Source of the DNA: Rhodocyclaceae bacterium
GTDB lineage: Bacteria; Pseudomonadota; Gammaproteobacteria; Burkholderiales; Rhodocyclaceae
Length of the DNA stretch: 64,000 nucleotides
Direction: 5' to 3'
Assembly (NCBI GenBank): GCA_019455325.1
Contig: JACFMQ010000011.1
Location: 48,597 to 112,596 of the forward strand
Part shown: one piece after another, positions 1 through 64,000 of the stretch
Position numbering within the stretch: the first letter of the stretch is position 1
How the letters are laid out: every line of letters starts with the position of its first letter
The notes under the pieces: model-generated
What the model saw: the letters and a program-made list of their open reading frames with translations, nothing else
Told to the model about the DNA's origin: nothing
Databases searched by the model: none
Translations under genes and position numbers: made by a program

Positions 1-3000
1 ATCGCCGACGTTTCAACCCACGTCCCTCGAACCCGAGGGACGAAGCGGCGGCACCTTGGCGACGTGCCGCGCGACCAGCAGGTTTCAACCCACGTCCCTC
101 GAACCCGAGGGACGAAGCTCACCGCGCATCGGGATGACGTACTCGTAGTCGGCGTTTCAACCCACGTCCCTCGAACCCGAGGGACGAAGCGTTGAGTTTG
201 TGGCTGCGTTTCAGGACTGCGTCCCGTTTCAACCCACGTCCCTCGAACCCGAGGGACGAAGCCATGGTCGTTACTCCTTCGCAAGGTTCAGGTCGAGGTT
301 TCAACCCACGTCCCTCGAACCCGAGGGACGAAGCCTGCGCAAACGTGCTTCGGATGAAATCGAGGATTGGGTTTCAACCCACGTCCCTCGAACCCGAGGG
401 ACGAAGCGTTAGGCGGGCGATAGGCGCCTCGCTTCGTTTCCGTTTCAACCCACGTCCCTCGAACCCGAGGGACGAAGCCTTCCAGCCAGGGTCCGTGGTC
501 CGCACGCTCATGGTTTCAACCCACGTCCCTCGAACCCGAGGGACGAAGCCTTCGCCCTGGTCTTCTTCCTCGGCCTGCAGTCGCTGTTTCAACCCACGTC
601 CCTCGAACCCGAGGGACGAAGCTGAGGCCGGCGGCCTTGGTGACGCCGTACTGTTTGTTTCAACCCACGTCCCTCGAACCCGAGGGACGAAGCAGGATGC
701 CGCCGACCGCAAGCGGCCGGCCGGCGGGTTTCAACCCACGTCCCTCGAACCCGAGGGACGAAGCGCGGAGACGTGGCCGGGCCAGACGACGTAGCCGAGG
801 TTTCAACCCACGTCCCTCGAACCCGAGGGACGAAGCTTTGGTGCGCTGGGGCCACAAGATGGGGCCGCTTGTTTCAACCCACGTCCCTCGAACCCGAGGG
901 ACGAAGCTCCGGGATGGCCACCAGATCGCCGCATCTCATGTGGTTTCAACCCACGTCCCTCGAACCCGAGGGACGAAGCACATAGACCTCGGCGTGCTCG
1001 TTGCCGGTGTCGCAGTTTCAACCCACGTCCCTCGAACCCGAGGGACGAAGCCGTACTCCAGCCCGAGATCGTCGCGCAGACCGACGATGTTTCAACCCAC
1101 GTCCCTCGAACCCGAGGGACGAAGCATCAAGCAGCACCAGCATTCCGAACGTGACGCGGTTTCAACCCACGTCCCTCGAACCCGAGGGACGAAGCAGGAA
1201 GTGGATTTGGGTATGGCGCCATCCGGGAAGTTTCAACCCACGTCCCTCGAACCCGAGGGACGAAGCCAAGCCGTCGGCTCGATCAGGTTGGCCAGCATGT
1301 CGTTTCAACCCACGTCCCTCGAACCCGAGGGACGAAGCAGGGCACCACCGGATTCCGCATCGACGCCAAGCGGGTTTCAACCCACGTCCCTCGAACCCGA
1401 GGGACGAAGCCCGCGCGCCGGCAGGTTGCCGTAGGTGTCGTGGATGTTTCAACCCACGTCCCTCGAACCCGAGGGACGAAGCGTCGCGGCCCGAGTCGCC
1501 CCGAACTTCCGTAGTGAGTTTCAACCCACGTCCCTCGAACCCGAGGGACGAAGCGGCCAGGCGGCCGTCCTCTCCCTTGCTGCAGACGTTTCAACCCACG
1601 TCCCTCGAACCCGAGGGACGAAGCCCGACGGGCAACCCATTCCTCGACCTCTGCCTGTGGTTTCAACCCACGTCCCTCGAACCCGAGGGACGAAGCCATC
1701 ACGCCGAAGTCTGATGGCGGCACGGACGCCGTTTCAACCCACGTCCCTCGAACCCGAGGGACGAAGCGGGACGTGCCTCCATTTGACCGTTTGAGCATGG
1801 CCGTTTCAACCCACGTCCCTCGAACCCGAGGGACGAAGCCGAGCGCGCCGCGGAACATTTCCGGCACGATCAGGTTTCAACCCACGTCCCTCGAACCCGA
1901 GGGACGAAGCCTCCCGGCGGTCTTTCGCATCGTGAGCGTCCGTCATGTTTCAACCCACGTCCCTCGAACCCGAGGGACGAAGCGCGTCCAGCCCTGGCCC
2001 TTCTCTTCGGCCGGGTAGGGTTTCAACCCACGTCCCTCGAACCCGAGGGACGAAGCGCAGCCCACGAACCACGTCGCTGACGGTTCGATACTTGTTTCAA
2101 CCCACGTCCCTCGAACCCGAGGGACGAAGCCCTCAGCGCCGGCCGGATCGCTTCGTCTATGTTCAGTTTCAACCCACGTCCCTCGAACCCGAGGGACGAA
2201 GCCGTTGCGCACCAGGTTGTTCTCCGGCGTGGCGAAGTTTCAACCCACGTCCCTCGAACCCGAGGGACGAAGCCGCGTGCCCGTCTTGTGGCGGTACCGC
2301 ACTCATCCCAGTTTCAACCCACGTCCCTCGAACCCGAGGGACGAAGCCCGAAGGGCTCCTCGGTCTTCTTCGCCACGCCGGAGTTTCAACCCACGTCCCT
2401 CGAACCCGAGGGACGAAGCGCATGAAGATGGCGAAGGCCACGGACGCCGACCTGTTTCAACCCACGTCCCTCGAACCCGAGGGACGAAGCATTCATCGCG
2501 GTCTTCGACGACCACCGCACCGACGTTTCAACCCACGTCCCTCGAACCCGAGGGACGAAGCGCCGGACCCCGATGAGGGCCGCTGGTTCGTCCTCTCGTT
2601 TCAACCCACGTCCCTCGAACCCGAGGGACGAAGCCGGTGGACTGCCGGGTTGTGCGGCTGGCAACCACGTTTCAACCCACGTCCCTCGAACCCGAGGGAC
2701 GAAGCTCGTCGGCGGGCAAGATGCTCGCGTGTGTGTGCGGTTTCAACCCACGTCCCTCGAACCCGAGGGACGAAGCTCAAGTGGGCCGACAACGTGCTGG
2801 CACTGGTTGAGTTTCAACCCACGTCCCTCGAACCCGAGGGACGAAGCTCGCAGCGGCATGCGGGCCATGCCTCCACCATTGCGGTTTCAACCCACGTCCC
2901 TCGAACCCGAGGGACGAAGCGTTGTGGTCGTGCCATCGAGCAGGTCGTACTCGATGTTTCAACCCACGTCCCTCGAACCCGAGGGACGAAGCGACCGGCT

Positions 3001-5001
3001 GGACGTCTACCGAAGGCAGGGCATGAAGTTTCAACCCACGTCCCTCGAACCCGAGGGACGAAGCCCCCCTCGGTAGAGGGATTCGCGTCGTGCCATCCGT
3101 TTCAACCCACGTCCCTCGAACCCGAGGGACGAAGCTTCCTGCGCATCTTCCTCGACCGGCTGCGCAGGCGTTTCAACCCACGTCCCTCGAACCCGAGGGA
3201 CGAAGCTCGCCGCGGCGGTCGGGCCAGCCGCGGTCGAGGTAGTTTCAACCCACGTCCCTCGAACCCGAGGGACGAAGCCGGCGGCAGATCGGCGGCGGTG
3301 ATCGGCCGCACCGGTTTCAACCCACGTCCCTCGAACCCGAGGGACGAAGCGCGGACGCCGTTCTTTCCCGCGACCTTCCCTTCAAGTTTCAACCCACGTC
3401 CCTCGAACCCGAGGGACGAAGCGGCGATTTTGCGCCAGAGCAAACGCGATGGGTGACGTTTCAACCCACGTCCCTCGAACCCGAGGGACGAAGCGCATGT
3501 AGCGCCAGGCGATCAGGCAGCGCATGGCGTTTCAACCCACGTCCCTCGAACCCGAGGGACGAAGCTTGTTGGCCACGCTATACCTGATCTCCGTCTCGTG
3601 GTTTCAACCCACGTCCCTCGAACCCGAGGGACGAAGCGTGCTGACGCCCCCTGTCCGGCTGCGGTATGAGAGGTTTCAACCCACGTCCCTCGAACCCGAG
3701 GGACGAAGCGCACGGTGATCTCGTACTGCGGCATCGCCTCGCTGTTTCAACCCACGTCCCTCGAACCCGAGGGACGAAGCAGATACTCGGTGCAATACTG
3801 GCGCTTGAGGCTCGGGTTTCAACCCACGTCCCTCGAACCCGAGGGACGAAGCCTCGCATGTTCATGGCTTACTCCTGTTGCGGTCTGTTTCAACCCACGT
3901 CCCTCGAACCCGAGGGACGAAGCGCCGGCTCGATGACTCCGTCCTCGCGGGCCTCAGTGTTTCAACCCACGTCCCTCGAACCCGAGGGACGAAGCCCGAA
4001 GTCGGCGACCATCGGCCACAGCCGGCGCTTGTTTCAACCCACGTCCCTCGAACCCGAGGGACGAAGCGCGGCAGATCGGCGGCGGTGATCGGCCGCACCG
4101 GTTTCAACCCACGTCCCTCGAACCCGAGGGACGAAGCGCCGATGCCGGCGGCGCTGGCAGTGGGTCGGCTGGAGTTTCAACCCACGTCCCTCGAACCCGA
4201 GGGACGAAGCCTAATGGACATCAGATCATTCCTTTCACATTGACGTGTTTCAACCCACGTCCCTCGAACCCGAGGGACGAAGCCTTGATGCTTCCCTGCG
4301 CGATCTTGCAGACGGTGGAGTTTCAACCCACGTCCCTCGAACCCGAGGGACGAAGCGCGTGCTGCTCGATGGCGCCACCGCCGTCGTCAAGTTTCAACCC
4401 ACGTCCCTCGAACCCGAGGGACGAAGCTTCTCGTGGATCCACGACGACGTGCAGGGTGACGAGTTTCAACCCACGTCCCTCGAACCCGAGGGACGAAGCA
4501 CGAGCCCGCCCGGCAGCACGGTCTCCGGTACGGTGACGTTTCAACCCACGTCCCTCGAACCCGAGGGACGAAGCCCCGGCTCGCTTGGGCAAAGGCCGCG
4601 CGATGAACGTTTCAACCCACGTCCCTCGAACCCGAGGGACGAAGCCAGGCCGACCCGGTCGCCGCCATCGCCGCCAAGCTCGTTTCAACCCACGTCCCTC
4701 GAACCCGAGGGACGAAGCGAAATCCAGGACACCGGCACATCCATCAGTTCCTGTTTCAACCCACGTCCCTCGAACCCGAGGGACGAAGCGCTGATCGACC
4801 GCGAGACGACTGCCGCCTACATAGTTTCAACCCACGTCCCTCGAACCCGAGGGACGAAGCACGCGGCGGGTGTCGTTGGCGCCCTTGCGGGCATGTTTCA
4901 ACCCACGTCCCTCGAACCCGAGGGACGAAGCACGGCGGCCGGTCGTCCGGATTTCTGCCGTCAAGTTTCAACCCACGTCCCTCGAACCCGAGGGACGAAG
5001 C
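1..5001 (-). CRISPR. Type I-C CRISPR array, 70 repeats, continues past the left edge
   Basis: I count 70 copies of a 37-bp repeat, the first at 10-46 and the last at 4965-5001, separated by 69 spacers of 33-38 nt; bases 1-9 are a partial spacer, so the array extends beyond the window. All copies look identical. Read on the minus strand, the repeat carries a 9-bp stem (CGTCCCTCG / CGAGGGACG around GGTT) and ends in GTGGGTTGAAAC, the GTTGAAAC type of 3' end typical of I-C repeats. The stem and this end fix transcription as minus strand, away from the cas genes, with the newest spacers near 5001. Spacers 3279-3313 and 4068-4100 are nearly identical (see findings). Perfect repeat conservation suggests a recently active array. 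Many short ORFs predicted here are only repeat translations. Confidence 0.98.
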
Positions 5002-5182
5002 TCTTCATCTGCAACTACCGAATTCAACGCCATAAAAAACCTGCCTCGCGCGAACCCACAGTTGATGAGCGGTAAGAAATCTAATTTGAAGCATGTGCAG
5101 TTGGATAACCGCAATAAAATCATTGCGCTGCAAACAGCGCGAACATCCCCACGAATTGCCGACCACTCCTGGTTCGCGCAGA
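5002..5182 (-). promoter_or_regulatory. CRISPR leader
   Basis: This is the non-coding stretch between the end of cas2 and the first (leader-proximal) repeat. It is clearly more AT-rich than its surroundings, as leaders are, and lies at the end of the array that the repeat orientation marks as the start of transcription. It should hold the pre-crRNA promoter and the Cas1-Cas2 integration signals. I cannot assign a confident -35/-10 pair by eye. Confidence 0.8.
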
Positions 5183-5473
5183 TCACAATACAAGCGGGGC
5201 ATTGAAGTTAGTGGCGCGAAAGTGGCCGTGCTCGCGTACCTCGTAGCCTTTCAGCTCCGCGATCCGATAAAGGCGCAGATTGTCCTCTTCGACCTTGATC
5301 TCGTCGACCAGACGGCGCTCCAGCGATTCGAACTGCGCACGGTCGATTTGGCACTCGAATACTGACTTCTGTACGCGCTGGCCGATTCCCTCACAAATTT
5401 TCGCCACGCGCCGGAGACGTCTACGGCCTTCCCGTGTTTCAGTATTCACATCGTAGCAAACGATGACCAGCAT
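5183..5473 (-). CDS. cas2: CRISPR-associated endonuclease Cas2
   Basis: Cas2 (96 aa) pairs with Cas1 in the integrase complex that inserts new spacers. The protein opens with the family's ferredoxin-like strand [11 protein letters not shown], in which the Asp after CY is the conserved metal-site residue, and continues with the usual R-rich helix ([13 protein letters not shown]) and the [10 protein letters not shown] strand. Length matches the family (85-100 aa). It is the last cas gene, starts 4 nt after the cas1 stop and is followed directly by the leader, the standard I-C order. Nothing suggests damage. Confidence 0.97.
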
Positions 5474-5477
5474 TGAT

Positions 5478-6506
5478 CTACCTCAATAGATAAGGCAGGT
5501 ACTCGGCAACGTCGCCGCGTAGCGTCCGTGCGAGCATCCGTGCCTGGATATGGGGCAGGAGGCCCAGCGGGACGGGTTCGGCGAGCAAGGGGTGAGAAAG
5601 ATTCTCCTGTTTGCGTTCCTGATAGGCGACCAGAACGGTCTTGCGCGCATCTCCCTCCAGGAGAACGGCTCCTCCGTCGCGTTCGACGAAGTCGCCGAAC
5701 GTGATCTGCCCCCGGTTGACGAGCGACAGAGCCAAGCGATCGGCAAAAATGCGGAACTCCTCCATCAGGTCGAGCGCCAGCGCAGCCCGGCCTGGACGTA
5801 CCACATGCAGGAAGCCGATCTGCGGATCGAGGCCGACCGTTTCCAGCGCGGAGCGGCAGTCGTTCATCAGCAGAGAATAGATGAACGAGAGCAGGGCATT
5901 GATTCGATCCCGCGGCGGGCGGCGGCTGCGGCCGCCCATGCGGAAATCGGCGCGCAGGTTGGTGCGTACCAGGCGGTTGAGGACGGCGAAATATTGCCGC
6001 GCTGCTTCACCCTCGATGCCTCGCAGAGTATCCATGTCCGCTGCCTCCGGCAGTGCGCGCAGGCTTGCCGCAAGATCGGCTGCGCCGCGCGCCAGTGCGT
6101 TGGCGTCCTCCTCGTTTTTCGCCTCTCGCGAACCGCGTAACAGAATCTGCCGGCAATTCCGGATTTTCCCCGCGATACAGTTGCGCGCCACGCCGAGCGC
6201 GAACACAGCCTCTCCGGCGAGCCGATGTTGGGCCTGCCGCAGAAGCACGTTGCCGGCAACGGCGCCTTCCAGCCGCGCCTTGAAACGGCCGTTGGCGTCG
6301 AGCAGCACCAAGCCGATCCCATCGTCCGCCAGGCGATGCATCAGAGGAACCGAGACGGAGACATGGCCGAAGCACGTGACCGTGTTCAGGTGGTGGAGCG
6401 GCACGCGCAGCCTGGTTTCCCGCGCCACTTCGACGCGCAGGGTGTTGTTGTCGAGGCATAGATGACTGTCGGGCGTCGTCACATAAAGCGTGTTCAGGAG
6501 TTGCAT
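5478..6506 (-). CDS. cas1: CRISPR-associated endonuclease/integrase Cas1 (type I-C)
   Basis: Cas1 (342 aa) is the metal-dependent integrase of spacer acquisition. The three metal ligands can be seen in order: Glu in [12 protein letters not shown] (about E165), His in [10 protein letters not shown] (about H234) and Glu in DLMEEFR (about E249). Length is normal for I-C Cas1 (about 340 aa). The start ATG lies 1 nt after the cas4 stop, so cas4, cas1 and cas2 form one translational unit, matching their joint role in choosing, trimming and inserting prespacers. No frameshift or missing catalytic residue is visible. Confidence 0.98.
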
Positions 6507-6507
6507 G

Positions 6508-7146
6508 TCAGATCTCCGGGTCGAACAACGATGACAAGGTCCGGGTGCGAGTAGCGTCAGCCGAAAGCGCTTCCGGTTGGCACAGGTCGCGCAACGAGCA
6601 GGCCCGGCAACGCTCGTCGTTGAGCGGCGGCGGCATGGTGCTGCCAGCGAGCGAGGTACGAACGGCGGCGACGGTTTCCTCGACGCTTTGTCGCAGCGCT
6701 CCGTCGATGGAGACGATGCGCCGTCGTCGCGATGAGGCGTAGTACAGGGCGCCCTCCGCTATCGGTCGGCCGAACATTTCTTCCAGGCATATCGCCTGTG
6801 CTGCCAACTGGACGTCGTCGCAGGCCGCGATGTCGGCGCGCTTGTGCCGCGAACCGTGTTTGTATTCCACCGGATAGGGCGTTCCGTCGGTCAGGAACTC
6901 GACGACGTCGGCTTTGCCGACGAGCCCAAGGCGGTCGCAGAAGAGCGGAAGTGCGCGCTCCACGCGCAGGCCGTCGCGCGTTTCGAAGCCGGGATCGTCC
7001 ACCCGCTTGTGCAGGGCTTGGCCGCGCTGGGTGTAAAGGTTGTCCTCGAATACCTGCTCGACGTGGATCAGAGCACACTGGCGCGGGCAGTAGCGCCAGT
7101 GCTGCAGGGCGGAAAGGGCAATTGGATCAACAGGTTCATCGTTCAT
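6508..7146 (-). CDS. cas4: CRISPR-associated exonuclease Cas4
   Basis: Cas4 (212 aa from the ATG at 7146) is a RecB-like Fe-S nuclease that trims prespacers and selects PAM-containing ends. The iron-sulphur cluster ligands are visible: the first Cys in RYCPRQCALIH (about C20) and the C-terminal cluster CRACSLRDLC. Between them are the RecB motif around TPYPVEYKHGS, with catalytic Glu and Lys, and the following Q-rich helix QLAAQAICLEE. An in-frame upstream extension exists, but MNDEPVDPIALSALQHW matches where the family begins. Upstream there is an unusual 412-bp gap before cas7 that contains a dead toxin-antitoxin pair, so cas4-cas1-cas2 may need transcription through that debris. Confidence 0.95.
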   Translation of the reverse strand: MNDEPVDPIALSALQHWRYCPRQCALIHVEQVFEDNLYTQRGQALHKRVDDPGFETRDGLRVERALPLFCDRLGLVGKADVVEFLTDGTPYPVEYKHGSRHKRADIAACDDVQLAAQAICLEEMFGRPIAEGALYYASSRRRRIVSIDGALRQSVEETVAAVRTSLAGSTMPPPLNDERCRACSLRDLCQPEALSADATRTRTLSSLFDPEI

Positions 7147-7206
7147 GATGCGAACAATCTGGAAGATTCTGACTACAATCCGAGATCCTCCACGAAGGAG
7201 GGGGTC

Positions 7207-7557
7207 ATGATGCCGCTCACCTACCAGCAAGTCACCAATGCCGCCATGCAGCTCAGCCCGAATGAGCGCGTCGTCCTTGCGGAAAGGCTCTGGGTCAGCG
7301 TCGAGACGTCCGAGCCATCGTGCAGCGGCCTGGGACGAAGAGATCGCCTGCCGCGTCGTGCAACTGATGCCGGCGAGGTGAAACAGCGTCTGCCGAAAAA
7401 GCTATCGCCGAACTGTGTATCCGGCAGCCAGGCGGGAACTTCGGCGGACTTTCGAGTGGTATCTCCAGGAAACCGGTCCACGTATCGCTGCTCGTCGCCA
7501 TCGCCCGCCACAGCCGCCGCCCGGAACATTGGGCGAGCAGGCCGTGGCGGTGCAGAG
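7207..7557 (+). pseudogene. Decayed ParD/ParE-like toxin-antitoxin pair inside the cas operon
   Basis: The antitoxin starts at ATG 7207 behind a strong Shine-Dalgarno (GAAGGAGGGGG) and a TACAAT hexamer at 7174-7179. It begins MMPLTYQQVTNAAMQLSP, as in the small addiction-module antidote family (about 70 aa). The family continuation AAAWDEEIACRVVQL lies in the +1 frame from 7322, and DAGEVK returns to the first frame from 7366, so two opposite frameshifts break it. A toxin remnant follows: YPAARRELRRTFEWYLQE from 7418 is the ParE/RelE N-terminal signature, and a further shift is needed to reach LVAIARHSRRPEHWASRP, after which it is cut off at the cas7 stop. Both genes are therefore dead. The strand is opposite to the cas genes. 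The family assignment is from remembered signatures and has not been searched. Confidence 0.75.
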
Positions 7558-7558
7558 G

Positions 7559-8440
7559 TTACACCCGCTCGATCAGCGTCACCCCGGCCGGCAGGCTGGC
7601 CTCGTCGATGCTGACGTCGTAGTCGGTGAAGCTGCGCGGCACGTCGATGCCTGTCTTACGTGCGATCTTGATGCGGTCGAACAGTGCATGTGCGTGAGCG
7701 TTGCCCAGTTCTGAATCGTGCTTGAAGACGTACAGTCCGCGCGTCGCCATTTCGCCGCGCGCCGCCGACCGATCATGCTCGAACATGTGCTCCAGTGCCT
7801 GCCAGAGCAGCTCCAGGTCGTCCTCGCCAAAGCCGGTCTGCTTGGCGAGGAAGGAAGAAACGAAGCCGTGGGCGACATAGACGCCGTAAGGCACCGTGTG
7901 CTTGCGGCCCATGGTGCGGTTGTCGCCCTGTTGCTTCTCGGCTTCGGCTTCCGTCGCTACCGCCATGCGAGTGATCGAATGCTCCTGGGCGATGATCGGA
8001 TCGACGGAGCGGGCAAAGGTCAGTTGTACCGGGCCGCGCACCTGGCCGCAGTTCACGCCGGTGGACATCACCGCGCCGAAAGTGCGGACGTCGTAGAAAT
8101 TGGCGCACATCCATTGCCGTGCCTTGTCGACGGTATCGCCGCTGCCCTTGCGCTTCTTGTCTCCCTTGAGCTCCTCTTCGGCGCCGACGGCGATGTAGGC
8201 TTTTTCGTGGGTCTGGTTGAGGACCGCCTTTTCCTTCACGTAGATGTCGAAGGGCGGCGTTTCGCCTTTCACCAGCCCGACGAAGTTGCGCACCTTGCGC
8301 TTCAGCGAAACGTCGGTCACCAGTCCGTGGCCGGATTCGGCGTCGAGGCGTGGCAGATTGCCGGCGTCCGGGTCGCCGTTGGGGTTGCCGTCGCGTACCT
8401 CGAAGACGAGAGCGAAGTCGTAGCGGTTGGAAAGGTTCAT
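7559..8440 (-). CDS. cas7: CRISPR-associated protein Cas7 (Csd2 family)
   Basis: Cas7c (293 aa) is the backbone subunit that coats the crRNA in the type I-C Cascade. The N-terminal strand [20 protein letters not shown] is the family hallmark, and [20 protein letters not shown] and the glycine-rich [26 protein letters not shown] segment also fit Csd2. Length is typical (about 285-300 aa). Its ATG overlaps the cas8c stop by the ATGA quartet, showing translational coupling. It is followed by the gap holding the dead toxin-antitoxin pair, where I-C operons normally go straight to cas4. Confidence 0.97.
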
Positions 8441-10182
8441 TTGGATTCTCCCTGGGTGGATTCGTCGGACTGGGTGGATTTGCTGAAGAAGTCCTGGCGC
8501 TGGTGGTAGTAGCCGAGTGCGAAGCGTCCTTGCTCCTGCAGACTCAGATGCTTCGGAAAATCGTTCAGGCCGCCCATGATCTCGCCGAGCAGACGTTCGA
8601 AATTGATGACGCGTCCGCGATTGGCAAGCTTGGCCAAGTGGTGGTTCTTCAAACGCAACAGCGTGGTGAAGACCGCCACCGGCGTGCTGGAAGCGGCGCC
8701 GTAATAGCGCTCGCGAATGGTCGCGTTGAGACCGGGGCTGGCTTCTTCCTGGATTTTCTCCAGGGCCGCGAACAGGCGCCCCAGCCGGTAAGCCGGGCTG
8801 TCGTTCTCAAGGTCGAGCATGGGCAACAACTCCTTTTCGAGAGATGAATCGGATTGAAACTGGCGAAGCCGATTGAGGTTGGCCTTGATGGCGGCCGCCC
8901 GCAGATAGGTGACGTTCTGTTCGGCACGGCAGCGCAGCACCGCTGCGTTGAGCCAGGTCGCCGGGAAAGGCCCGCCGGATAGAATCGCCCGCATGATGTC
9001 GCCGCCCAGGTTGGGCGGAATATTGTCGGCCTTGCCCTGCTGGGCGCAGGCAGCGAGCAGGCGGAACAGGCTCGGGTATTCCGGGTCCCTGGCGCTGCGC
9101 ACGACTTTCAGATCGTCGAACCATTGCCGTACCCTCCGGGCGATTTCGTGCAGCGGTGCGGCATGCCAGAAGCGGACGGAAACCCGCGCCGCGTTGGGGG
9201 CGAGCCCGAGCACGTAGAAGCGGTTTTCGCCGCGGCCGCCGTCGAACTGCCCCGACTGCACCGCATTCAGCATGCTGCGCACTAATTCGGTTCGGGCATC
9301 GGGATCGTCCTGTTCGCCGAAGATTGCGGCAAAGGCGGACTCTGCCTCGATGTCTTCCTTCTGCGTCCAGAACACCGTCGAAGCGTCGCTGACCTGGAAA
9401 CGCTGGCGTGAATTGCGGTCGAGCAGGTGGTTGAGCGCGGTGGTGTAGGCGAAAGCGGCAAACGGGCTGACCGGCGCGTTGTCACCCTGTTCCTTGTTGA
9501 AGGAGGTAAAGGCATCCAGGTTGAACGAGACCAGCGTCGCCCCCGAGCTCTGCGCGCCCCAAACGCCCTTGATCGCCGTATGCAGACGTTCGGCCGCCAC
9601 CTGCTGGCCGGTGATCAGACACACGGATGCACCGCCGGCTTCGTCGTCGCTCATGCAACCGGCGACGACGGCAGACCGCTGGCAGATCAGATCGCCGTCG
9701 TTGTGCAAACGGAAGGTCAATACCGGGTTGCTTTCCAGGATTTCCGGCCAGGCCGGATCGTCGGACAGCGCGGTCGGCCCGTAATCGGCATAGAAACCCT
9801 CCAGCGCCTGGATGCCCTCATCCCGGCGCGACGCTTCCGGCAGTTCGGCGATACGCCGGCGGAAGGCCGCATGCTGCTCGGCGACCCGTTCCGGCTTGCC
9901 TCGCGTATCGACGCCGAGCACGTATTCGGCGGTATCCCACAGCAGGTTGGCCGCGACGCCCGAAGAGCGCTTGATGCCCTTGGGTACAAGATAGCGCCGT
10001 GCCGTCTTTCTTTTGCCGTCGCCCTGACGCGTATCGACGATGCCCAAAGGCCGGCCTTCCGCGTCCAGTTCGACGATGAAGGGAATTTCCTTGTCCTCCA
10101 GCCCGAAGGCCGGCAAGCGCCGTGTCGGGTCGGGGTCGAGGGTCTTGCGCTGATAGTAGTCGTGAAGGGCCTGGAGAATCAT
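8437..10182 (-). CDS. cas8c: CRISPR-associated protein Cas8c (Csd1 family)
   Basis: Cas8c (581 aa) is the large Cascade subunit that recognises the PAM and helps recruit Cas3; in I-C systems an internal start in this gene can also give the small subunit Cas11c. The start [13 protein letters not shown] is the family N-terminus, and the ATG overlaps the cas5 stop (ATGA), so I reject a longer upstream reading. Segments such as [28 protein letters not shown] and the central [21 protein letters not shown] are characteristic of Csd1. No disruption is visible. The C-terminal part, after about residue 450, is where an internally started small subunit would lie, but I cannot pick a start by eye. Confidence 0.96.
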
Positions 10183-10832
10183 CCCGCCACCTGTGCTTTC
10201 GTCAGATCGATGACTCCGCGTTGCATGTCGGCGCGGAAAAATCGCGGTTTGGGATCGTCGACCGCAGAAAAATCGAGGTCGTAGAGCATCCAGCCCAGAT
10301 CGCGGGTTTCGTCGAGGGCCGGCGTTTCCGTTGCCGGGTCGTCGACCAGCCGGAAGCGGGCGGCGAATTCGCGGCAGCCCAGATAGGGCTGATTGACGCA
10401 TTGCCCTTTCTCGGCCCGGCGCTGGAACATTTCACGATACTTGGCCGGGTTGCCGCGGGCGTCGTCGCCGGCCGCGACCAGATCGGCGTGGATGCGATAG
10501 GCCACGTCGCGCAGGAACAGGCCGGCTCGCTGCTGGCGATCCTCTTCCACGTACAGGGCCAGATTGCCCTTGCCGGCTCCCATGGCCGCCTGGGCGTTGC
10601 GCACCGACACCTTGGAAGCCACTTCGTTGCGCCGCACGCTGATCCAGCGGATCGGCCTCAGTACCTCGATGCGCTTCACTTCCCAGCGGATCGCCGGCTT
10701 CCACAGGATGGCCTCGAACACCGACCGTGCCGCCGAGGGCGTCATGACATCGTAGGACACCCGCTCGACCTTCATTTCTGGTCTGGTGAAGCAGGCGAAG
10801 CTGCCCGAAACTTCAAGGCAAAAACTCGTCAT
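10179..10832 (-). CDS. cas5c: CRISPR-associated Cas5c, the pre-crRNA processing endoribonuclease
   Basis: Cas5c (217 aa) replaces Cas6 in type I-C: it cuts the repeat RNA below its hairpin and stays on the 5' handle. The N-terminus SFCLEVSGSFACFTRPEMKVERVSYDVMTPSAAR is the typical Cas5d/Csd5 opening, followed by the W-R rich strand KPAIRWEVKRIEVLRPI and the FFRADMQRGVIDL end. I chose the ATG at 10832 because an AGGAGAGG Shine-Dalgarno sits just upstream; an alternative start 9 codons earlier lacks one. No cas6 gene is present in the window, as expected for I-C. The gene overlaps cas8c by 4 nt. Confidence 0.95.
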   Translation of the reverse strand: MTSFCLEVSGSFACFTRPEMKVERVSYDVMTPSAARSVFEAILWKPAIRWEVKRIEVLRPIRWISVRRNEVASKVSVRNAQAAMGAGKGNLALYVEEDRQQRAGLFLRDVAYRIHADLVAAGDDARGNPAKYREMFQRRAEKGQCVNQPYLGCREFAARFRLVDDPATETPALDETRDLGWMLYDLDFSAVDDPKPRFFRADMQRGVIDLTKAQVAG

Positions 10833-10880
10833 CGTTTTTCCTCTCCTTTCGCGTTTCAATCATCGTTGCTGCTGTTTGCC

Positions 10881-13259
10881 TCACAGCACGAAACTCCCAG
10901 GGTCGCCCGGCGCTCCGTCGGCATTGATGCCGAGCACCTTGTCGTAGAGCAGATCGTTCCCAGCCGACTGCACGTACAGCCCCGGCAGGTCTCCTGCCAG
11001 CGGTTCGACATCGCCCTGCTCGAGCAGGCGTTGCAGGTCGTTCCGGTAGATGGTCACGCCGTAGCGCTGCAGCTTGTGCAGCAGCCAGCGTTCCGGGCCG
11101 TTCCTTCTCAGAGTGTGCAGCCACATGTCGATTACTTCGTCGTGCTCGTCGCGTCGGTAGCGGACGAAAATCGTGGCGCCCTCCTGCTCGTCGATCAGGC
11201 GGAATTTTTCGGCGGCGGTACGAAAAGCGACGTCGGCCTCTTTCCCCGCACGCAGCAGCCCACAGATACCCTTTTCATCCAGACGGGCATCGCCGTACAA
11301 CCTGCGGAAATACTCGGCGAAGCGTTCGACGCCCATCGGGTCGGCGCCGCCCGGCAATCCGGCCCAGACGATCCGGGTCGCCTGCTCGGCCATGCGCAGC
11401 AGTCCTGGCGGCGGTGCTTTCGGCGGAACGAATACGTGGACCTCGCCATGCGCCAGCCGTCCCTCGCGATTGCAGCGGCCGGCGGCCTGGGCGATGGAAT
11501 CCAGTCCGGCCAGCGCCCGATAGACCACGGGGAAATCGATGTCGACGCCGGCTTCGACCAATTGGGTGCTGACGACTCGGATCGGTGCCGCGGCCCGGCC
11601 GAGGGCCAGGGCCTCCCGTCGTGCCAGCAGGGCGCCCTTGATCGCGGCAATCGTGTCGCTGCGGTGCTGGGCGCACATCAGGCCGGAGAGATGCCACAGT
11701 CCGTCGCGGCTTTCCATCTTCATCCGGGCGTATAGCTCGCGGGCGTCGGCGCGGCGGCCGACGATGGCCAGCACGGCATCGTGCGCGGCGATCTCGGGCG
11801 CCAGGTCGTCCCAGGAGCGCGGCGTTTTCAGATCGGCCGGGAGGTGGATGCGTACCCGTTCCAGGTCGGCGTAAAGGCCGGGCACGTCATCGACGATTTC
11901 GCACACCTCGCCGGCGGCGAAGCCACGCAGCGCCCGGGCCTGATCGAAACTGCTGCGGCTTTTCAGTGCCGGCTGGGTGGCGGTGCACAGCACCAGGGTG
12001 ACGCCGTAGTCCTTGACGAGCAGGCGCAGCACGTCGACCACTGGTTGCAAATAAGCGACCGGCAGCAGTTGCGCCTCGTCGAGGACGATGACGCTGCCGA
12101 CCAGGTTGTGCAGCTTGCGACAGCGCGAGGTACGGCTGGCGAACAGGCTTTCCAGCAACTGCACGTTGGTGGTGACGACCAGCGGCGCGTCCCAGTTCTC
12201 GCAGGCCAGCCGGGAACGAGCGGTCTCCTGCGTTTCGTCGGCATCGACGTTGCTGTGATGTTCGATGACGTTATCTTCGCCGAAGATGCCCCGGAAGATG
12301 CCTGCCGTCTGTTCGATGATGCTGGTGTAGGGAATGGCGTAGACGACCCGGCGCTTGCCGTGGAGGGCCGCATGGCGCAGCGCGAAGGCGAGGCTCGACA
12401 GCGTCTTGCCGCCGCCGGTCGGCACCGTCAGGCTGAACACGCCGGGCGGCAGTTCGGCTTTTGCAAGACAGGCGCGCAAGACCTCGGTCCGTTTGCGATT
12501 GACCTTGCCGTCGGCTTCGCCGCGGGCGGCGACATCCTTCGCCATGTCGCTCAACCGTACGTCCAGCAAAGCTTCCATGTCCTCCAGGCGCATGAAACCC
12601 TGTCTCGTTTCGGTCTTGCCCGGCGACATGAAGGCTTCGGTATCGAGAAAGTCGGCGTCGACCAGACAGGAGAACAGCATGCGGACCCACAGCGCGAAGC
12701 GGCCGGGAATCTCGTTATCACGGCAGCGCATCAGGTCGGCGATGTCGGGCAGCGGCGCTGCGGGTTTCAGGATGGCTGATGGAATATCCGCCGCCAGCGT
12801 GGTGCTCAGCTCCCGCTGCGTGTCGCTTCGGGCAAAGCGATTGTTCAGGCTGGCGTTGTCGCCCAGCCAGTCGGCAAGGCCGGCGTGATGGCCGGCGATC
12901 AGATAAGAAAGGACGCGGGCGACGACCGGGCCGGAACGTTTGTCCACTTCGGCCAGATACTGCTGTGCCCAGAGGGCGCCGGCCGCCGAGTGGGTTTTTT
13001 CAGGGTCGGATATCCGCCCTTCGATATGGGCGTCGGGATCGCCACATTGCCGGATGTAGCGCTGGAAGCCTTCGCGGAACTTGCCCAGGTCGTGCCAGAG
13101 GCCGGCCAGGGCCGCCCATGGTCCGGCACCGAATTCGGTGGCGAATTCGGCAGCCAGTGCGGATACTTTCTGGAGGTGCTCGTTCAGGCCGTGCCACTGC
13201 AAGCCCCCGCCTTCATGCCTTACATGAGCGACCCATCCCGGGTCGTCGCCGTTTCTCAC
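10881..13259 (-). CDS. cas3: CRISPR-associated nuclease-helicase Cas3
   Basis: Cas3 (792 aa) is the effector that unwinds and degrades DNA after Cascade binds. Visible motifs in order: HD nuclease LWHDLGK (H56-D57), HSAAGALWA (about 90-98) and GHHAGL (about 123-128); helicase Walker A VPTGGGKT (about 279-286); motif II VLDEAQLL (D394, DEAQ rather than DEAH); motif VI region QAAGRCNREGR. Start is GTG behind GGGGGAGG, which is why I keep 13259. It is the first gene of the operon; the 243-bp region upstream (13260-13502) should hold the main cas promoter, but I see no convincing -35/-10 pair. The catalytic residues look intact. Confidence 0.97.
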   Translation of the reverse strand: MRNGDDPGWVAHVRHEGGGLQWHGLNEHLQKVSALAAEFATEFGAGPWAALAGLWHDLGKFREGFQRYIRQCGDPDAHIEGRISDPEKTHSAAGALWAQQYLAEVDKRSGPVVARVLSYLIAGHHAGLADWLGDNASLNNRFARSDTQRELSTTLAADIPSAILKPAAPLPDIADLMRCRDNEIPGRFALWVRMLFSCLVDADFLDTEAFMSPGKTETRQGFMRLEDMEALLDVRLSDMAKDVAARGEADGKVNRKRTEVLRACLAKAELPPGVFSLTVPTGGGKTLSSLAFALRHAALHGKRRVVYAIPYTSIIEQTAGIFRGIFGEDNVIEHHSNVDADETQETARSRLACENWDAPLVVTTNVQLLESLFASRTSRCRKLHNLVGSVIVLDEAQLLPVAYLQPVVDVLRLLVKDYGVTLVLCTATQPALKSRSSFDQARALRGFAAGEVCEIVDDVPGLYADLERVRIHLPADLKTPRSWDDLAPEIAAHDAVLAIVGRRADARELYARMKMESRDGLWHLSGLMCAQHRSDTIAAIKGALLARREALALGRAAAPIRVVSTQLVEAGVDIDFPVVYRALAGLDSIAQAAGRCNREGRLAHGEVHVFVPPKAPPPGLLRMAEQATRIVWAGLPGGADPMGVERFAEYFRRLYGDARLDEKGICGLLRAGKEADVAFRTAAEKFRLIDEQEGATIFVRYRRDEHDEVIDMWLHTLRRNGPERWLLHKLQRYGVTIYRNDLQRLLEQGDVEPLAGDLPGLYVQSAGNDLLYDKVLGINADGAPGDPGSFVL

Positions 13260-13502
13260 ACCACCTCCCCCTCAGGCCATCGCGTACGATCAGCTCGGGA
13301 TCGTTGTGGCCGGATATGCGCAACTGATTTGCTGTCATCATAACCGCCGACAAGATATCAGGCCAGCCGACGAGAGGTATTACGGGGCGATGAGGAAAGT
13401 CTTTTGCTCGGATGGCAGATGGAGGGCGCCACCCTCGGAAGAGGACGGCAAAGATGGGGCGTACCTGATGGCGTCGTCGTTGGGGGCGGGGCCGTTACCG
13501 GC

Positions 13503-13931
13503 TCAATGCCGCGCGAACACCTTCGCCCCGCCGCTCTTCTCGACCAGCAGCACGTCGTAGGGCTCCTTCTTCGCGCTCTCCATGCCCGGCGAGCCGCCCG
13601 GCATGCCGGGCGCGGCGAGGCCGACGGCCTTCGGCTTCTCGCGCAGCAGGCGCTTGACGTCGTCGGCCGGCACGTGGCCTTCGATCACGTAGTTGCCGAT
13701 CTTCGCCGTGTGGCACGAACCGTAGCGCTCGGGCATGCCGAGCCTGGCGCGCGTGCCGGGAACGTCGTCGACGTTGATCGCCTTCACGCGGAAGCCGTGG
13801 TCGGCCATGTGCTTCGCCCATTCGGTGCAGCAGCCGCAGTAGGGGCTCTTGTAGACCTCGACCTCGGGCAGGTCGGCGGCGGCAACGCCGAAGGCGGCGG
13901 CGGCGAGCAGGGCGGCGGTCAGTGCTTTCAT
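13503..13931 (-). CDS. DUF411 family periplasmic metal-binding protein
   Basis: This 142-aa protein has a signal peptide (MKALTAALLAAAAFGVAAA) followed by the DUF411 core: EVYKSPYCGCCTEWAKHM, with a CGCC motif, a later GSCHTAKIGNYVIEGHVPADD block and GLAAPGMPGGSPGM. The Cys and Met residues suit soft-metal binding. It lies 83 bp downstream of cusA on the same strand, and DUF411 genes often accompany copper resistance loci, so a periplasmic copper chaperone or storage role is inferred. The start ATG at 13931 has an ACGGAGAA ribosome site. Confidence 0.88.
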   Translation of the reverse strand: MKALTAALLAAAAFGVAAADLPEVEVYKSPYCGCCTEWAKHMADHGFRVKAINVDDVPGTRARLGMPERYGSCHTAKIGNYVIEGHVPADDVKRLLREKPKAVGLAAPGMPGGSPGMESAKKEPYDVLLVEKSGGAKVFARH

Positions 13932-14014
13932 CGGTGTTCTCCGTGTGTTTTCTCGCGCGGAAAGCGCGGCGTCTTCGTGGTCGAGCGGCGTCAGTTTAGC
14001 CGAAGCGTCGGCCC

Positions 14015-17000
14015 TCATCGTTCCAGCCCGCGCGCCAGCCGCCATTCCTTGACCAGCGCGTAGATCGCCGGGATCACGGCGAGCGTCAGCACGGTCGAGG
14101 AGAGCATGCCGCCGACCATCGGCGCGGCGATGCGGCGCATCACCTCCGAGCCGGTGCCGCTGCCCCACATGATCGGCAGGAGGCCGGCCATGATGGCGAC
14201 GACGGTCATCATCTTCGGCCGCACGCGCTCGACCGCGCCTTCCATCACCGCCGCGTAGAGGTCGGCCGCGCCGGGCGTCCGTCCGTCGGCGCGGCACTTC
14301 GCCTTGATCGCCTCCCAGGCGTGGTCGAGGTAGATGAGCATGACCACGCCGGTTTCGGCGGCGACGCCGGCGAGCGCGATGAAGCCGACGGCGACGGCCA
14401 CCGACAGGTTGTAGCCGAGCGCCCACATCAGCCAGACGCCGCCGACCAGCGCGAAGGGCACCGAGAGCATGACGATCAGCGTCTCGGTGAGCCGCCGGAA
14501 ATTGAGGTAGAGCAGCAGGAAGATGGTGAGCAGCGTCAGCGGCACGACGACCTTCATCCGGTCGACGGCGCGCTCCAGGTATTCGAACTGGCCGCTCCAG
14601 GCGACGTAGTAGCCGGGCGGGAAGCTCACCCGCTCGGCGACCGCGCGCTTCGCCTCGGCGACGTAGCCGCCGATGTCGCGGTCGCGGATGTCGACGTAGA
14701 TGTAGGCCGAGAGCAGCGCGTTCTCGGTGCGGATGGCCGGCGCGCCGGTGGCGATGCCGATCTTCGCCACCTGGCCGAGCGGGATCATGGCGCCGTCCAT
14801 GGTCGGCACCAGCACCTCGCGCGCGATCCGCTGCGGGTCGCCGCGCAGTTCGCGCGGGTAGCGCACGCCGACGGCGAAGCGCTCGCGGCCCTCGACCGTG
14901 GTCGTCACCGTCTCGCCGCCGAGCGCGGCGGCGATCACGTCCTGCAATTCGCCGACGGCCAGCCCGTAGCGCGCGAGCTGCGCGCGGTCCGGCTCGATGT
15001 CGAGGTAGAAGCCGCCGGTGATGCGCTCGGCGAAGGCGCTCGTCGTTCCCGGCACGGTCTTGACCACGGCCTCGATCTCCTTGGCCAGCCGCTCCATGCC
15101 GGCGAGGTCCTTGCCGAAGACCTTGATGCCGATCGGCGTGCGGATGCCGGTGGACAGCATGTCGATGCGCGCCTTGATCGGCATGGTCCACGAATTGGCG
15201 ATGCCGGGGAACTGCAACGCCTTGTCCATCTCGGCGATCAGCCCGTCGATGGTCATGCCCGGCCGCCAGTCGGCTTCGGGCTTCAGGTTGATCACCGTCT
15301 CGAACATCTCGACCGGCGCCGGGTCGGTCGCCGTGTTGGCGCGGCCGGCCTTGCCGTAGACCGAGGCGACCTCGGGGAAGCTCTTGATGATCTTGTTCTG
15401 CGTCTGCAGCACCTCGGCCGCCTTGGTGATCGACATGCCGGGCAGCGAGGTCGGCATGTAGAACAGCGTGCCTTCGTTCAGCGTCGGCATGAACTCCGAG
15501 CCGAGCCGGGTCGCCGGGTAGAGCGAGGCGGCGAGCGCCAGTGCGGCAAGGATCAGGGTCGATTTGCGGAAGCGCAGCACCGCCGCGATGATCGGCCGGT
15601 AGCCGCGGATCAGCGCGCGGTTCACCGGGTTCCTCGCCTCCGGCAGGATGCGGCCGCGCACGAAGAGCAGCATCAGCACCGGCACCAGCGTCACCGACAG
15701 CAGTGCGGCGCCGGCCATGGCGAAGGTCTTGGTCCAGGCGAGCGGCGCGAACAGCCGGCCTTCCTGCGCCTCCAGCGTGAACACCGGCAGGAAGGAGACG
15801 GTGATGATCAGGAGCGAGAAGAACAGCGCCGGCCCGACCTCGCGGCAGGCAGCGAGCATCGCCTCGGCCCGGTCCTTCGCCGAATGCGCCGGCGGCAGCC
15901 GTTCCAGGTGCTTGTGCGCGTTCTCGATCATCACGATCGCCGCGTCGACCATCGCGCCGATGGCGATGGCGATGCCGCCCAGGCTCATCAGGTTCGAGCT
16001 CATGCCGAGCGCGCGCATGGCGACGAAGGCGATGAGCACGCCGACCGGCAGCATCAGGATGGCGACCAGCGCGCTCCTGACGTGCAGCAGGAAGACGACG
16101 CAGACCAGCGCGACGATCAGGCTCTCTTCGATGAGCGTCGTCTTCAGCGCGTCGATGGCGCGGTGGATCAGCTCCGAGCGGTCGTACACCGTTTCCACGG
16201 AAACGCCCGCAGGCAGCCCGGCCGAAGCCTCGGCGATACTTTCCCGGACGTTGTGGATCACCGCCAGCGCGTTCTGCCCGTAGCGCGCCATGACGATGCC
16301 GGAGACCACCTCGCCGTCGCCGTTCAGCTCGCTCAGGCCGCGCCGTTCGTCCGGCACCAGCTCGACGCGGGCGAGGTCGCGGATGAGCACCGGCGTGCCC
16401 TTCTCGGCCTTGACCACCAACTGCTCGATGTCGGCCCGGCCGCGCAGATAGCCCTTGCCGCGCACCATGTACTCGGTCTCGGCCATCTCGACGACGCGGC
16501 CGCCGACGTCGCGGTTGGAGTCGCGGATCACCTGCGCCACCCTGGCGAGCGGGATGCCGTAGGCGCGCAGCTTCACCGGGTCGACGGTCACCTGGTAGGT
16601 CTGCACGAAGCCGCCGATGGAAGCCACCTCGGCGACGCCCTGCGCCTTGGCGAGCGGGTAGCGCAGGTACCAGTCCTGGATCGTGCGCAGCTCGGCGAGC
16701 GTCTTCTCCTTGGCGACCAGCGCGTACTGGTAGACCCAGCCGACGCCGCTCGCGTCCGGCCCGAGCCGCGGCGCGACGCCCTGGGGCAGCCGGCCGGCGG
16801 CGGCGTTGAGGTATTCGAGCACGCGCGAGCGCGCCCAGTAGATGTCGGTGCCGTCCTCGAAGATGACGTAGACGAACGAGGCGCCGAAGAACGAGAAGCC
16901 GCGCACCACCTTCGACTTCGGCACCGACAGCATGGCCGTGGTCAGCGGGTAGGTGACCTGGTCCTCGACCACCTGCGGCGCTTGCCCCGGCACCTCCGTG

Positions 17001-17149
17001 TAGACGATCACCTGCACGTCGGAGAGGTCGGGCAGCGCGTCGATTGGCGTGCGCAGCACGGCGAAAACGCCGGCGATGACGACGAACAGCGTCGCCAGCA
17101 GGACGAGGAAGCGGTTGCGGCCGGACCAGTCGATGATCGCGTTCAGCAT
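14015..17149 (-). CDS. cusA: CusA-type copper/silver efflux RND transporter
   Basis: This 1044-aa RND pump moves Cu(I)/Ag(I) from the periplasm or cytoplasm out through CusBC. The N-terminal membrane segment (about 15-32) is followed by TPIDALPDLSDVQVIVYTEVPG, the heavy-metal RND signature. The three methionines that bind Cu(I) in E. coli CusA are matched here: YMP (about M565), VEM (about M614) and IDM (about M664). The transmembrane run around 340-500 contains GGIAIAIGAMVDAAIVMIEN. All three Met ligands favour the monovalent Cu/Ag branch over CzcA-type zinc/cobalt pumps. It starts 19 nt after cusB in the cusFCBA order. Confidence 0.96.
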   Translation of the reverse strand: MLNAIIDWSGRNRFLVLLATLFVVIAGVFAVLRTPIDALPDLSDVQVIVYTEVPGQAPQVVEDQVTYPLTTAMLSVPKSKVVRGFSFFGASFVYVIFEDGTDIYWARSRVLEYLNAAAGRLPQGVAPRLGPDASGVGWVYQYALVAKEKTLAELRTIQDWYLRYPLAKAQGVAEVASIGGFVQTYQVTVDPVKLRAYGIPLARVAQVIRDSNRDVGGRVVEMAETEYMVRGKGYLRGRADIEQLVVKAEKGTPVLIRDLARVELVPDERRGLSELNGDGEVVSGIVMARYGQNALAVIHNVRESIAEASAGLPAGVSVETVYDRSELIHRAIDALKTTLIEESLIVALVCVVFLLHVRSALVAILMLPVGVLIAFVAMRALGMSSNLMSLGGIAIAIGAMVDAAIVMIENAHKHLERLPPAHSAKDRAEAMLAACREVGPALFFSLLIITVSFLPVFTLEAQEGRLFAPLAWTKTFAMAGAALLSVTLVPVLMLLFVRGRILPEARNPVNRALIRGYRPIIAAVLRFRKSTLILAALALAASLYPATRLGSEFMPTLNEGTLFYMPTSLPGMSITKAAEVLQTQNKIIKSFPEVASVYGKAGRANTATDPAPVEMFETVINLKPEADWRPGMTIDGLIAEMDKALQFPGIANSWTMPIKARIDMLSTGIRTPIGIKVFGKDLAGMERLAKEIEAVVKTVPGTTSAFAERITGGFYLDIEPDRAQLARYGLAVGELQDVIAAALGGETVTTTVEGRERFAVGVRYPRELRGDPQRIAREVLVPTMDGAMIPLGQVAKIGIATGAPAIRTENALLSAYIYVDIRDRDIGGYVAEAKRAVAERVSFPPGYYVAWSGQFEYLERAVDRMKVVVPLTLLTIFLLLYLNFRRLTETLIVMLSVPFALVGGVWLMWALGYNLSVAVAVGFIALAGVAAETGVVMLIYLDHAWEAIKAKCRADGRTPGAADLYAAVMEGAVERVRPKMMTVVAIMAGLLPIMWGSGTGSEVMRRIAAPMVGGMLSSTVLTLAVIPAIYALVKEWRLARGLER

Positions 17150-17168
17150 GTCGGTCTCGCGTGCGGCC

Positions 17169-18719
17169 TCAGTGCTGGTGGCCGGCGGCGTTTCTCGGCT
17201 CGATCTTCGTCACCACCCACTCGCCGGGCTGGCGCTCGACGAACTCGAAGGCGATCGCGGCGCCTGGCGCGAGTCCCTGCAGCAGCGCCGGATTGGCCGC
17301 CTTGAACTCCATCGTCATCGCCGGCCAGTTGAGGCTCGGCACCGGCTCGTGGTGCAGCATCAGCGTGCCGGCCGCGGCGTCGATGTCGTCGACCCGGCCC
17401 TCGGCCCGATGGCCGACGCTGCGGGCGGCGGACGGCGCGGCGGCGAAGCCGTCGAGCGCCGCCTTCAGATTGCTCTCGGCGTCGATCAGGAAGTTGGCGG
17501 CGACGACCACCTCGTCGCCCTCGGCGATGCCTTCGAGGATCTCGACGTACTCGTCGCCGCGCGCGCCGACCTTCACCTGGCGCGGCGCGAAGCGGCCCTC
17601 GCCGGCGCGCAGCAGGACGACCTGGCGCGCGCCGCCGTCGATCACCGCCGAGGCGGGAACGGTGAGCACCGGCGTTGCTTCGCCGACGCCGATCTCGACC
17701 TGCGCGAACATCGCCGGCTTGAGCAGCAGGCCGGGGTTGGGCAGCTCGACGCGCACCGGCACCGTGCGCGTCGCCGCCTGCAGCGTCGGGTAGACGTAGC
17801 TCACCTTGCCGACGAAGGTTTTGTCCGGGTAGGCGTCGATGCGCACCGTCGCCGGCGCGCCGGTCTTCACCCGCCCGACGTCCCGCTCGGCGACGTCGGC
17901 GACGACCCACACCGACGACAGGTCGGCGATGCGGTAGAGCGTTTCGCCGGGCATGAAGCGCATGCCCTGCACGGCGTTCTTCTCGACGACGATGCCGGCG
18001 GCCGGCGAGCGGAAGCTCAGCGTGCGCTTGACCTCGCCGCCGGCGGCGAGCGCGTTCAACTGGTCCTCGGAAACGTCCCAGTTGCGCAGCCGCGCCTGCG
18101 CCGATTCGGCGAGCCGCTGCATGCCGGCGCGGGCGGTGCCGCCGGCGTCCTGCAGCGCGGCCAGGCCCTCGCGGGCGATGGCGTATTCGCGCTGCGCCGA
18201 GACCAGCTCCGGGCCGTAGACCTCGAACAGCGGCTGCCCGCGGCCGACCGGCTGGCCGGTGACGGCGACGTGCAGGCGCTCGACGTAGCCCTCGAACTTC
18301 GGCGCGACCGCGTACAGGCGCCGCTCGTCCGGCTCGACGCGGCCGGCGGCGCGCAGCGTGCGAGCGAGCGTGCGCAGCGCCGCCGCCTCGCTGCGCACGC
18401 CGAGCTTCTGCACCTTGCCGGGGCCGATGTTCACGGCGCCGGCGGCGTCCGGACCGGCTTCCTCCTCGCCGGCGTAGACCGGGATGTAGTCCATGCCCAT
18501 CGGGTCCTTCTTCGGCACCGGCGAGGTGTCGGGCAGGCCCATCGGGTTGCGGTAGTAGAGCAGCTTCCGTTCCTTGCCGCCGTCGGCCGCGGCCGGCGCG
18601 GCGGCGCCGTCGTTGTCGTGGCCGCCGCGGCTGCCCAGCCAGTAGCCGCCGCCGGCCGCGGCGAGCGCGACGAAGAGCGCCAGTGCGATGCCGGCGCCGC
18701 GGCCGTTCCGTTCACTCAT
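17169..18719 (-). CDS. cusB: CusB periplasmic adaptor with a C-terminal CusF-like domain
   Basis: This 516-aa membrane-fusion protein links CusA to the outer-membrane channel and passes Cu(I)/Ag(I) to the pump. A membrane anchor (about 10-26) is followed by the Met-rich site YYRNPMGL...KKDPMGMDYIPVY, equivalent to the CusB metal-binding methionines. Then come the barrel, hairpin and lipoyl segments (for example RSPAAGIVVEKNAVQG). The last 70 residues form a CusF-like domain: LMLHHEPVPSLNWPAMTM carries His, Trp and two Met in the CusF Cu(I)-binding order. The adaptor thus brings its own chaperone domain. The start ATG overlaps the cusC stop (ATGA). Confidence 0.95.
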   Translation of the reverse strand: MSERNGRGAGIALALFVALAAAGGGYWLGSRGGHDNDGAAAPAAADGGKERKLLYYRNPMGLPDTSPVPKKDPMGMDYIPVYAGEEEAGPDAAGAVNIGPGKVQKLGVRSEAAALRTLARTLRAAGRVEPDERRLYAVAPKFEGYVERLHVAVTGQPVGRGQPLFEVYGPELVSAQREYAIAREGLAALQDAGGTARAGMQRLAESAQARLRNWDVSEDQLNALAAGGEVKRTLSFRSPAAGIVVEKNAVQGMRFMPGETLYRIADLSSVWVVADVAERDVGRVKTGAPATVRIDAYPDKTFVGKVSYVYPTLQAATRTVPVRVELPNPGLLLKPAMFAQVEIGVGEATPVLTVPASAVIDGGARQVVLLRAGEGRFAPRQVKVGARGDEYVEILEGIAEGDEVVVAANFLIDAESNLKAALDGFAAAPSAARSVGHRAEGRVDDIDAAAGTLMLHHEPVPSLNWPAMTMEFKAANPALLQGLAPGAAIAFEFVERQPGEWVVTKIEPRNAAGHQH

Positions 18720-19984
18720 AGATCCTCTCCCAGCAGTCGTTCGATGTCCGCCAGACGCATCTGCGCCTCGACCTGCGCCTTCAGCAGGCTGCGCCTGGCC
18801 TGGCGGATCTGACGCTGCGCGTCGAGCAGCGTGGCGAAATCGACCTTGCCGTTCTCGTAGCCGGCGAGCGCCGCGCGGAAGGCGGTCTCCGCCTGCGGCA
18901 GCAGTTGATTGGCGGCCAGCAGTTCGCTGCGGCGCGCGGTTTCCAGGCCGCCGAGATTCTCGGCGAGTTCGGCGAGCAACTGCCAGGTCGTCGCCTCCCG
19001 GCGCGCGCGGGCGGCGGCGAGCAGCGCCTCCGACTCGCGCTCCTGCGCGCGCCGCGACGACTGCTGCAGCGGGATGTTCATCTCCACCATCAGCTCCCAC
19101 TCGCGCACCGCGCTCTGGTACTGGATCGGCGAGACGCCGACGGCGAAGTCGGGATAGCGGTTGCGGTAGGTCAGCTCGCGGTTCTTCTCGGCGGCGCGGA
19201 TGCGCGACTCGTCGGCGAAGAGCTGCGGGTTCTGCGCGCGCAGCCGGTCCTCCAGCGCCGCCCGGTCGAGGCGGGCCGGCGCCGGCAGCGGCCGGGCCGC
19301 CGCCGGCTCGGCCAGCGCCGCGTCCGCCGGCCGCGCGAGGAGGGCGTTCATGCGCATCCGCAGGTGATGGCGCTCGTTTTCCAGCAGCAGCAATTCGTTG
19401 CGCATCGCGCTCTGCTCGACCTGGGCGCGGATGGCGTCCTGCTGGGCGGCGAGGCCGCCGGCGTAGCGCGCTTGCGCGACCCTTTCCAGACGCGCCATGA
19501 GGTCGAGGATTTCCTGCGCCAGCTCGGCGTCGCGCTGCACGTAGAAGAGCTGCGCGTAGGTCGCCTTGATGCGCGCGGCGACCTCGTTCCAGGCGCCGCG
19601 CACGCGGCCGCGCGCGCCTTCTGCCTCCTGCTCGGCGATCTCGCGCCGGAGCTCGCGTTTGCCGTACCACGGCAGGTCCTGCATCAGCAGGTATTTCGTG
19701 CTGCCGACCTGGCTCGGCGACAGCGTCGCCCGCTGCTCGCCCATGCGCGTGAGGTCGCGGAACTCGGTGCGGAACTTCGGATCGGGCAGCGCGCCGGCGG
19801 GAACGACGCGCTCGCCGGCGGCGTCGGCCTCGAAGCGCAGCGCGGCGATCTCCGGGTTGTGCTCGCGGGCGTAGGCGAGCAGCGAGTCCACGCTGCGGCC
19901 GGGCGTCGTCTCGTCGGCGGCCGGTGCGGCGTTCCAGCAGACGGCGGCGAGCGCGAGGAAGAGGCCGCGGCGGAACCCGTTCAT
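18716..19984 (-). CDS. cusC: TolC/CusC-type outer-membrane efflux channel protein
   Basis: This 422-aa protein is an outer-membrane factor with a cleavable signal peptide (up to about residue 22, PAADE following), then two long TolC helical repeats rich in Arg, Ala and Glu. It has no lipobox, unlike E. coli CusC, so it more closely resembles the CzcC-like channels found beside cusBA in betaproteobacteria. It lies 6 nt after cusF and overlaps cusB by 4 nt, so it should form the outer-membrane exit of this copper/silver pump. The symbol is given from operon position; the sequence alone shows only the OMF family. Confidence 0.9.
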   Translation of the reverse strand: MNGFRRGLFLALAAVCWNAAPAADETTPGRSVDSLLAYAREHNPEIAALRFEADAAGERVVPAGALPDPKFRTEFRDLTRMGEQRATLSPSQVGSTKYLLMQDLPWYGKRELRREIAEQEAEGARGRVRGAWNEVAARIKATYAQLFYVQRDAELAQEILDLMARLERVAQARYAGGLAAQQDAIRAQVEQSAMRNELLLLENERHHLRMRMNALLARPADAALAEPAAARPLPAPARLDRAALEDRLRAQNPQLFADESRIRAAEKNRELTYRNRYPDFAVGVSPIQYQSAVREWELMVEMNIPLQQSSRRAQERESEALLAAARARREATTWQLLAELAENLGGLETARRSELLAANQLLPQAETAFRAALAGYENGKVDFATLLDAQRQIRQARRSLLKAQVEAQMRLADIERLLGEDL

Positions 19985-19990
19985 GGAGAT

Positions 19991-20332
19991 TTACCTGACG
20001 ATCTCGAACTGCGTCAGCGTCATCACGCCCTGCCGGTCCTCGGCGCGGAAGCGGATTTTGTCGCCTTCGCGCAACTGCTCCAGCCAGGCCGCCTCCTGCG
20101 GCCGGAAGACCATGGTCATCGCCGGCATGCCGTTCGGCAGCGGACCGTGCGCGATGGTGACGCGGCCGGCCTGGCGGTCGACCTTCCTGACGACGCCGTC
20201 GGCCTGGGTCGCGGCGGCCGGCGCGTGCGCATGGCCGTGGTCGTGCCCGGCGTTGGCCTGGGCGGAGAGCGGGACGCCGGCGCCGAGGAGCAGGGCGGCG
20301 GCGAGCGCGGGAGCGATGAAGCGGCGGTTCAT
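19991..20332 (-). CDS. cusF: CusF-like periplasmic copper-binding protein
   Basis: This 113-aa protein has a signal peptide (about 1-26), a His-rich linker (AGHDHGHAHAP) and an OB-fold CusF domain with TIAHGPLPNGMPAMTMVF. The His and the two Met ligands of CusF are present, but the Trp that caps Cu(I) in E. coli CusF is replaced by Met (NGMPAM), a form I recall from other betaproteobacteria. It is the first gene of the cusFCBA unit and should shuttle Cu(I)/Ag(I) in the periplasm. Contrast the CusF-like tail of CusB here, which keeps the Trp. Confidence 0.92.
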   Translation of the reverse strand: MNRRFIAPALAAALLLGAGVPLSAQANAGHDHGHAHAPAAATQADGVVRKVDRQAGRVTIAHGPLPNGMPAMTMVFRPQEAAWLEQLREGDKIRFRAEDRQGVMTLTQFEIVR

Positions 20333-20408
20333 GTCGGGCCTCCGGGGGCTATCGAGCGGATCGCGGACGCAAGTCTGACCGACGGCGCCCTACCGGAAGC
20401 TGACCTGG

Positions 20409-20428
20409 AGATTACATTCCCGTAATCT
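20409..20428. promoter_or_regulatory. Palindromic operator candidate for CusR
   Basis: Arms AGATTAC (20409-20415) and GTAATCT (20422-20428) form a perfect 7-bp inverted repeat around ATTCCC. It sits in the 169-bp divergent region between cusF (leftward) and cusR (rightward). Copper response regulators of the CopR/CusR group bind ATTAC-type inverted repeats, so this is probably the shared operator. It is the only palindrome of this kind I noticed in the divergent region. Confidence 0.65.
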
Positions 20429-20501
20429 TCGGCCGGAGGGCGGCGTCCCGGCGCAGAATGGCGCCGGCGCCTGGGCCGGAAAACGTGGAGCGCGGTGGCG
20501 G

Positions 20502-21185
20502 ATGAAGATTCTCGTGGTCGAGGACGAAGCGAAGACGGGCGACTACCTGAAGCAGGGGCTGGTCGAGGCCGGCTTCGTCGTGGACCTGATGCGCGACGGC
20601 CGCGACGGCCTGCACTGCGCGCTCACCGAGAGCCACGACGTGATCGTCCTCGACGTGATGCTGCCCGGCATGAGCGGCTGGGAGGTGCTGCGCGGCATCC
20701 GCGCCGCCGGCCGGGACGTGCCGGTGCTGTTCCTGACCGCGCGCGACGCGGTCGACGACCGCGTGCACGGGCTCGAACTCGGCGCCGACGACTACCTGGT
20801 CAAGCCCTTCGCCTTCTCCGAGCTGCTGGCGCGCGTGCGCACCCTGCTGCGCCGCGGCAGCCGGCGGACCGAGACGGAAATCCTGCGCGCCGCCGACCTC
20901 GAACTCGACCCGCTGCGCCGGCGGGCGAGCCGCGCCGGGCGGCGGATCGACCTGACTGCCAAGGAGTTCGCGCTGCTCGAACTCCTGCTGCGGCGCCGCG
21001 GCGAGGTGCTGCCGCGCTCGTTGATCGCCTCGCAGGTCTGGGACATGAACTTCGACAGCGACACCAACGTCATCGAGGTGGCGGTGCGCCGCCTGCGCGC
21101 GAAGATCGACGACGGCTTCGAGCCGAAGCTGATCCGCACCGTGCGCGGCATGGGCTACGTCCTCGAAGCCGGCGGCGGCGACTGA
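20502..21185 (+). CDS. cusR: CusR-like copper/silver response regulator (OmpR family)
   Basis: This 227-aa two-domain regulator has a receiver with the acidic pocket (E8-D9), phospho-acceptor D51 in [10 protein letters not shown] and K101 in DDYLVKPF. The C-terminal winged helix (about 125-222) includes [35 protein letters not shown] and [16 protein letters not shown], which match the CusR/CopR/PcoR group closely. It is divergent from cusFCBA and overlaps cusS by one base (TGATG). It should activate both directions when copper or silver is high, probably through the palindrome at 20409-20428. Confidence 0.94.
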
Positions 21186-22561
21186 TGCGTGCGGCCTCGC
21201 TGACGCTCCGGCTGACGGCGCTGTTCGCGCTGCTCTCGGCGGCCGTGCTGCTCGTCCTCGGCCTGGTCGTCGGCCGGCTGGTCGAGCAGCACTTCGAGGA
21301 CCTCGACATGGACGTGCTGCGCGGCAAGGAGCGGCTGGTCCGCCACGCGCTGGCGGCGACGGCGGGCGACGGCGCACAGGCGCTGCCGCGGCGGCTCGCC
21401 GACGCGCTGGTCGGGCACGAGGACCTGTCGCTGGCGGTTTTCCGCGGCGACGGCACGCCGCTCTTCGCCGCCGGCGCCGCCGACTTCCCGGCGGCGCTGC
21501 TCGCCTCGCCGCGATCCGCGGCGCCGACGCCGGCCATCTGGGAGAACGCCGACGGCCGGCGCTTCCGCGGCTTCGCCGTCGCGGTCGCGGCCGACGGCGG
21601 CGAGCGCTTCGTCGTCGCCGCGGCCATCGACCTCGCGCACCACGAGCACTTCACGCGCGCCTTCCTGGCGACGCTGTGGGGCGTCGTCCTGCTCGCCACC
21701 GTGGTCAGCGGCTTCCTCGGCTGGCTGGCCGTGCGCCGCGGCCTGGCGCCGCTGCAGCGGATGCGCCGCGACGCCTCGGCGGTGACGGCGAACCGGCTCG
21801 ATTTCCGGCTCGCCGCCGACGCCGTGCCGGTCGAGTTGGCGCAGCTCGCCGGCACGCTCAACGAAATGCTGGCGCGGCTGGAGGATTCCTTCCGCCGCCT
21901 CTCCGACTTCTCGTCGGACATCGCGCACGAGCTGCGCACGCCGGTCAGCAACCTGCTCACGCAGACGCAGGTGACGCTGTCGCGGCCGCGCGCGGATGAG
22001 GCGTACCGCGAGGTGCTGGCCTCCAACGCCGAGGAGCTGGAGCGCATGGCGCGCATGATCTCGGACATGCTCTTCCTGGCCAAGGCGGAAAACGGGCTGA
22101 TCGTGCCGGAGCGGCAGGCGGTCGACCTGGCGCGCGAGATGCGCGAGCTGTTCGATTTCTACGAGGCGGTGGCCGAGGAAAAGGCGGTGTCGCTGACGCT
22201 CTTTGGCGAGGGCGCGGCGCGGGGCGACCGCCTGATGCTGCGCCGGGCCTTCAGCAACCTGCTCTCGAACGCCATCCGCCACGCGCCGCCGGGCGGCCGC
22301 GTCGTCGTGCGCATCGCCGCCGCCGACGGCGGCAGGGTCGGTCTGAGCGTCGAGAACTCCGGCGAACCGATTGCCGAGGCGCACCGGGCGCGCCTGTTCG
22401 ACCGCTTCTACCGCGCCGACGCCTCCCGCCGCCGCAGCGGCGAGGAGGCCGGCCTCGGCCTGGCCATCACCCGCTCCATCCTCGTTGCCCACGGCGGCGA
22501 CATCGGCGTGTCCTGCGGCGAAGGGACGAACGTCTTCACGCTCCACCTGCCGGCCGCCTGA
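21185..22561 (+). CDS. cusS: CusS-like heavy-metal sensor histidine kinase
   Basis: This 458-aa kinase has two membrane segments (about 11-32 and 160-182) flanking a periplasmic sensor of about 125 residues, then a HAMP linker, the dimerisation helix SDFSSDIAHELRTPVSNL (phospho-acceptor H248) and an ATPase domain with N-box NLLSNAIRHAPPGG, a G-box around GEEAGLGLAI and FDRFYRAD. The length and RTPVSNL motif match the CusS/CopS heavy-metal family. The start ATG overlaps the cusR stop. It converges on ssrA, with only about 35 bp between its stop and the ssrA hairpin. Confidence 0.94.
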   Translation: MRAASLTLRLTALFALLSAAVLLVLGLVVGRLVEQHFEDLDMDVLRGKERLVRHALAATAGDGAQALPRRLADALVGHEDLSLAVFRGDGTPLFAAGAADFPAALLASPRSAAPTPAIWENADGRRFRGFAVAVAADGGERFVVAAAIDLAHHEHFTRAFLATLWGVVLLATVVSGFLGWLAVRRGLAPLQRMRRDASAVTANRLDFRLAADAVPVELAQLAGTLNEMLARLEDSFRRLSDFSSDIAHELRTPVSNLLTQTQVTLSRPRADEAYREVLASNAEELERMARMISDMLFLAKAENGLIVPERQAVDLAREMRELFDFYEAVAEEKAVSLTLFGEGAARGDRLMLRRAFSNLLSNAIRHAPPGGRVVVRIAAADGGRVGLSVENSGEPIAEAHRARLFDRFYRADASRRRSGEEAGLGLAITRSILVAHGGDIGVSCGEGTNVFTLHLPAA

Positions 22562-22595
22562 ACGGCGATATTGGAAATGACGGCGGAAATGACGA

Positions 22596-22613
22596 CGGGG
22601 GCCGAAGCCCCCG
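22596..22613 (-). terminator. GC-rich hairpin ending ssrA
   Basis: A perfect 7-bp stem CGGGGGC / GCCCCCG closes a TTCG loop on the minus strand and is followed by the weakly T-rich TCGTCATTTCC. It comes right after the tmRNA pseudoknot, so it is the likely 3' stem or terminator of the coding piece. On the plus strand it would face cusS read-through, but there is no T-run on that side. Confidence 0.6.
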
Positions 22614-22845
22614 CCGATAGCCATTCTGTTTATCGGACGGCTATGTCCTCAGCAGGCCTTAAGCGGCCATTGCGAAACGCTCATCGTTGGCGTTTGTGGA
22701 TTTGCGCGGATTACGTCCGTCGCCTTTCGGGCCGCCTGCTCGCCTTCTTTCGCCCTGTCGAGACCAGATCACCCCCCCTGTGGTGGAGGTGGGCGGAATC
22801 GAACCGCCGTCCAGAACGCTTCCGGGTTGCCGGAATTACGACCGT
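22596..22845 (-). ncRNA. ssrA: tmRNA, circularly permuted two-piece form
   Basis: On the minus strand the 3' tRNA-like half comes first. From about 22845 it has a hairpin (TTCCGG/CCGGAA), then CGTTCTG (P2 strand, 22818-22812), a T-arm GGCGG-TTCGATT-CCGCC and CACCTCC-ACCA ending at 22781. Only CAGG (22780-22777) separates this from the 5' half, which starts GGGGGTGATCTGG at 22776. The halves pair: GGGGGTG with CACCTCC gives a 7-bp acceptor stem with G3-U70, the alanine identity pair, and CAGGGCG (22757-22751) pairs with CGTTCTG. The tag reading frame runs 22691-22659 and encodes ANDERFAMAA then TAA. A pseudoknot follows: GGAC/GTCC (22648-22645 with 22638-22635) and ATAGCC/GGCTAT (22644-22639 with 22622-22617). 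The function is rescue of stalled ribosomes with SmpB. The RNA ends are approximate. Confidence 0.95.
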
Positions 22846-22851
22846 ACCGCC

Positions 22852-22880
22852 ATTATGGGGGCGCCCCCGGCGGATTTCAA
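22852..22880 (-). promoter_or_regulatory. Sigma-70 promoter of ssrA
   Basis: On the minus strand TTGAAA (22880-22875) and CATAAT (22857-22852) are separated by exactly 17 nt, a strong housekeeping promoter. It lies between the ubiG stop (22894) and the tRNA-like half of ssrA. The expected start is about 22845, which gives an acceptor piece of about 65 nt. Confidence 0.75.
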
Positions 22881-22893
22881 CCGCGCCGACGAA

Positions 22894-23592
22894 TCACGCG
22901 CCGCGCACGGCGTGCACCAGGTAGTTGACGTCGGTGTCGCGGCCCAGCGAATAGCTCTGCGCGAACGGGTTGTAGCTCATGCCGATCACCTCGTCGAGCT
23001 CCAGCCCGACGCTTTTCGCCCAGCGCGCCAATTCCGAAGGTTTGATGAACTTCGCATAGTCGTGGGTGCCCTTCGGCAGCAGGCGGAGCACGTATTCGGC
23101 GCCGATCACCGCCAGCAGGTAGGCCTTGGGATTGCGGTTGATCGTCGAGAAGAAGACGTGGCCGCCGGGCTTCACCAGCGCGGCGCAGGAAGCGATCGTG
23201 CTCGCCGGGTTGGGCACGTGTTCGAGCATTTCCAGGCAGGTGACGACGTCGTAAGCGCCGGCTTCCTCGTCCGCCAGCGCCTCGGCCGAGGTGTGGCGGT
23301 AGTCGACGCTGCGGCCGCTTTCGAGCAGGTGCAGGCGGGCGACGCCGAGCGCCTTCTCGGAGAGGTCGATGCCGGTGACGGTGGCGCCGCGGCCGGCCAT
23401 GCCCTCGGCCAGCAGCCCGCCGCCGCAGCCGACGTCGAGCACCTTCTTGCCGGCGAGGCCGACATGGCGGTCGATCCAGTCGAGGCGCAGCGGGTTGATT
23501 TCGTGCAGCGGCCGGAACTCGCTCTTCGGGTCCCACCAGCGGTGGGCGAGGTCGCTGAATTTTTGCAGTTCGGTCGGGTCGGCGTTGATCAT
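22894..23592 (-). CDS. ubiG: UbiG, ubiquinone biosynthesis O-methyltransferase
   Basis: UbiG (232 aa) makes both O-methylations of the ubiquinone ring using SAM. The class I methyltransferase motif [16 protein letters not shown] (about 60-75) and the family-specific opening [33 protein letters not shown] are plain, as are [12 protein letters not shown] and FFSTINRN. Length is normal. It lies downstream of the OmpA-like gene, but the two are separated by a terminator, so it probably has its own promoter. Confidence 0.97.
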
Positions 23593-23617
23593 GTTCGTCG
23601 CATGGCAGGGTGGAAAG

Positions 23618-23645
23618 AAAAAAGCCCTGCTTGCGCAGGGCTTTT
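23618..23645 (-). terminator. Rho-independent terminator after the OmpA-family gene
   Basis: On the minus strand AAAAGCCCTGC and GCAGGGCTTTT form an 11-bp stem with a GCAA loop, followed by further T residues (TTTTTTC in all). It begins 16 nt past the stop of the OmpA-family gene, as expected for a highly expressed outer-membrane protein. Confidence 0.9.
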
Positions 23646-23661
23646 CGGTCGGCGCAGCGGA

Positions 23662-24354
23662 TTACTTCTGCGTGCCGATGATTTCGATCTCGACGCGACG
23701 GTCGGGCTGCAGGCACTCGATCAGCGCCTTGGTCTTCTTGTTGCCCTTGCAGGTGGCGCCGGTCTTCGGCTGCTTCTCGCCCTTGCCTTCGGTGTAGACC
23801 TTGTTGGCCTCGATGCCCTTCTTGCCGACCAGGTAGGTCTTGACGGCGGCGGCGCGACGCTCGGACAGCTTCTGGTTGTAGGCGTCGGAGCCCAGGCGGT
23901 CGGTGTGGCCGACGGCGATGATGACTTCCAGGTTCAGCGCGCCGGACTTGGCGACCAGGTCGTCGAGGGCCTTCTGGCCTTCCGGACGGAGGACGGCCTT
24001 GTCGAAGTCGAACAGCGCGTCGGCGGCCAGCGTCACCTTGGCGGCGGCGGGCTTCGGCGTGGCGGGCGCCGGGGCCGGCGCAGCGGGGGCCGGAGCGGCG
24101 GCGGGAGCCGGCTCGCACTTCTCCTTCGGCAGGATGTCCTTGTCGCAGGCGCAGCCGGCCGGGTCGTTGGCGGCGGCGGCCGGCGTCCAGTAGCCGGTGC
24201 GCCAGCACAGGCCGGTGCCGCTCTTGGCGACTTCGTTGCGCCCGTCGATGACGTAGACGCGATCGGCGGCCGTCTGCGCTTGTGCGACGGTGGCGCCCAG
24301 ACCCATGGCGGCCGCGATGACGACCATCAGGGAGTGTTTGGCGATTTTCTTCAT
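23662..24354 (-). CDS. OmpA-family outer-membrane/peptidoglycan-binding protein
   Basis: This 230-aa protein has a signal peptide (to about residue 27, AQA/QT), a short N-terminal domain with four Cys (GLCWRTGYW, GCACDKD, EKCEP), an Ala-Pro linker (about 80-105) and a C-terminal OmpA domain (about 105-230). The OmpA domain shows ALFDFDKAVLRPEGQKALDDLV, VGHTDRLGSDAYNQKLSERRA and RRVEIEI, the peptidoglycan-binding core. It has no beta-barrel, unlike E. coli OmpA, so it resembles the short OmpA-like proteins common in Rhodocyclales. It ties the envelope to the wall. It has its own terminator and is probably monocistronic. Confidence 0.93.
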   Translation of the reverse strand: MKKIAKHSLMVVIAAAMGLGATVAQAQTAADRVYVIDGRNEVAKSGTGLCWRTGYWTPAAAANDPAGCACDKDILPKEKCEPAPAAAPAPAAPAPAPATPKPAAAKVTLAADALFDFDKAVLRPEGQKALDDLVAKSGALNLEVIIAVGHTDRLGSDAYNQKLSERRAAAVKTYLVGKKGIEANKVYTEGKGEKQPKTGATCKGNKKTKALIECLQPDRRVEIEIIGTQK

Positions 24355-24429
24355 TCGTTTCCCTCGTATAAGTGGTGATTGGACAGCCAGCGGAATCGGA
24401 CCGCCGACAGCGCCGGAACCCCCGTCATA

Positions 24430-25767
24430 TCAGGGGGTGGGCCGAGGCTGGGACGGACGGATTCTAGTTTGCCATAGGGATGCGATATTTTCCAATTCAT
24501 TTTTGAGAAACCCGCGCAGGGTGTGGTTTTCCAGCATCAGTCGGCCGGAAACCCAGACGTGGCTGACGTTTTCGCGTCCGGCGACATACACCAGATGCGA
24601 TTCCGGCGCGTAGCACGGGGCGAGCAGCGGGTCGTCGAGGCTGACGGCGCAGAGGTCGGCCGATTTGCCGACGACGATCGAGCCGATCTCGCGGTCGAGG
24701 CCGAGCGCGCGCGCGCCGCCCAGGGTGGCCGCGTGCAGCGCCCGGTGTGCGCCCATGACGGCGGCGTCGCCGCTGGCGCCCTTGGCGAGCAGCGCGGCGA
24801 GACGGGTTTCGGCGAACATGTCGAGGCGATTGTTGCTCGCCGCGCCGTCGGTGCCGATGCCGACGTTGACGCCCGCCGCCAGCAGTTTGGCGACCGGCGC
24901 GATGCCGCTGCCGAGCTTGAGGTTGGACGCCGGGCAGTGCGCGACCGAGGCGCCCTCGGCGGCGAGCAGGGCGATTTCCGCGGCGTCGAGGTGCACCGCG
25001 TGCACGGCGATCAGGTTCGGCGTGACGATGCCCAGCCGGTGCAGCCGCTCGAGCGGGCGCATGCCGTGCATGCGCAGGCTTTCCTCGATTTCCGTCCGCG
25101 TCTCGTGAACATGCACGTGCACCGGCAGGTCGAGTTCGCCGGTGAGCGTGGCGATGCGCTCGAAGCTGCGGTTGCTGACCGTGTAGGGGGCGTGCGGGGC
25201 GAGCGCGAAATGCAGCAGCGGCTGGTCGCGCAGCGCGTCGCGGGCGGCCAGGCCCTTGTCCAGGTAGTCGTCGGCGTCGGCGGCGTAGGCGGTGGGGAAT
25301 TCGAGCAGCGTCAGGCCGATCACCGCGCGCATGCCGGAGGCGGCGACGGCGCGCGCCGCCGCCTCCGGGAAGAAATACATGTCGTTGAAGCAGGTGACGC
25401 CGCCGCGCAGCATCTCGGCGCAGGCGAGCAGCGTGCCGTCGTGGACGAACTCGGCCGAGACGTGTTTGGCCTCGGCAGGCCAGATGTGGTGCTGCAGCCA
25501 GGTCATCAGCGGCGTGTCGTCGGCGAGGCCGCGCAGCAGCGTCATCGCCGCGTGGCAGTGCAGGTTGACCAGGCCGGGCATAAGGACGTGGCGGTCGAGC
25601 CGGGTCTCGCGGCCAGCGGTGAAGCGCCCGGCCGCCTCCGCTTCCGGCACGATGGCGACGATGCGTCCGTCGCGGACGGCGACGGCGTGGTCGTCGAGGA
25701 CGGTGTCGGCCGGCTCGACGGGAACGATCCAGCGGGGGTGGATGAGTTCGTCTACAGTTTCTGTCAT
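24430..25767 (-). CDS. mtaD: TRZ/ATZ amidohydrolase, probable 5-methylthioadenosine/S-adenosylhomocysteine deaminase
   Basis: This 445-aa amidohydrolase has the metal-site motifs LVNLHCHAAMTLLRG (about 65), HVHVHET (about 218), the AVHAVHLD region and GTDGAASNNRLDMF, which together fit the MtaD/SsnA deaminase group. MtaD-type enzymes deaminate methylthioadenosine or S-adenosylhomocysteine. I start at ATG 25767 (MTETVDELIHPRWIVPVEP), since the longer frame begins at TTG 13 codons upstream. ACCCCC and GGGGGT (24418-24438) form a small hairpin across the stop. Genes of this type commonly neighbour ubiG in betaproteobacteria. Substrate is inferred from the family. Confidence 0.88.
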   Translation of the reverse strand: MTETVDELIHPRWIVPVEPADTVLDDHAVAVRDGRIVAIVPEAEAAGRFTAGRETRLDRHVLMPGLVNLHCHAAMTLLRGLADDTPLMTWLQHHIWPAEAKHVSAEFVHDGTLLACAEMLRGGVTCFNDMYFFPEAAARAVAASGMRAVIGLTLLEFPTAYAADADDYLDKGLAARDALRDQPLLHFALAPHAPYTVSNRSFERIATLTGELDLPVHVHVHETRTEIEESLRMHGMRPLERLHRLGIVTPNLIAVHAVHLDAAEIALLAAEGASVAHCPASNLKLGSGIAPVAKLLAAGVNVGIGTDGAASNNRLDMFAETRLAALLAKGASGDAAVMGAHRALHAATLGGARALGLDREIGSIVVGKSADLCAVSLDDPLLAPCYAPESHLVYVAGRENVSHVWVSGRLMLENHTLRGFLKNELENIASLWQTRIRPSQPRPTP

Positions 25768-26141
25768 GGCAATGGCAGATAAGGGATGAAAGATATCGCC
25801 TGTCAAGCATTCTCGAAAGGCGGGCGGAATACTTGAAGTCTATACGGGACAAGAGGGGGACGGGTCTTTCCGCCTACGGCGGGCGCCGGCGTATCCGGGC
25901 GGGCGGCGGCGCCGGTGATATGCCAAGGCCCCGCGAGTCATGGCCCAGAAACGCGAAAGCGTAGGTCGATGGCCTACGCTTTCGTGAGTTGCCGCCGACG
26001 CCCGGCAGCGTGCGAGCATGCGATCTCAGTCGTCAATCGACGCCATCCTCCAGGGTTGCGCCGAGCCGGCCGGGTCGCTGTCCGCAAGGTCGTCGAGCGG
26101 GCTTGATGGCATCCCCGAACGCAGAGGCAACGGCGCGCGGA
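25768..26141. other. Intergenic region with a 12-bp inverted repeat (left edge of the iron island)
   Basis: This 374-bp region between mtaD and the TolC-like gene has no supported gene. It contains a strong hairpin: CGAAAGCGTAGG (25954-25965), loop TCGATGG, CCTACGCTTTCG (25973-25984). There is no long T-run, so it could be a terminator for the leftward siderophore operon or a residual repeat at an insertion point. Short ORFs here lack ribosome sites or recognisable domains. Confidence 0.5.
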
Positions 26142-27554
26142 TCATCGGGCGGCGCCCTCGGCGGCCATGGCCTGCACCGCCGGTGCGACGCGCCAGCCGC
26201 CGCCCAGCGCCCGGTACAGCGCCACCGACGACGACAGCCGCGCCAGCCGGAGCTGTGCTGCCGCATCCTGCGCTGCGTACAGCGTGCGCTGCGTATCGAG
26301 CAGTGTCAGCAGGCTCTCCGCGCCGGCGCGGTAGCGCGATTCCGCCAGCGTCAACGCGCGCTGCGCCTGGGCCAGCTCCTCGGCCTGCAAGGCCGCCTGC
26401 GCGTCCAGGCCGGCCACCGCGTTGAGCACCAGTTCCACGTCCGCGAAGGCATCGACGATGGCTTGGCGGTAGTTCGCCAGCCGTTCTTCCCGCCGCGCCT
26501 GGGCCAGTTCGTGCCCGGCGGCCAGCCGGCCGGCGTTGAAGATTGGCGCTGCTAGCCCTGCCGCCAGCGAGTACACCGGGTTGTCAAAAGCGCGGCGCAG
26601 ATGGTCCCCCTCCGCGCTCACCCCGGCGGCCAGCGTCAGGCTGGGCAGCATGGCCGCGCGCGCCGCCCGAACATTGGCCTCGGCCGACGCCAGCAAGGCT
26701 TCGGCGCGGGCGATGTCCGGCCGGCGGACGAGCAGTTCCGAGGGCAGCCCGGCGCCGATGTCCGGCGTCTCCAGCGTAGCCAGCGATGTTTCACCGATCT
26801 CGATGCCGCCCGGCTGCGCCAGCAGCACCGCCAATGCCGTGCGTGCCGCCTCGGCCTGCTGCTGTAGGGCGGTCAGACTGCGCCGCTGGCCCACCGCCAG
26901 TCCGCGCTGCTGCGCCAGCGCCAGCGGCGTGGCCGCACCTGCCCGCACCCGGGATTCGACCAGCTCCAGCAAGCGTTCGGCGCTTTGCAGATTCCGTTCG
27001 GCGATGCCGATGCGCTCGCGCAAGGCCACCGCGTTCAGCCAGGCCGATGCCACGCCGGCCGTCACCGTGAGCCGTACCGTGTCGCGGTCGAAGGCGGTGG
27101 CTTGCAGCATCGCCACCGCGCTGTCGCGGCCCGCGCGGTGGCGCCCCCAGAAGTCCACCTCGAAACGTGCGTCCAAGGCCGCCCCATGGCTGCCGGCACT
27201 GCCATCGCCTTCCAGACTGCCGCGCCGGCCGCCATCCAGGCCGGCCGCCACTTCCGGCAGCAGCGCGGCGCCCGCAATGCGCGCGCTGGCCTCGGCCTGC
27301 CGTACCCGCATCACGGCGGTCGACAGGTCCAGGCTGTCGTGCTCGGCCCGGGACACCAGGCGATCCAGTTCGGCGCTGCCGAAGGCGCGCCACCAGTCGG
27401 AGCGAACCTCGGCCGCCGCACCCTCGCCAGCCTGGCGCCATTGGGCGGGCAGTTCCAGGAGCGCCGCCTCGTCGCGCTGCGGACCCTGGACGGCGCAGCC
27501 GGCCAGCACGGCGCTCGCGGCGATCAGGGAGAGGATGCGCAGGAGTCTCATCAT
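26142..27554 (-). CDS. NodT/OprM-type outer-membrane efflux lipoprotein
   Basis: This 470-aa protein is the outer-membrane channel of a tripartite exporter. A lipoprotein signal with lipobox VLAGC (Cys about 20) is followed by two OEP repeats: WWRAFGSAELDRLV near the start and the second repeat starting near ARAAMLPSLTLAAG, with the typical RRPDIARAEALLASAEANV motif. The start overlaps the macB stop (ATGA), so the channel, MacB and MacA act together. It resembles OpmQ of the PvdRT-OpmQ exporter by position and family. No damage is visible. Confidence 0.93.
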   Translation of the reverse strand: MMRLLRILSLIAASAVLAGCAVQGPQRDEAALLELPAQWRQAGEGAAAEVRSDWWRAFGSAELDRLVSRAEHDSLDLSTAVMRVRQAEASARIAGAALLPEVAAGLDGGRRGSLEGDGSAGSHGAALDARFEVDFWGRHRAGRDSAVAMLQATAFDRDTVRLTVTAGVASAWLNAVALRERIGIAERNLQSAERLLELVESRVRAGAATPLALAQQRGLAVGQRRSLTALQQQAEAARTALAVLLAQPGGIEIGETSLATLETPDIGAGLPSELLVRRPDIARAEALLASAEANVRAARAAMLPSLTLAAGVSAEGDHLRRAFDNPVYSLAAGLAAPIFNAGRLAAGHELAQARREERLANYRQAIVDAFADVELVLNAVAGLDAQAALQAEELAQAQRALTLAESRYRAGAESLLTLLDTQRTLYAAQDAAAQLRLARLSSSVALYRALGGGWRVAPAVQAMAAEGAAR

Positions 27555-29539
27555 TCCCCCGCCAATGCCACGACGGGATCGAGCTTCGCCGCCTGGCGCG
27601 CCGGCATGAAGCCGAAGAGCAGCCCGGTCGCTGCCGCGCAGCCGAAGGCCAGCAGCATCGCCCGGATCGAGAAGATCACCGCCACGCCCCAGGCGATCAG
27701 CGCCGCGCCGATGAGAAGTCCGATCGCCACCCCGGCCACGCCACCCACCAGCGACACCATCACCGCCTCGGTGAGGAACTGGCGCTGGATGTCCCTTTGC
27801 CGCGCCCCGGTGGCCATGCGGATGCCGATCTCGCGGGTGCGCTCTTTCACCGCCATCAGCATGATGTTCATCACCCCGATGCCGCCCACCACCAGCGAGA
27901 TGCCGGCGATCAGCGCCATCATCAGGCTCTGCTGGCGGGTGGCCTCGCGCTGTGCCTGCACCCGCTTCGATTGGTCGAGGATGTTGAAGTCCTTCAGGCC
28001 GTGTGCCTTCTGCAAGGTCTGGTCAATGGCCGCCACTGTCTCGCGCATGCGTTCGAGGTCGTCCAGCCGCACCTGGATCCGCCACGGATACGGGTTGCCG
28101 AACACCCGCCGGCTGCCGGTGGAAAACGGGATCATCACCGTGTTGTCGGTTTCCGGGCCGTCGCGCGTCGGCGCCAGCACGCCGATCACCTGGAACGGCA
28201 CGTTGTTGACCAGCACGTATTGCCCCAACGCTTCACCGGCGCCGAACAGCTTCTCCCGCGCCATGCTGCCCAGCACGATCACCGTCGCCAGTTCGCGCTC
28301 GTGGCGCTCGTCGAGGAAGATGCCCTCGGCCATCTCCTCCCAGTTGTAGATCGCCATGGCGTCGCCGGTGAAGGCCAGCGCGGTCAGCGAGAGGTCCACG
28401 TCGCCCGCGCGCAGCAGCACCGGGCCGACGATGGTCGGCATGGCGTGGCTGACGTTGGGCACCTCGCGCAGCAACTGCGCGTCGGCCTCGGTGATCACGC
28501 CGCGCAGGCCGCGGCTGTCGGTGCCCGGCGCGATCGCCACGCGGTTGGCGTTGCCGAAGGCGGCCAGCTTTTCCATCAGGCTTTCGTTGGCGCCCTGGCC
28601 CACGGCCATCAGCGCGATCACCGAGGCCACGCCGATGACGATGCCCAGCAGGGTGAGCAGCGTGCGGAAGCGGTTTGCAGACAATGCGCGCCAGGCGCTG
28701 CCCACCGCCTCGCCCGCATCGGCCAGCCACGAGGCGCCATGCGCCACACCCTGGGCCATCCGCGCCATGAAGGCGCCGGCGTCCGGTGAGGCGGGGGCAG
28801 CCGAAACAGTGTCTGCCGCCTGCTCGGACTCCGCTTCCGGCGCAGTGTCGCGGATGATCCTGCCGTCGCTGATGGACACCACGCGCCGCGCCTGCCCGGC
28901 CACCTGCGGATCGTGGGTGATCAGGATCACCGTATGCCCGGCATCCGCCAGTTCCCGCAGCAGCGCCATCACCTCCTTGCCGCTCTGGGTATCCAGCGCC
29001 CCGGTCGGTTCGTCGGCCAGGATCACGTGGCCGCCGTTCATCAACGCGCGGGCGATGGATACCCGCTGCTGCTGCCCGCCGGAAAGCTGGTGCGGGCGAT
29101 GGCCGGCGCGTTCGTCCAGCCCCAGGCGCTCCAGCAATTGCGCCGCACGTGTCTCGCGTTCCGTCGCCGAGACTCCGGCATACACCGCCGGCACCTGCAC
29201 GTTGTGCAGGGCATCGAGCGACGGAATCAGGTGATAGCCCTGGAACACGAAGCCGAAGGCTTCGCGCCGCAGCCAGGCCAGTTCGTCGGCGCTCAGGCTG
29301 GCGATGTCCTGCCCGGCGAAGCGGTAGGTGCCGGCACTGGCGCGGTCCAGGCAGCCGAGGATGTGCATCAGGGTGGACTTGCCCGAGCCCGAGACGCCCA
29401 TCAAGGCCACGAACTCGCCGGCGTGAATGTCCAGGTCGATGCCGTGCAGCACCTCGACGCTGGGTTCCCCCGCATTTGTGTCGCCTTCGCCACCATAGCG
29501 CTTGCGGATGCCGCGCAGTTCGATCAGTGGAGAATTCAT
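27551..29539 (-). CDS. macB: MacB-type ABC transporter (ATPase-permease)
   Basis: This protein (662 aa from ATG 29539; a GTG 5 codons upstream is the alternative) fuses an N-terminal ABC ATPase to a MacB permease. Walker A GVSGSGKST (48-56), signature LSGGQ (152-156) and Walker B ILADEP (173-178) are intact. After a linker of about 50 residues comes the first membrane helix (RTLLTLLGIVIGVASVIALMAV), a large periplasmic domain and three C-terminal helices with GGIGVMNIMLMAVKERTREIGIRMA. MacB couples cytoplasmic ATP hydrolysis to export from the periplasm. With macA, the TolC-like channel and the siderophore receptor nearby, a PvdT-like siderophore exporter is the best inference. The vapBC pair separates it from macA. 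Confidence 0.94.
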   Translation of the reverse strand: MNSPLIELRGIRKRYGGEGDTNAGEPSVEVLHGIDLDIHAGEFVALMGVSGSGKSTLMHILGCLDRASAGTYRFAGQDIASLSADELAWLRREAFGFVFQGYHLIPSLDALHNVQVPAVYAGVSATERETRAAQLLERLGLDERAGHRPHQLSGGQQQRVSIARALMNGGHVILADEPTGALDTQSGKEVMALLRELADAGHTVILITHDPQVAGQARRVVSISDGRIIRDTAPEAESEQAADTVSAAPASPDAGAFMARMAQGVAHGASWLADAGEAVGSAWRALSANRFRTLLTLLGIVIGVASVIALMAVGQGANESLMEKLAAFGNANRVAIAPGTDSRGLRGVITEADAQLLREVPNVSHAMPTIVGPVLLRAGDVDLSLTALAFTGDAMAIYNWEEMAEGIFLDERHERELATVIVLGSMAREKLFGAGEALGQYVLVNNVPFQVIGVLAPTRDGPETDNTVMIPFSTGSRRVFGNPYPWRIQVRLDDLERMRETVAAIDQTLQKAHGLKDFNILDQSKRVQAQREATRQQSLMMALIAGISLVVGGIGVMNIMLMAVKERTREIGIRMATGARQRDIQRQFLTEAVMVSLVGGVAGVAIGLLIGAALIAWGVAVIFSIRAMLLAFGCAAATGLLFGFMPARQAAKLDPVVALAGE

Positions 29540-29632
29540 GCTCAGATCCGACACCCGAGAGATTCCTTACTATTGATGTTTTTTCTGACTAGAATAGGAT
29601 TCGCTGAAATTATTTCCAGGGAGCGACGCCTC

Positions 29633-29905
29633 ATGCACGCCACCATCACCAGCAAGGGCCAGGTGACCCTGCCCAAACCCATCCGTGACCAGCTTGGCCT
29701 GGTCGAGGGAACACGGCTGGATTTCGAAATCGTCGACGGCATCATCCGGGCCCGCCCGGTCAGCCGCACGGCGCTGGATATCTTCGGCGTCCTCCACCAA
29801 CCGGGACGAAAACCCGTCAGCAGCGAAGACATGAAGCAGGCCATCGAGCAAGCCGCCGTGGACCGATACCGCGCTGCCACCGGATCGGCGGACGACGACG
29901 CATGA
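29633..29905 (+). CDS. vapB: AbrB/MazE-family antitoxin (VapB type)
   Basis: This 90-aa protein begins MHATITSKGQVTLPKPIRDQLGLVEGTRLDF, the swapped-hairpin AbrB DNA-binding fold; the rest would bind the toxin. A GGGAG ribosome site precedes ATG 29633, and the stop overlaps the start of the PIN toxin gene (ATGA at 29902-29905), the usual antitoxin-toxin arrangement. It lies on the strand opposite to macA and macB, in the space between them. Autoregulation is expected, but I see no clear operator palindrome upstream. Confidence 0.93.
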   Translation: MHATITSKGQVTLPKPIRDQLGLVEGTRLDFEIVDGIIRARPVSRTALDIFGVLHQPGRKPVSSEDMKQAIEQAAVDRYRAATGSADDDA

Positions 29906-30309
29906 TCGGCATCGACACCAACCTGCTGGTGCGCCTGCTCGTCAACGACGATGCGGCGCAGGCCAATGCCGTCCGCAAGCTGCTGGAACCGATCAACGAC
30001 ACACCCGAAGCCGTATTCATCAGCGACTTGGTCATTGCGGAAACACTCTGGGTGCTCAAGGCACGCTATGGGATGGACAGGAATGCGCAGGCCGGCGTGA
30101 TCGACCTGCTGCTTTCCGTCAAGACGTTTGCCTTTGAGGACCGCGCCACCCTGGAGCGGGCCGCGTCCGCCTTTCGCCACGGCAAGGCCGGCTTTGCCGA
30201 CTGCCTGATCGTCGCCCGCAACCGCCGCCTGGGCTGCACCGTCACCGTCACCTTCGACAAGACGCTTGCCCGCCATGAAGGCGCGCAACTGCTGCCGACA
30301 GGTGCCTGA
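29902..30309 (+). CDS. vapC: PIN-domain toxin (VapC family)
   Basis: This 135-aa PIN-domain RNase has the acidic residues expected for metal binding: D5 in MIGIDTNLLVRLLV, E in VIAETLWVL (about 47), D in GFADCLIVARN (about 99) and D in VTFDKTLAR (about 118). The family cleaves tRNA or rRNA when the antitoxin is lost. Length is normal and no frameshift is seen, so the pair is probably active. It ends 15 bp before the macA stop, convergent to it. Confidence 0.93.
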   Translation: MIGIDTNLLVRLLVNDDAAQANAVRKLLEPINDTPEAVFISDLVIAETLWVLKARYGMDRNAQAGVIDLLLSVKTFAFEDRATLERAASAFRHGKAGFADCLIVARNRRLGCTVTVTFDKTLARHEGAQLLPTGA

Positions 30310-30323
30310 ACGCGGTCCCTCGT

Positions 30324-31529
30324 TCACCACCGCAACCTCCGGGACACCTGTTCGCGCTTGATGGCAGTGACGAGGCGCTCGTTCTCCTTCAAGCCTTCCA
30401 GCACCTCCCCGCGCAGGCGATCGCGCACGCCGATCACGACTTCACATTCCTCGATGCGTTCGCCCCTCAATACCTGGGCCAGGAAGGTGTCGGGCTGGCC
30501 GGCCACAGGCCTGAGGGCAGAGAGGGGCGCTGCCAGCACGTCGTTCGCGCCGGATTCGACGAAGAACACCTGCGCGCTCATCTGTGGCATCAGCGCGCCG
30601 TCGGCGTTGTCCACATCGAACAGCGCGGTGTACAGCACCACCTTGCCGGCCGCACCTCCTTGCGCACCGCCCACCGCGCCTTGGGCGGAAGGCGGCGCCG
30701 GCAGGATCTGGCGCAGCGTGCCGTGCCAGCGGCGGGCTTTGCCGTTGTCATACTTCAGGCCCAGGGTGGTGAAGTAGGCGGGCATGCCCGAATGGATGCG
30801 TCCCACGTCGGCTTCCGAGACTTCCGTCCACACCGTCATCCGCGACAGGTCGGCGATGCGCAACAGGTTCGGCGTCTGGTAGGTGGCGTTCAGCGTCTGG
30901 CCTTCGCGGGCGTCCAGCGTCACCACGGTGCCGTCGATGGGTGCGTAGATGCGTGTGTAGCCCAGCAGTGCCTCATTACCCTGCAGAGTGGATTGCGCGC
31001 CTTCGATCTGGGCCTGTAGGCTCTCGATGCGCGCCTCGGCGATGCGCAGGCTGGCCTCGGCCGTCTGCACATCTTCCAATCGGGTGGAGCCTTCCGCCGC
31101 CATCTGCCGCTGACGTTCGGCCTGCTGCCGCGCCAGGTCACGCTGGGCTTCCTGTTCGGCCAATTCGGCGTGCAACCGTGCCAGGGTGGCGCGGTTGGTC
31201 TGCACCGTGGCCGATTGCAGGGCCGGGTCGATCTCCACCAGCAGGTCGCCGTGTTTCACTCCGTTGCCAGCCTTGACGGCGATGCGCTTGATCTGCCCGG
31301 ACACCTGCGCGCCCACGTCCACGAAGCGGTGGGGTTGCAGGGCGCCCAGGGCGGCTACCGTGTTCTCGATGCTGGCGCGGCGCACTGGCGCCGTCTCGAT
31401 GGTCTGCACGGTGCGGAAGAAGCCCAACCACAACACCAGCGCCAGGGCGGCCAGCACCGCTCCCGCGATCGACCCGTGCAGTATCCGCGGACGGCCCTTG
31501 CGAGAGAATGAAAGGCGCGAATCCGTCAC
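30324..31529 (-). CDS. macA: MacA-type periplasmic adaptor protein
   Basis: This 401-aa membrane-fusion protein of the MacAB-TolC class has a single N-terminal membrane segment (about 19-38), the lipoyl half motifs around GALQPHRFVDVGAQVSGQIKRIAVKAG and YTRIYAPIDGTVVTLDAREGQTLNA, and between them a long alpha hairpin (about 105-190, rich in Ala, Glu, Gln, Arg). The C-terminal part holds the beta-barrel and membrane-proximal domains. The start is GTG overlapping the upstream gene (GTGA). It would join MacB to the outer-membrane channel; by context it resembles PvdR of the siderophore recycling pump. Confidence 0.93.
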   Translation of the reverse strand: MTDSRLSFSRKGRPRILHGSIAGAVLAALALVLWLGFFRTVQTIETAPVRRASIENTVAALGALQPHRFVDVGAQVSGQIKRIAVKAGNGVKHGDLLVEIDPALQSATVQTNRATLARLHAELAEQEAQRDLARQQAERQRQMAAEGSTRLEDVQTAEASLRIAEARIESLQAQIEGAQSTLQGNEALLGYTRIYAPIDGTVVTLDAREGQTLNATYQTPNLLRIADLSRMTVWTEVSEADVGRIHSGMPAYFTTLGLKYDNGKARRWHGTLRQILPAPPSAQGAVGGAQGGAAGKVVLYTALFDVDNADGALMPQMSAQVFFVESGANDVLAAPLSALRPVAGQPDTFLAQVLRGERIEECEVVIGVRDRLRGEVLEGLKENERLVTAIKREQVSRRLRW

Positions 31530-31888
31530 CGCGTCTCCCGTCGTCGGGTAGTCTCGGCGTCCACATCGCGCCAGTCCACTTCCACGGCTTCACCCGGCTT
31601 GTCACCGATCAGCACATGGAAGGCGCCGGGCGGGCGCTCGAAGCGCACCCGGCCCTGGCCGTCGGTCTTCGTGGCATGCAACAGATTGTCGGCGGCGGCG
31701 AACACCTGCACCGGCACATGATTCCAGGCGCCGGACAGGGCGCGGGTCGAGCGGCACACCACCTCGGTATCCTCGGCCCAGCAGTGGGCCACACGGATAT
31801 TCGACTGGTTGGGGTTGTGGGCCAGCGTCGGTACCGATACCAGCAGCCCGCTTGCGAGAACGGTGCTGGCAGCGAATGAAGTTCTCAT
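31526..31888 (-). CDS. Small secreted protein of unknown function in the iron locus
   Basis: This 120-aa protein has a signal peptide (MRTSFAASTVLASGLLVSVPTLAHN) and a mature part with two Cys (AHCWAEDTEVVCRS) and a beta-rich segment (VPVQVFAAADNLLHATKTDGQGRVRF), which resembles a carboxypeptidase-regulatory or NikM-like fold. It is translationally linked to both neighbours (stop overlaps the macA GTG; start overlaps the upstream stop), so it belongs to the siderophore operon and probably acts in the periplasm. I do not recognise a named family. Confidence 0.8.
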   Translation of the reverse strand: MRTSFAASTVLASGLLVSVPTLAHNPNQSNIRVAHCWAEDTEVVCRSTRALSGAWNHVPVQVFAAADNLLHATKTDGQGRVRFERPPGAFHVLIGDKPGEAVEVDWRDVDAETTRRRETR

Positions 31889-32751
31889 CGTGATGTCTCC
31901 AGAATGAATTGCGCGAGGGCCGGCGATACCTGCGCCACGTCCAGCGCCACGTGGTGGGTCTGCCCCTCCTTGCCGACCACCGTGAGCCAAAGCTGGTCTT
32001 CGGGCCGGATGCCCGCCGGAATCGGCAGCGTGGCTTCGCGCTCCCAGCGATTCCCCACGAAACGCTCGCCCAGCGCCGGCGGACGGGGCGGACGCAGCTT
32101 CAGCCAGGCTGCGCGGATGTCCGCGTCGCAGGCATCGCAGAAGCGCAGCATCAGGTGCTTGACCGGAATGCCGCTGGGCGTGTCCTCCGGCGGCTCTTGC
32201 TCTTCTTCCGACAGCGTGAAAGTCCAGGGTCCGACCTGCCCCTTCACCGCGTCGGTGCGCAGCAGCGGATGGACCGGGGCCTGGTACACGGCAGCGGCGA
32301 ATCCCAGGGGAAGGGCGATCAGCAGCAACACCAGCAGGGCATGCCAGCCTCGGCGCCAGAGTGCGGCGCTGGTGGGTGCGGGCACAGCCACTCCACCGAC
32401 ATCCGCCGTGGCCTGGGCCTTGCTCCGGGATGCGCGGAGTTGCCGTTCCGGCTGCATTGCCCGCCACGGCCAGTAGGCAATGGCAAACACCCAAACCAGC
32501 ACCGCCACCGTCAGCCAGCCGAACCACAGAAAGGGCCCGAAATTGCCGCGCCAGCCCAGAACACAGACCACCAGCGCCACCGCCAGCAAACCATACCCCG
32601 CCACACGCAGCACGACTTTCGGCAAACGCCCCGGCACCCGGCGCAGCAACAGCTTGCCTTCACGGTCATTGGCCAGGGCCAGCAGCACGAAACCGGCCAG
32701 GCTCAAGGCAAGCACCAGCAGGTCCCACCAGAAGGGCTGCATCGGCATCAT
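31885..32751 (-). CDS. DUF3325-like inner-membrane protein with a periplasmic C-terminal domain
   Basis: This 288-aa protein starts MMPMQPFWWDLLVLALSLAGFVLLALANDREGK, like the DUF3325 iron-uptake proteins (about 100 aa), with three membrane segments within about the first 95 residues. A further membrane helix (WHALLVLLLIALPLGFAAAVY, about 137-157) leads to a periplasmic domain with a CDACD motif and TFTLSEEEQEPPEDTP. Thus a DUF3325-like module appears fused to an extra domain. In P. aeruginosa, small membrane proteins next to the PepSY protein FpvG (FpvH, J, K) help release iron from pyoverdine in the periplasm; a similar role is inferred here. The start at 32751 overlaps the DUF3649 stop. 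Confidence 0.78.
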   Translation of the reverse strand: MMPMQPFWWDLLVLALSLAGFVLLALANDREGKLLLRRVPGRLPKVVLRVAGYGLLAVALVVCVLGWRGNFGPFLWFGWLTVAVLVWVFAIAYWPWRAMQPERQLRASRSKAQATADVGGVAVPAPTSAALWRRGWHALLVLLLIALPLGFAAAVYQAPVHPLLRTDAVKGQVGPWTFTLSEEEQEPPEDTPSGIPVKHLMLRFCDACDADIRAAWLKLRPPRPPALGERFVGNRWEREATLPIPAGIRPEDQLWLTVVGKEGQTHHVALDVAQVSPALAQFILETSR

Positions 32752-33047
32752 GGCCTGGCTCCCAGCCACCAGCAGGCGGCATAGACCACCAGTGTCCACA
32801 CGGTCAGCCACACCCAGGCGCGGGTGGCGCTGCGGGTGTGGAACGCCCACATCAGGATGGCGGCGTGGATGGCGTAGACCACCAGGCGCGCGCCCATGCC
32901 GGCCGGCGCCACCGGCGAGATCAAGGTCAGCAGCAACTGGATCGCCGTCGCCAGGGCGTAGCCACCAACCACGGCCGCCAGCACCCGCGATGCCACGCTT
33001 AGGCGATAACGAATGGATTCTCCAGTGCGAAGCAAGGTCAGTGTCAT
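32748..33047 (-). CDS. DUF3649 family inner-membrane iron-uptake protein
   Basis: This 99-aa protein has three hydrophobic helices (about 20-42, 50-68, 74-94) with RVLAAVVGGYALATAIQLLLTLISPVAP, HAAILMWAFHTRSATRAW and TLVVYAACWWLGA, which match DUF3649 proteins seen beside PepSY-TM and TonB-dependent receptor genes. It overlaps both neighbours by 4 nt. Its biochemical function is not established; context points to siderophore iron release at the inner membrane. Confidence 0.85.
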   Translation of the reverse strand: MTLTLLRTGESIRYRLSVASRVLAAVVGGYALATAIQLLLTLISPVAPAGMGARLVVYAIHAAILMWAFHTRSATRAWVWLTVWTLVVYAACWWLGARP

Positions 33048-34651
33048 ATCCGCGCCTCCCCTACCCGGGCGGGCGTGGCGTCCGCCCGAGTGGCCGGGAT
33101 AGAAGCCCACTTGCGCCGCAACTTCCAGGCGATGAAGCCGAATACCGTCGCCAGCGCCAGCATGGTCAGGTCCAGGCCAGCCAGCACCCAGTCGCCGTGG
33201 GAAATCGTTGCACCCAGGTGCTTGTCGGTGGTCAACCAGTTCAATACCGGAATCAGAACGAATGCAGCCGTAGCCAGCCACAGGGTTTCCAGCCAGGCTT
33301 TCTTGACCGGACGCAGCGCGGCATAAAGCAGCACCCAGGCCCAGGTTAGAAACAGGCAATGTGCCTCCCATTCGGCGCGCTCGAACATCGTCACCGGCAG
33401 CAGGCGGTTGGCCCAGAAATACGCTGCCACTCCCACCGGCAGACCGACCAACACACCGATGTTCAGACGTTCCACCAGTCGCAGGCCAAAGGACGCATTG
33501 CCAAGCCGGGCTTGCTTCTCCCGGCGTTTGACCGCCCACAGCACCATGCCGGTGCCGATCATCACGCAGCCCAGCAGGCCGGATAGGAACAGCAGCCAGC
33601 GTAGACCAGTACCAGCGAACCAGGCCATATGGAAGATGGTGAAGAACCACAAAGCCTGGTGTGCTGGCTTCTGGCCGAAGGTATAGGGAATGTCCAGTAG
33701 CTCGCCGGTTGTGGCATTGAAATACAGATGACTGCCATAGCGGCTCTTCAGCGGCCATTCCACGCCATGGGGGCGCTGGATCTCGATCAGTGGCCCGTGT
33801 TCCGGCAACTGGGTCAGCTTGATGCTGCCGATTTCCCCACTGCCCATCATGCGTTCGGCGTGTTCGACGATCTGTACGATCGGCACGTCTGCGTACTTCA
33901 CCGGTACCGCCTCGTGTGGTGTCGGCTGCGCCGGCTGTACGGGCTTGGGTGTATGCAGCAGCGGCTTGGGCATATAGCTCTGCAGTGCCAGCCCGCTGTA
34001 AACGATCATCACGAAAAACGGCAGTGCCATCACGCTGGACAGGTTGTGTCCGTCCAGCCACGAACGCTGGCCCTTGCTGGGGCGAAAGGTGAAAAAATCT
34101 TTGAAGATATTCTTGTGAACGACGATGCCGGTGATCAGAACCAGCAGGGACAGGAGAGTGGCAATGGAAACGATGGTCATCCCAGTGGCAGCGTCGATGT
34201 AATGCAACTGATAGTGCACCTCATAGAACAGCATGCCGCCTTCCGTTTCCCGCACAGCCGGAGGCGGCGGTAGCGCTTCCCTCGTCACCGCATCCAGACG
34301 TTCGGAAAGGCCGCTCCAGGAAACGGTAAGGTCGTTTGAATACCCCCGCTGCTGACTGCCGCATGCCTCACCGCAGCCGATCCGCCGCCCGTCATTGGGC
34401 AGGGTGATCTGCCAGCCTGTGGCGCTGTCCGACTGGCGGGCCAGAAAGCCGAATGCGGTCTGCACCGCCTGCGTGGTTGGCACCGTTTGCTGCGCTGGGC
34501 GCAGTGGCAGTTCCGGCCGCATCCAGCGAGTGATCTCCATATGGAAATAGGTCGCCGTGCCGATCACAAATATGAAAAACAGCACCCAGCCGGTCACAAG
34601 CCCCGCCCAAGTGTGCAGCCAGGCCATGCTCTGGCGGAAATGCTCTTTCAT
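33044..34651 (-). CDS. PepSY-domain inner-membrane protein (iron-regulated, FpvG-like)
   Basis: This 535-aa PepSY_TM protein begins with a membrane helix (about 11-35, HTWAGLVTGWVLFFIFVIGTATYFH), has a periplasmic region, and then the family's paired helices with conserved His (YEVHYQLHYID, HNLSSVMALPFFVMIVYSGLALQSY, IFHMAWFAGTGLRWLLFLSGLLGC), followed by three more C-terminal helices. Such proteins are proposed reductases for ferric siderophores; FpvG is the pyoverdine example. The His residues inside helices could bind haem. It leads the PepSY-DUF3649-DUF3325 set and lies 92 bp downstream of the receptor gene. Confidence 0.92.
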   Translation of the reverse strand: MKEHFRQSMAWLHTWAGLVTGWVLFFIFVIGTATYFHMEITRWMRPELPLRPAQQTVPTTQAVQTAFGFLARQSDSATGWQITLPNDGRRIGCGEACGSQQRGYSNDLTVSWSGLSERLDAVTREALPPPPAVRETEGGMLFYEVHYQLHYIDAATGMTIVSIATLLSLLVLITGIVVHKNIFKDFFTFRPSKGQRSWLDGHNLSSVMALPFFVMIVYSGLALQSYMPKPLLHTPKPVQPAQPTPHEAVPVKYADVPIVQIVEHAERMMGSGEIGSIKLTQLPEHGPLIEIQRPHGVEWPLKSRYGSHLYFNATTGELLDIPYTFGQKPAHQALWFFTIFHMAWFAGTGLRWLLFLSGLLGCVMIGTGMVLWAVKRREKQARLGNASFGLRLVERLNIGVLVGLPVGVAAYFWANRLLPVTMFERAEWEAHCLFLTWAWVLLYAALRPVKKAWLETLWLATAAFVLIPVLNWLTTDKHLGATISHGDWVLAGLDLTMLALATVFGFIAWKLRRKWASIPATRADATPARVGEARI

Positions 34652-34743
34652 CCAATGCCTTAAATCTGATTACAGCGCAGACGACAGACGAAGTGCCCGG
34701 TTTATCATGCAACCGGGCATACCCATTCAAACTGGCGTTATCG

Positions 34744-37218
34744 TCAGAACTGATATCTGAGGTTGACGAGGAAATTGCGCGGCACGCCGATGTAGTTGAG
34801 GTTCAGAGCCAGCGGGTCCCAATACTCCTTGTCGAACAAGTTGTTCACCACCGCGCTGATTTCGGCCTGCTCGCTGATCCGGTACTTGGCGGTGAGGCCA
34901 ACCAGGGCATAGCTCTTCTGCTCGATCCGCCAACCAGTGCCCGACCGGTACGTAGAACTTTGCGCCCGCAGACTCCCGCCGACACTCCATTTCGTGCCGG
35001 GGATGTGGTAGTTGGTGAACAGCCGGTAGGCGTGCCGGGGAATCCGAGTCTCGGCAGGTTGGCCCTTGTTGGCGCCGTTGGCATGTTCCGACTCGACGAA
35101 GGTATAGCCGGCGCCGATCTGCCAGTTGGACGACAGGGCGCCGTTGAGGCTCAGCTCGACCCCTTCACTGCGAATCTTGCCCTGAGAGTAGTAGCACCAG
35201 CCGCCGCAGACATTGCCGGAACTGTTGCCAAATTGGGTATCCTGGGCCGGCCGATTGGTTTCTTCCAGTTGAAAGATCGCTGCCGCGGCATTCAGCCTGC
35301 CAGCAAAGAACTCGCCCTTGACGCCGGCCTCGTAGTTCGCACCGACCACTGGCTTGAGAACGTCGCCATTGCGGCCAAGATTGGATAGCGGTCGGAAGAT
35401 GTCCGAATAGCTGGCGTAGAGCGAATAATTGTCGTTGATGTCGTAGACGATCCCTGCATAAGGGGTGACCACGGCATTTTCATCCATGATCCGGATGCCT
35501 TGAGAATTGATGTTTTCATACCAACTGATGCGGGTACCCAGGATCAGTTTGAGCGGGTCGGCCAGATTCAGGCGTGCGACCCCGTAGGCGCCATGCTGAT
35601 TGGTCTTGCTTGGATTGCCAAATGCGGGCGCATCGCTTAGATGCACATAGGGAAAGGCCTCTGGGCCGTCATAAAGATTGAAATTAAATCTGCTGCTGAA
35701 CCTGGATGCATTCGCACTTTCCGCCTTTTTTCCATTGATTCCGAAGGCCAGCTCATGCTTGCGCCCCAGCAGGTGCAGGGGGCCTGCAGCATGGGCATCC
35801 AATGAGTCACTCGATGTTTTTCTGCGATTCCACCAGGCCGCAGCACTCATTCCATCTCCGGTTACCAGATCCGGCCTGCCCGCTTGCTCGCCTAGGAGTT
35901 GGTCGACATCGCCATCATGATGGGCATAGTTGAGCTTGAAGTCCCAGCCATGTCCAAGTTGCTGCTCGATGTAGAAAAAAGCTCGCCGTGACTCGGTGTT
36001 CCTGAACCCATAGGGTGGCACGCCAAATAACAGCGAACGGCTCAGGCCAAGGCTGCTGCCATCGGCTGCCGCAGGCATACCCATCTCCTGACCACTGTTG
36101 TCGTTTTCCTCATGCTGGTAGCCGATGCCAATCCTGGTGCTGTCCGTGGGAAGAGCCTCGATCACGCCATAGACGGCTGTCTTGTCGGAATGAACGTAAT
36201 CCATGAAGGACTCGGCCTTGTCGGACAGAGCCACGACGCGCGCGCGGAGGGCGCCGGATTGCACCAGCGGCGTGGAAACGTCCGCCACCAGCCGTCTTTT
36301 GTCCCAGGAGCCGAGTTGGGTTTCAACATGCGCCTGGAATTGCTCGGTGGGGCGCTTGCCCACGATGTTGATGGTGCCGCCCGGATTGCCGGCGCCATTC
36401 AGCAATCCGGCGGCACCCTGCTGTATTTCGACGTGGTCGAAGAAGGCGGTATCGGGAGAAGCTTCGCCAACGTTAAACCCACCCATGGCATCCGCCGGCG
36501 CACCGTCGTACTGCACTTGCAGGCCGAATCCTCGACTGGTGTAGTTGGTGGCCCCATTCACTCTACTTGCATAGACACCGCTGGTGCTGCGCAGCACTTC
36601 GTCCATGGTCGTCAGTCCGAAATCATCCATCTGCTGCCGAGTGATGACCGTCACAGTCTGCGGCGTCTCGCGCAGCGACAGCGGCAGCTTGGTGGCGACG
36701 TTCACCTGTTCGGTGGTGTAGGAGCCGGTGCCTTCGGTCAGGGCGCTCCCACCAAGCGCAGTGGCGGTGACCGCGACAACCGGCAACGTAGCCGCACCCA
36801 ACGCCACTGCGCGAAGACGATATTCCCCCGATGCATTCCGCACGGCTTCCAGCCCCGTGCCGGCCAGCAGCGTGTCCAATGCGGCCTGCGCGCTGAAGGT
36901 GCCGCGCACGCCGCGGCTTTGCCTGCCCTGCACCAGTGCAGGCGTGGCGGCCAGCGGCACGCCCGACTCGGCGACGAAGTGCGTCAGTACAGCATCGAGC
37001 GGTCCTGCGGGTATGTCGTAGTCACGCATGCCAGGCGCTTGTTGCGCCACGGGCGCCGCGTTTTGCGCCTGGGCCTCGGGCTGCCATACGGCCAGCAGGC
37101 CGCCGGCCAGGGTAAGGTGAATGGCTGCCACCAGCAGTGTGGGGCGGAACCCTGGATGGGTGGAGTGGGAAACGGTGATCTCTGCCGCGGACGCGGCACG
37201 GGATGCATGTCTGGACAT
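34744..37218 (-). CDS. TonB-dependent ferric-siderophore receptor with N-terminal signalling domain
   Basis: This 824-aa receptor has a signal sequence (to about residue 52, AQAQ/N), an STN/secretin signalling domain (about 60-130, RDYDIPAGPLDAVLTHFVAESG), a plug (about 170-290, LPLSLRETPQTVTVITRQQMDDFG and NPGGTINIVGKRP) and a 22-strand barrel ending in LRYQF with the terminal Phe needed for BAM insertion. The signalling domain means it can report ligand occupancy to FecR, whose gene lies upstream together with fecI. It resembles the FpvA/FoxA class, but the siderophore cannot be read from sequence. Two Cys (CGGWC) in an extracellular region are notable. Confidence 0.95.
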   Translation of the reverse strand: MSRHASRAASAAEITVSHSTHPGFRPTLLVAAIHLTLAGGLLAVWQPEAQAQNAAPVAQQAPGMRDYDIPAGPLDAVLTHFVAESGVPLAATPALVQGRQSRGVRGTFSAQAALDTLLAGTGLEAVRNASGEYRLRAVALGAATLPVVAVTATALGGSALTEGTGSYTTEQVNVATKLPLSLRETPQTVTVITRQQMDDFGLTTMDEVLRSTSGVYASRVNGATNYTSRGFGLQVQYDGAPADAMGGFNVGEASPDTAFFDHVEIQQGAAGLLNGAGNPGGTINIVGKRPTEQFQAHVETQLGSWDKRRLVADVSTPLVQSGALRARVVALSDKAESFMDYVHSDKTAVYGVIEALPTDSTRIGIGYQHEENDNSGQEMGMPAAADGSSLGLSRSLLFGVPPYGFRNTESRRAFFYIEQQLGHGWDFKLNYAHHDGDVDQLLGEQAGRPDLVTGDGMSAAAWWNRRKTSSDSLDAHAAGPLHLLGRKHELAFGINGKKAESANASRFSSRFNFNLYDGPEAFPYVHLSDAPAFGNPSKTNQHGAYGVARLNLADPLKLILGTRISWYENINSQGIRIMDENAVVTPYAGIVYDINDNYSLYASYSDIFRPLSNLGRNGDVLKPVVGANYEAGVKGEFFAGRLNAAAAIFQLEETNRPAQDTQFGNSSGNVCGGWCYYSQGKIRSEGVELSLNGALSSNWQIGAGYTFVESEHANGANKGQPAETRIPRHAYRLFTNYHIPGTKWSVGGSLRAQSSTYRSGTGWRIEQKSYALVGLTAKYRISEQAEISAVVNNLFDKEYWDPLALNLNYIGVPRNFLVNLRYQF

Positions 37219-37444
37219 GACGGACGTTCTTCCTCGTGCAAGATGGTTGGCGAAACGGAGTCACCCCGTCTTGTCCCCCGACGGCTGCCGGAACCGATGA
37301 CTTTGGCGATCTCTCACTCCCTTAATCGAACGAGAGGCCAAAAGGTAGAAGCGATTCTGGAAAAAACTCTGAGAAGTGCTCTCAAGCGGCATGGAAAGCG
37401 GGCGGTGGCTTGGCGCAACAGGGCACTTGCGTCCATTCTCTTGG

Positions 37445-37466
37445 CGTATACAGTTCCACATATACG
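37445..37466 (+). promoter_or_regulatory. Operator-like inverted repeat before the broken vapBC
   Basis: CGTATA (37445-37450) and TATACG (37461-37466) form a 6-bp inverted repeat with a 10-nt spacer directly before the ATG at 37467. Palindromes of this kind are the usual autoregulatory site of ribbon-helix-helix antitoxins, and this one helps show where the antitoxin gene originally started. Confidence 0.5.
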
Positions 37467-37684
37467 ATGCTCTCTATATCTCGGACGCCATGGAGGCGCT
37501 GCTGGCTCAGGCCGCACAGGCGTGCGGCCTGTCAAAGAGCCGCTGGGTCGCCGAACTCATCCGCCAGCACGCGCGTGATGTCTGGCCTGCCGAATGCGCC
37601 ACGCTGGCTGGGGCATTTTCCGACTTCCCCCTGCGCGACGAATTGCCTCTGCAGGGGAATGACGTGCCCCGCATTGGGTTTTGA
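37467..37684 (+). pseudogene. Antitoxin remnant (CopG/ribbon-helix-helix VapB-like), frameshifted start
   Basis: The region from about 37470 encodes LYISDAMEALLAQAAQACG and continues with LSKSRWVAELIRQHARDVWP to the end DVPRIGF, the pattern of a CopG-like antitoxin of about 72 aa. The natural start would be ATG 37467, just after the palindrome, but it lies one base out of frame with the family sequence, so a base seems lost right after the start codon. The frame is open further upstream to 37376, which would add unrelated residues. It ends with an ATGA-like overlap into the toxin remnant. Confidence 0.65.
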
Positions 37685-37873
37685 CGCTGCTGGTTCTGGA
37701 CAGCAACACCATCAACCACTACTTCCGGGGCGATACCCAGGTGGTGCCGCGCCTGGAGGCTCTGGAAAAGCTGTTGCTCCCGTTGGCGCCATCACGCACG
37801 GCTGGTGACACGCAACGAGCGGGAGTTCGCCCGCGTGCCGGGTTTGCAGGTGGTGAACTGGCACGCGGAGTGA
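37681..37873 (+). pseudogene. VapC toxin remnant with internal deletions
   Basis: The start LLVLDSNTINHYFRGDTQVV, then PRLEAL, is a clear VapC N-terminus with its first Asp, but the next match EKLLLPL follows at once, so the middle of the PIN domain is missing. The C-terminal end LVTRNEREFARVPGLQVVNW appears in another frame from about 37803. Full-length relatives are about 130 aa; here about 60 residues remain in two frames. The toxin cannot be active. The remnant ends at 37873, exactly adjoining the stop codon of fecR on the other strand. Confidence 0.75.
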
Positions 37874-38890
37874 TCAGCGCGCCGCCTCACCCCTGGGCTC
37901 GATGCTGACCCACCACGGTTGCGTGCGGTGCACGCGGATGGGCATGACGGATTCGAGCATGGCCAGCGTCCGGTCGGGGTCGCCCACCGGGTAGCCGCCG
38001 AAGACGCGCAGGTCGGCCACTTCGGGCGCCAGGCCCAGGTGGCCGTGGTGATGGCGCCGCAGTTCCTTTACCACGTCGGACAGCGGGATGTTGCGGGCGA
38101 CGAGCAGGCCGCGCGTCCAGGCTTCGCGGGCAGGGTCGGCGGCTTCGGCCGCCGCCAGCGAGGCATCGGTGAAGCGGAGCTGCTGGCCCGCGGGAATGAT
38201 GGTGGTGGCGCCGGTGGTGGCGGTGCGCACCTCGATGCGGCCCTCGAAGACGGCCACGAAGGTTTCGGTCTCGTCCAGCCGCACGGTGAAACGGGTGCCC
38301 AGCGCCTGCAGGCGACCCTGCGGGGTCTCGACATAGAAGGGGCGCCGCAGTGGGTCGGCGGCGGTGTCGATGAGGACTTCGCCCTTCACCAGTTGCAGGC
38401 GGCGCTGGTCTGGCCGGTAGTCCTGATTGAAGGCGCTGACGGCGTTGATCCAGATGCGGGTGCCGTCGGACAGGGCGATTTCGCGCACTTCGCCGGTGCC
38501 GGTGCGGTAGTCGGCCATCCACGCCTGAGCCGTGCCGGGCAGGGGCGTATGGCGCCATGTGATCCAGCCAAGCAGGCCGCTGCCGGCAATGGAGGCGATG
38601 CCGAGCAGCACCTGCCGGCGCCGCGCCAGGACGCTGTTGGCCCGTTCGTAGGCGGTGATGGCGGTTTGTCGCTCGGAGCTGGCCTTGATGGGCTCGAAGC
38701 GGTGACTGATGCGCTCGACGTAGCGCCACGCCTCCTGGTGCTCGGCCGATTCGGCCAGCCAGGATTCCCACCGGCTGCGGTCGGCTGCCGTGGCCTCGCC
38801 CGAGTCCAGCACCGCGAACCACTCGGCGGCCTGTTCCAACACGCCGTGCGAAGGCTCGGATGGGGTGGATTTGAGGGAAGCGGTGGTCAA
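37874..38890 (-). CDS. fecR: FecR-family anti-sigma factor/signal transducer
   Basis: This 338-aa protein has the FecR N-terminal DUF4880 domain (about 15-60, EQAAEWFAVLDSGEATAADRSRWESWLA), one membrane helix (about 93-112, QVLLGIASIAGSGLLGWITW) and the periplasmic FecR domain (about 125-225, DYRTGTGEVREIALSDGTRIWINAVSAF and KGEVLIDTAAD). It would bind the receptor's signalling domain outside and control the FecI sigma factor inside. It lies 30 nt downstream of fecI. The receptor follows after about 650 bp, an interval filled by the broken vapBC on the other strand. Confidence 0.94.
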   Translation of the reverse strand: MTTASLKSTPSEPSHGVLEQAAEWFAVLDSGEATAADRSRWESWLAESAEHQEAWRYVERISHRFEPIKASSERQTAITAYERANSVLARRRQVLLGIASIAGSGLLGWITWRHTPLPGTAQAWMADYRTGTGEVREIALSDGTRIWINAVSAFNQDYRPDQRRLQLVKGEVLIDTAADPLRRPFYVETPQGRLQALGTRFTVRLDETETFVAVFEGRIEVRTATTGATTIIPAGQQLRFTDASLAAAEAADPAREAWTRGLLVARNIPLSDVVKELRRHHHGHLGLAPEVADLRVFGGYPVGDPDRTLAMLESVMPIRVHRTQPWWVSIEPRGEAAR

Positions 38891-38920
38891 GGCGCGGCGA
38901 CCTGCGTGTGAACCGCGCCG

Positions 38921-39547
38921 TCAGGAGACGGCGGGAACAGTCGTCGGAAAGGATGGGGTCTGTTCGCCGCTGCAGGGCAGTTCTTCCACCACTTGCCGCG
39001 CCTCCAGGCGCAGGCAGTGCAGCATGGCTTGGGCGACGTAGGTGGTGACGGTGCGTGTGGAGACGCCCAGCTCCTGGGCCACCTCCTTGTGCGTCATGTC
39101 GCCGGCCACGGCCAGCACGAAGGCGCGGGCGGCCTTGGGCGGCAGGCTGCGCAGCATGGTGTCGATTTCCTGAAGGGCTTCGAGCACGATGACCTGGTGC
39201 TCGGCCGAGGGAGCCACGGCCTCGGGCCGGGCGGCGAGCGTATCGAGCCAGGCTTGTTCAATGCTGCGACGGCGCCAGAGGTCCACGCACAGGCCGTTGG
39301 CCATGGTGCGCAGGTAGACCCGCGCCTCGGGAGCGCTGTCGAAGCGGCGCGGTTTCTCGATCAGGCGGAGGAAGGCGTCGTGCGCGAGATCGGCTGCGTC
39401 GGCCGCGTTGCCCAGCCGCCGGCGTAACCACCCCTGGAGCCAGTCGTGATGGTCATCGTAGAGGTGTTCGATGGTGGGTGACGCATACTCCGGGGGGCTC
39501 ACGATCTTGTCTACCCCTTGGCTTTCCACCCGGCGGGCATGTGGCAT
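38921..39547 (-). CDS. fecI: FecI-family ECF RNA polymerase sigma factor
   Basis: This 208-aa sigma factor shows region 2 (about 24-92, IEHLYDDHHDWLQGWLRRRLGNAADAADLAHDAFLRLIEKP with VYLRTMANGLCVDLWRRR) and region 4 (about 130-185, LRSLPPKAARAFVLAVAGDMTHKEVAQELGVSTRTVTTYVAQAM). This is the iron-starvation branch. I use ATG 39547; a GTG at 39502 would give a start closer to usual FecI length. It should direct transcription of the receptor and downstream genes when the siderophore is bound, and is probably itself under Fur (promoter region at 39765-39827). Confidence 0.93.
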   Translation of the reverse strand: MPHARRVESQGVDKIVSPPEYASPTIEHLYDDHHDWLQGWLRRRLGNAADAADLAHDAFLRLIEKPRRFDSAPEARVYLRTMANGLCVDLWRRRSIEQAWLDTLAARPEAVAPSAEHQVIVLEALQEIDTMLRSLPPKAARAFVLAVAGDMTHKEVAQELGVSTRTVTTYVAQAMLHCLRLEARQVVEELPCSGEQTPSFPTTVPAVS

Positions 39548-39556
39548 GTGATTTCT

Positions 39557-39787
39557 CTAACTGCGCGTGTCCACGGTCAAGACGGTGCGCCACTTGGAAA
39601 ACCCCTCGGGCAGCAGCGCCACGGACAGCCATTCCTGAACGGGTGCTGCGCCGCGCAGAACGCTTGGGCCTCACTCTCCGGCAACGGCTTGACGATCTCG
39701 AATCGGTTGCGGCTGATGCCGGCCGGATCGCTCTCCAGAGACCTTGAGCGCGTTCCATTCGGTAACAAAAACGATTCGCACTATCAT
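39557..39787 (-). pseudogene. Possible broken small gene upstream of fecI
   Basis: The ATG at 39787 opens MIVRIVFVTEWNALK, which stays open for 38 codons to a TGA; the same frame then continues with EWLSVALLPEGFSKWRTVLT and ends at TAG 39557, 9 nt before the fecI ATG. The middle stretch also reads plausibly in another frame (ISRNRFEIVKPLPESEAQAF). Both readings suggest a former gene of about 76 codons with either a nonsense codon or two compensating shifts. I do not recognise the family. It lies directly downstream of the promoter, so it would have been the first gene of the operon. Confidence 0.35.
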
Positions 39788-39827
39788 GTTGGCCGCCGAT
39801 TATGAGGCTGAGGCGCGCGTTTGGCAA
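39765..39827 (-). promoter_or_regulatory. Promoter with Fur-box-like sequence for the fecI operon
   Basis: On the minus strand TTGCCA (39827-39822) and CATAAT (39804-39799) are 17 nt apart, a good sigma-70 promoter. Around and after the expected start, 39789-39765 reads ATGATAGTGCGAATCGTTTT within it, close to the common Fur site form ATGATAATGCGAATCATT. The remaining space to gyrA (39828-40052) has no gene; a TAAAAT at 39988-39993 on the plus strand may be the gyrA -10. Confidence 0.55.
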
Positions 39828-40052
39828 TTCTTTCGCTTGCGTTTGACCGCCGGCGCCGCCGTGCGGGTTCGGCCGGATGATTTCGTTGGCTGCGCGGCGA
39901 ATCCGGCATCGGGGAACGACTTGCCCTTCGCTCGGCGGCGTCTTTCCAGACTACGGCATGGGGCCGGGTAAGTCATCGGCGGCATGGTAAAATCCCCGGT
40001 TTCGCCAAGACACAACAATATAGGTCGCAAGCAAGCGGCATGTGGATGGGAT

Positions 40053-42605
<2,553 letters not shown>

Positions 42606-42624
42606 GGAACGGGCGAGGGCTTTC

Positions 42625-43722
42625 ATGTCGCGCATCTGGAATTTCAGCGCCGGTCCAGCGGTGCTGCCGGCGGAAGTGCTGGAGCAGGTCGGGGACGAAC
42701 TGCTCGACTGGCACGGCGCCGGCTGCGGCGTCATGGAGATGAGCCACCGCGGCAAGGCGTTCACGTCGATCATCGAGGCGGCCGAGGCCGACCTGCGCGA
42801 ACTGCTCGGCATTCCCGGCAACTACAGGGTGCTCTTCCTGCAAGGGGGCGCCACGCAGCAGTTCGCGCAGATTCCGATGAACCTGCTGCCCGCCGGCAGG
42901 TCGGCCGACTACCTGGTCACGGGTTCGTGGTCGAAGAAAGCGGTCAAGGAAGCGCAGCGCGTTGCCGGCCCGGCGTCGGCACGCGTCGCCGGCAGCACCG
43001 AGGCCGTGGGCTTCACGCGCTTCCTCGACGACGGCGAGATCGCCGTCGATGCGAACGCCGCCTACCTGCACCTATGCACCAACGAGACGATCCACGGCGT
43101 CGAGATCGACTGCTCGCGCCTGCCGAAGACCGGCATGCCGATCGTCGCCGACATGAGTTCGCATATCCTGTCGCGGCCGGTCGACGTGTCGAAGTACGCG
43201 CTGATCTACGCCGGCGCGCAGAAGAACGTCGGCCCGTCCGGCGTGACGCTGGTGATCGTCCGCGAGGACCTCGTCGGCCGGGCGCCGGCGACGATCCCGA
43301 CGGTGATGGACTACGCGGTGATGGCCGAGAACGGCTCGATGCTGAACACGCCGCCGACCTTCGCCATCTACGTCGCTGGCCTCGTCTTCAAGTGGCTGAA
43401 GCGCCAGGGCGGCCTCGTCGAGATGGAAAGGATCAACAGGCACAAGGCCGAACTGCTCTACGCCTGCATCGACGAGAGCGAAGGCTTCTACCGCAACCCG
43501 GTGCGCGTCGCCGACCGCTCGCGCATGAACGTGCCGTTCACGCTCGCCGATCCCGCGCTCGACGCCGCCTTCCTCGCCGAAGCGCAGGCCGCCGGGCTCG
43601 CTTCGCTGAAGGGCCACAAGTCGGTCGGCGGCATGCGCGCGTCGATCTACAACGCCATGCCGACCGACGGCGTGCGCGCGCTGGTGGCGTTCATGGACGA
43701 CTTCCGGAAGCGCAAGGCATGA
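42625..43722 (+). CDS. serC: Phosphoserine aminotransferase
   Basis: SerC (365 aa) transfers an amino group from glutamate to 3-phosphohydroxypyruvate in serine synthesis and also serves pyridoxal phosphate synthesis. The N-terminus RIWNFSAGPAVLPAEVLEQ, the loop MEMSHRGKAF and the PLP lysine K200 in YAGAQKNVGPSG are all visible. Length is normal. It starts 19 nt after gyrA and its stop overlaps the pheA start (ATGA), so serine and aromatic genes are co-transcribed. Confidence 0.98.
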   Translation: MSRIWNFSAGPAVLPAEVLEQVGDELLDWHGAGCGVMEMSHRGKAFTSIIEAAEADLRELLGIPGNYRVLFLQGGATQQFAQIPMNLLPAGRSADYLVTGSWSKKAVKEAQRVAGPASARVAGSTEAVGFTRFLDDGEIAVDANAAYLHLCTNETIHGVEIDCSRLPKTGMPIVADMSSHILSRPVDVSKYALIYAGAQKNVGPSGVTLVIVREDLVGRAPATIPTVMDYAVMAENGSMLNTPPTFAIYVAGLVFKWLKRQGGLVEMERINRHKAELLYACIDESEGFYRNPVRVADRSRMNVPFTLADPALDAAFLAEAQAAGLASLKGHKSVGGMRASIYNAMPTDGVRALVAFMDDFRKRKA

Positions 43723-44810
43723 GCGAGGAACTTTCCAAGGAACTCGCCGCCGTCCGCGACGAGATCGACGGCATCGACGGAGAGCTTCTCGACCTGCTGA
43801 ACCGGCGCGCCCGCTGCGCGCAGAAGGTCGGCGAGATCAAGGCGCGCCACGGCGAGGCCGGCTTCATCTACCGCCCCGAGCGCGAGGCGCAGGTGCTGCG
43901 CCGCGTCCAGGATCTGAATCCGGGGCCGCTTTCCGACGAGAACGTCACCTGGCTGTTCCGCGAGGTGATGTCGGCCTGCCTGTCGCTCGAACAGCCGCTG
44001 TCGGTGGCCTTCCTCGGTCCGCTCGGTTCCTTCACCGGCAGCGCGGCGACCAAGCATTTCGGCCACGCCGCGCGCCTCCTGCCGCAGGCGTCGATCGACG
44101 ACGTTTTCCGCGAGGTCGAGGCCGGTCACGCGCACTACGCGGTGGTGCCGGTCGAGAACTCGACCGAGGGCGCCGTCGGCCGCAGCATGGACCTGCTCTT
44201 CTCGACGCCGCTCAGGGTCTGCGGCGAGGTCGTGCTGCGCATCCACCAGAACCTGATGACGCGCGAGACTGCGCTCGCCGGCGTGAAGAAGATCTACTCG
44301 CACGCCCAGTCGCTGGCGCAGTGCCACGAGTGGCTGAATCGCAACCTGCCGAACGTGCCGCGCATCTCGGTCGCCAGCAACTCGCAGGCCGCCGAGCTGG
44401 CGATGCAGGAGGAGGGCGCCGCGGCGATCGCCGGCGAGGCCGCGGCCGAACGCTTCAACGTGCCGATCCTGGTCGCCAACATCGAGGACGAGCCGAACAA
44501 CACGACGCGCTTTCTCGTCCTCGGCCGCCGCGACGCCGGCATCTCCGGCCGCGACAAGACCTCGCTGATCATGTCCGCGCCGAACCGCACCGGTTCGCTG
44601 CACGGCCTCCTGCTGCCGCTGGCCGAGGCCGGCGTGTCGATGACGCGGCTGGAGTCGCGGCCGGCGCGGCACACGCTGTGGGAGTACGTGTTCTTCGTCG
44701 ATATCGACGGCCACTGCGACGAGCCGAAGGTGGCCAAGGCGCTGGCCGAGCTGCAGCGGCAGGCGGCCTACCTGAAGGTGCTCGGCTCCTACCCCGCCGC
44801 CGTTTACTGA
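43719..44810 (+). CDS. pheA: Chorismate mutase/prephenate dehydratase (P-protein)
   Basis: PheA (363 aa) converts chorismate to prephenate and then to phenylpyruvate. Domains in order: AroQ-type chorismate mutase (about 5-90, LAAVRDEIDGIDGELLDLLNRRA), prephenate dehydratase (about 93-270, VAFLGPLGSFTGSAATKHFG and the catalytic ENSTEGAVGRSMDLL) and a regulatory ACT domain (about 280-355, TSLIMSAPNRTGSLHGLLLP and LESRPARHTLWEYVFFVD) for phenylalanine feedback. The bifunctional length and coupling to serC are typical of betaproteobacteria. Confidence 0.98.
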   Translation: MSEELSKELAAVRDEIDGIDGELLDLLNRRARCAQKVGEIKARHGEAGFIYRPEREAQVLRRVQDLNPGPLSDENVTWLFREVMSACLSLEQPLSVAFLGPLGSFTGSAATKHFGHAARLLPQASIDDVFREVEAGHAHYAVVPVENSTEGAVGRSMDLLFSTPLRVCGEVVLRIHQNLMTRETALAGVKKIYSHAQSLAQCHEWLNRNLPNVPRISVASNSQAAELAMQEEGAAAIAGEAAAERFNVPILVANIEDEPNNTTRFLVLGRRDAGISGRDKTSLIMSAPNRTGSLHGLLLPLAEAGVSMTRLESRPARHTLWEYVFFVDIDGHCDEPKVAKALAELQRQAAYLKVLGSYPAAVY

Positions 44811-44834
44811 ACCCCTGTCTTGCCAAGGATAGCC

Positions 44835-45929
44835 ATGCCCCTCATCGACCAGGCGCTGCCCTACGTGCGCGCCATCTCGCCCTACCTGCCGGGCAAGCCG
44901 ATCACCGAACTGGCCCGCGAGATGGGCATTCCGGTGGAGAGGATCGTCAAGCTCGCCTCCAACGAGAACCCGCTCGGCATGAGCCCGAAGGCGAGGGCGG
45001 CGATGGAAAGGGCGATCGGCTCGCTCGAACGCTACCCGGACGACTTCGACCTGAAAAAGGCGCTCGCCGACCACACCGGCCTCGGCATGGAGCGCATCGT
45101 GCTCGGCAACGGCTCGAACGACGTGCTCGACCTGATCGCCCGCGTCTTTCTCGCGCCGGGCCGCTCGGCGGTGTTCGCGCAGCACGCCTTCGCCGTCTAT
45201 CCGCTGGCCACGCTGTCCACCGGCGCCGAACTGGTCGTCGTGCCGGCGAAGGACTTCGGCCACGACCTCGATGCGATGCGCGCGGCGATCCGCCCGGACA
45301 CGCGCATCGTCTGGATCGCCAACCCGAACAACCCGACCGGCACCTTCCTGCCGTATCCGCAGTTGAAGGCTTTCCTGCAGGCGGTGCCGGCCGATGTCGT
45401 CGTCGTCCTCGACGAGGCCTACAACGAATACCTGCCGCCGGCCGAGCGCGTCGACACGGTGGCCTGGCTGGCCGAGTTCCCGAATCTGGTGATCACGCGC
45501 ACCTTCTCGAAGATCTACGGCCTGGCCGGCCTGCGCATCGGCTACGCGCTGGCTTCCGCCGAGATCGCCGACCTGATGAACCGCGTGCGCCAGCCGTTCA
45601 ACTGCAACAACCTGGCGCTCGCCGCGGCCGTCGCCGCGCTCGACGACCACGAATTCGTCGCGCAGAGTTACGCGCTCAACCGCAGCGGCATGGAGGCGAT
45701 CATCGCCGGCCTGAAGCGCCTCGGCCTCGCGCACATCCCGGCGCACGGCAACTTCGTCACCTTCAAGGTCGACGACGCCGCCGGTGTGAACCAGCGCCTG
45801 CTGAAGCAGGGCGTCATCGTCCGGCCGATCGGCGGCTACGGCCTGCCCGACTGGCTGCGCGTGACCATCGGCACCGAAGCCGAGAACCTGCGCTTCCTTG
45901 AGGCGCTGGAAGCGGCGTTGAAGAGGTGA
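44835..45929 (+). CDS. hisC: Histidinol-phosphate aminotransferase family protein, probable aromatic aminotransferase
   Basis: This 364-aa fold-type I PLP enzyme has [15 protein letters not shown], the [11 protein letters not shown] loop, DEAYNEYL and PLP lysine K226 in [17 protein letters not shown]. An AAGGAT ribosome site sets ATG 44835; a TTG in frame 5 codons earlier is less likely. HisC paralogues in this pheA-tyrA block are thought to serve phenylalanine and tyrosine synthesis as well as, or instead of, histidine. The true substrate cannot be told from sequence alone. Confidence 0.95.
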
Positions 45930-45938
45930 TGAAAATCC

Positions 45939-46040
45939 ACCGCAGAGGCGCAGAGGCGCAGAGGTTACGCAGAGAAAGGCAAAGTGCGGCTTTCTCCGGG
46001 CTTCCTCTGCGCTTTCTCTGCGCCTCTGCGCCTCTGCGGT
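45939..46040. repeat. REP-like palindromic element made of CGCAGAGG units
   Basis: A perfect 25-bp inverted repeat flanks this 102-bp element. The left arm (45939-45963) is built from repeated CGCAGAGG and GGCGCAGAG units; the right arm (46016-46040) is its exact complement. Inside, CGCAGAGAAAG (45968-45978) and CTTTCTCTGCG (46012-46022) form a second pair. It fills the space between hisC and tyrA and would form a long hairpin in the mRNA. It looks like a dispersed extragenic palindrome; other copies would be expected in the genome. Confidence 0.85.
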
Positions 46041-46051
46041 AGGTGTTACCA

Positions 46052-46927
46052 ATGCAACCCGAGTTTGGAAAAATCGTCGTCTTCGGCGTCGGCCTGATCG
46101 GCGGCTCCTTCGCGCTGGCGCTGAAGGCGGCCGGCGAGGTCGGCGAGGTCGTCGGCTTCGGCCGCAGCCTCGGCACGCTGACGCAGGCGCTCGAACTCGG
46201 CATCATCGACCGCGTCGGCGCCAATCCCGGCCAGGAGGTGGCGGACGCCGACCTCGTGCTGATCGCCACGCCGGTCGGCCAGATGGCCGAGATCATGGCG
46301 CGCATCGCGCCCTACCTCGGGCCGGAGACGGTGGTCACCGACGGCGGCAGCACCAAGTCCGACGTCGTCGCCGCGGCGCGCGCCGCGTTCGGCGAGAAGA
46401 TCGCCCGCTTCGTGCCGGCACACCCGATCGCCGGCGCCGAGAACAGCGGCGCGGCGGCAGCGAAGGCCGACCTCTACCGCGAGCGCAAGGTGGTGCTGAC
46501 GCCGCTGCCGGAAAACAGCGTGCTCGACGTCGCCCGCGTGCGCTCGGCCTGGGAATGGTGCGGCGCGCAGATCTTCGAGCTGACGCCGGCCGAGCACGAT
46601 CAGGTGTTCGCGGCGGTCAGCCATTTGCCGCACCTGCTGTCCTTCGCGCTGGTGCACGACCTCGCCGTGCGCGAGAACCGCGAGCTGTTCTTCACCTTCG
46701 CCGCCTCCGGCTTCCGCGATTTCACGCGCATCGCCGCCAGCCATCCGGAGATGTGGCGCGACATCGCGCTCGCCAACCGCGACGCGCTGCTCGTCGAACT
46801 GAAGCGCTACGAAGACCAGCTCGACGAGATGCGCGCCGCGCTCGAAGCGAACGACGGCCGGCGCCTGGAAGAAATCTTCGACACCGCCCGCACCGCGCGC
46901 CGCGCCTGGGCGGAAGGAAAGCTCTGA
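46052..46927 (+). CDS. tyrA: Prephenate dehydrogenase
   Basis: TyrA (291 aa) oxidises prephenate or arogenate for tyrosine synthesis. The NAD(P) Rossmann motif [16 protein letters not shown] (about 10-25), the [10 protein letters not shown] loop and the catalytic His in [12 protein letters not shown] (about 125-135) match the family. I use ATG 46052; the frame is also open from GTG 46043 within the edge of the palindromic element. Its stop overlaps the start of the aroA-cmk gene by one base (TGATG). Confidence 0.97.
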
Positions 46928-48867
46928 TGGAATTCCTCGATCTCCCGCCGCTCGTCTCGGCGCGCGGCACCGTCCGCCTGCCCGGCTCGAAGAGCATCTC
47001 CAACCGCGTGCTGCTGCTCGCCGCGCTCGCCGACGGCGTCAGCGAGGTGCGCGACCTGCTCGCCTCCGACGACACCGCGCGCATGCTGGAAGCCTTGCAG
47101 ATGCTCGGCGTGAAGGTCGAGGCGCTGGGCGGCGACGCCTGGCGCGTGCACGGCTGTGGCGGCGATTTCCCGGTGCGCGAGGCCGATCTGTTCCTCGGCA
47201 ACGCCGGCACCGCGTTCCGGCCGCTCACCGCCGCGCTGGCGCTGGCCGACGGCACGTACCGGCTCTCCGGCGTGCCGCGCATGCACGAGCGGCCGATCGG
47301 CGACCTCGTCGACGGCCTCAGGCAGCTCGGCGCCGACATCGCCTACCTCGGCAGCGAAGGCTATCCGCCGCTGCAACTGAAGCCGGCGCGGATCAGGCCG
47401 GGCGGCGTGGTCAGGGTGCGCGGCGACGTGTCCAGCCAGTTCCTCACCGGCCTGCTGATGGCGCTGCCGCTGACCGGCGTCGAGACGACCGTCGAAGTCG
47501 TCGGCGAGCTGATTTCCAAGCCCTACATCGAGATCACGCTGGCGACCATGGCGCGCTTCGGCGTCGCGGTGGCGCGCGACGGCTGGCAGCGCTTCGTCGT
47601 GCCGGCCGGCAGCCGCTACCGTTCGCCGGGCACGATCCACGTCGAGGGCGACGCCTCGTCGGCCTCGTACTTCCTCGCGCTCGGCGCCATCGGCGGCGGT
47701 CCGGTGCGCGTCGAGGGCGTCGGCCGCGACTCGATCCAGGGCGACGTGCGCTTCGCCGAGGCGCTGGCGCAGATGGGCGCGATCATCGAGATGGGCGACA
47801 ACTGGATCGAATGCCGCTCGCCCGAAGGTGGCCTGAAGGGCATCGCGCTCGACTGCAACCACATCCCCGACGCGGCGATGACGCTGGCGACGACCGCGCT
47901 GTTCGCCGACGGACCGACGACGCTCGCCAACATCGCCTCCTGGCGCGTCAAGGAAACCGACCGCATCGCGGCGATGGCGAAGGAACTGAGGAAGCTCGGC
48001 GCCGAGGTCGAGGAAGGCGCCGATTTCATCCGCGTTCTCCCTCCTCCCTCCTCACTCCTCTCTCCTCCCGAAGGCATAGACACCTACGACGACCACCGCA
48101 TCGCCATGTGCTTCTCGCTCGCCGCCTTCGGCACCGCGCTGCGCATCAACGATCCGAAGTGCGTGGCCAAGACCTTCCCCGACTACTTCGAGCGGCTGGC
48201 GAGCGTCACCGAGGCCGTGCCGGTGATCGCCATCGACGGCCCGTCGGCTTCCGGCAAGGGCACGGTCGCCGCCCGCGTGGCCGCGGCGCTCGGCTGGCAC
48301 TACCTGGATTCCGGGGCGCTCTACCGCCTCACGGCGCTCGCCGCGCGCCGCGCCGGCGTCGCCTGGGACGACGAACCGGCCGTGGCGGCCATCGCCGCCA
48401 AGCTCGACGTCGTCTTCGCCGGCGAGTCGATCCGCCTGGCCGGCGAAGAAGTCGGCCAGGCCATCCGCACCGAGGAAATGGGCATCGGCGCCTCGCAGGT
48501 CGCCGCGCTGCCGGCCGTGCGCGCGGCGCTGCTCTTCCGCCAGCGCCTGTTCCGGCGGGCGCCGGGGCTGGTCGGCGACGGCCGCGACATGGGCTCGGTC
48601 ATCTTCCCGGATGCCGGCACCAAGGTCTTCCTCACCGCGAGCGCCGAAGTGCGCGCCGAACGGCGCCATAAGCAGTTGATCGAAAAAGGGATTGCGGCTA
48701 CAATGCAGCCCATTTTGCAGGATCTGCGCGAACGCGACGAACGCGACAGCAAGCGTAGCGTGGCGCCGCTCCGGCAAACCGCCGATGCCGAACTGCTCGA
48801 CACCTCGGCCCTGACCATCGAAGAAGCGGTGGCCAAGGTCCTGGCCTGGGCGAAGGCAAAGGTATAG
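46927..48867 (+). CDS. aroA: Fused EPSP synthase (AroA) and cytidylate kinase (Cmk)
   Basis: This single 646-aa reading frame holds two enzymes. Residues about 1-432 are 5-enolpyruvylshikimate-3-phosphate synthase: [75 protein letters not shown] and YDDHRIAM. Residues about 433-646 are CMP/dCMP kinase, with P-loop GPSASGKGT near 438-446, [10 protein letters not shown] and [20 protein letters not shown]. The junction [17 protein letters not shown] has neither stop nor new start. Such fusions are known in betaproteobacteria. A 33-nt pyrimidine run (48037-48069) adds a Pro/Ser/Leu stretch near the end of the AroA part. The gene joins the shikimate pathway to the cmk-rpsA pair. Confidence 0.95.
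48037..48069 (+). repeat. Pyrimidine (CTCC) simple repeat inside the AroA coding region
   Basis: The coding strand here is almost only C and T, built from CTCC units, and adds [10 protein letters not shown] between FIRVL and [10 protein letters not shown]. The length is a multiple of three, so the frame is kept. In AroA this is a surface loop before the conserved DTYDDHR, where length variation could be tolerated. Confidence 0.7.
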
Positions 48868-49055
48868 CAGCACCAAGCACCACAGGGTGTCTCCCGATTT
48901 TCCGCGAGGACGCTTCCTTCGGTTTCCCTCGTACCGGCCGTGCCGGGGCGCTCGAACCGGACGGGGCGTTTTTTCCCTTCCCGGGGAAGATGAGATCCGG
49001 CGACGATCTTCAACCAACTGATTTACCGCAGCGATGCGGTGCAAGGAAAGAACCA

Positions 49056-50747
49056 ATGTCTGCTGTTCCCGCCAACGAAAGCTTTGCCGCCCTCTTCGAA
49101 GAAAGCCTCGCGCGCCAGGAAATGCGCCAGGGCGAGGTGATCACCGCCGAAGTGGTGCGCGTCGACCAGAACTTCGTGGTCGTCAACGCCGGCCTCAAGT
49201 CCGAAAGCTACATCGATGTCGAAGAATTCCTGAACGATCAGGGCGAGCTGGAAGTCAAGTCCGGCGATTTCGTCCAGGTCGCGATCGAGCAGCTCGAGAA
49301 CGGCTTCGGCGAAACCCGCCTGTCGCGCGACCGCGCCAAGCGCATCGCCGCCTGGAACGCCCTCGAGCAGGCCCTCAACGACGGCTCGCTGGTCACCGGC
49401 ACGATCACCGGCAAGGTCAAGGGCGGCCTGACCGTCATGACCAACAGCGTCCGCGCCTTCCTGCCCGGCTCGCTGGTCGACATGCGTCCGGTCAAGGACA
49501 CCACGCCGTACGAAGGCAAGACCCTCGAATTCAAGGTCATCAAGCTCGACCGCAAGCGCAACAACGTCGTCGTCTCGCGCCGCGCCGTGCTCGAAGCCAC
49601 GATGGGCGAAGAGCGTGAGAAGCTGCTCGAAAACCTGAAGGAAGGCGCCGTCGTCAAGGGCATCGTCAAGAACATCACCGACTACGGTGCGTTCGTCGAC
49701 CTCGGCGGCATCGACGGCCTGCTGCACATCACCGACCTGGCCTGGCGCCGCGTCCGCCACCCGAGCGAAGTGCTCAACGTCGGCGACGAAGTCACCGCCA
49801 AGATCCTCAAGTTCGACACCGAGAAGAACCGCGTCTCGCTCGGCCTCAAGCAGCTCGGCGAAGATCCGTGGATCGGCATCGGCCGCCGCTACCCGCAGGG
49901 CACCCGCCTGTTCGGCAAGGTCACCAACCTCACCGACTACGGCGCCTTCGTCGAGATCGAGCAGGGCATCGAGGGCCTGGTGCACGTCTCGGAGATGGAC
50001 TGGACCAACAAGAACGTCCACCCCTCCAAGGTCGTCCAGCTCGGCGACGAGGTCGAAGTCATGATCCTCGAGATCGACGAGGACCGTCGCCGCATCTCGC
50101 TCGGCATGAAGCAGTGCATGGCCAACCCGTGGGAAGAGTTCTCGCAGAACCACAAGAAGGGCGACAAGGTGCGCGGCCAGATCAAGTCGATCACCGACTT
50201 CGGCGTCTTCATCGGCCTGCCGGGCGGCATCGACGGCCTCGTGCACCTCTCCGACCTGTCGTGGTCGCAGCCGGGCGAAGAAGCCATCCGCGGCTTCAAG
50301 AAGGGCGACGAGGTCGAAGCCGTGGTGCTCGCCATCGACACCGAGAAGGAGCGCATCTCGCTCGGCATCAAGCAGCTCGAGGGCGACCCGTACACCAACT
50401 ACATCGCCACGCACGAGAAGAACACCATCACGCGTTGCACGGTCAAGTCGGTCGATGCGCGCGGCGCGGTGATGCAGCTCGATGGTGACGTCGAAGGCTA
50501 TCTGCGCGCTTCCGAGTTCGCGCGCGACCGCATCGAGGACCTGTCGCAGCACCTCAAGGTCGGCGATGTGATCGAGGCGATGATCATCAACGTGGATCGC
50601 AAGACCCGCGGCATCAACCTGTCGATCAAGGCCAAGGATCAGGCCGAGCAGCATGAAGCGATGCAGAAGATCGCATCCGACAATGCCGCCTCCGGCACGA
50701 CCAACCTGGGCGCCCTGCTGAAGGCGAAACTCAACAACCAGGGCTGA
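49056..50747 (+). CDS. rpsA: 30S ribosomal protein S1
   Basis: S1 (563 aa) binds mRNA and unfolds it at the ribosome. Six S1/OB repeats are visible: about residues 20-88, 105-172, 190-260, 277-347, 364-435 and 450-520, for example [30 protein letters not shown] and [30 protein letters not shown]. Start is ATG 49056 with AAGGAAAG upstream. The 188-bp leader after aroA-cmk contains a GGGGCGTTTTTT stretch; S1 represses its own translation in other bacteria, but I see no defined structure here. Confidence 0.98.
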
Positions 50748-50749
50748 GC

Positions 50750-51037
50750 ATGACCAAGTCCGAGCTGATCGCGCGGCTGGCTGCGCGGTTTCCGCAGCTG
50801 GTCGCGAAGGATGCCGATTTCGCGGTGAAGATGATGCTCGATGCGATGTCCGAGGCGCTGGCCAAGGGCGATCGCATCGAGATCCGGGGGTTCGGCAGCT
50901 TCGCGCTGAACTACCGTCCGCCGCGCGTCGGCCGGAATCCCAAGTCCGGGGACAAGGTCAGCGTCCCCGAGAAGTGGGTTCCGCACTTCAAGGCCGGCAA
51001 GGAACTGCGCGAGCGCGTCGACGGCGCGCGACCCTGA
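50750..51037 (+). CDS. ihfB: Integration host factor subunit beta
   Basis: IHF-beta (95 aa) is the partner of IHF-alpha (63117-63419) in the DNA-bending heterodimer. The N-terminus [27 protein letters not shown] and the DNA-binding arm [31 protein letters not shown], with the intercalating Pro in GRNPKSG, are diagnostic. It starts 2 nt after the rpsA stop and ends just before a strong terminator. Confidence 0.97.
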
Positions 51038-51056
51038 GCAAGCTGTGGTAGATTGC

Positions 51057-51086
51057 GGGCGGCAACGCGGGTTGCCGCCCTTTTTT
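51057..51086 (+). terminator. Rho-independent terminator after ihfB
   Basis: GGGCGGCAAC (51057-51066) pairs perfectly with GTTGCCGCCC (51071-51080) around GCGG and is followed by TTTTTT. It ends the rpsA-ihfB transcript 20 nt after ihfB; lapA starts only 18 nt further on, so lapAB need read-through or a promoter close by. Confidence 0.92.
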
Positions 51087-51103
51087 ATGCCTGAAGGTTG
51101 ACG

Positions 51104-51385
51104 ATGCGAACGCTGGTGTGGATTGTCCGGGGCTTCATCTTCCTGTTCCTGTTCGCCTTCGCGATCAAGAACACCGACCCGGTCAGCCTGCGCTTCTTCC
51201 TCGACGCCGCCTGGCAGGCGCCGCTGGTCATCGTCGTCCTCGCCTTCTTCGCCGTCGGCGCCTTCTTCGGCGCCCTCTCCCTGTTCGGCACCCTCTTCGG
51301 CCTGCGCCGCGAAATCGCCCGGCTGCGCCGCGAACTTGCCGCCGCCCGCCGCGAGCATCGGGAACCCGTCCCGCCCGGCGCCTGA
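51104..51385 (+). CDS. lapA: LapA family (DUF1049) inner-membrane protein
   Basis: This 93-aa protein has two membrane helices (about 5-24 and 40-64) separated by the short conserved IKNTDPVSLRFFLDAAWQAPL and a C-terminal coiled coil (LRREIARLRRELAAARRE). LapA helps LapB tune lipopolysaccharide synthesis. GAAGG precedes ATG 51104; a TTG two codons earlier is less likely. It lies 6 nt upstream of lapB. Confidence 0.92.
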   Translation: MRTLVWIVRGFIFLFLFAFAIKNTDPVSLRFFLDAAWQAPLVIVVLAFFAVGAFFGALSLFGTLFGLRREIARLRRELAAARREHREPVPPGA

Positions 51386-51391
51386 TCCACG

Positions 51392-52558
51392 ATGGAATTC
51401 GAATACTGGCAACTGCTGCTTTTCCCGGCCTTCTTCGCGCTCGGCTGGGCGGCGGCGCGCATCGACATCCGCCACCTGGTGAAGGAGTCGCGCTCGCTGC
51501 CGCGCTCCTATTTCCAGGGGCTCAACTTCCTGCTCAACGAGCAGCCCGACCGCGCCATCGAATCCTTCGTCGAGGCGGTCAAGGTCGACCCGCAGACGGT
51601 CGAGCTGCACTTCGCGCTCGGCAGCCTGTTCCGCCGGCGCGGCGAGACCGAGCGGTCGATCCGCATGCACCAGAACCTGATCGAGCGCGACGACCTGCCC
51701 GACGACCTCAAGCTCGCCGCCGTCTCCGAGCTCGGCCAGGACTACCTGAAGGCCGGCCTGCTCGACCGCGCCGAGGAAACCTTCGAGCGCCTGCGCGGCA
51801 CCGCGCTCGACGAAGAGGCGAAGCGCAACCTGCTGGAAATCTACCAGCTCGGCAAGGACTGGGAGCGCGCCATCGCCATCGCGCGCGAACTGCCCGACGT
51901 GGCTTCGCGCAAGGAAATTGCCGAATACCACTGCGAGCTGGCCGCGGCCGAGATGATCCGCTCGCGGCGCGACGCGGCGCGCGCGCATCTGACGACGGCG
52001 CTGGAGACGAATCGTCTGTGCGTGCGCGCCAGCCTGCTGCTCGGCGACCTGCACGCGCAGGAGGGCGAGCACCCGGCGGCGATCGACTGCTGGCAGCAGA
52101 TCGAGGCGCAGAACCCGGCCTACCTGGCGCTGGTCGCGCAGCGCCTGCTCGCCGCCTACCGCACGCTCGACCGCCGCGACGACGGGCTGCGCCTCCTGCG
52201 CGGCTACCTGGAGAACTACCACTCGCTCGATCTGCTCGACGTCGTCTTCCAACTGGTGCTGGAGAGCGAGGGGCCGGATGCGGCCTACGCGCTGGTGCGC
52301 GACGAGCTGCGGCGCAATCCGACGCTGCTCGGCTTCGACAAGCTGCTGGAAGCGCGCCTGTTCAACGCCTCGCCCGAGGTGCGCGCCGACATCGACCTGG
52401 CCAAGGGCATCGTGCAGGGCTACACGCGCCGGCTGGCCCGCTATCGGTGCGATAATTGCGGCTTCAAGGCGCGCCAGTTCTACTGGCGCTGCCCGGCCTG
52501 CGGCGGCTGGGAGACCTACCCGCCGAAGCGTACCGAAGAATTCGACCTGACGCCCTGA
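51392..52558 (+). CDS. lapB: LapB (YciM), lipopolysaccharide assembly regulator
   Basis: LapB (388 aa) is a membrane-anchored TPR protein that works with FtsH to control LpxC and so lipopolysaccharide amounts. It has an N-terminal helix (about 5-22), the conserved YFQGLNFLLNEQPDRAIESFVEAVKVD repeat start, a series of TPRs to about residue 330, and a rubredoxin-like metal site YRCDNCGFKARQFYWRCPACGGW (four Cys, about 350-372) typical of the family. Heptose genes follow directly, so the block serves the outer membrane. Confidence 0.96.
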   Translation: MEFEYWQLLLFPAFFALGWAAARIDIRHLVKESRSLPRSYFQGLNFLLNEQPDRAIESFVEAVKVDPQTVELHFALGSLFRRRGETERSIRMHQNLIERDDLPDDLKLAAVSELGQDYLKAGLLDRAEETFERLRGTALDEEAKRNLLEIYQLGKDWERAIAIARELPDVASRKEIAEYHCELAAAEMIRSRRDAARAHLTTALETNRLCVRASLLLGDLHAQEGEHPAAIDCWQQIEAQNPAYLALVAQRLLAAYRTLDRRDDGLRLLRGYLENYHSLDLLDVVFQLVLESEGPDAAYALVRDELRRNPTLLGFDKLLEARLFNASPEVRADIDLAKGIVQGYTRRLARYRCDNCGFKARQFYWRCPACGGWETYPPKRTEEFDLTP

Positions 52559-52622
52559 CGAACCGCCGCCGGCCGCGTAGGCCGGACCCCGACCGAAAAT
52601 GTTCCGAGAACGAACCGCCGCG

Positions 52623-53555
52623 ATGTTCCTGCCCGATCTTTCCGCCGCCCGCCTGCTCATCGTCGGCGACGTGATGCTCGACCGCTACTGGTTCGGCGAC
52701 GTCAGCCGCATCTCGCCGGAAGCGCCGGTGCCGGTGGTCCGCGTCGAGCGCAGCGAGGAGCGCCCCGGCGGCGCCGCCAACGTCGCGCGCAACGCCGCCG
52801 CGCTCGGCGCGCAGGCGGCGCTGCTTTCGGTGGTCGGCGACGACGAGGCGGGCGTCATGCTCGGCCGCCTGATGGAGGGTGAGCGCGTGCGCGCCAGCCT
52901 GCACCTGGACGCGGCCATCAGCACCACCGTCAAGCTGCGCGTCATCGGCCGCCAGCAGCAGTTGCTGCGCATCGACTTCGAAACTGCGCCGTCGCACGAG
53001 GTGCTGCGCGCCAAGCTCGCCGAGTTCGAGAAGCTGCTGCCGGAATGCGACGTCGTCGTCCTCTCCGACTACGGCAAGGGCGGCCTCGCGCACATCGCCG
53101 AGATGATCCGGCTGGCGCGCGACGCCGGCAAGCGCGTGCTGGTCGACCCGAAGGGCGACGACTATTCGAAGTACGCCGGCGCTTCGGCGATCACGCCGAA
53201 CCGCGCCGAACTGCGCGAGGTCGTCGGGCGGTGGACCAGCGAAGCCGACCTCGCCGCCCGCGCCGAGCGGCTGCGCGTCGAACTCGGCCTGGAAGCGCTG
53301 CTGGTCACGCGCAGCGAGGAGGGGATGAGCCTCTTCCGCGAGGGCGGCGCGTTCCACGAACCGGCACGGGCGCTCGAAGTCTACGACGTGTCGGGCGCCG
53401 GGGACACGGTGATCGCCACGCTGGCGGCGATGGTCGCCGTCGGCGCTGCCTGGGAGGAGGCGGTGCACGTCGCCAACCTTGCCGGCGGCATCGTCGTCGG
53501 CAAGCTCGGCACCGCGGTCGTGACCCGCGACGAACTCGACGCGGCGCTCAAATAG
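52623..53555 (+). CDS. rfaE1: D-glycero-beta-D-manno-heptose-7-phosphate kinase
   Basis: This PfkB-family kinase (310 aa from ATG 52623, 318 from 52599) phosphorylates heptose 7-phosphate at C1 for lipopolysaccharide core synthesis. The opening [38 protein letters not shown] and the C-terminal catalytic motif [15 protein letters not shown] are clear. There is no second nucleotidyltransferase domain, so it is the single-domain RfaE1 and not the bifunctional HldE; a separate adenylyltransferase must lie elsewhere. hldD follows 14 nt later. Confidence 0.94.
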
Positions 53556-53569
53556 AGGATTTTCGAACC

Positions 53570-54565
53570 ATGTACACCATCGTCACCGGCGCCGCCGGCT
53601 TCATCGGCGCCAACATCGTCAGGGCGCTCAACGCGCGCGGCGTCGACCGCATCATCGCCGTCGACAACCTGAGCAAGGCGGAGAAGTTCCGCAACCTCGT
53701 CGACTGCGACATCGTCGATTACATCGACAAAAGCGAATTCCTCGACCTGCTGCACGCCGGCCAGTTCGACGGCGACGTCGACGCCGTCTTCCACGAGGGC
53801 GCCTGCTCCGACACCATGGAGACCGACGGCCGCTACATGATGGAGAACAACTACCGCTACTCGCTCGGCCTGCTCGACTGGTGCCTCGAACAGGAGGTGC
53901 CCTTCCTCTACGCGTCGAGCGCGGCGACCTACGGCGCGAGCACGGTGTTCAAGGAGGAGCGCGAGTGCGAGGGGCCGCTCAACGTCTACGGCTACTCCAA
54001 GTTCCTCTTCGACCAGATCGTGAGGAAGCGTCTGCCGGAAGCCTCGTCGCAGGTCGTCGGCTTCCGCTACTTCAACGTCTACGGCCCGCGCGAGAACCAC
54101 AAGGGGCGCATGGCCTCGGTCGCCTTCCATCATTTCCACCAGTTCCGCAATGAAGGCCGCGTCAAGCTCTTCGAGGGCTCGCACGGCTACGCGCCGGGCG
54201 GGCAGCAGCGCGACTTCGTCTACGTCGGCGACGTCGCCAAGGTGAATCTCTGGTTCCTCGACCACCCGGAAAAGTCGGGCATCTTCAACCTCGGCACCGG
54301 CCGCGCGCAGAGCTTCAACGACGTGGCCGTCGCCTCGGTGAACGGCGCGCGCGCGCTCCGGGGCGAAGCGGAGCTCGCGCTCGACGCCATGGTGGCGCAG
54401 GGCCTGATCGAATACGTCGCCTTCCCGGAGGCGCTCAAGGGCAAGTACCAGGCCTTCACCCAGGCCGACCTGACGAAGCTGCGCGCCGCCGGCTATGAGG
54501 ACGCGTTCGCCACCGTCGAGGAAGGCGTCCGCCAATACGTCGAATGGCTGGATCAACATGCATAA
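53570..54565 (+). CDS. hldD: ADP-L-glycero-D-manno-heptose-6-epimerase
   Basis: HldD (331 aa) epimerises ADP-heptose at C6, the last step to the lipopolysaccharide heptose donor. The NADP Rossmann motif [19 protein letters not shown], the family stretch [24 protein letters not shown], the catalytic Y-x-x-x-K ([10 protein letters not shown]) and [24 protein letters not shown] are all present. Its last 8 nt overlap the start of cysM. Confidence 0.97.
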
Positions 54566-55457
54566 GACGCTCGAAGATTTCGTCGGCGACACGCCGCTCG
54601 TCCGCCTACAGCGTCTGCCCGGCGCCGCCGTCGCCGCGCGCGGCAACGTCATCCTGGCCAAGCTCGAAGGCAACAACCCGGCCGGCTCGGTCAAGGACCG
54701 GCCGGCGCTGTCCATGGTCGCGCGCGCCGAGGCGCGCGGCGACATCCGGCCCGGCGACACGCTGATCGAGGCGACTTCCGGCAACACCGGCATCGCGCTG
54801 GCGATGGCCGCCGCCATGCGCGGCTACCGCATGATCCTGGTCATGCCCGAGAACCAGAGCGTCGAGCGCCGCCAGTCGATGCGCGCCTACGGTGCGGAAC
54901 TCGTGCTGACGCCGAAGGACGGCGGCATGGAGCTCGCCCGCGACGTCGCCGAGCGCATGCGCGACGAGGGCAAGGGCATCATCCTCGACCAGTTCGCCAA
55001 CCCGGACAACCCGCTGGCGCACTACGAGGGCACCGGCCCTGAGATCTGGCGCGACACAGAGGGCCGCGTCACGCACTTCGTCTCCAGCATGGGCACCACC
55101 GGCACGATCATGGGCGTCTCGCGCTATCTCAAGGAGCGGAACCCGGCGGTGTGCATCGTCGGCTGCCAGCCCGAGGACGGCTCGCAGATCCCCGGCATCC
55201 GCAAGTGGCCGGAGGAGTACCTGCCGAAGATCTTCGACCGGAGCCGCGTCGACCGCGTCGAGAGCGTGTCGCAGGCCGAGGCCGAGGAAATGACGCGGCG
55301 CCTGGCGCGCGAGGAGGGCATCTTCGCCGGCATCTCGTCGGGCGGCGCGCTCGCCGTCGCGCTGCGCATCGCCGCCGAGGCGAACGACGCGACCATCGTC
55401 AGCATCGTCTGCGATCGCGGCGACCGCTACCTGTCGACCGGCGTCTTCCCCGCCTGA
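54558..55457 (+). CDS. cysM: Cysteine synthase B (O-acetylserine sulfhydrylase)
   Basis: CysM (299 aa) is a fold-type II PLP enzyme making cysteine from O-acetylserine and sulphide or thiosulphate. PLP lysine K46 in [12 protein letters not shown], the phosphate loop [20 protein letters not shown] and [13 protein letters not shown] are clear; [20 protein letters not shown] marks the CysM rather than CysK branch. The start lies inside the end of hldD and the stop overlaps the next gene by one base, so translation is coupled. Confidence 0.95.
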
Positions 55458-56245
55458 TGAAGCCGACCCTCGTCTTCGACATCGAGACCGTTCCCGACGT
55501 CGCCGGCCTGCGCCGCCTGCACGACCTGCCGGCGGACATCGCCGACGCCGAGGTCGCCGAGCTCGCCTTCCAGCAGCGCCGCGCGCAGAGCGGCAGCGAC
55601 TTCCTGCCGCACTACCTGCAGCGCGTCGTCACCGTCTCCTGCGCGCTGCGCGCCGGCGACGCGTTCAAGGTATGGTCGCTCTCGGAGCCCGAGCAGGGCG
55701 AGGGCGAGATCGTGCAGCGCTTCTTCGACGGCGTCGAGAAGTTCACGCCGCAGCTCGTCTCGTGGAACGGCGGCGGCTTCGACCTGCCGGTGCTGCACTA
55801 CCGCGGCCTGGTGCACGGCGTCGTCGCGCCGCGCTACTGGGACATGGGCGAAGGCGACTACGCCGACAGCCGCGACTTCAAGTGGAACAACTACATCAGC
55901 CGCTACCACGCGCGCCATCTCGACCTGATGGACCTGCTCGCGCTCTACCAGCCGCGCGCCAGCGCGCCGCTCGACGACCTGGCGAAGCTGATCGGCTTCC
56001 CCGGCAAGCTCGGCATGGACGGCGGCAAGGTCTGGGACGCCTGGCAGGCCGGCAAGATCGCCGACATCCGCGACTACTGCGAGACCGACGTGGTGAATAC
56101 CTACCTCGTGCTCTGCCGCTTCCGCCTGATGCGCGGCGAGATGACGCGCGCCGAATACGACGCCGAGCTGGCCTTCGTGCGCGGCGAACTCGGCCGTCTC
56201 GGCCGCAAGCACTGGGACGAATACCTCGCCGCCTGGCCGGCGTGA
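55457..56245 (+). CDS. Predicted 3'-5' exonuclease (PolB-like, DEDD superfamily)
   Basis: This 262-aa protein has the DEDD nuclease motifs: Exo I FDIETVPDV (about D8, E10), Exo II SWNGGGFDLPVLHYRGL (about 95-112) and Exo III YCETDVVNTYLVL (about 208-220, Tyr type). It matches the stand-alone PolB-like exonuclease family (PF10108). It probably takes part in DNA repair or processing; no partner is shown by context. The start overlaps the cysM stop (TGATG). Confidence 0.9.
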   Translation: MKPTLVFDIETVPDVAGLRRLHDLPADIADAEVAELAFQQRRAQSGSDFLPHYLQRVVTVSCALRAGDAFKVWSLSEPEQGEGEIVQRFFDGVEKFTPQLVSWNGGGFDLPVLHYRGLVHGVVAPRYWDMGEGDYADSRDFKWNNYISRYHARHLDLMDLLALYQPRASAPLDDLAKLIGFPGKLGMDGGKVWDAWQAGKIADIRDYCETDVVNTYLVLCRFRLMRGEMTRAEYDAELAFVRGELGRLGRKHWDEYLAAWPA

Positions 56246-56263
56246 AAAAAGCGTCGGGGGCTA

Positions 56264-56291
56264 TTGCATTCGGCCGCCGACTGTTTATAAT
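56264..56291 (+). promoter_or_regulatory. Promoter of tRNA-Val
   Basis: TTGCAT (56264-56269) and a perfect TATAAT (56286-56291), 16 nt apart, lie 18 nt before the tRNA. No G-C discriminator typical of stringent control could be judged with confidence. Confidence 0.8.
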
Positions 56292-56308
56292 GCGGCCTTC
56301 TTTGCAGC

Positions 56309-56385
56309 AGGCGCGTAGCTCAGTTGGTTAGAGCACCACCTTGACATGGTGGGGGTCGTTGGTTCGAATCCAATCGCGCCTACCA
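56309..56385 (+). tRNA. tRNA-Val (anticodon GAC)
   Basis: The 77-nt gene has a 7-bp acceptor stem (AGGCGCG / CGCGCCT), D-arm GCTCAGTTGGTTAGAGC, anticodon stem CCACC / GGTGG with loop TTGACAT (anticodon GAC), T-arm GTTGG-TTCGAAT-CCAAT and an encoded ACCA end. It decodes GTC and GTT. It lies just before thrS, separated from it by a terminator. Confidence 0.97.
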
Positions 56386-56396
56386 GAATACCGAAA

Positions 56397-56427
56397 GTCA
56401 GAGCGCCCTCCGCCTCTGGCTTTTTTT
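56397..56427 (+). terminator. Terminator between tRNA-Val and thrS
   Basis: GTCAGAG (56397-56403) pairs with CTCTGGC (56414-56420; one G-U pair), followed by seven T. It is 11 nt past the tRNA and 20 nt before the thrS start, so it ends the tRNA transcript and could also limit read-through into thrS. Confidence 0.8.
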
Positions 56428-56446
56428 GTTTCCGGGATCGAAATCT

Positions 56447-58363
56447 ATGCCGGTTATCACTCTGCCTGACGGTTCGAAGCGCGAGTTCGCGCAAGCGGTG
56501 ACGGTCGCCGAGGTCGCACAAAGCATCGGCGCCGGCCTCGCGCGCGCGGCGCTCGGCGGCAAGGTCGATGGCAAGCTGGTCGACACCAGCTTCACCATCG
56601 CGCGGGACAGCGAGCTTGCGATCGTCACCGACCGCGATGTCGACGGCCTCGAACTGATCCGCCACTCCACCGCCCACCTGCTGGCCTACGCGGTCAAGGA
56701 GCTGTTCCCGGAGGCGCAGGTCACCATCGGCCCGACGGTCGACAACGGCTTCTACTACGACTTCGCCTACGCGCGTCCGTTCACGCCCGAGGATCTGGCG
56801 GCGATCGAGAAGCGCATGGGCGAACTTGCCAAGCGCGACATCCCGGTCACGCGCGAAGTCTGGAAGCGCGACGACGCGGTCGCCTTCTTCCTCGGCATGG
56901 GCGAGAAGTACAAGGCCGAGCTGATCGCCGCCATTCCCGCCGACCAGGAAGTCTCGCTCTACCGCGAGGGCGATTTCATCGACCTCTGCCGCGGCCCGCA
57001 CGTGCCCTCGACCGGCCGGCTCAAGGCCTTCAAGCTGATGAAGGTGGCCGGCGCCTACTGGCGCGGCGACGCCAAGAACGAGCAGTTGCAGCGCATCTAC
57101 GGCACCGCCTGGGCGAAGAAGGAAGACCTCGACGCCTACCTGCACATGCTCGAAGAGGCCGAGAAGCGCGACCACCGCCGGCTCGGCCGCCAGCTCGACC
57201 TGTTCCACATGCAGGACGAGGCCCCCGGCCTCGTCTTCTGGCACCCCAAGGGCTGGGCCGTGTGGCAGGAGGTCGAGCAGTACATGCGCCGCGTCTACCG
57301 CGACAACGGCTACCACGAGGTGCGCTGCCCGCAGATCCTCGACCGCTCGCTGTGGGAGAAGTCCGGCCACTGGGAGAACTACAAGGACAACATGTTCACA
57401 ACGGCTTCCGAGCATCGCGACTACGCGATCAAGCCGATGAACTGTCCGGGCCACGTGCAGGTGTTCAACGCCGGCCTGCGCTCGTACCGCGAGCTGCCGC
57501 TGCGCTACGGCGAATTCGGCTCCTGCCACCGCAACGAGCCCTCGGGCGCGCTGCACGGCCTGATGCGCGTGCGCGGCTTCGTCCAGGACGACGGCCACAT
57601 CTTCTGCACCGAGGACCAGATCCAGACCGAGGTGACGGCCTTCAACGACATCGTCCGCAACGTCTATGCCGACTTCGGCTTCACCGACATCGCCGTGAAG
57701 CTGGCGCTGCGCCCGGAAAAGCGTGTCGGCTCGGACGAGGTCTGGGACAAGGCCGAGGCCGCCCTGCGTGAGTCGCTGCGCGTCTCCGGCCTGGAATGGG
57801 AAGAGCTGCCGGGCGAGGGCGCCTTCTACGGCCCGAAGATCGAATTCCATATCAAGGACGCCATCGGCCGCTCCTGGCAGTGCGGCACGATGCAGGTCGA
57901 CTTCTCGATGCCGGTCCGCCTCGGCGCCGAGTACGTGGCCGAGGACAATACGCGTAAGACGCCGGTGATGCTGCACCGTGCGGTGCTCGGCTCGCTCGAA
58001 CGCTTCATCGGCATCCTCGTCGAGAACTTCGCCGGTGCGCTGCCGCTGTGGCTGGCGCCGGTGCAGGCCGTCGTGCTGAACATCTCGGAAAAGCAGGCCG
58101 GCTACGCCGAGCATGTGGCGCAGATGCTACGGAATGCGGGGCTCCGCGCCGAGTCGGATTTGCGCAACGAGAAAATTACTTATAAAATACGCGAACATAG
58201 CTTGAACCGGTTGCCTTATCAGCTTGTTGTCGGAGACAAGGAGAAGGAAGCCGGACTAGTGGCCGTGCGCACACGCGGCGGTCAGGACCTCGGGCAGATG
58301 CCCGTCGAAGCCCTGATCGAACGACTTCTCGATGAAGTCGCCGCGCGGAGTGGCACGGCTTAG
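56447..58363 (+). CDS. thrS: Threonine-tRNA ligase
   Basis: ThrS (638 aa) charges tRNA-Thr. Domains: TGS (about 1-60, [18 protein letters not shown]), editing domain (about 62-225, with [16 protein letters not shown] and the later [10 protein letters not shown] zinc/His site), class II catalytic core (about 240-530; [37 protein letters not shown] with the motif 2 Arg, DGHIFC) and anticodon-binding domain (about 540-638). I start at ATG 56447, since a TTG 7 codons upstream falls within the terminator's T-run. It heads the thrS-infC-rpmI-rplT-pheST-ihfA operon. Confidence 0.98.
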
Positions 58364-58388
58364 TTTTTGTCGATCGGGAGCTAAGACC

Positions 58389-58910
58389 ATAGCACTGCAG
58401 AAAGCGCACCGCGTTAACGAAGAAATCAACGTGCCTGAAGTCCGCCTGATAGGGGAGGGCGGCGAGCAAGTCGGAATCGTGAGCATCAGGACGGCCATGC
58501 AGATGGCCGAAGAAGCGGAGATCGATCTCGTCGAGATCGCCCCGCTCGCCCAGCCGCCTGTCTGCCGGATCATGGATTACGGCAAGTTCAAGTATCAGGA
58601 GGCGAAGAAGGCGCACGAGGCCAAGCTCAAGCAGAAGCAGGTGCAGGTCAAGGAAATCAAGCTGCGTCCGGGCACGGACGAGAACGATTACCAGATCAAG
58701 CTGCGCAACATGACGCGTTTCCTCGAAGAGGGCGACAAGGTCAAGGTGACCCTGCGCTTCCGGGGGCGCGAGATGGCGCACCAGGAATTCGGCATGCGCC
58801 AGCTCGAACGGATCAAGGGCGACGTCGAAGCCGTCGGCCAAGTCGAGCAGATGCCGAAGATGGAAGGCCGGCAGATGGTGATGATCGTCGCGCCGACGAA
58901 GAAGAGATAA
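58389..58910 (+). CDS. infC: Translation initiation factor IF-3, apparent AUA start
   Basis: IF3 (174 codons counted from 58389) checks the initiator tRNA and codon on the 30S subunit. The N-domain [26 protein letters not shown], linker [25 protein letters not shown] and C-domain [22 protein letters not shown] are clear. No ATG, GTG or TTG fits where the family starts; instead ATA (58389-58391) precedes GCACTGCAGAAAGCGCACCGC with a GGGAG ribosome site 8 nt upstream. An ATG in frame 19 codons earlier lies inside thrS and would add unrelated residues. Rare AUU/AUA-type starts let IF3 repress its own synthesis. Confidence 0.93.
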
Positions 58911-59030
58911 GGCCGTAGAAGCATTCGGCGGTTCGCCGCAGGGCGGATCGCCAATACCAAGTGGCGTCGGGTAGTCGAAGCGCTTCCGCAGGGGAAGCCA
59001 CCTGGCGACATGACATTAAGGAGCATTTCA

Positions 59031-59228
59031 ATGCCCAAGATGAAGACCAAGAGCGGCGCCAAGAAGCGCTTCAAGCTCCGTTCGAGCGGTGGCATCAAGC
59101 GCTCGCAGGCGTTCAAGCGCCACATCCTGACCAAGAAAACCACCAAGTCGAAGCGCCAGCTGCGCGGCATGACCGGAGTCCACGATTCCGACAAGGCCCA
59201 GGTTCGCGCCATGATGCCCTACGCGTAA
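59031..59228 (+). CDS. rpmI: 50S ribosomal protein L35
   Basis: L35 (65 aa) begins [20 protein letters not shown] and is strongly basic ([18 protein letters not shown]), matching the family in full. AAGGAG lies 9 nt upstream. The 120-bp space after infC contains several GC-rich hairpin segments (for example GCGGTTCGCCGC) and could hold an L20 control site, but I cannot fold it reliably. Confidence 0.97.
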
Positions 59229-59240
59229 AGGAGAGCCGAC

Positions 59241-63104
<3,864 letters not shown>

Positions 63105-63116
63105 CAAGGAAGAACA

Positions 63117-63419
63117 ATGACCCTGACAAAGGCAGAACTCGCCGATCTGTTGTTCGAAAAAGTCGGCCTGAACAAGCGTGAAGCCAAGGACATGGTCGAA
63201 GCCTTCTTCGAAGAGATCCGCAATGCGCTCGAGCGTGGCGACGGCGTCAAGCTCTCGGGTTTCGGCAACTTCCAGTTGCGCGACAAGCCGCAGCGCCCCG
63301 GCCGCAATCCGAAGACCGGCGAGGAAATTCCCATCACCGCCCGCCGCGTGGTCACCTTCCACGCCAGCCAGAAACTGAAGTCCGAGGTGGAGCAGTTCTA
63401 CCGTGGAAGCCAATCCTAA
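63117..63419 (+). CDS. ihfA: Integration host factor subunit alpha
   Basis: IHF-alpha (100 aa) begins [35 protein letters not shown] and has the DNA arm [37 protein letters not shown] with the intercalating Pro. Its position after pheT is conserved across proteobacteria. The last 17 nt overlap the start of the merR gene. Confidence 0.97.
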
Positions 63420-63777
63420 AGACATCGGCAGCGATGCATTGCCGCCGATTCCGGCAAAACGTTACTTCACGATCGGCGAAGTCAGCGAGCTGTGCGGCGT
63501 CAAGCCGCACGTGCTGCGCTACTGGGAACAGGAATTCACGCAACTGAAGCCGGTCAAGCGGCGCGGCAACCGCCGCTATTACCAGCACCACGAAGTGCTG
63601 CTCGTGCGCCGCATCCGCGAACTGCTCTACAACCAGGGCTTCACCATCAGCGGTGCGCGCAACCGCCTCGACGAAGGCGGCGCTGCGGCAAGCGCGGGCC
63701 CGGCGACGGCGGCGGCGCTCTCGCCGGAGCGGCTGCGCAGCGAGCTCGCCGGCATCATCGAGATGCTGCGCGTTTGA
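63403..63777 (+). CDS. MerR-family transcriptional regulator
   Basis: This 124-aa protein starts at GTG 63403 inside the end of ihfA. The MerR winged helix is clear: [69 protein letters not shown] (about 21-90). The C-terminal part is short and Ala-rich, with no Cys cluster for metal binding. A MerR gene after ihfA is a conserved arrangement in proteobacteria; its signal is unknown. The tRNA-Pro promoter overlaps its stop codon. Confidence 0.92.
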
Positions 63778-63802
63778 GTCGGCCGGCGCTTTCGGTTATA
63801 CT
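63774..63802 (+). promoter_or_regulatory. Promoter of tRNA-Pro
   Basis: TTGAGT (63774-63779, overlapping the merR stop) and TATACT (63797-63802) are 17 nt apart and end 14 nt before the tRNA gene. Confidence 0.8.
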
Positions 63803-63814
63803 CCGCGCCTCGTG

Positions 63815-63892
<78 letters not shown>

Positions 63893-63903
63893 GTAACACA
63901 GTG

Positions 63904-63933
63904 AAAAGGCCCAGTCTTCGGACTGGGCCTTTT
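63904..63933 (+). terminator. Terminator after tRNA-Pro
   Basis: AAAAGGCCCAGTC (63904-63916) and GACTGGGCCTTTT (63921-63933) form a perfect 13-bp stem with a TTCG loop, followed by CCTTTTC. The symmetric A and T ends would let it work in both directions. Nothing else is seen from 63934 to the window end. Confidence 0.93.
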
Positions 63934-64000
63934 CCTTTTCTCATCACGAATGAAAGGGACTTCCCCGTCCCGAGGTTGCGGCGGAAGCCGCAGTCGGCAA

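Follow-up and report, generated by a model that had tools for sequence, protein, structure and literature searches.

How can a tmRNA whose two parts are encoded in reverse order be matured when only four nucleotides lie between them? This question is raised by a locus in the window, i.e., the whole stretch of 64,000 nucleotides analysed here, for which the initial annotation described a circularly permuted, two-piece tmRNA gene between cusS and ubiG. The spacer that separates the encoded ACCA from the new 5' end was regarded there as unusual, its removal being likened to the precise cutting of almost nothing.

Permuted tmRNAs are a known family, as described in PMC11915505, PMC3985003, and PMC9004378; the gene form itself is already known and not new, and these sequences are likely to be in the 2025 tmRNA database already. 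By the count of PMC11915505, 11,946 entries of a tmRNA database holding 97,179 sequences are permuted. The cutting of permuted tmRNA precursors is mostly assumed from tRNA processing, and the removal of a very short spacer at the acceptor tip of permuted tRNAs is given as an open question in PMC3978253. Neither short spacers nor two size classes are described in the literature searched, which includes PMC11915505 and has a scope outside which Sharkady and Williams 2004, Mao 2009, and Keiler 2000 fall.

Identity of the gene

The locus carries a tmRNA gene in circularly permuted form and belongs to the betaproteobacterial type already known (RF01850). The RF01850 model is matched over model positions 1-331 of 331 by window positions 22893-22590 on the minus strand, with 223.7 bits against a cut-off of 84 (E 5.9e-71), and RF04321 is matched by 22843-22659 on the same strand (158.9 bits against a cut-off of 47, E 9.1e-32). 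ARAGORN returns a tmRNA* call with the tag ANDERFAMAA, so that both computational checks proposed at the outset, covariance models and ARAGORN, find the gene at a locus that standard ORF-based annotation had been expected to leave empty. A chance resemblance to tmRNA is ruled out by the E value of the RF01850 match. In contrast, when the whole stretch is folded freely it has only a slight advantage over shuffled sequences (z -1.84; 7 of 200 shuffles as good), and the case for a tmRNA gene is therefore made by the covariance models and not by folding energy.

Read on the minus strand and parsed, the locus presents in order the T-arm, CACCTCC, ACCA, CAGG, GGGGGTG, P2, the tag, a pseudoknot, and a hairpin (Table 1). 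The acceptor stem has 7 of 7 pairs between CACCTCC and GGGGGTG, P2 is paired too, and the tag frame closes with a small/hydrophobic end and a stop (ANDERFAMAA-TAA), as expected for permuted tmRNA. The initial annotation was right in placing the tRNA-like 3' half ahead of the tag-coding half, on which sequence, parse, and RF01850 agree, as well as in the 4-nt CAGG and in all checked sequence details of the acceptor stem, P2, T-arm, ANDERFAMAA-stop, and H-type pseudoknot. The promoter was absent from it; the scan returns one TTGAAA-17-CATAAT, whereas 50 shuffles give 0.1 on average. A terminator scan of the locus did not report the GGGGGC-TTCG-GCCCCC hairpin. Judged by its sequence, the gene is an ordinary RF01850 member.

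Table 1. Features of the permuted tmRNA locus, in window positions.
Feature	Position	Strand	Basis
Sigma-70-like promoter, TTGAAA-N17-CATAAT	22852..22880	-	Pattern scan; inside RF01850 match
Acceptor RNA (tRNA-like 3' piece), ~65 nt	22781..22846	-	RF01850/RF04321 alignments; 5' end inferred from -10 box
T-arm, GGCGG TTCGATT CCGCC	22792..22808	-	Sequence reading and parse
Acceptor stem 3' strand CACCTCC (22791-22785) with encoded A73 and CCA (ACCA, 22784-22781)	22781..22791	-	Sequence reading and parse
Intervening sequence CAGG, 4 nt, for removal	22777..22780	-	Sequence reading and parse
Coding RNA (mRNA-like 5' piece), ~180 nt	22597..22776	-	RF01850 alignment; 3' end inferred at hairpin
Acceptor stem 5' strand GGGGGTG	22770..22776	-	Sequence reading and parse; RNase P site proposed on its 5' side, inferred
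Tag frame ANDERFAMAA-TAA with GCC as resume codon	22659..22691	-	ARAGORN and RF01850
H-type pseudoknot, GGAC/GTCC and ATAGCC/GGCTAT	22617..22648	-	By eye; outer helix in RF01850 consensus
Hairpin GGGGGC-TTCG-GCCCCC, terminator-like without T run	22597..22612	-	Last RF01850 helix

Uniqueness in the genome and distribution

The genome to which the window belongs (4,462,596 bases, 31 contigs, completeness 100) contains a single RF01850 hit over cut-off and one SmpB (197.2 bits). The best match to RF00023, the standard one-piece tmRNA, in the whole genome reaches 35.9 bits against a cut-off of 47 and lies at the permuted locus itself. A standard ssrA elsewhere, named beforehand, with the permuted locus silent, as one of two observations that would speak against the reading, is thus ruled out by the absence of an RF00023 match over cut-off and by the single RF01850 hit. 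At the level of sequence, the reading as a permuted tmRNA gene of the two-piece type is supported.

Among the seven genomes of the genus, that of the window included, the permuted tmRNA can be found in six and a standard one in none. Standard ssrA over cut-off is likewise absent from a same-genus genome in a single contig (G006, 99% complete), while another (G001, 90% complete) has neither form over cut-off. Tag and spacer are retained in same-genus genomes. In the 55 family genomes covered by both model searches, permuted tmRNA over cut-off is present in 25 and standard tmRNA in 27, with both in one (G018) and neither in four. G018 is a MAG with a short-spacer permuted tmRNA (L042) together with a standard one (196.9 bits); mixed bins are possible.

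Two classes of spacer length

In a family survey of 395 genomes, 163 of which have a permuted gene over cut-off, match length among the best 149 of these 163 falls into two groups, 38 genes at 184-188 and 111 at 204-229, and no gene has an intermediate value. After merging of duplicates, 105 distinct sequences were parsed with a scan pattern that permitted intermediate lengths (L048 from G031 and L052 were unparsed, and L005 was removed as a false parse), and the spacer has 3, 4, or 6 nt in 14 of them and 23-49 nt in the other 91. A short spacer is thus a minority but recurrent state in permuted tmRNA genes; the description of it as unusual holds for its frequency, but not against a class of 38 genes in the best 149 of 163. 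The same 38 genes rule out that a 4-nt spacer is unique to the window gene. The long-spacer subtype with a sealed acceptor has at least 23 nt and a spacer 3' end pairing to positions 73-76, and the 4-nt spacer of the window gene lies outside it.

Spacers of 4 nt can be found in all six members of the genus that have the gene, as CAGG in five and CGAC in one. Besides CAGG, the short spacers read CTGA, CTGC, CTGG, CTAC, CTAT, CGAC, CTCGAC, and TGC. The 3-nt TGC occurs in L055 and L090, the latter labelled Hydrogenophaga aromaticivorans and having a very long branch and an imperfect T-stem. A short-spacer tmRNA of the betaproteobacterial type is also found under a Mycobacteriaceae label (L129), where it is probably misbinned; both L090 and L129 have long branches, and decay or misbinning may account for them.

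Short spacers also occur outside the family. In another Burkholderiales family, L221 (G636, 1459-1783) reads ACCA-TCGAC with a 5-nt spacer. The single-contig genome G636 carries this permuted tmRNA (RF01850, 104.1 bits) alongside one of the standard form (RF00023, 225.6 bits). Of 29 loci taken from the phylum's other classes, 27 were parsed (L226 and L227 unparsed), one of which (L231, about 1501-1693) has a 5-nt spacer with encoded ACCA (ACCA-ATTAT) and the other 26 have spacers of 22-115 nt. The alpha model RF01849 was matched by L231 and by all nine other loci compared with it. Among all sequences parsed, none has a spacer of 7-21 nt.

Encoded CCA and sealing by the spacer

CCA is not always encoded in tmRNA genes, as stated in PMC11915505. 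All 14 distinct sequences with a short spacer encode it, versus 11 of 91 with a long one, counts which, like those of pairing, overstate independence because the sequences are related; Fisher tests on the spacer traits take related sequences as independent and are descriptive, and the link between short spacer and CCA has p 0.5 over no more than three independent contrasts on well-supported branches, too few for a meaningful test.

Of the 80 long-spacer sequences without CCA, 75 show pairing between the final four bases of the spacer and three or more of positions 73-76, and 44 show it at all four positions. Over the 91 long spacers, position 76 pairs with -4 in 75, with four kinds of pair and a maximum of 54 in 1000 shuffles. 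Sealing is often incomplete, since 74 and -2 are unpaired in 37 of the 91. The long-spacer sequences with CCA are fully paired in one case only out of 11, and 13 of the 14 distinct short spacers are without pairing beyond the acceptor stem. Six long spacers keeping ACCA (L057, L078, L088, L118, L133, and L201) end in CTGA, CTGC, CTGAA-like, or similar letters, and these ends, which stand next to an internal hairpin, resemble the short CTGA and CTGC, hinting that short spacers may have originated by hairpin loss.

Neighbours and history of the locus

The location between cusS and ubiG given in the initial annotation is correct, with a CusS-type kinase gene ending at 22561 on the plus strand and the ubiG stop at 22894 on the minus strand; a cus-type two-component pair adjoins the tmRNA on the side opposite ubiG. 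In the family, the eight standard ssrA loci fetched all have, in the 1.5-kb flank, ubiG together with a gene for a gph-like HAD phosphatase, and over all 30 standard loci ubiG is present in 19 and the phosphatase in 22, the name of the latter being loose (best equivalog 222.1 bits against a cut-off of 359). Directly upstream of permuted genes, the phosphatase can be found in 8 of 42 with a short and 4 of 103 with a long spacer, and ubiG in one with a short spacer (that of the window) versus four with a long one, most of the remaining permuted genes having other neighbours or neighbours unreadable in short flanks. In same-genus genomes the phosphatase gene separates ubiG from ssrA; it is missing at the window locus and in the 64 kb. 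As ubiG and phosphatase neighbours are common to standard and permuted loci, permutation probably happened where ssrA already stood.

The loss of CCA looks derived, because CCA is encoded at 24 or more of the 30 standard loci (these 24 were parsed with a CCA-demanding pattern, and the other six carry no information on CCA absence). A quick tmRNA tree, from which nine rows were left out as too short, has six changes of spacer class, at least three of them forced by starred branches, and gathers 32 short rows in a single, weakly supported group. An AU test with three long-branch rows left out does not reject a single short-spacer clade (p 0.175). With the alpha-type L231 also having a short spacer, more than one origin of the short class is likely overall, when alpha and beta types are taken together.

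Proposed maturation and its alternatives

With a probability of roughly three in four, the window gene is the functional ssrA of its genome, giving one precursor that would become, by a single RNase P cut and 3' trimming, a two-piece tmRNA able to rescue ribosomes. From the gene, we infer the following RNA steps, enzymes, and function in the cell. Transcription from the sigma-70 promoter would yield a single precursor with the tRNA-like 3' part first and the tag-coding part second, the two being linked by the 8-nt loop ACCA-CAGG, which closes the acceptor stem at its tip. A cut by RNase P just before G1, the first base of the coding part, would produce two RNAs in one step, namely a coding RNA of ~180 nt whose 5' end is mature and an acceptor RNA of ~65 nt ending in ...ACCACAGG. 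CAGG would then be trimmed to the encoded CCA by a 3' exonuclease, for which RNase PH is the best candidate found, and since trimming would stop there, both RNase Z and CCA addition would be unnecessary. An encoded CCA usually blocks RNase Z. Held together by the acceptor stem and P2 pairing, the two pieces would be charged with alanine and, with SmpB, would rescue stalled ribosomes and add AANDERFAMAA.

One cut with trimming appears the simplest route because CCA is encoded, RNase PH is present in the genome (379.4 bits), and none of the 395 family genomes reaches the cut-off of the RNase Z model TIGR02651, as judged with this one strict-cut-off model, which has weaker matches in 387 (240-268 bits in seven, the next being 116, and in the genome of the window no better than a match of E 7e-8). 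RNase D is below cut-off there (36.5 bits against 298.95). The two precise cuts implied by the cutting of almost nothing would not be required, as with an encoded CCA one RNase P cut and 3' trimming would be sufficient.

How the spacer letters suit RNase P can be considered from PMC9433436, according to which C(-4) and A(-2) favour the E. coli enzyme, a leader paired to the 3' RCCA is cut more slowly, and G(-2)G(-1) is the slowest dinucleotide, with a 13-fold lower kcat/Km. Among distinct short spacers with 4 nt or more, all 12 have C at -4, versus 13 of 91 long ones; this C is present in L221 and absent in L231; position -2 is G and not the favoured A in 10 of 14 short spacers. The window spacer itself ends with G(-2)G(-1), and in the predicted fold CC pairs with GG inside the loop. 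Such features, of which the GG end is unfavourable for the E. coli enzyme according to PMC9433436, would suit a functional two-piece tmRNA whose loop is opened first by another endonuclease (e.g., RNase E or RNase G), RNase P trimming the 5' side and the short loop being a relic meaningless for the order of steps. This order of events is unlikely, as the loop available to such a nuclease would have 8 nt and is G/C-rich, and as the 13 of 14 distinct short spacers without extra pairing leave an open single-stranded leader available to RNase P.

Considerably less probable is maturation by the two endonucleases RNase P and tRNase Z, although it is the general proposal for two-piece tmRNA in a review (PMC3985003), since the window gene encodes CCA and the matches in the family to the one RNase Z model used stay below its cut-off. 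The least credible reading is a dead or unprocessed relic, either a one-piece permuted RNA or a pseudogene, given that this is the sole tmRNA over cut-off in a complete genome where SmpB is present, that promoter, tag, and acceptor stem are intact, and that same-genus genomes keep tag and spacer.

A broader view, which we hold tentatively and would put close to but short of an even chance, is that permuted tmRNAs are of two mechanical kinds with a forbidden range of spacer lengths between them, the tight-loop kind having more than one origin, across beta- and alpha-type genes. A tight loop of 3-6 nt would leave CCA open and need one RNase P cut and an exonuclease, without RNase Z or CCA addition. 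In the long kind, a spacer hairpin would seal the CCA position by pairing, CCA being mostly lost, and opening and trimming would be followed by finishing by the CCA-adding enzyme.

Comparison with known systems

The window gene shares with RF01850 (beta_tmRNA) the gene order, promoter position, P2, T-arm, tag frame, pseudoknot, and final hairpin. It differs at the spacer, where the alignment hides 25 consensus positions versus one in the window gene, and in its encoded CCA, which 80 of 91 distinct long-spacer relatives do not encode. Short-spacer relatives (Ca. Accumulibacter, a Sulfuritalea-labelled MAG, and Dechloromonas sp. H13) have, like the window gene, a spacer of 3-6 nt and an encoded ACCA, but with different spacer letters. 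The alphaproteobacterial permuted tmRNA (RF01849) follows the same principle, although its T-arm and coding part differ, and among 27 parsed loci L231 alone combines a short spacer with ACCA, the 26 other spacers having 22-115 nt.

The bacterial class with short spacer and CCA, which includes the isolate Dechloromonas sp. H13, offers a simple substrate from which RNase P alone should give both pieces. Together with the sealed long class, with which it shares the ubiG-side locus in some genomes, it provides a natural experiment on RNase P and paired 3' ends. A likeness is also seen in permuted tRNA genes such as that of tRNA-Tyr in Thermofilum pendens, in which, according to PMC3978253, the acceptor ends are joined by a 1-nt spacer and CCA is encoded; that gene is archaeal, and its pieces are ligated elsewhere to a one-piece tRNA, whereas the pieces of tmRNA stay separate.
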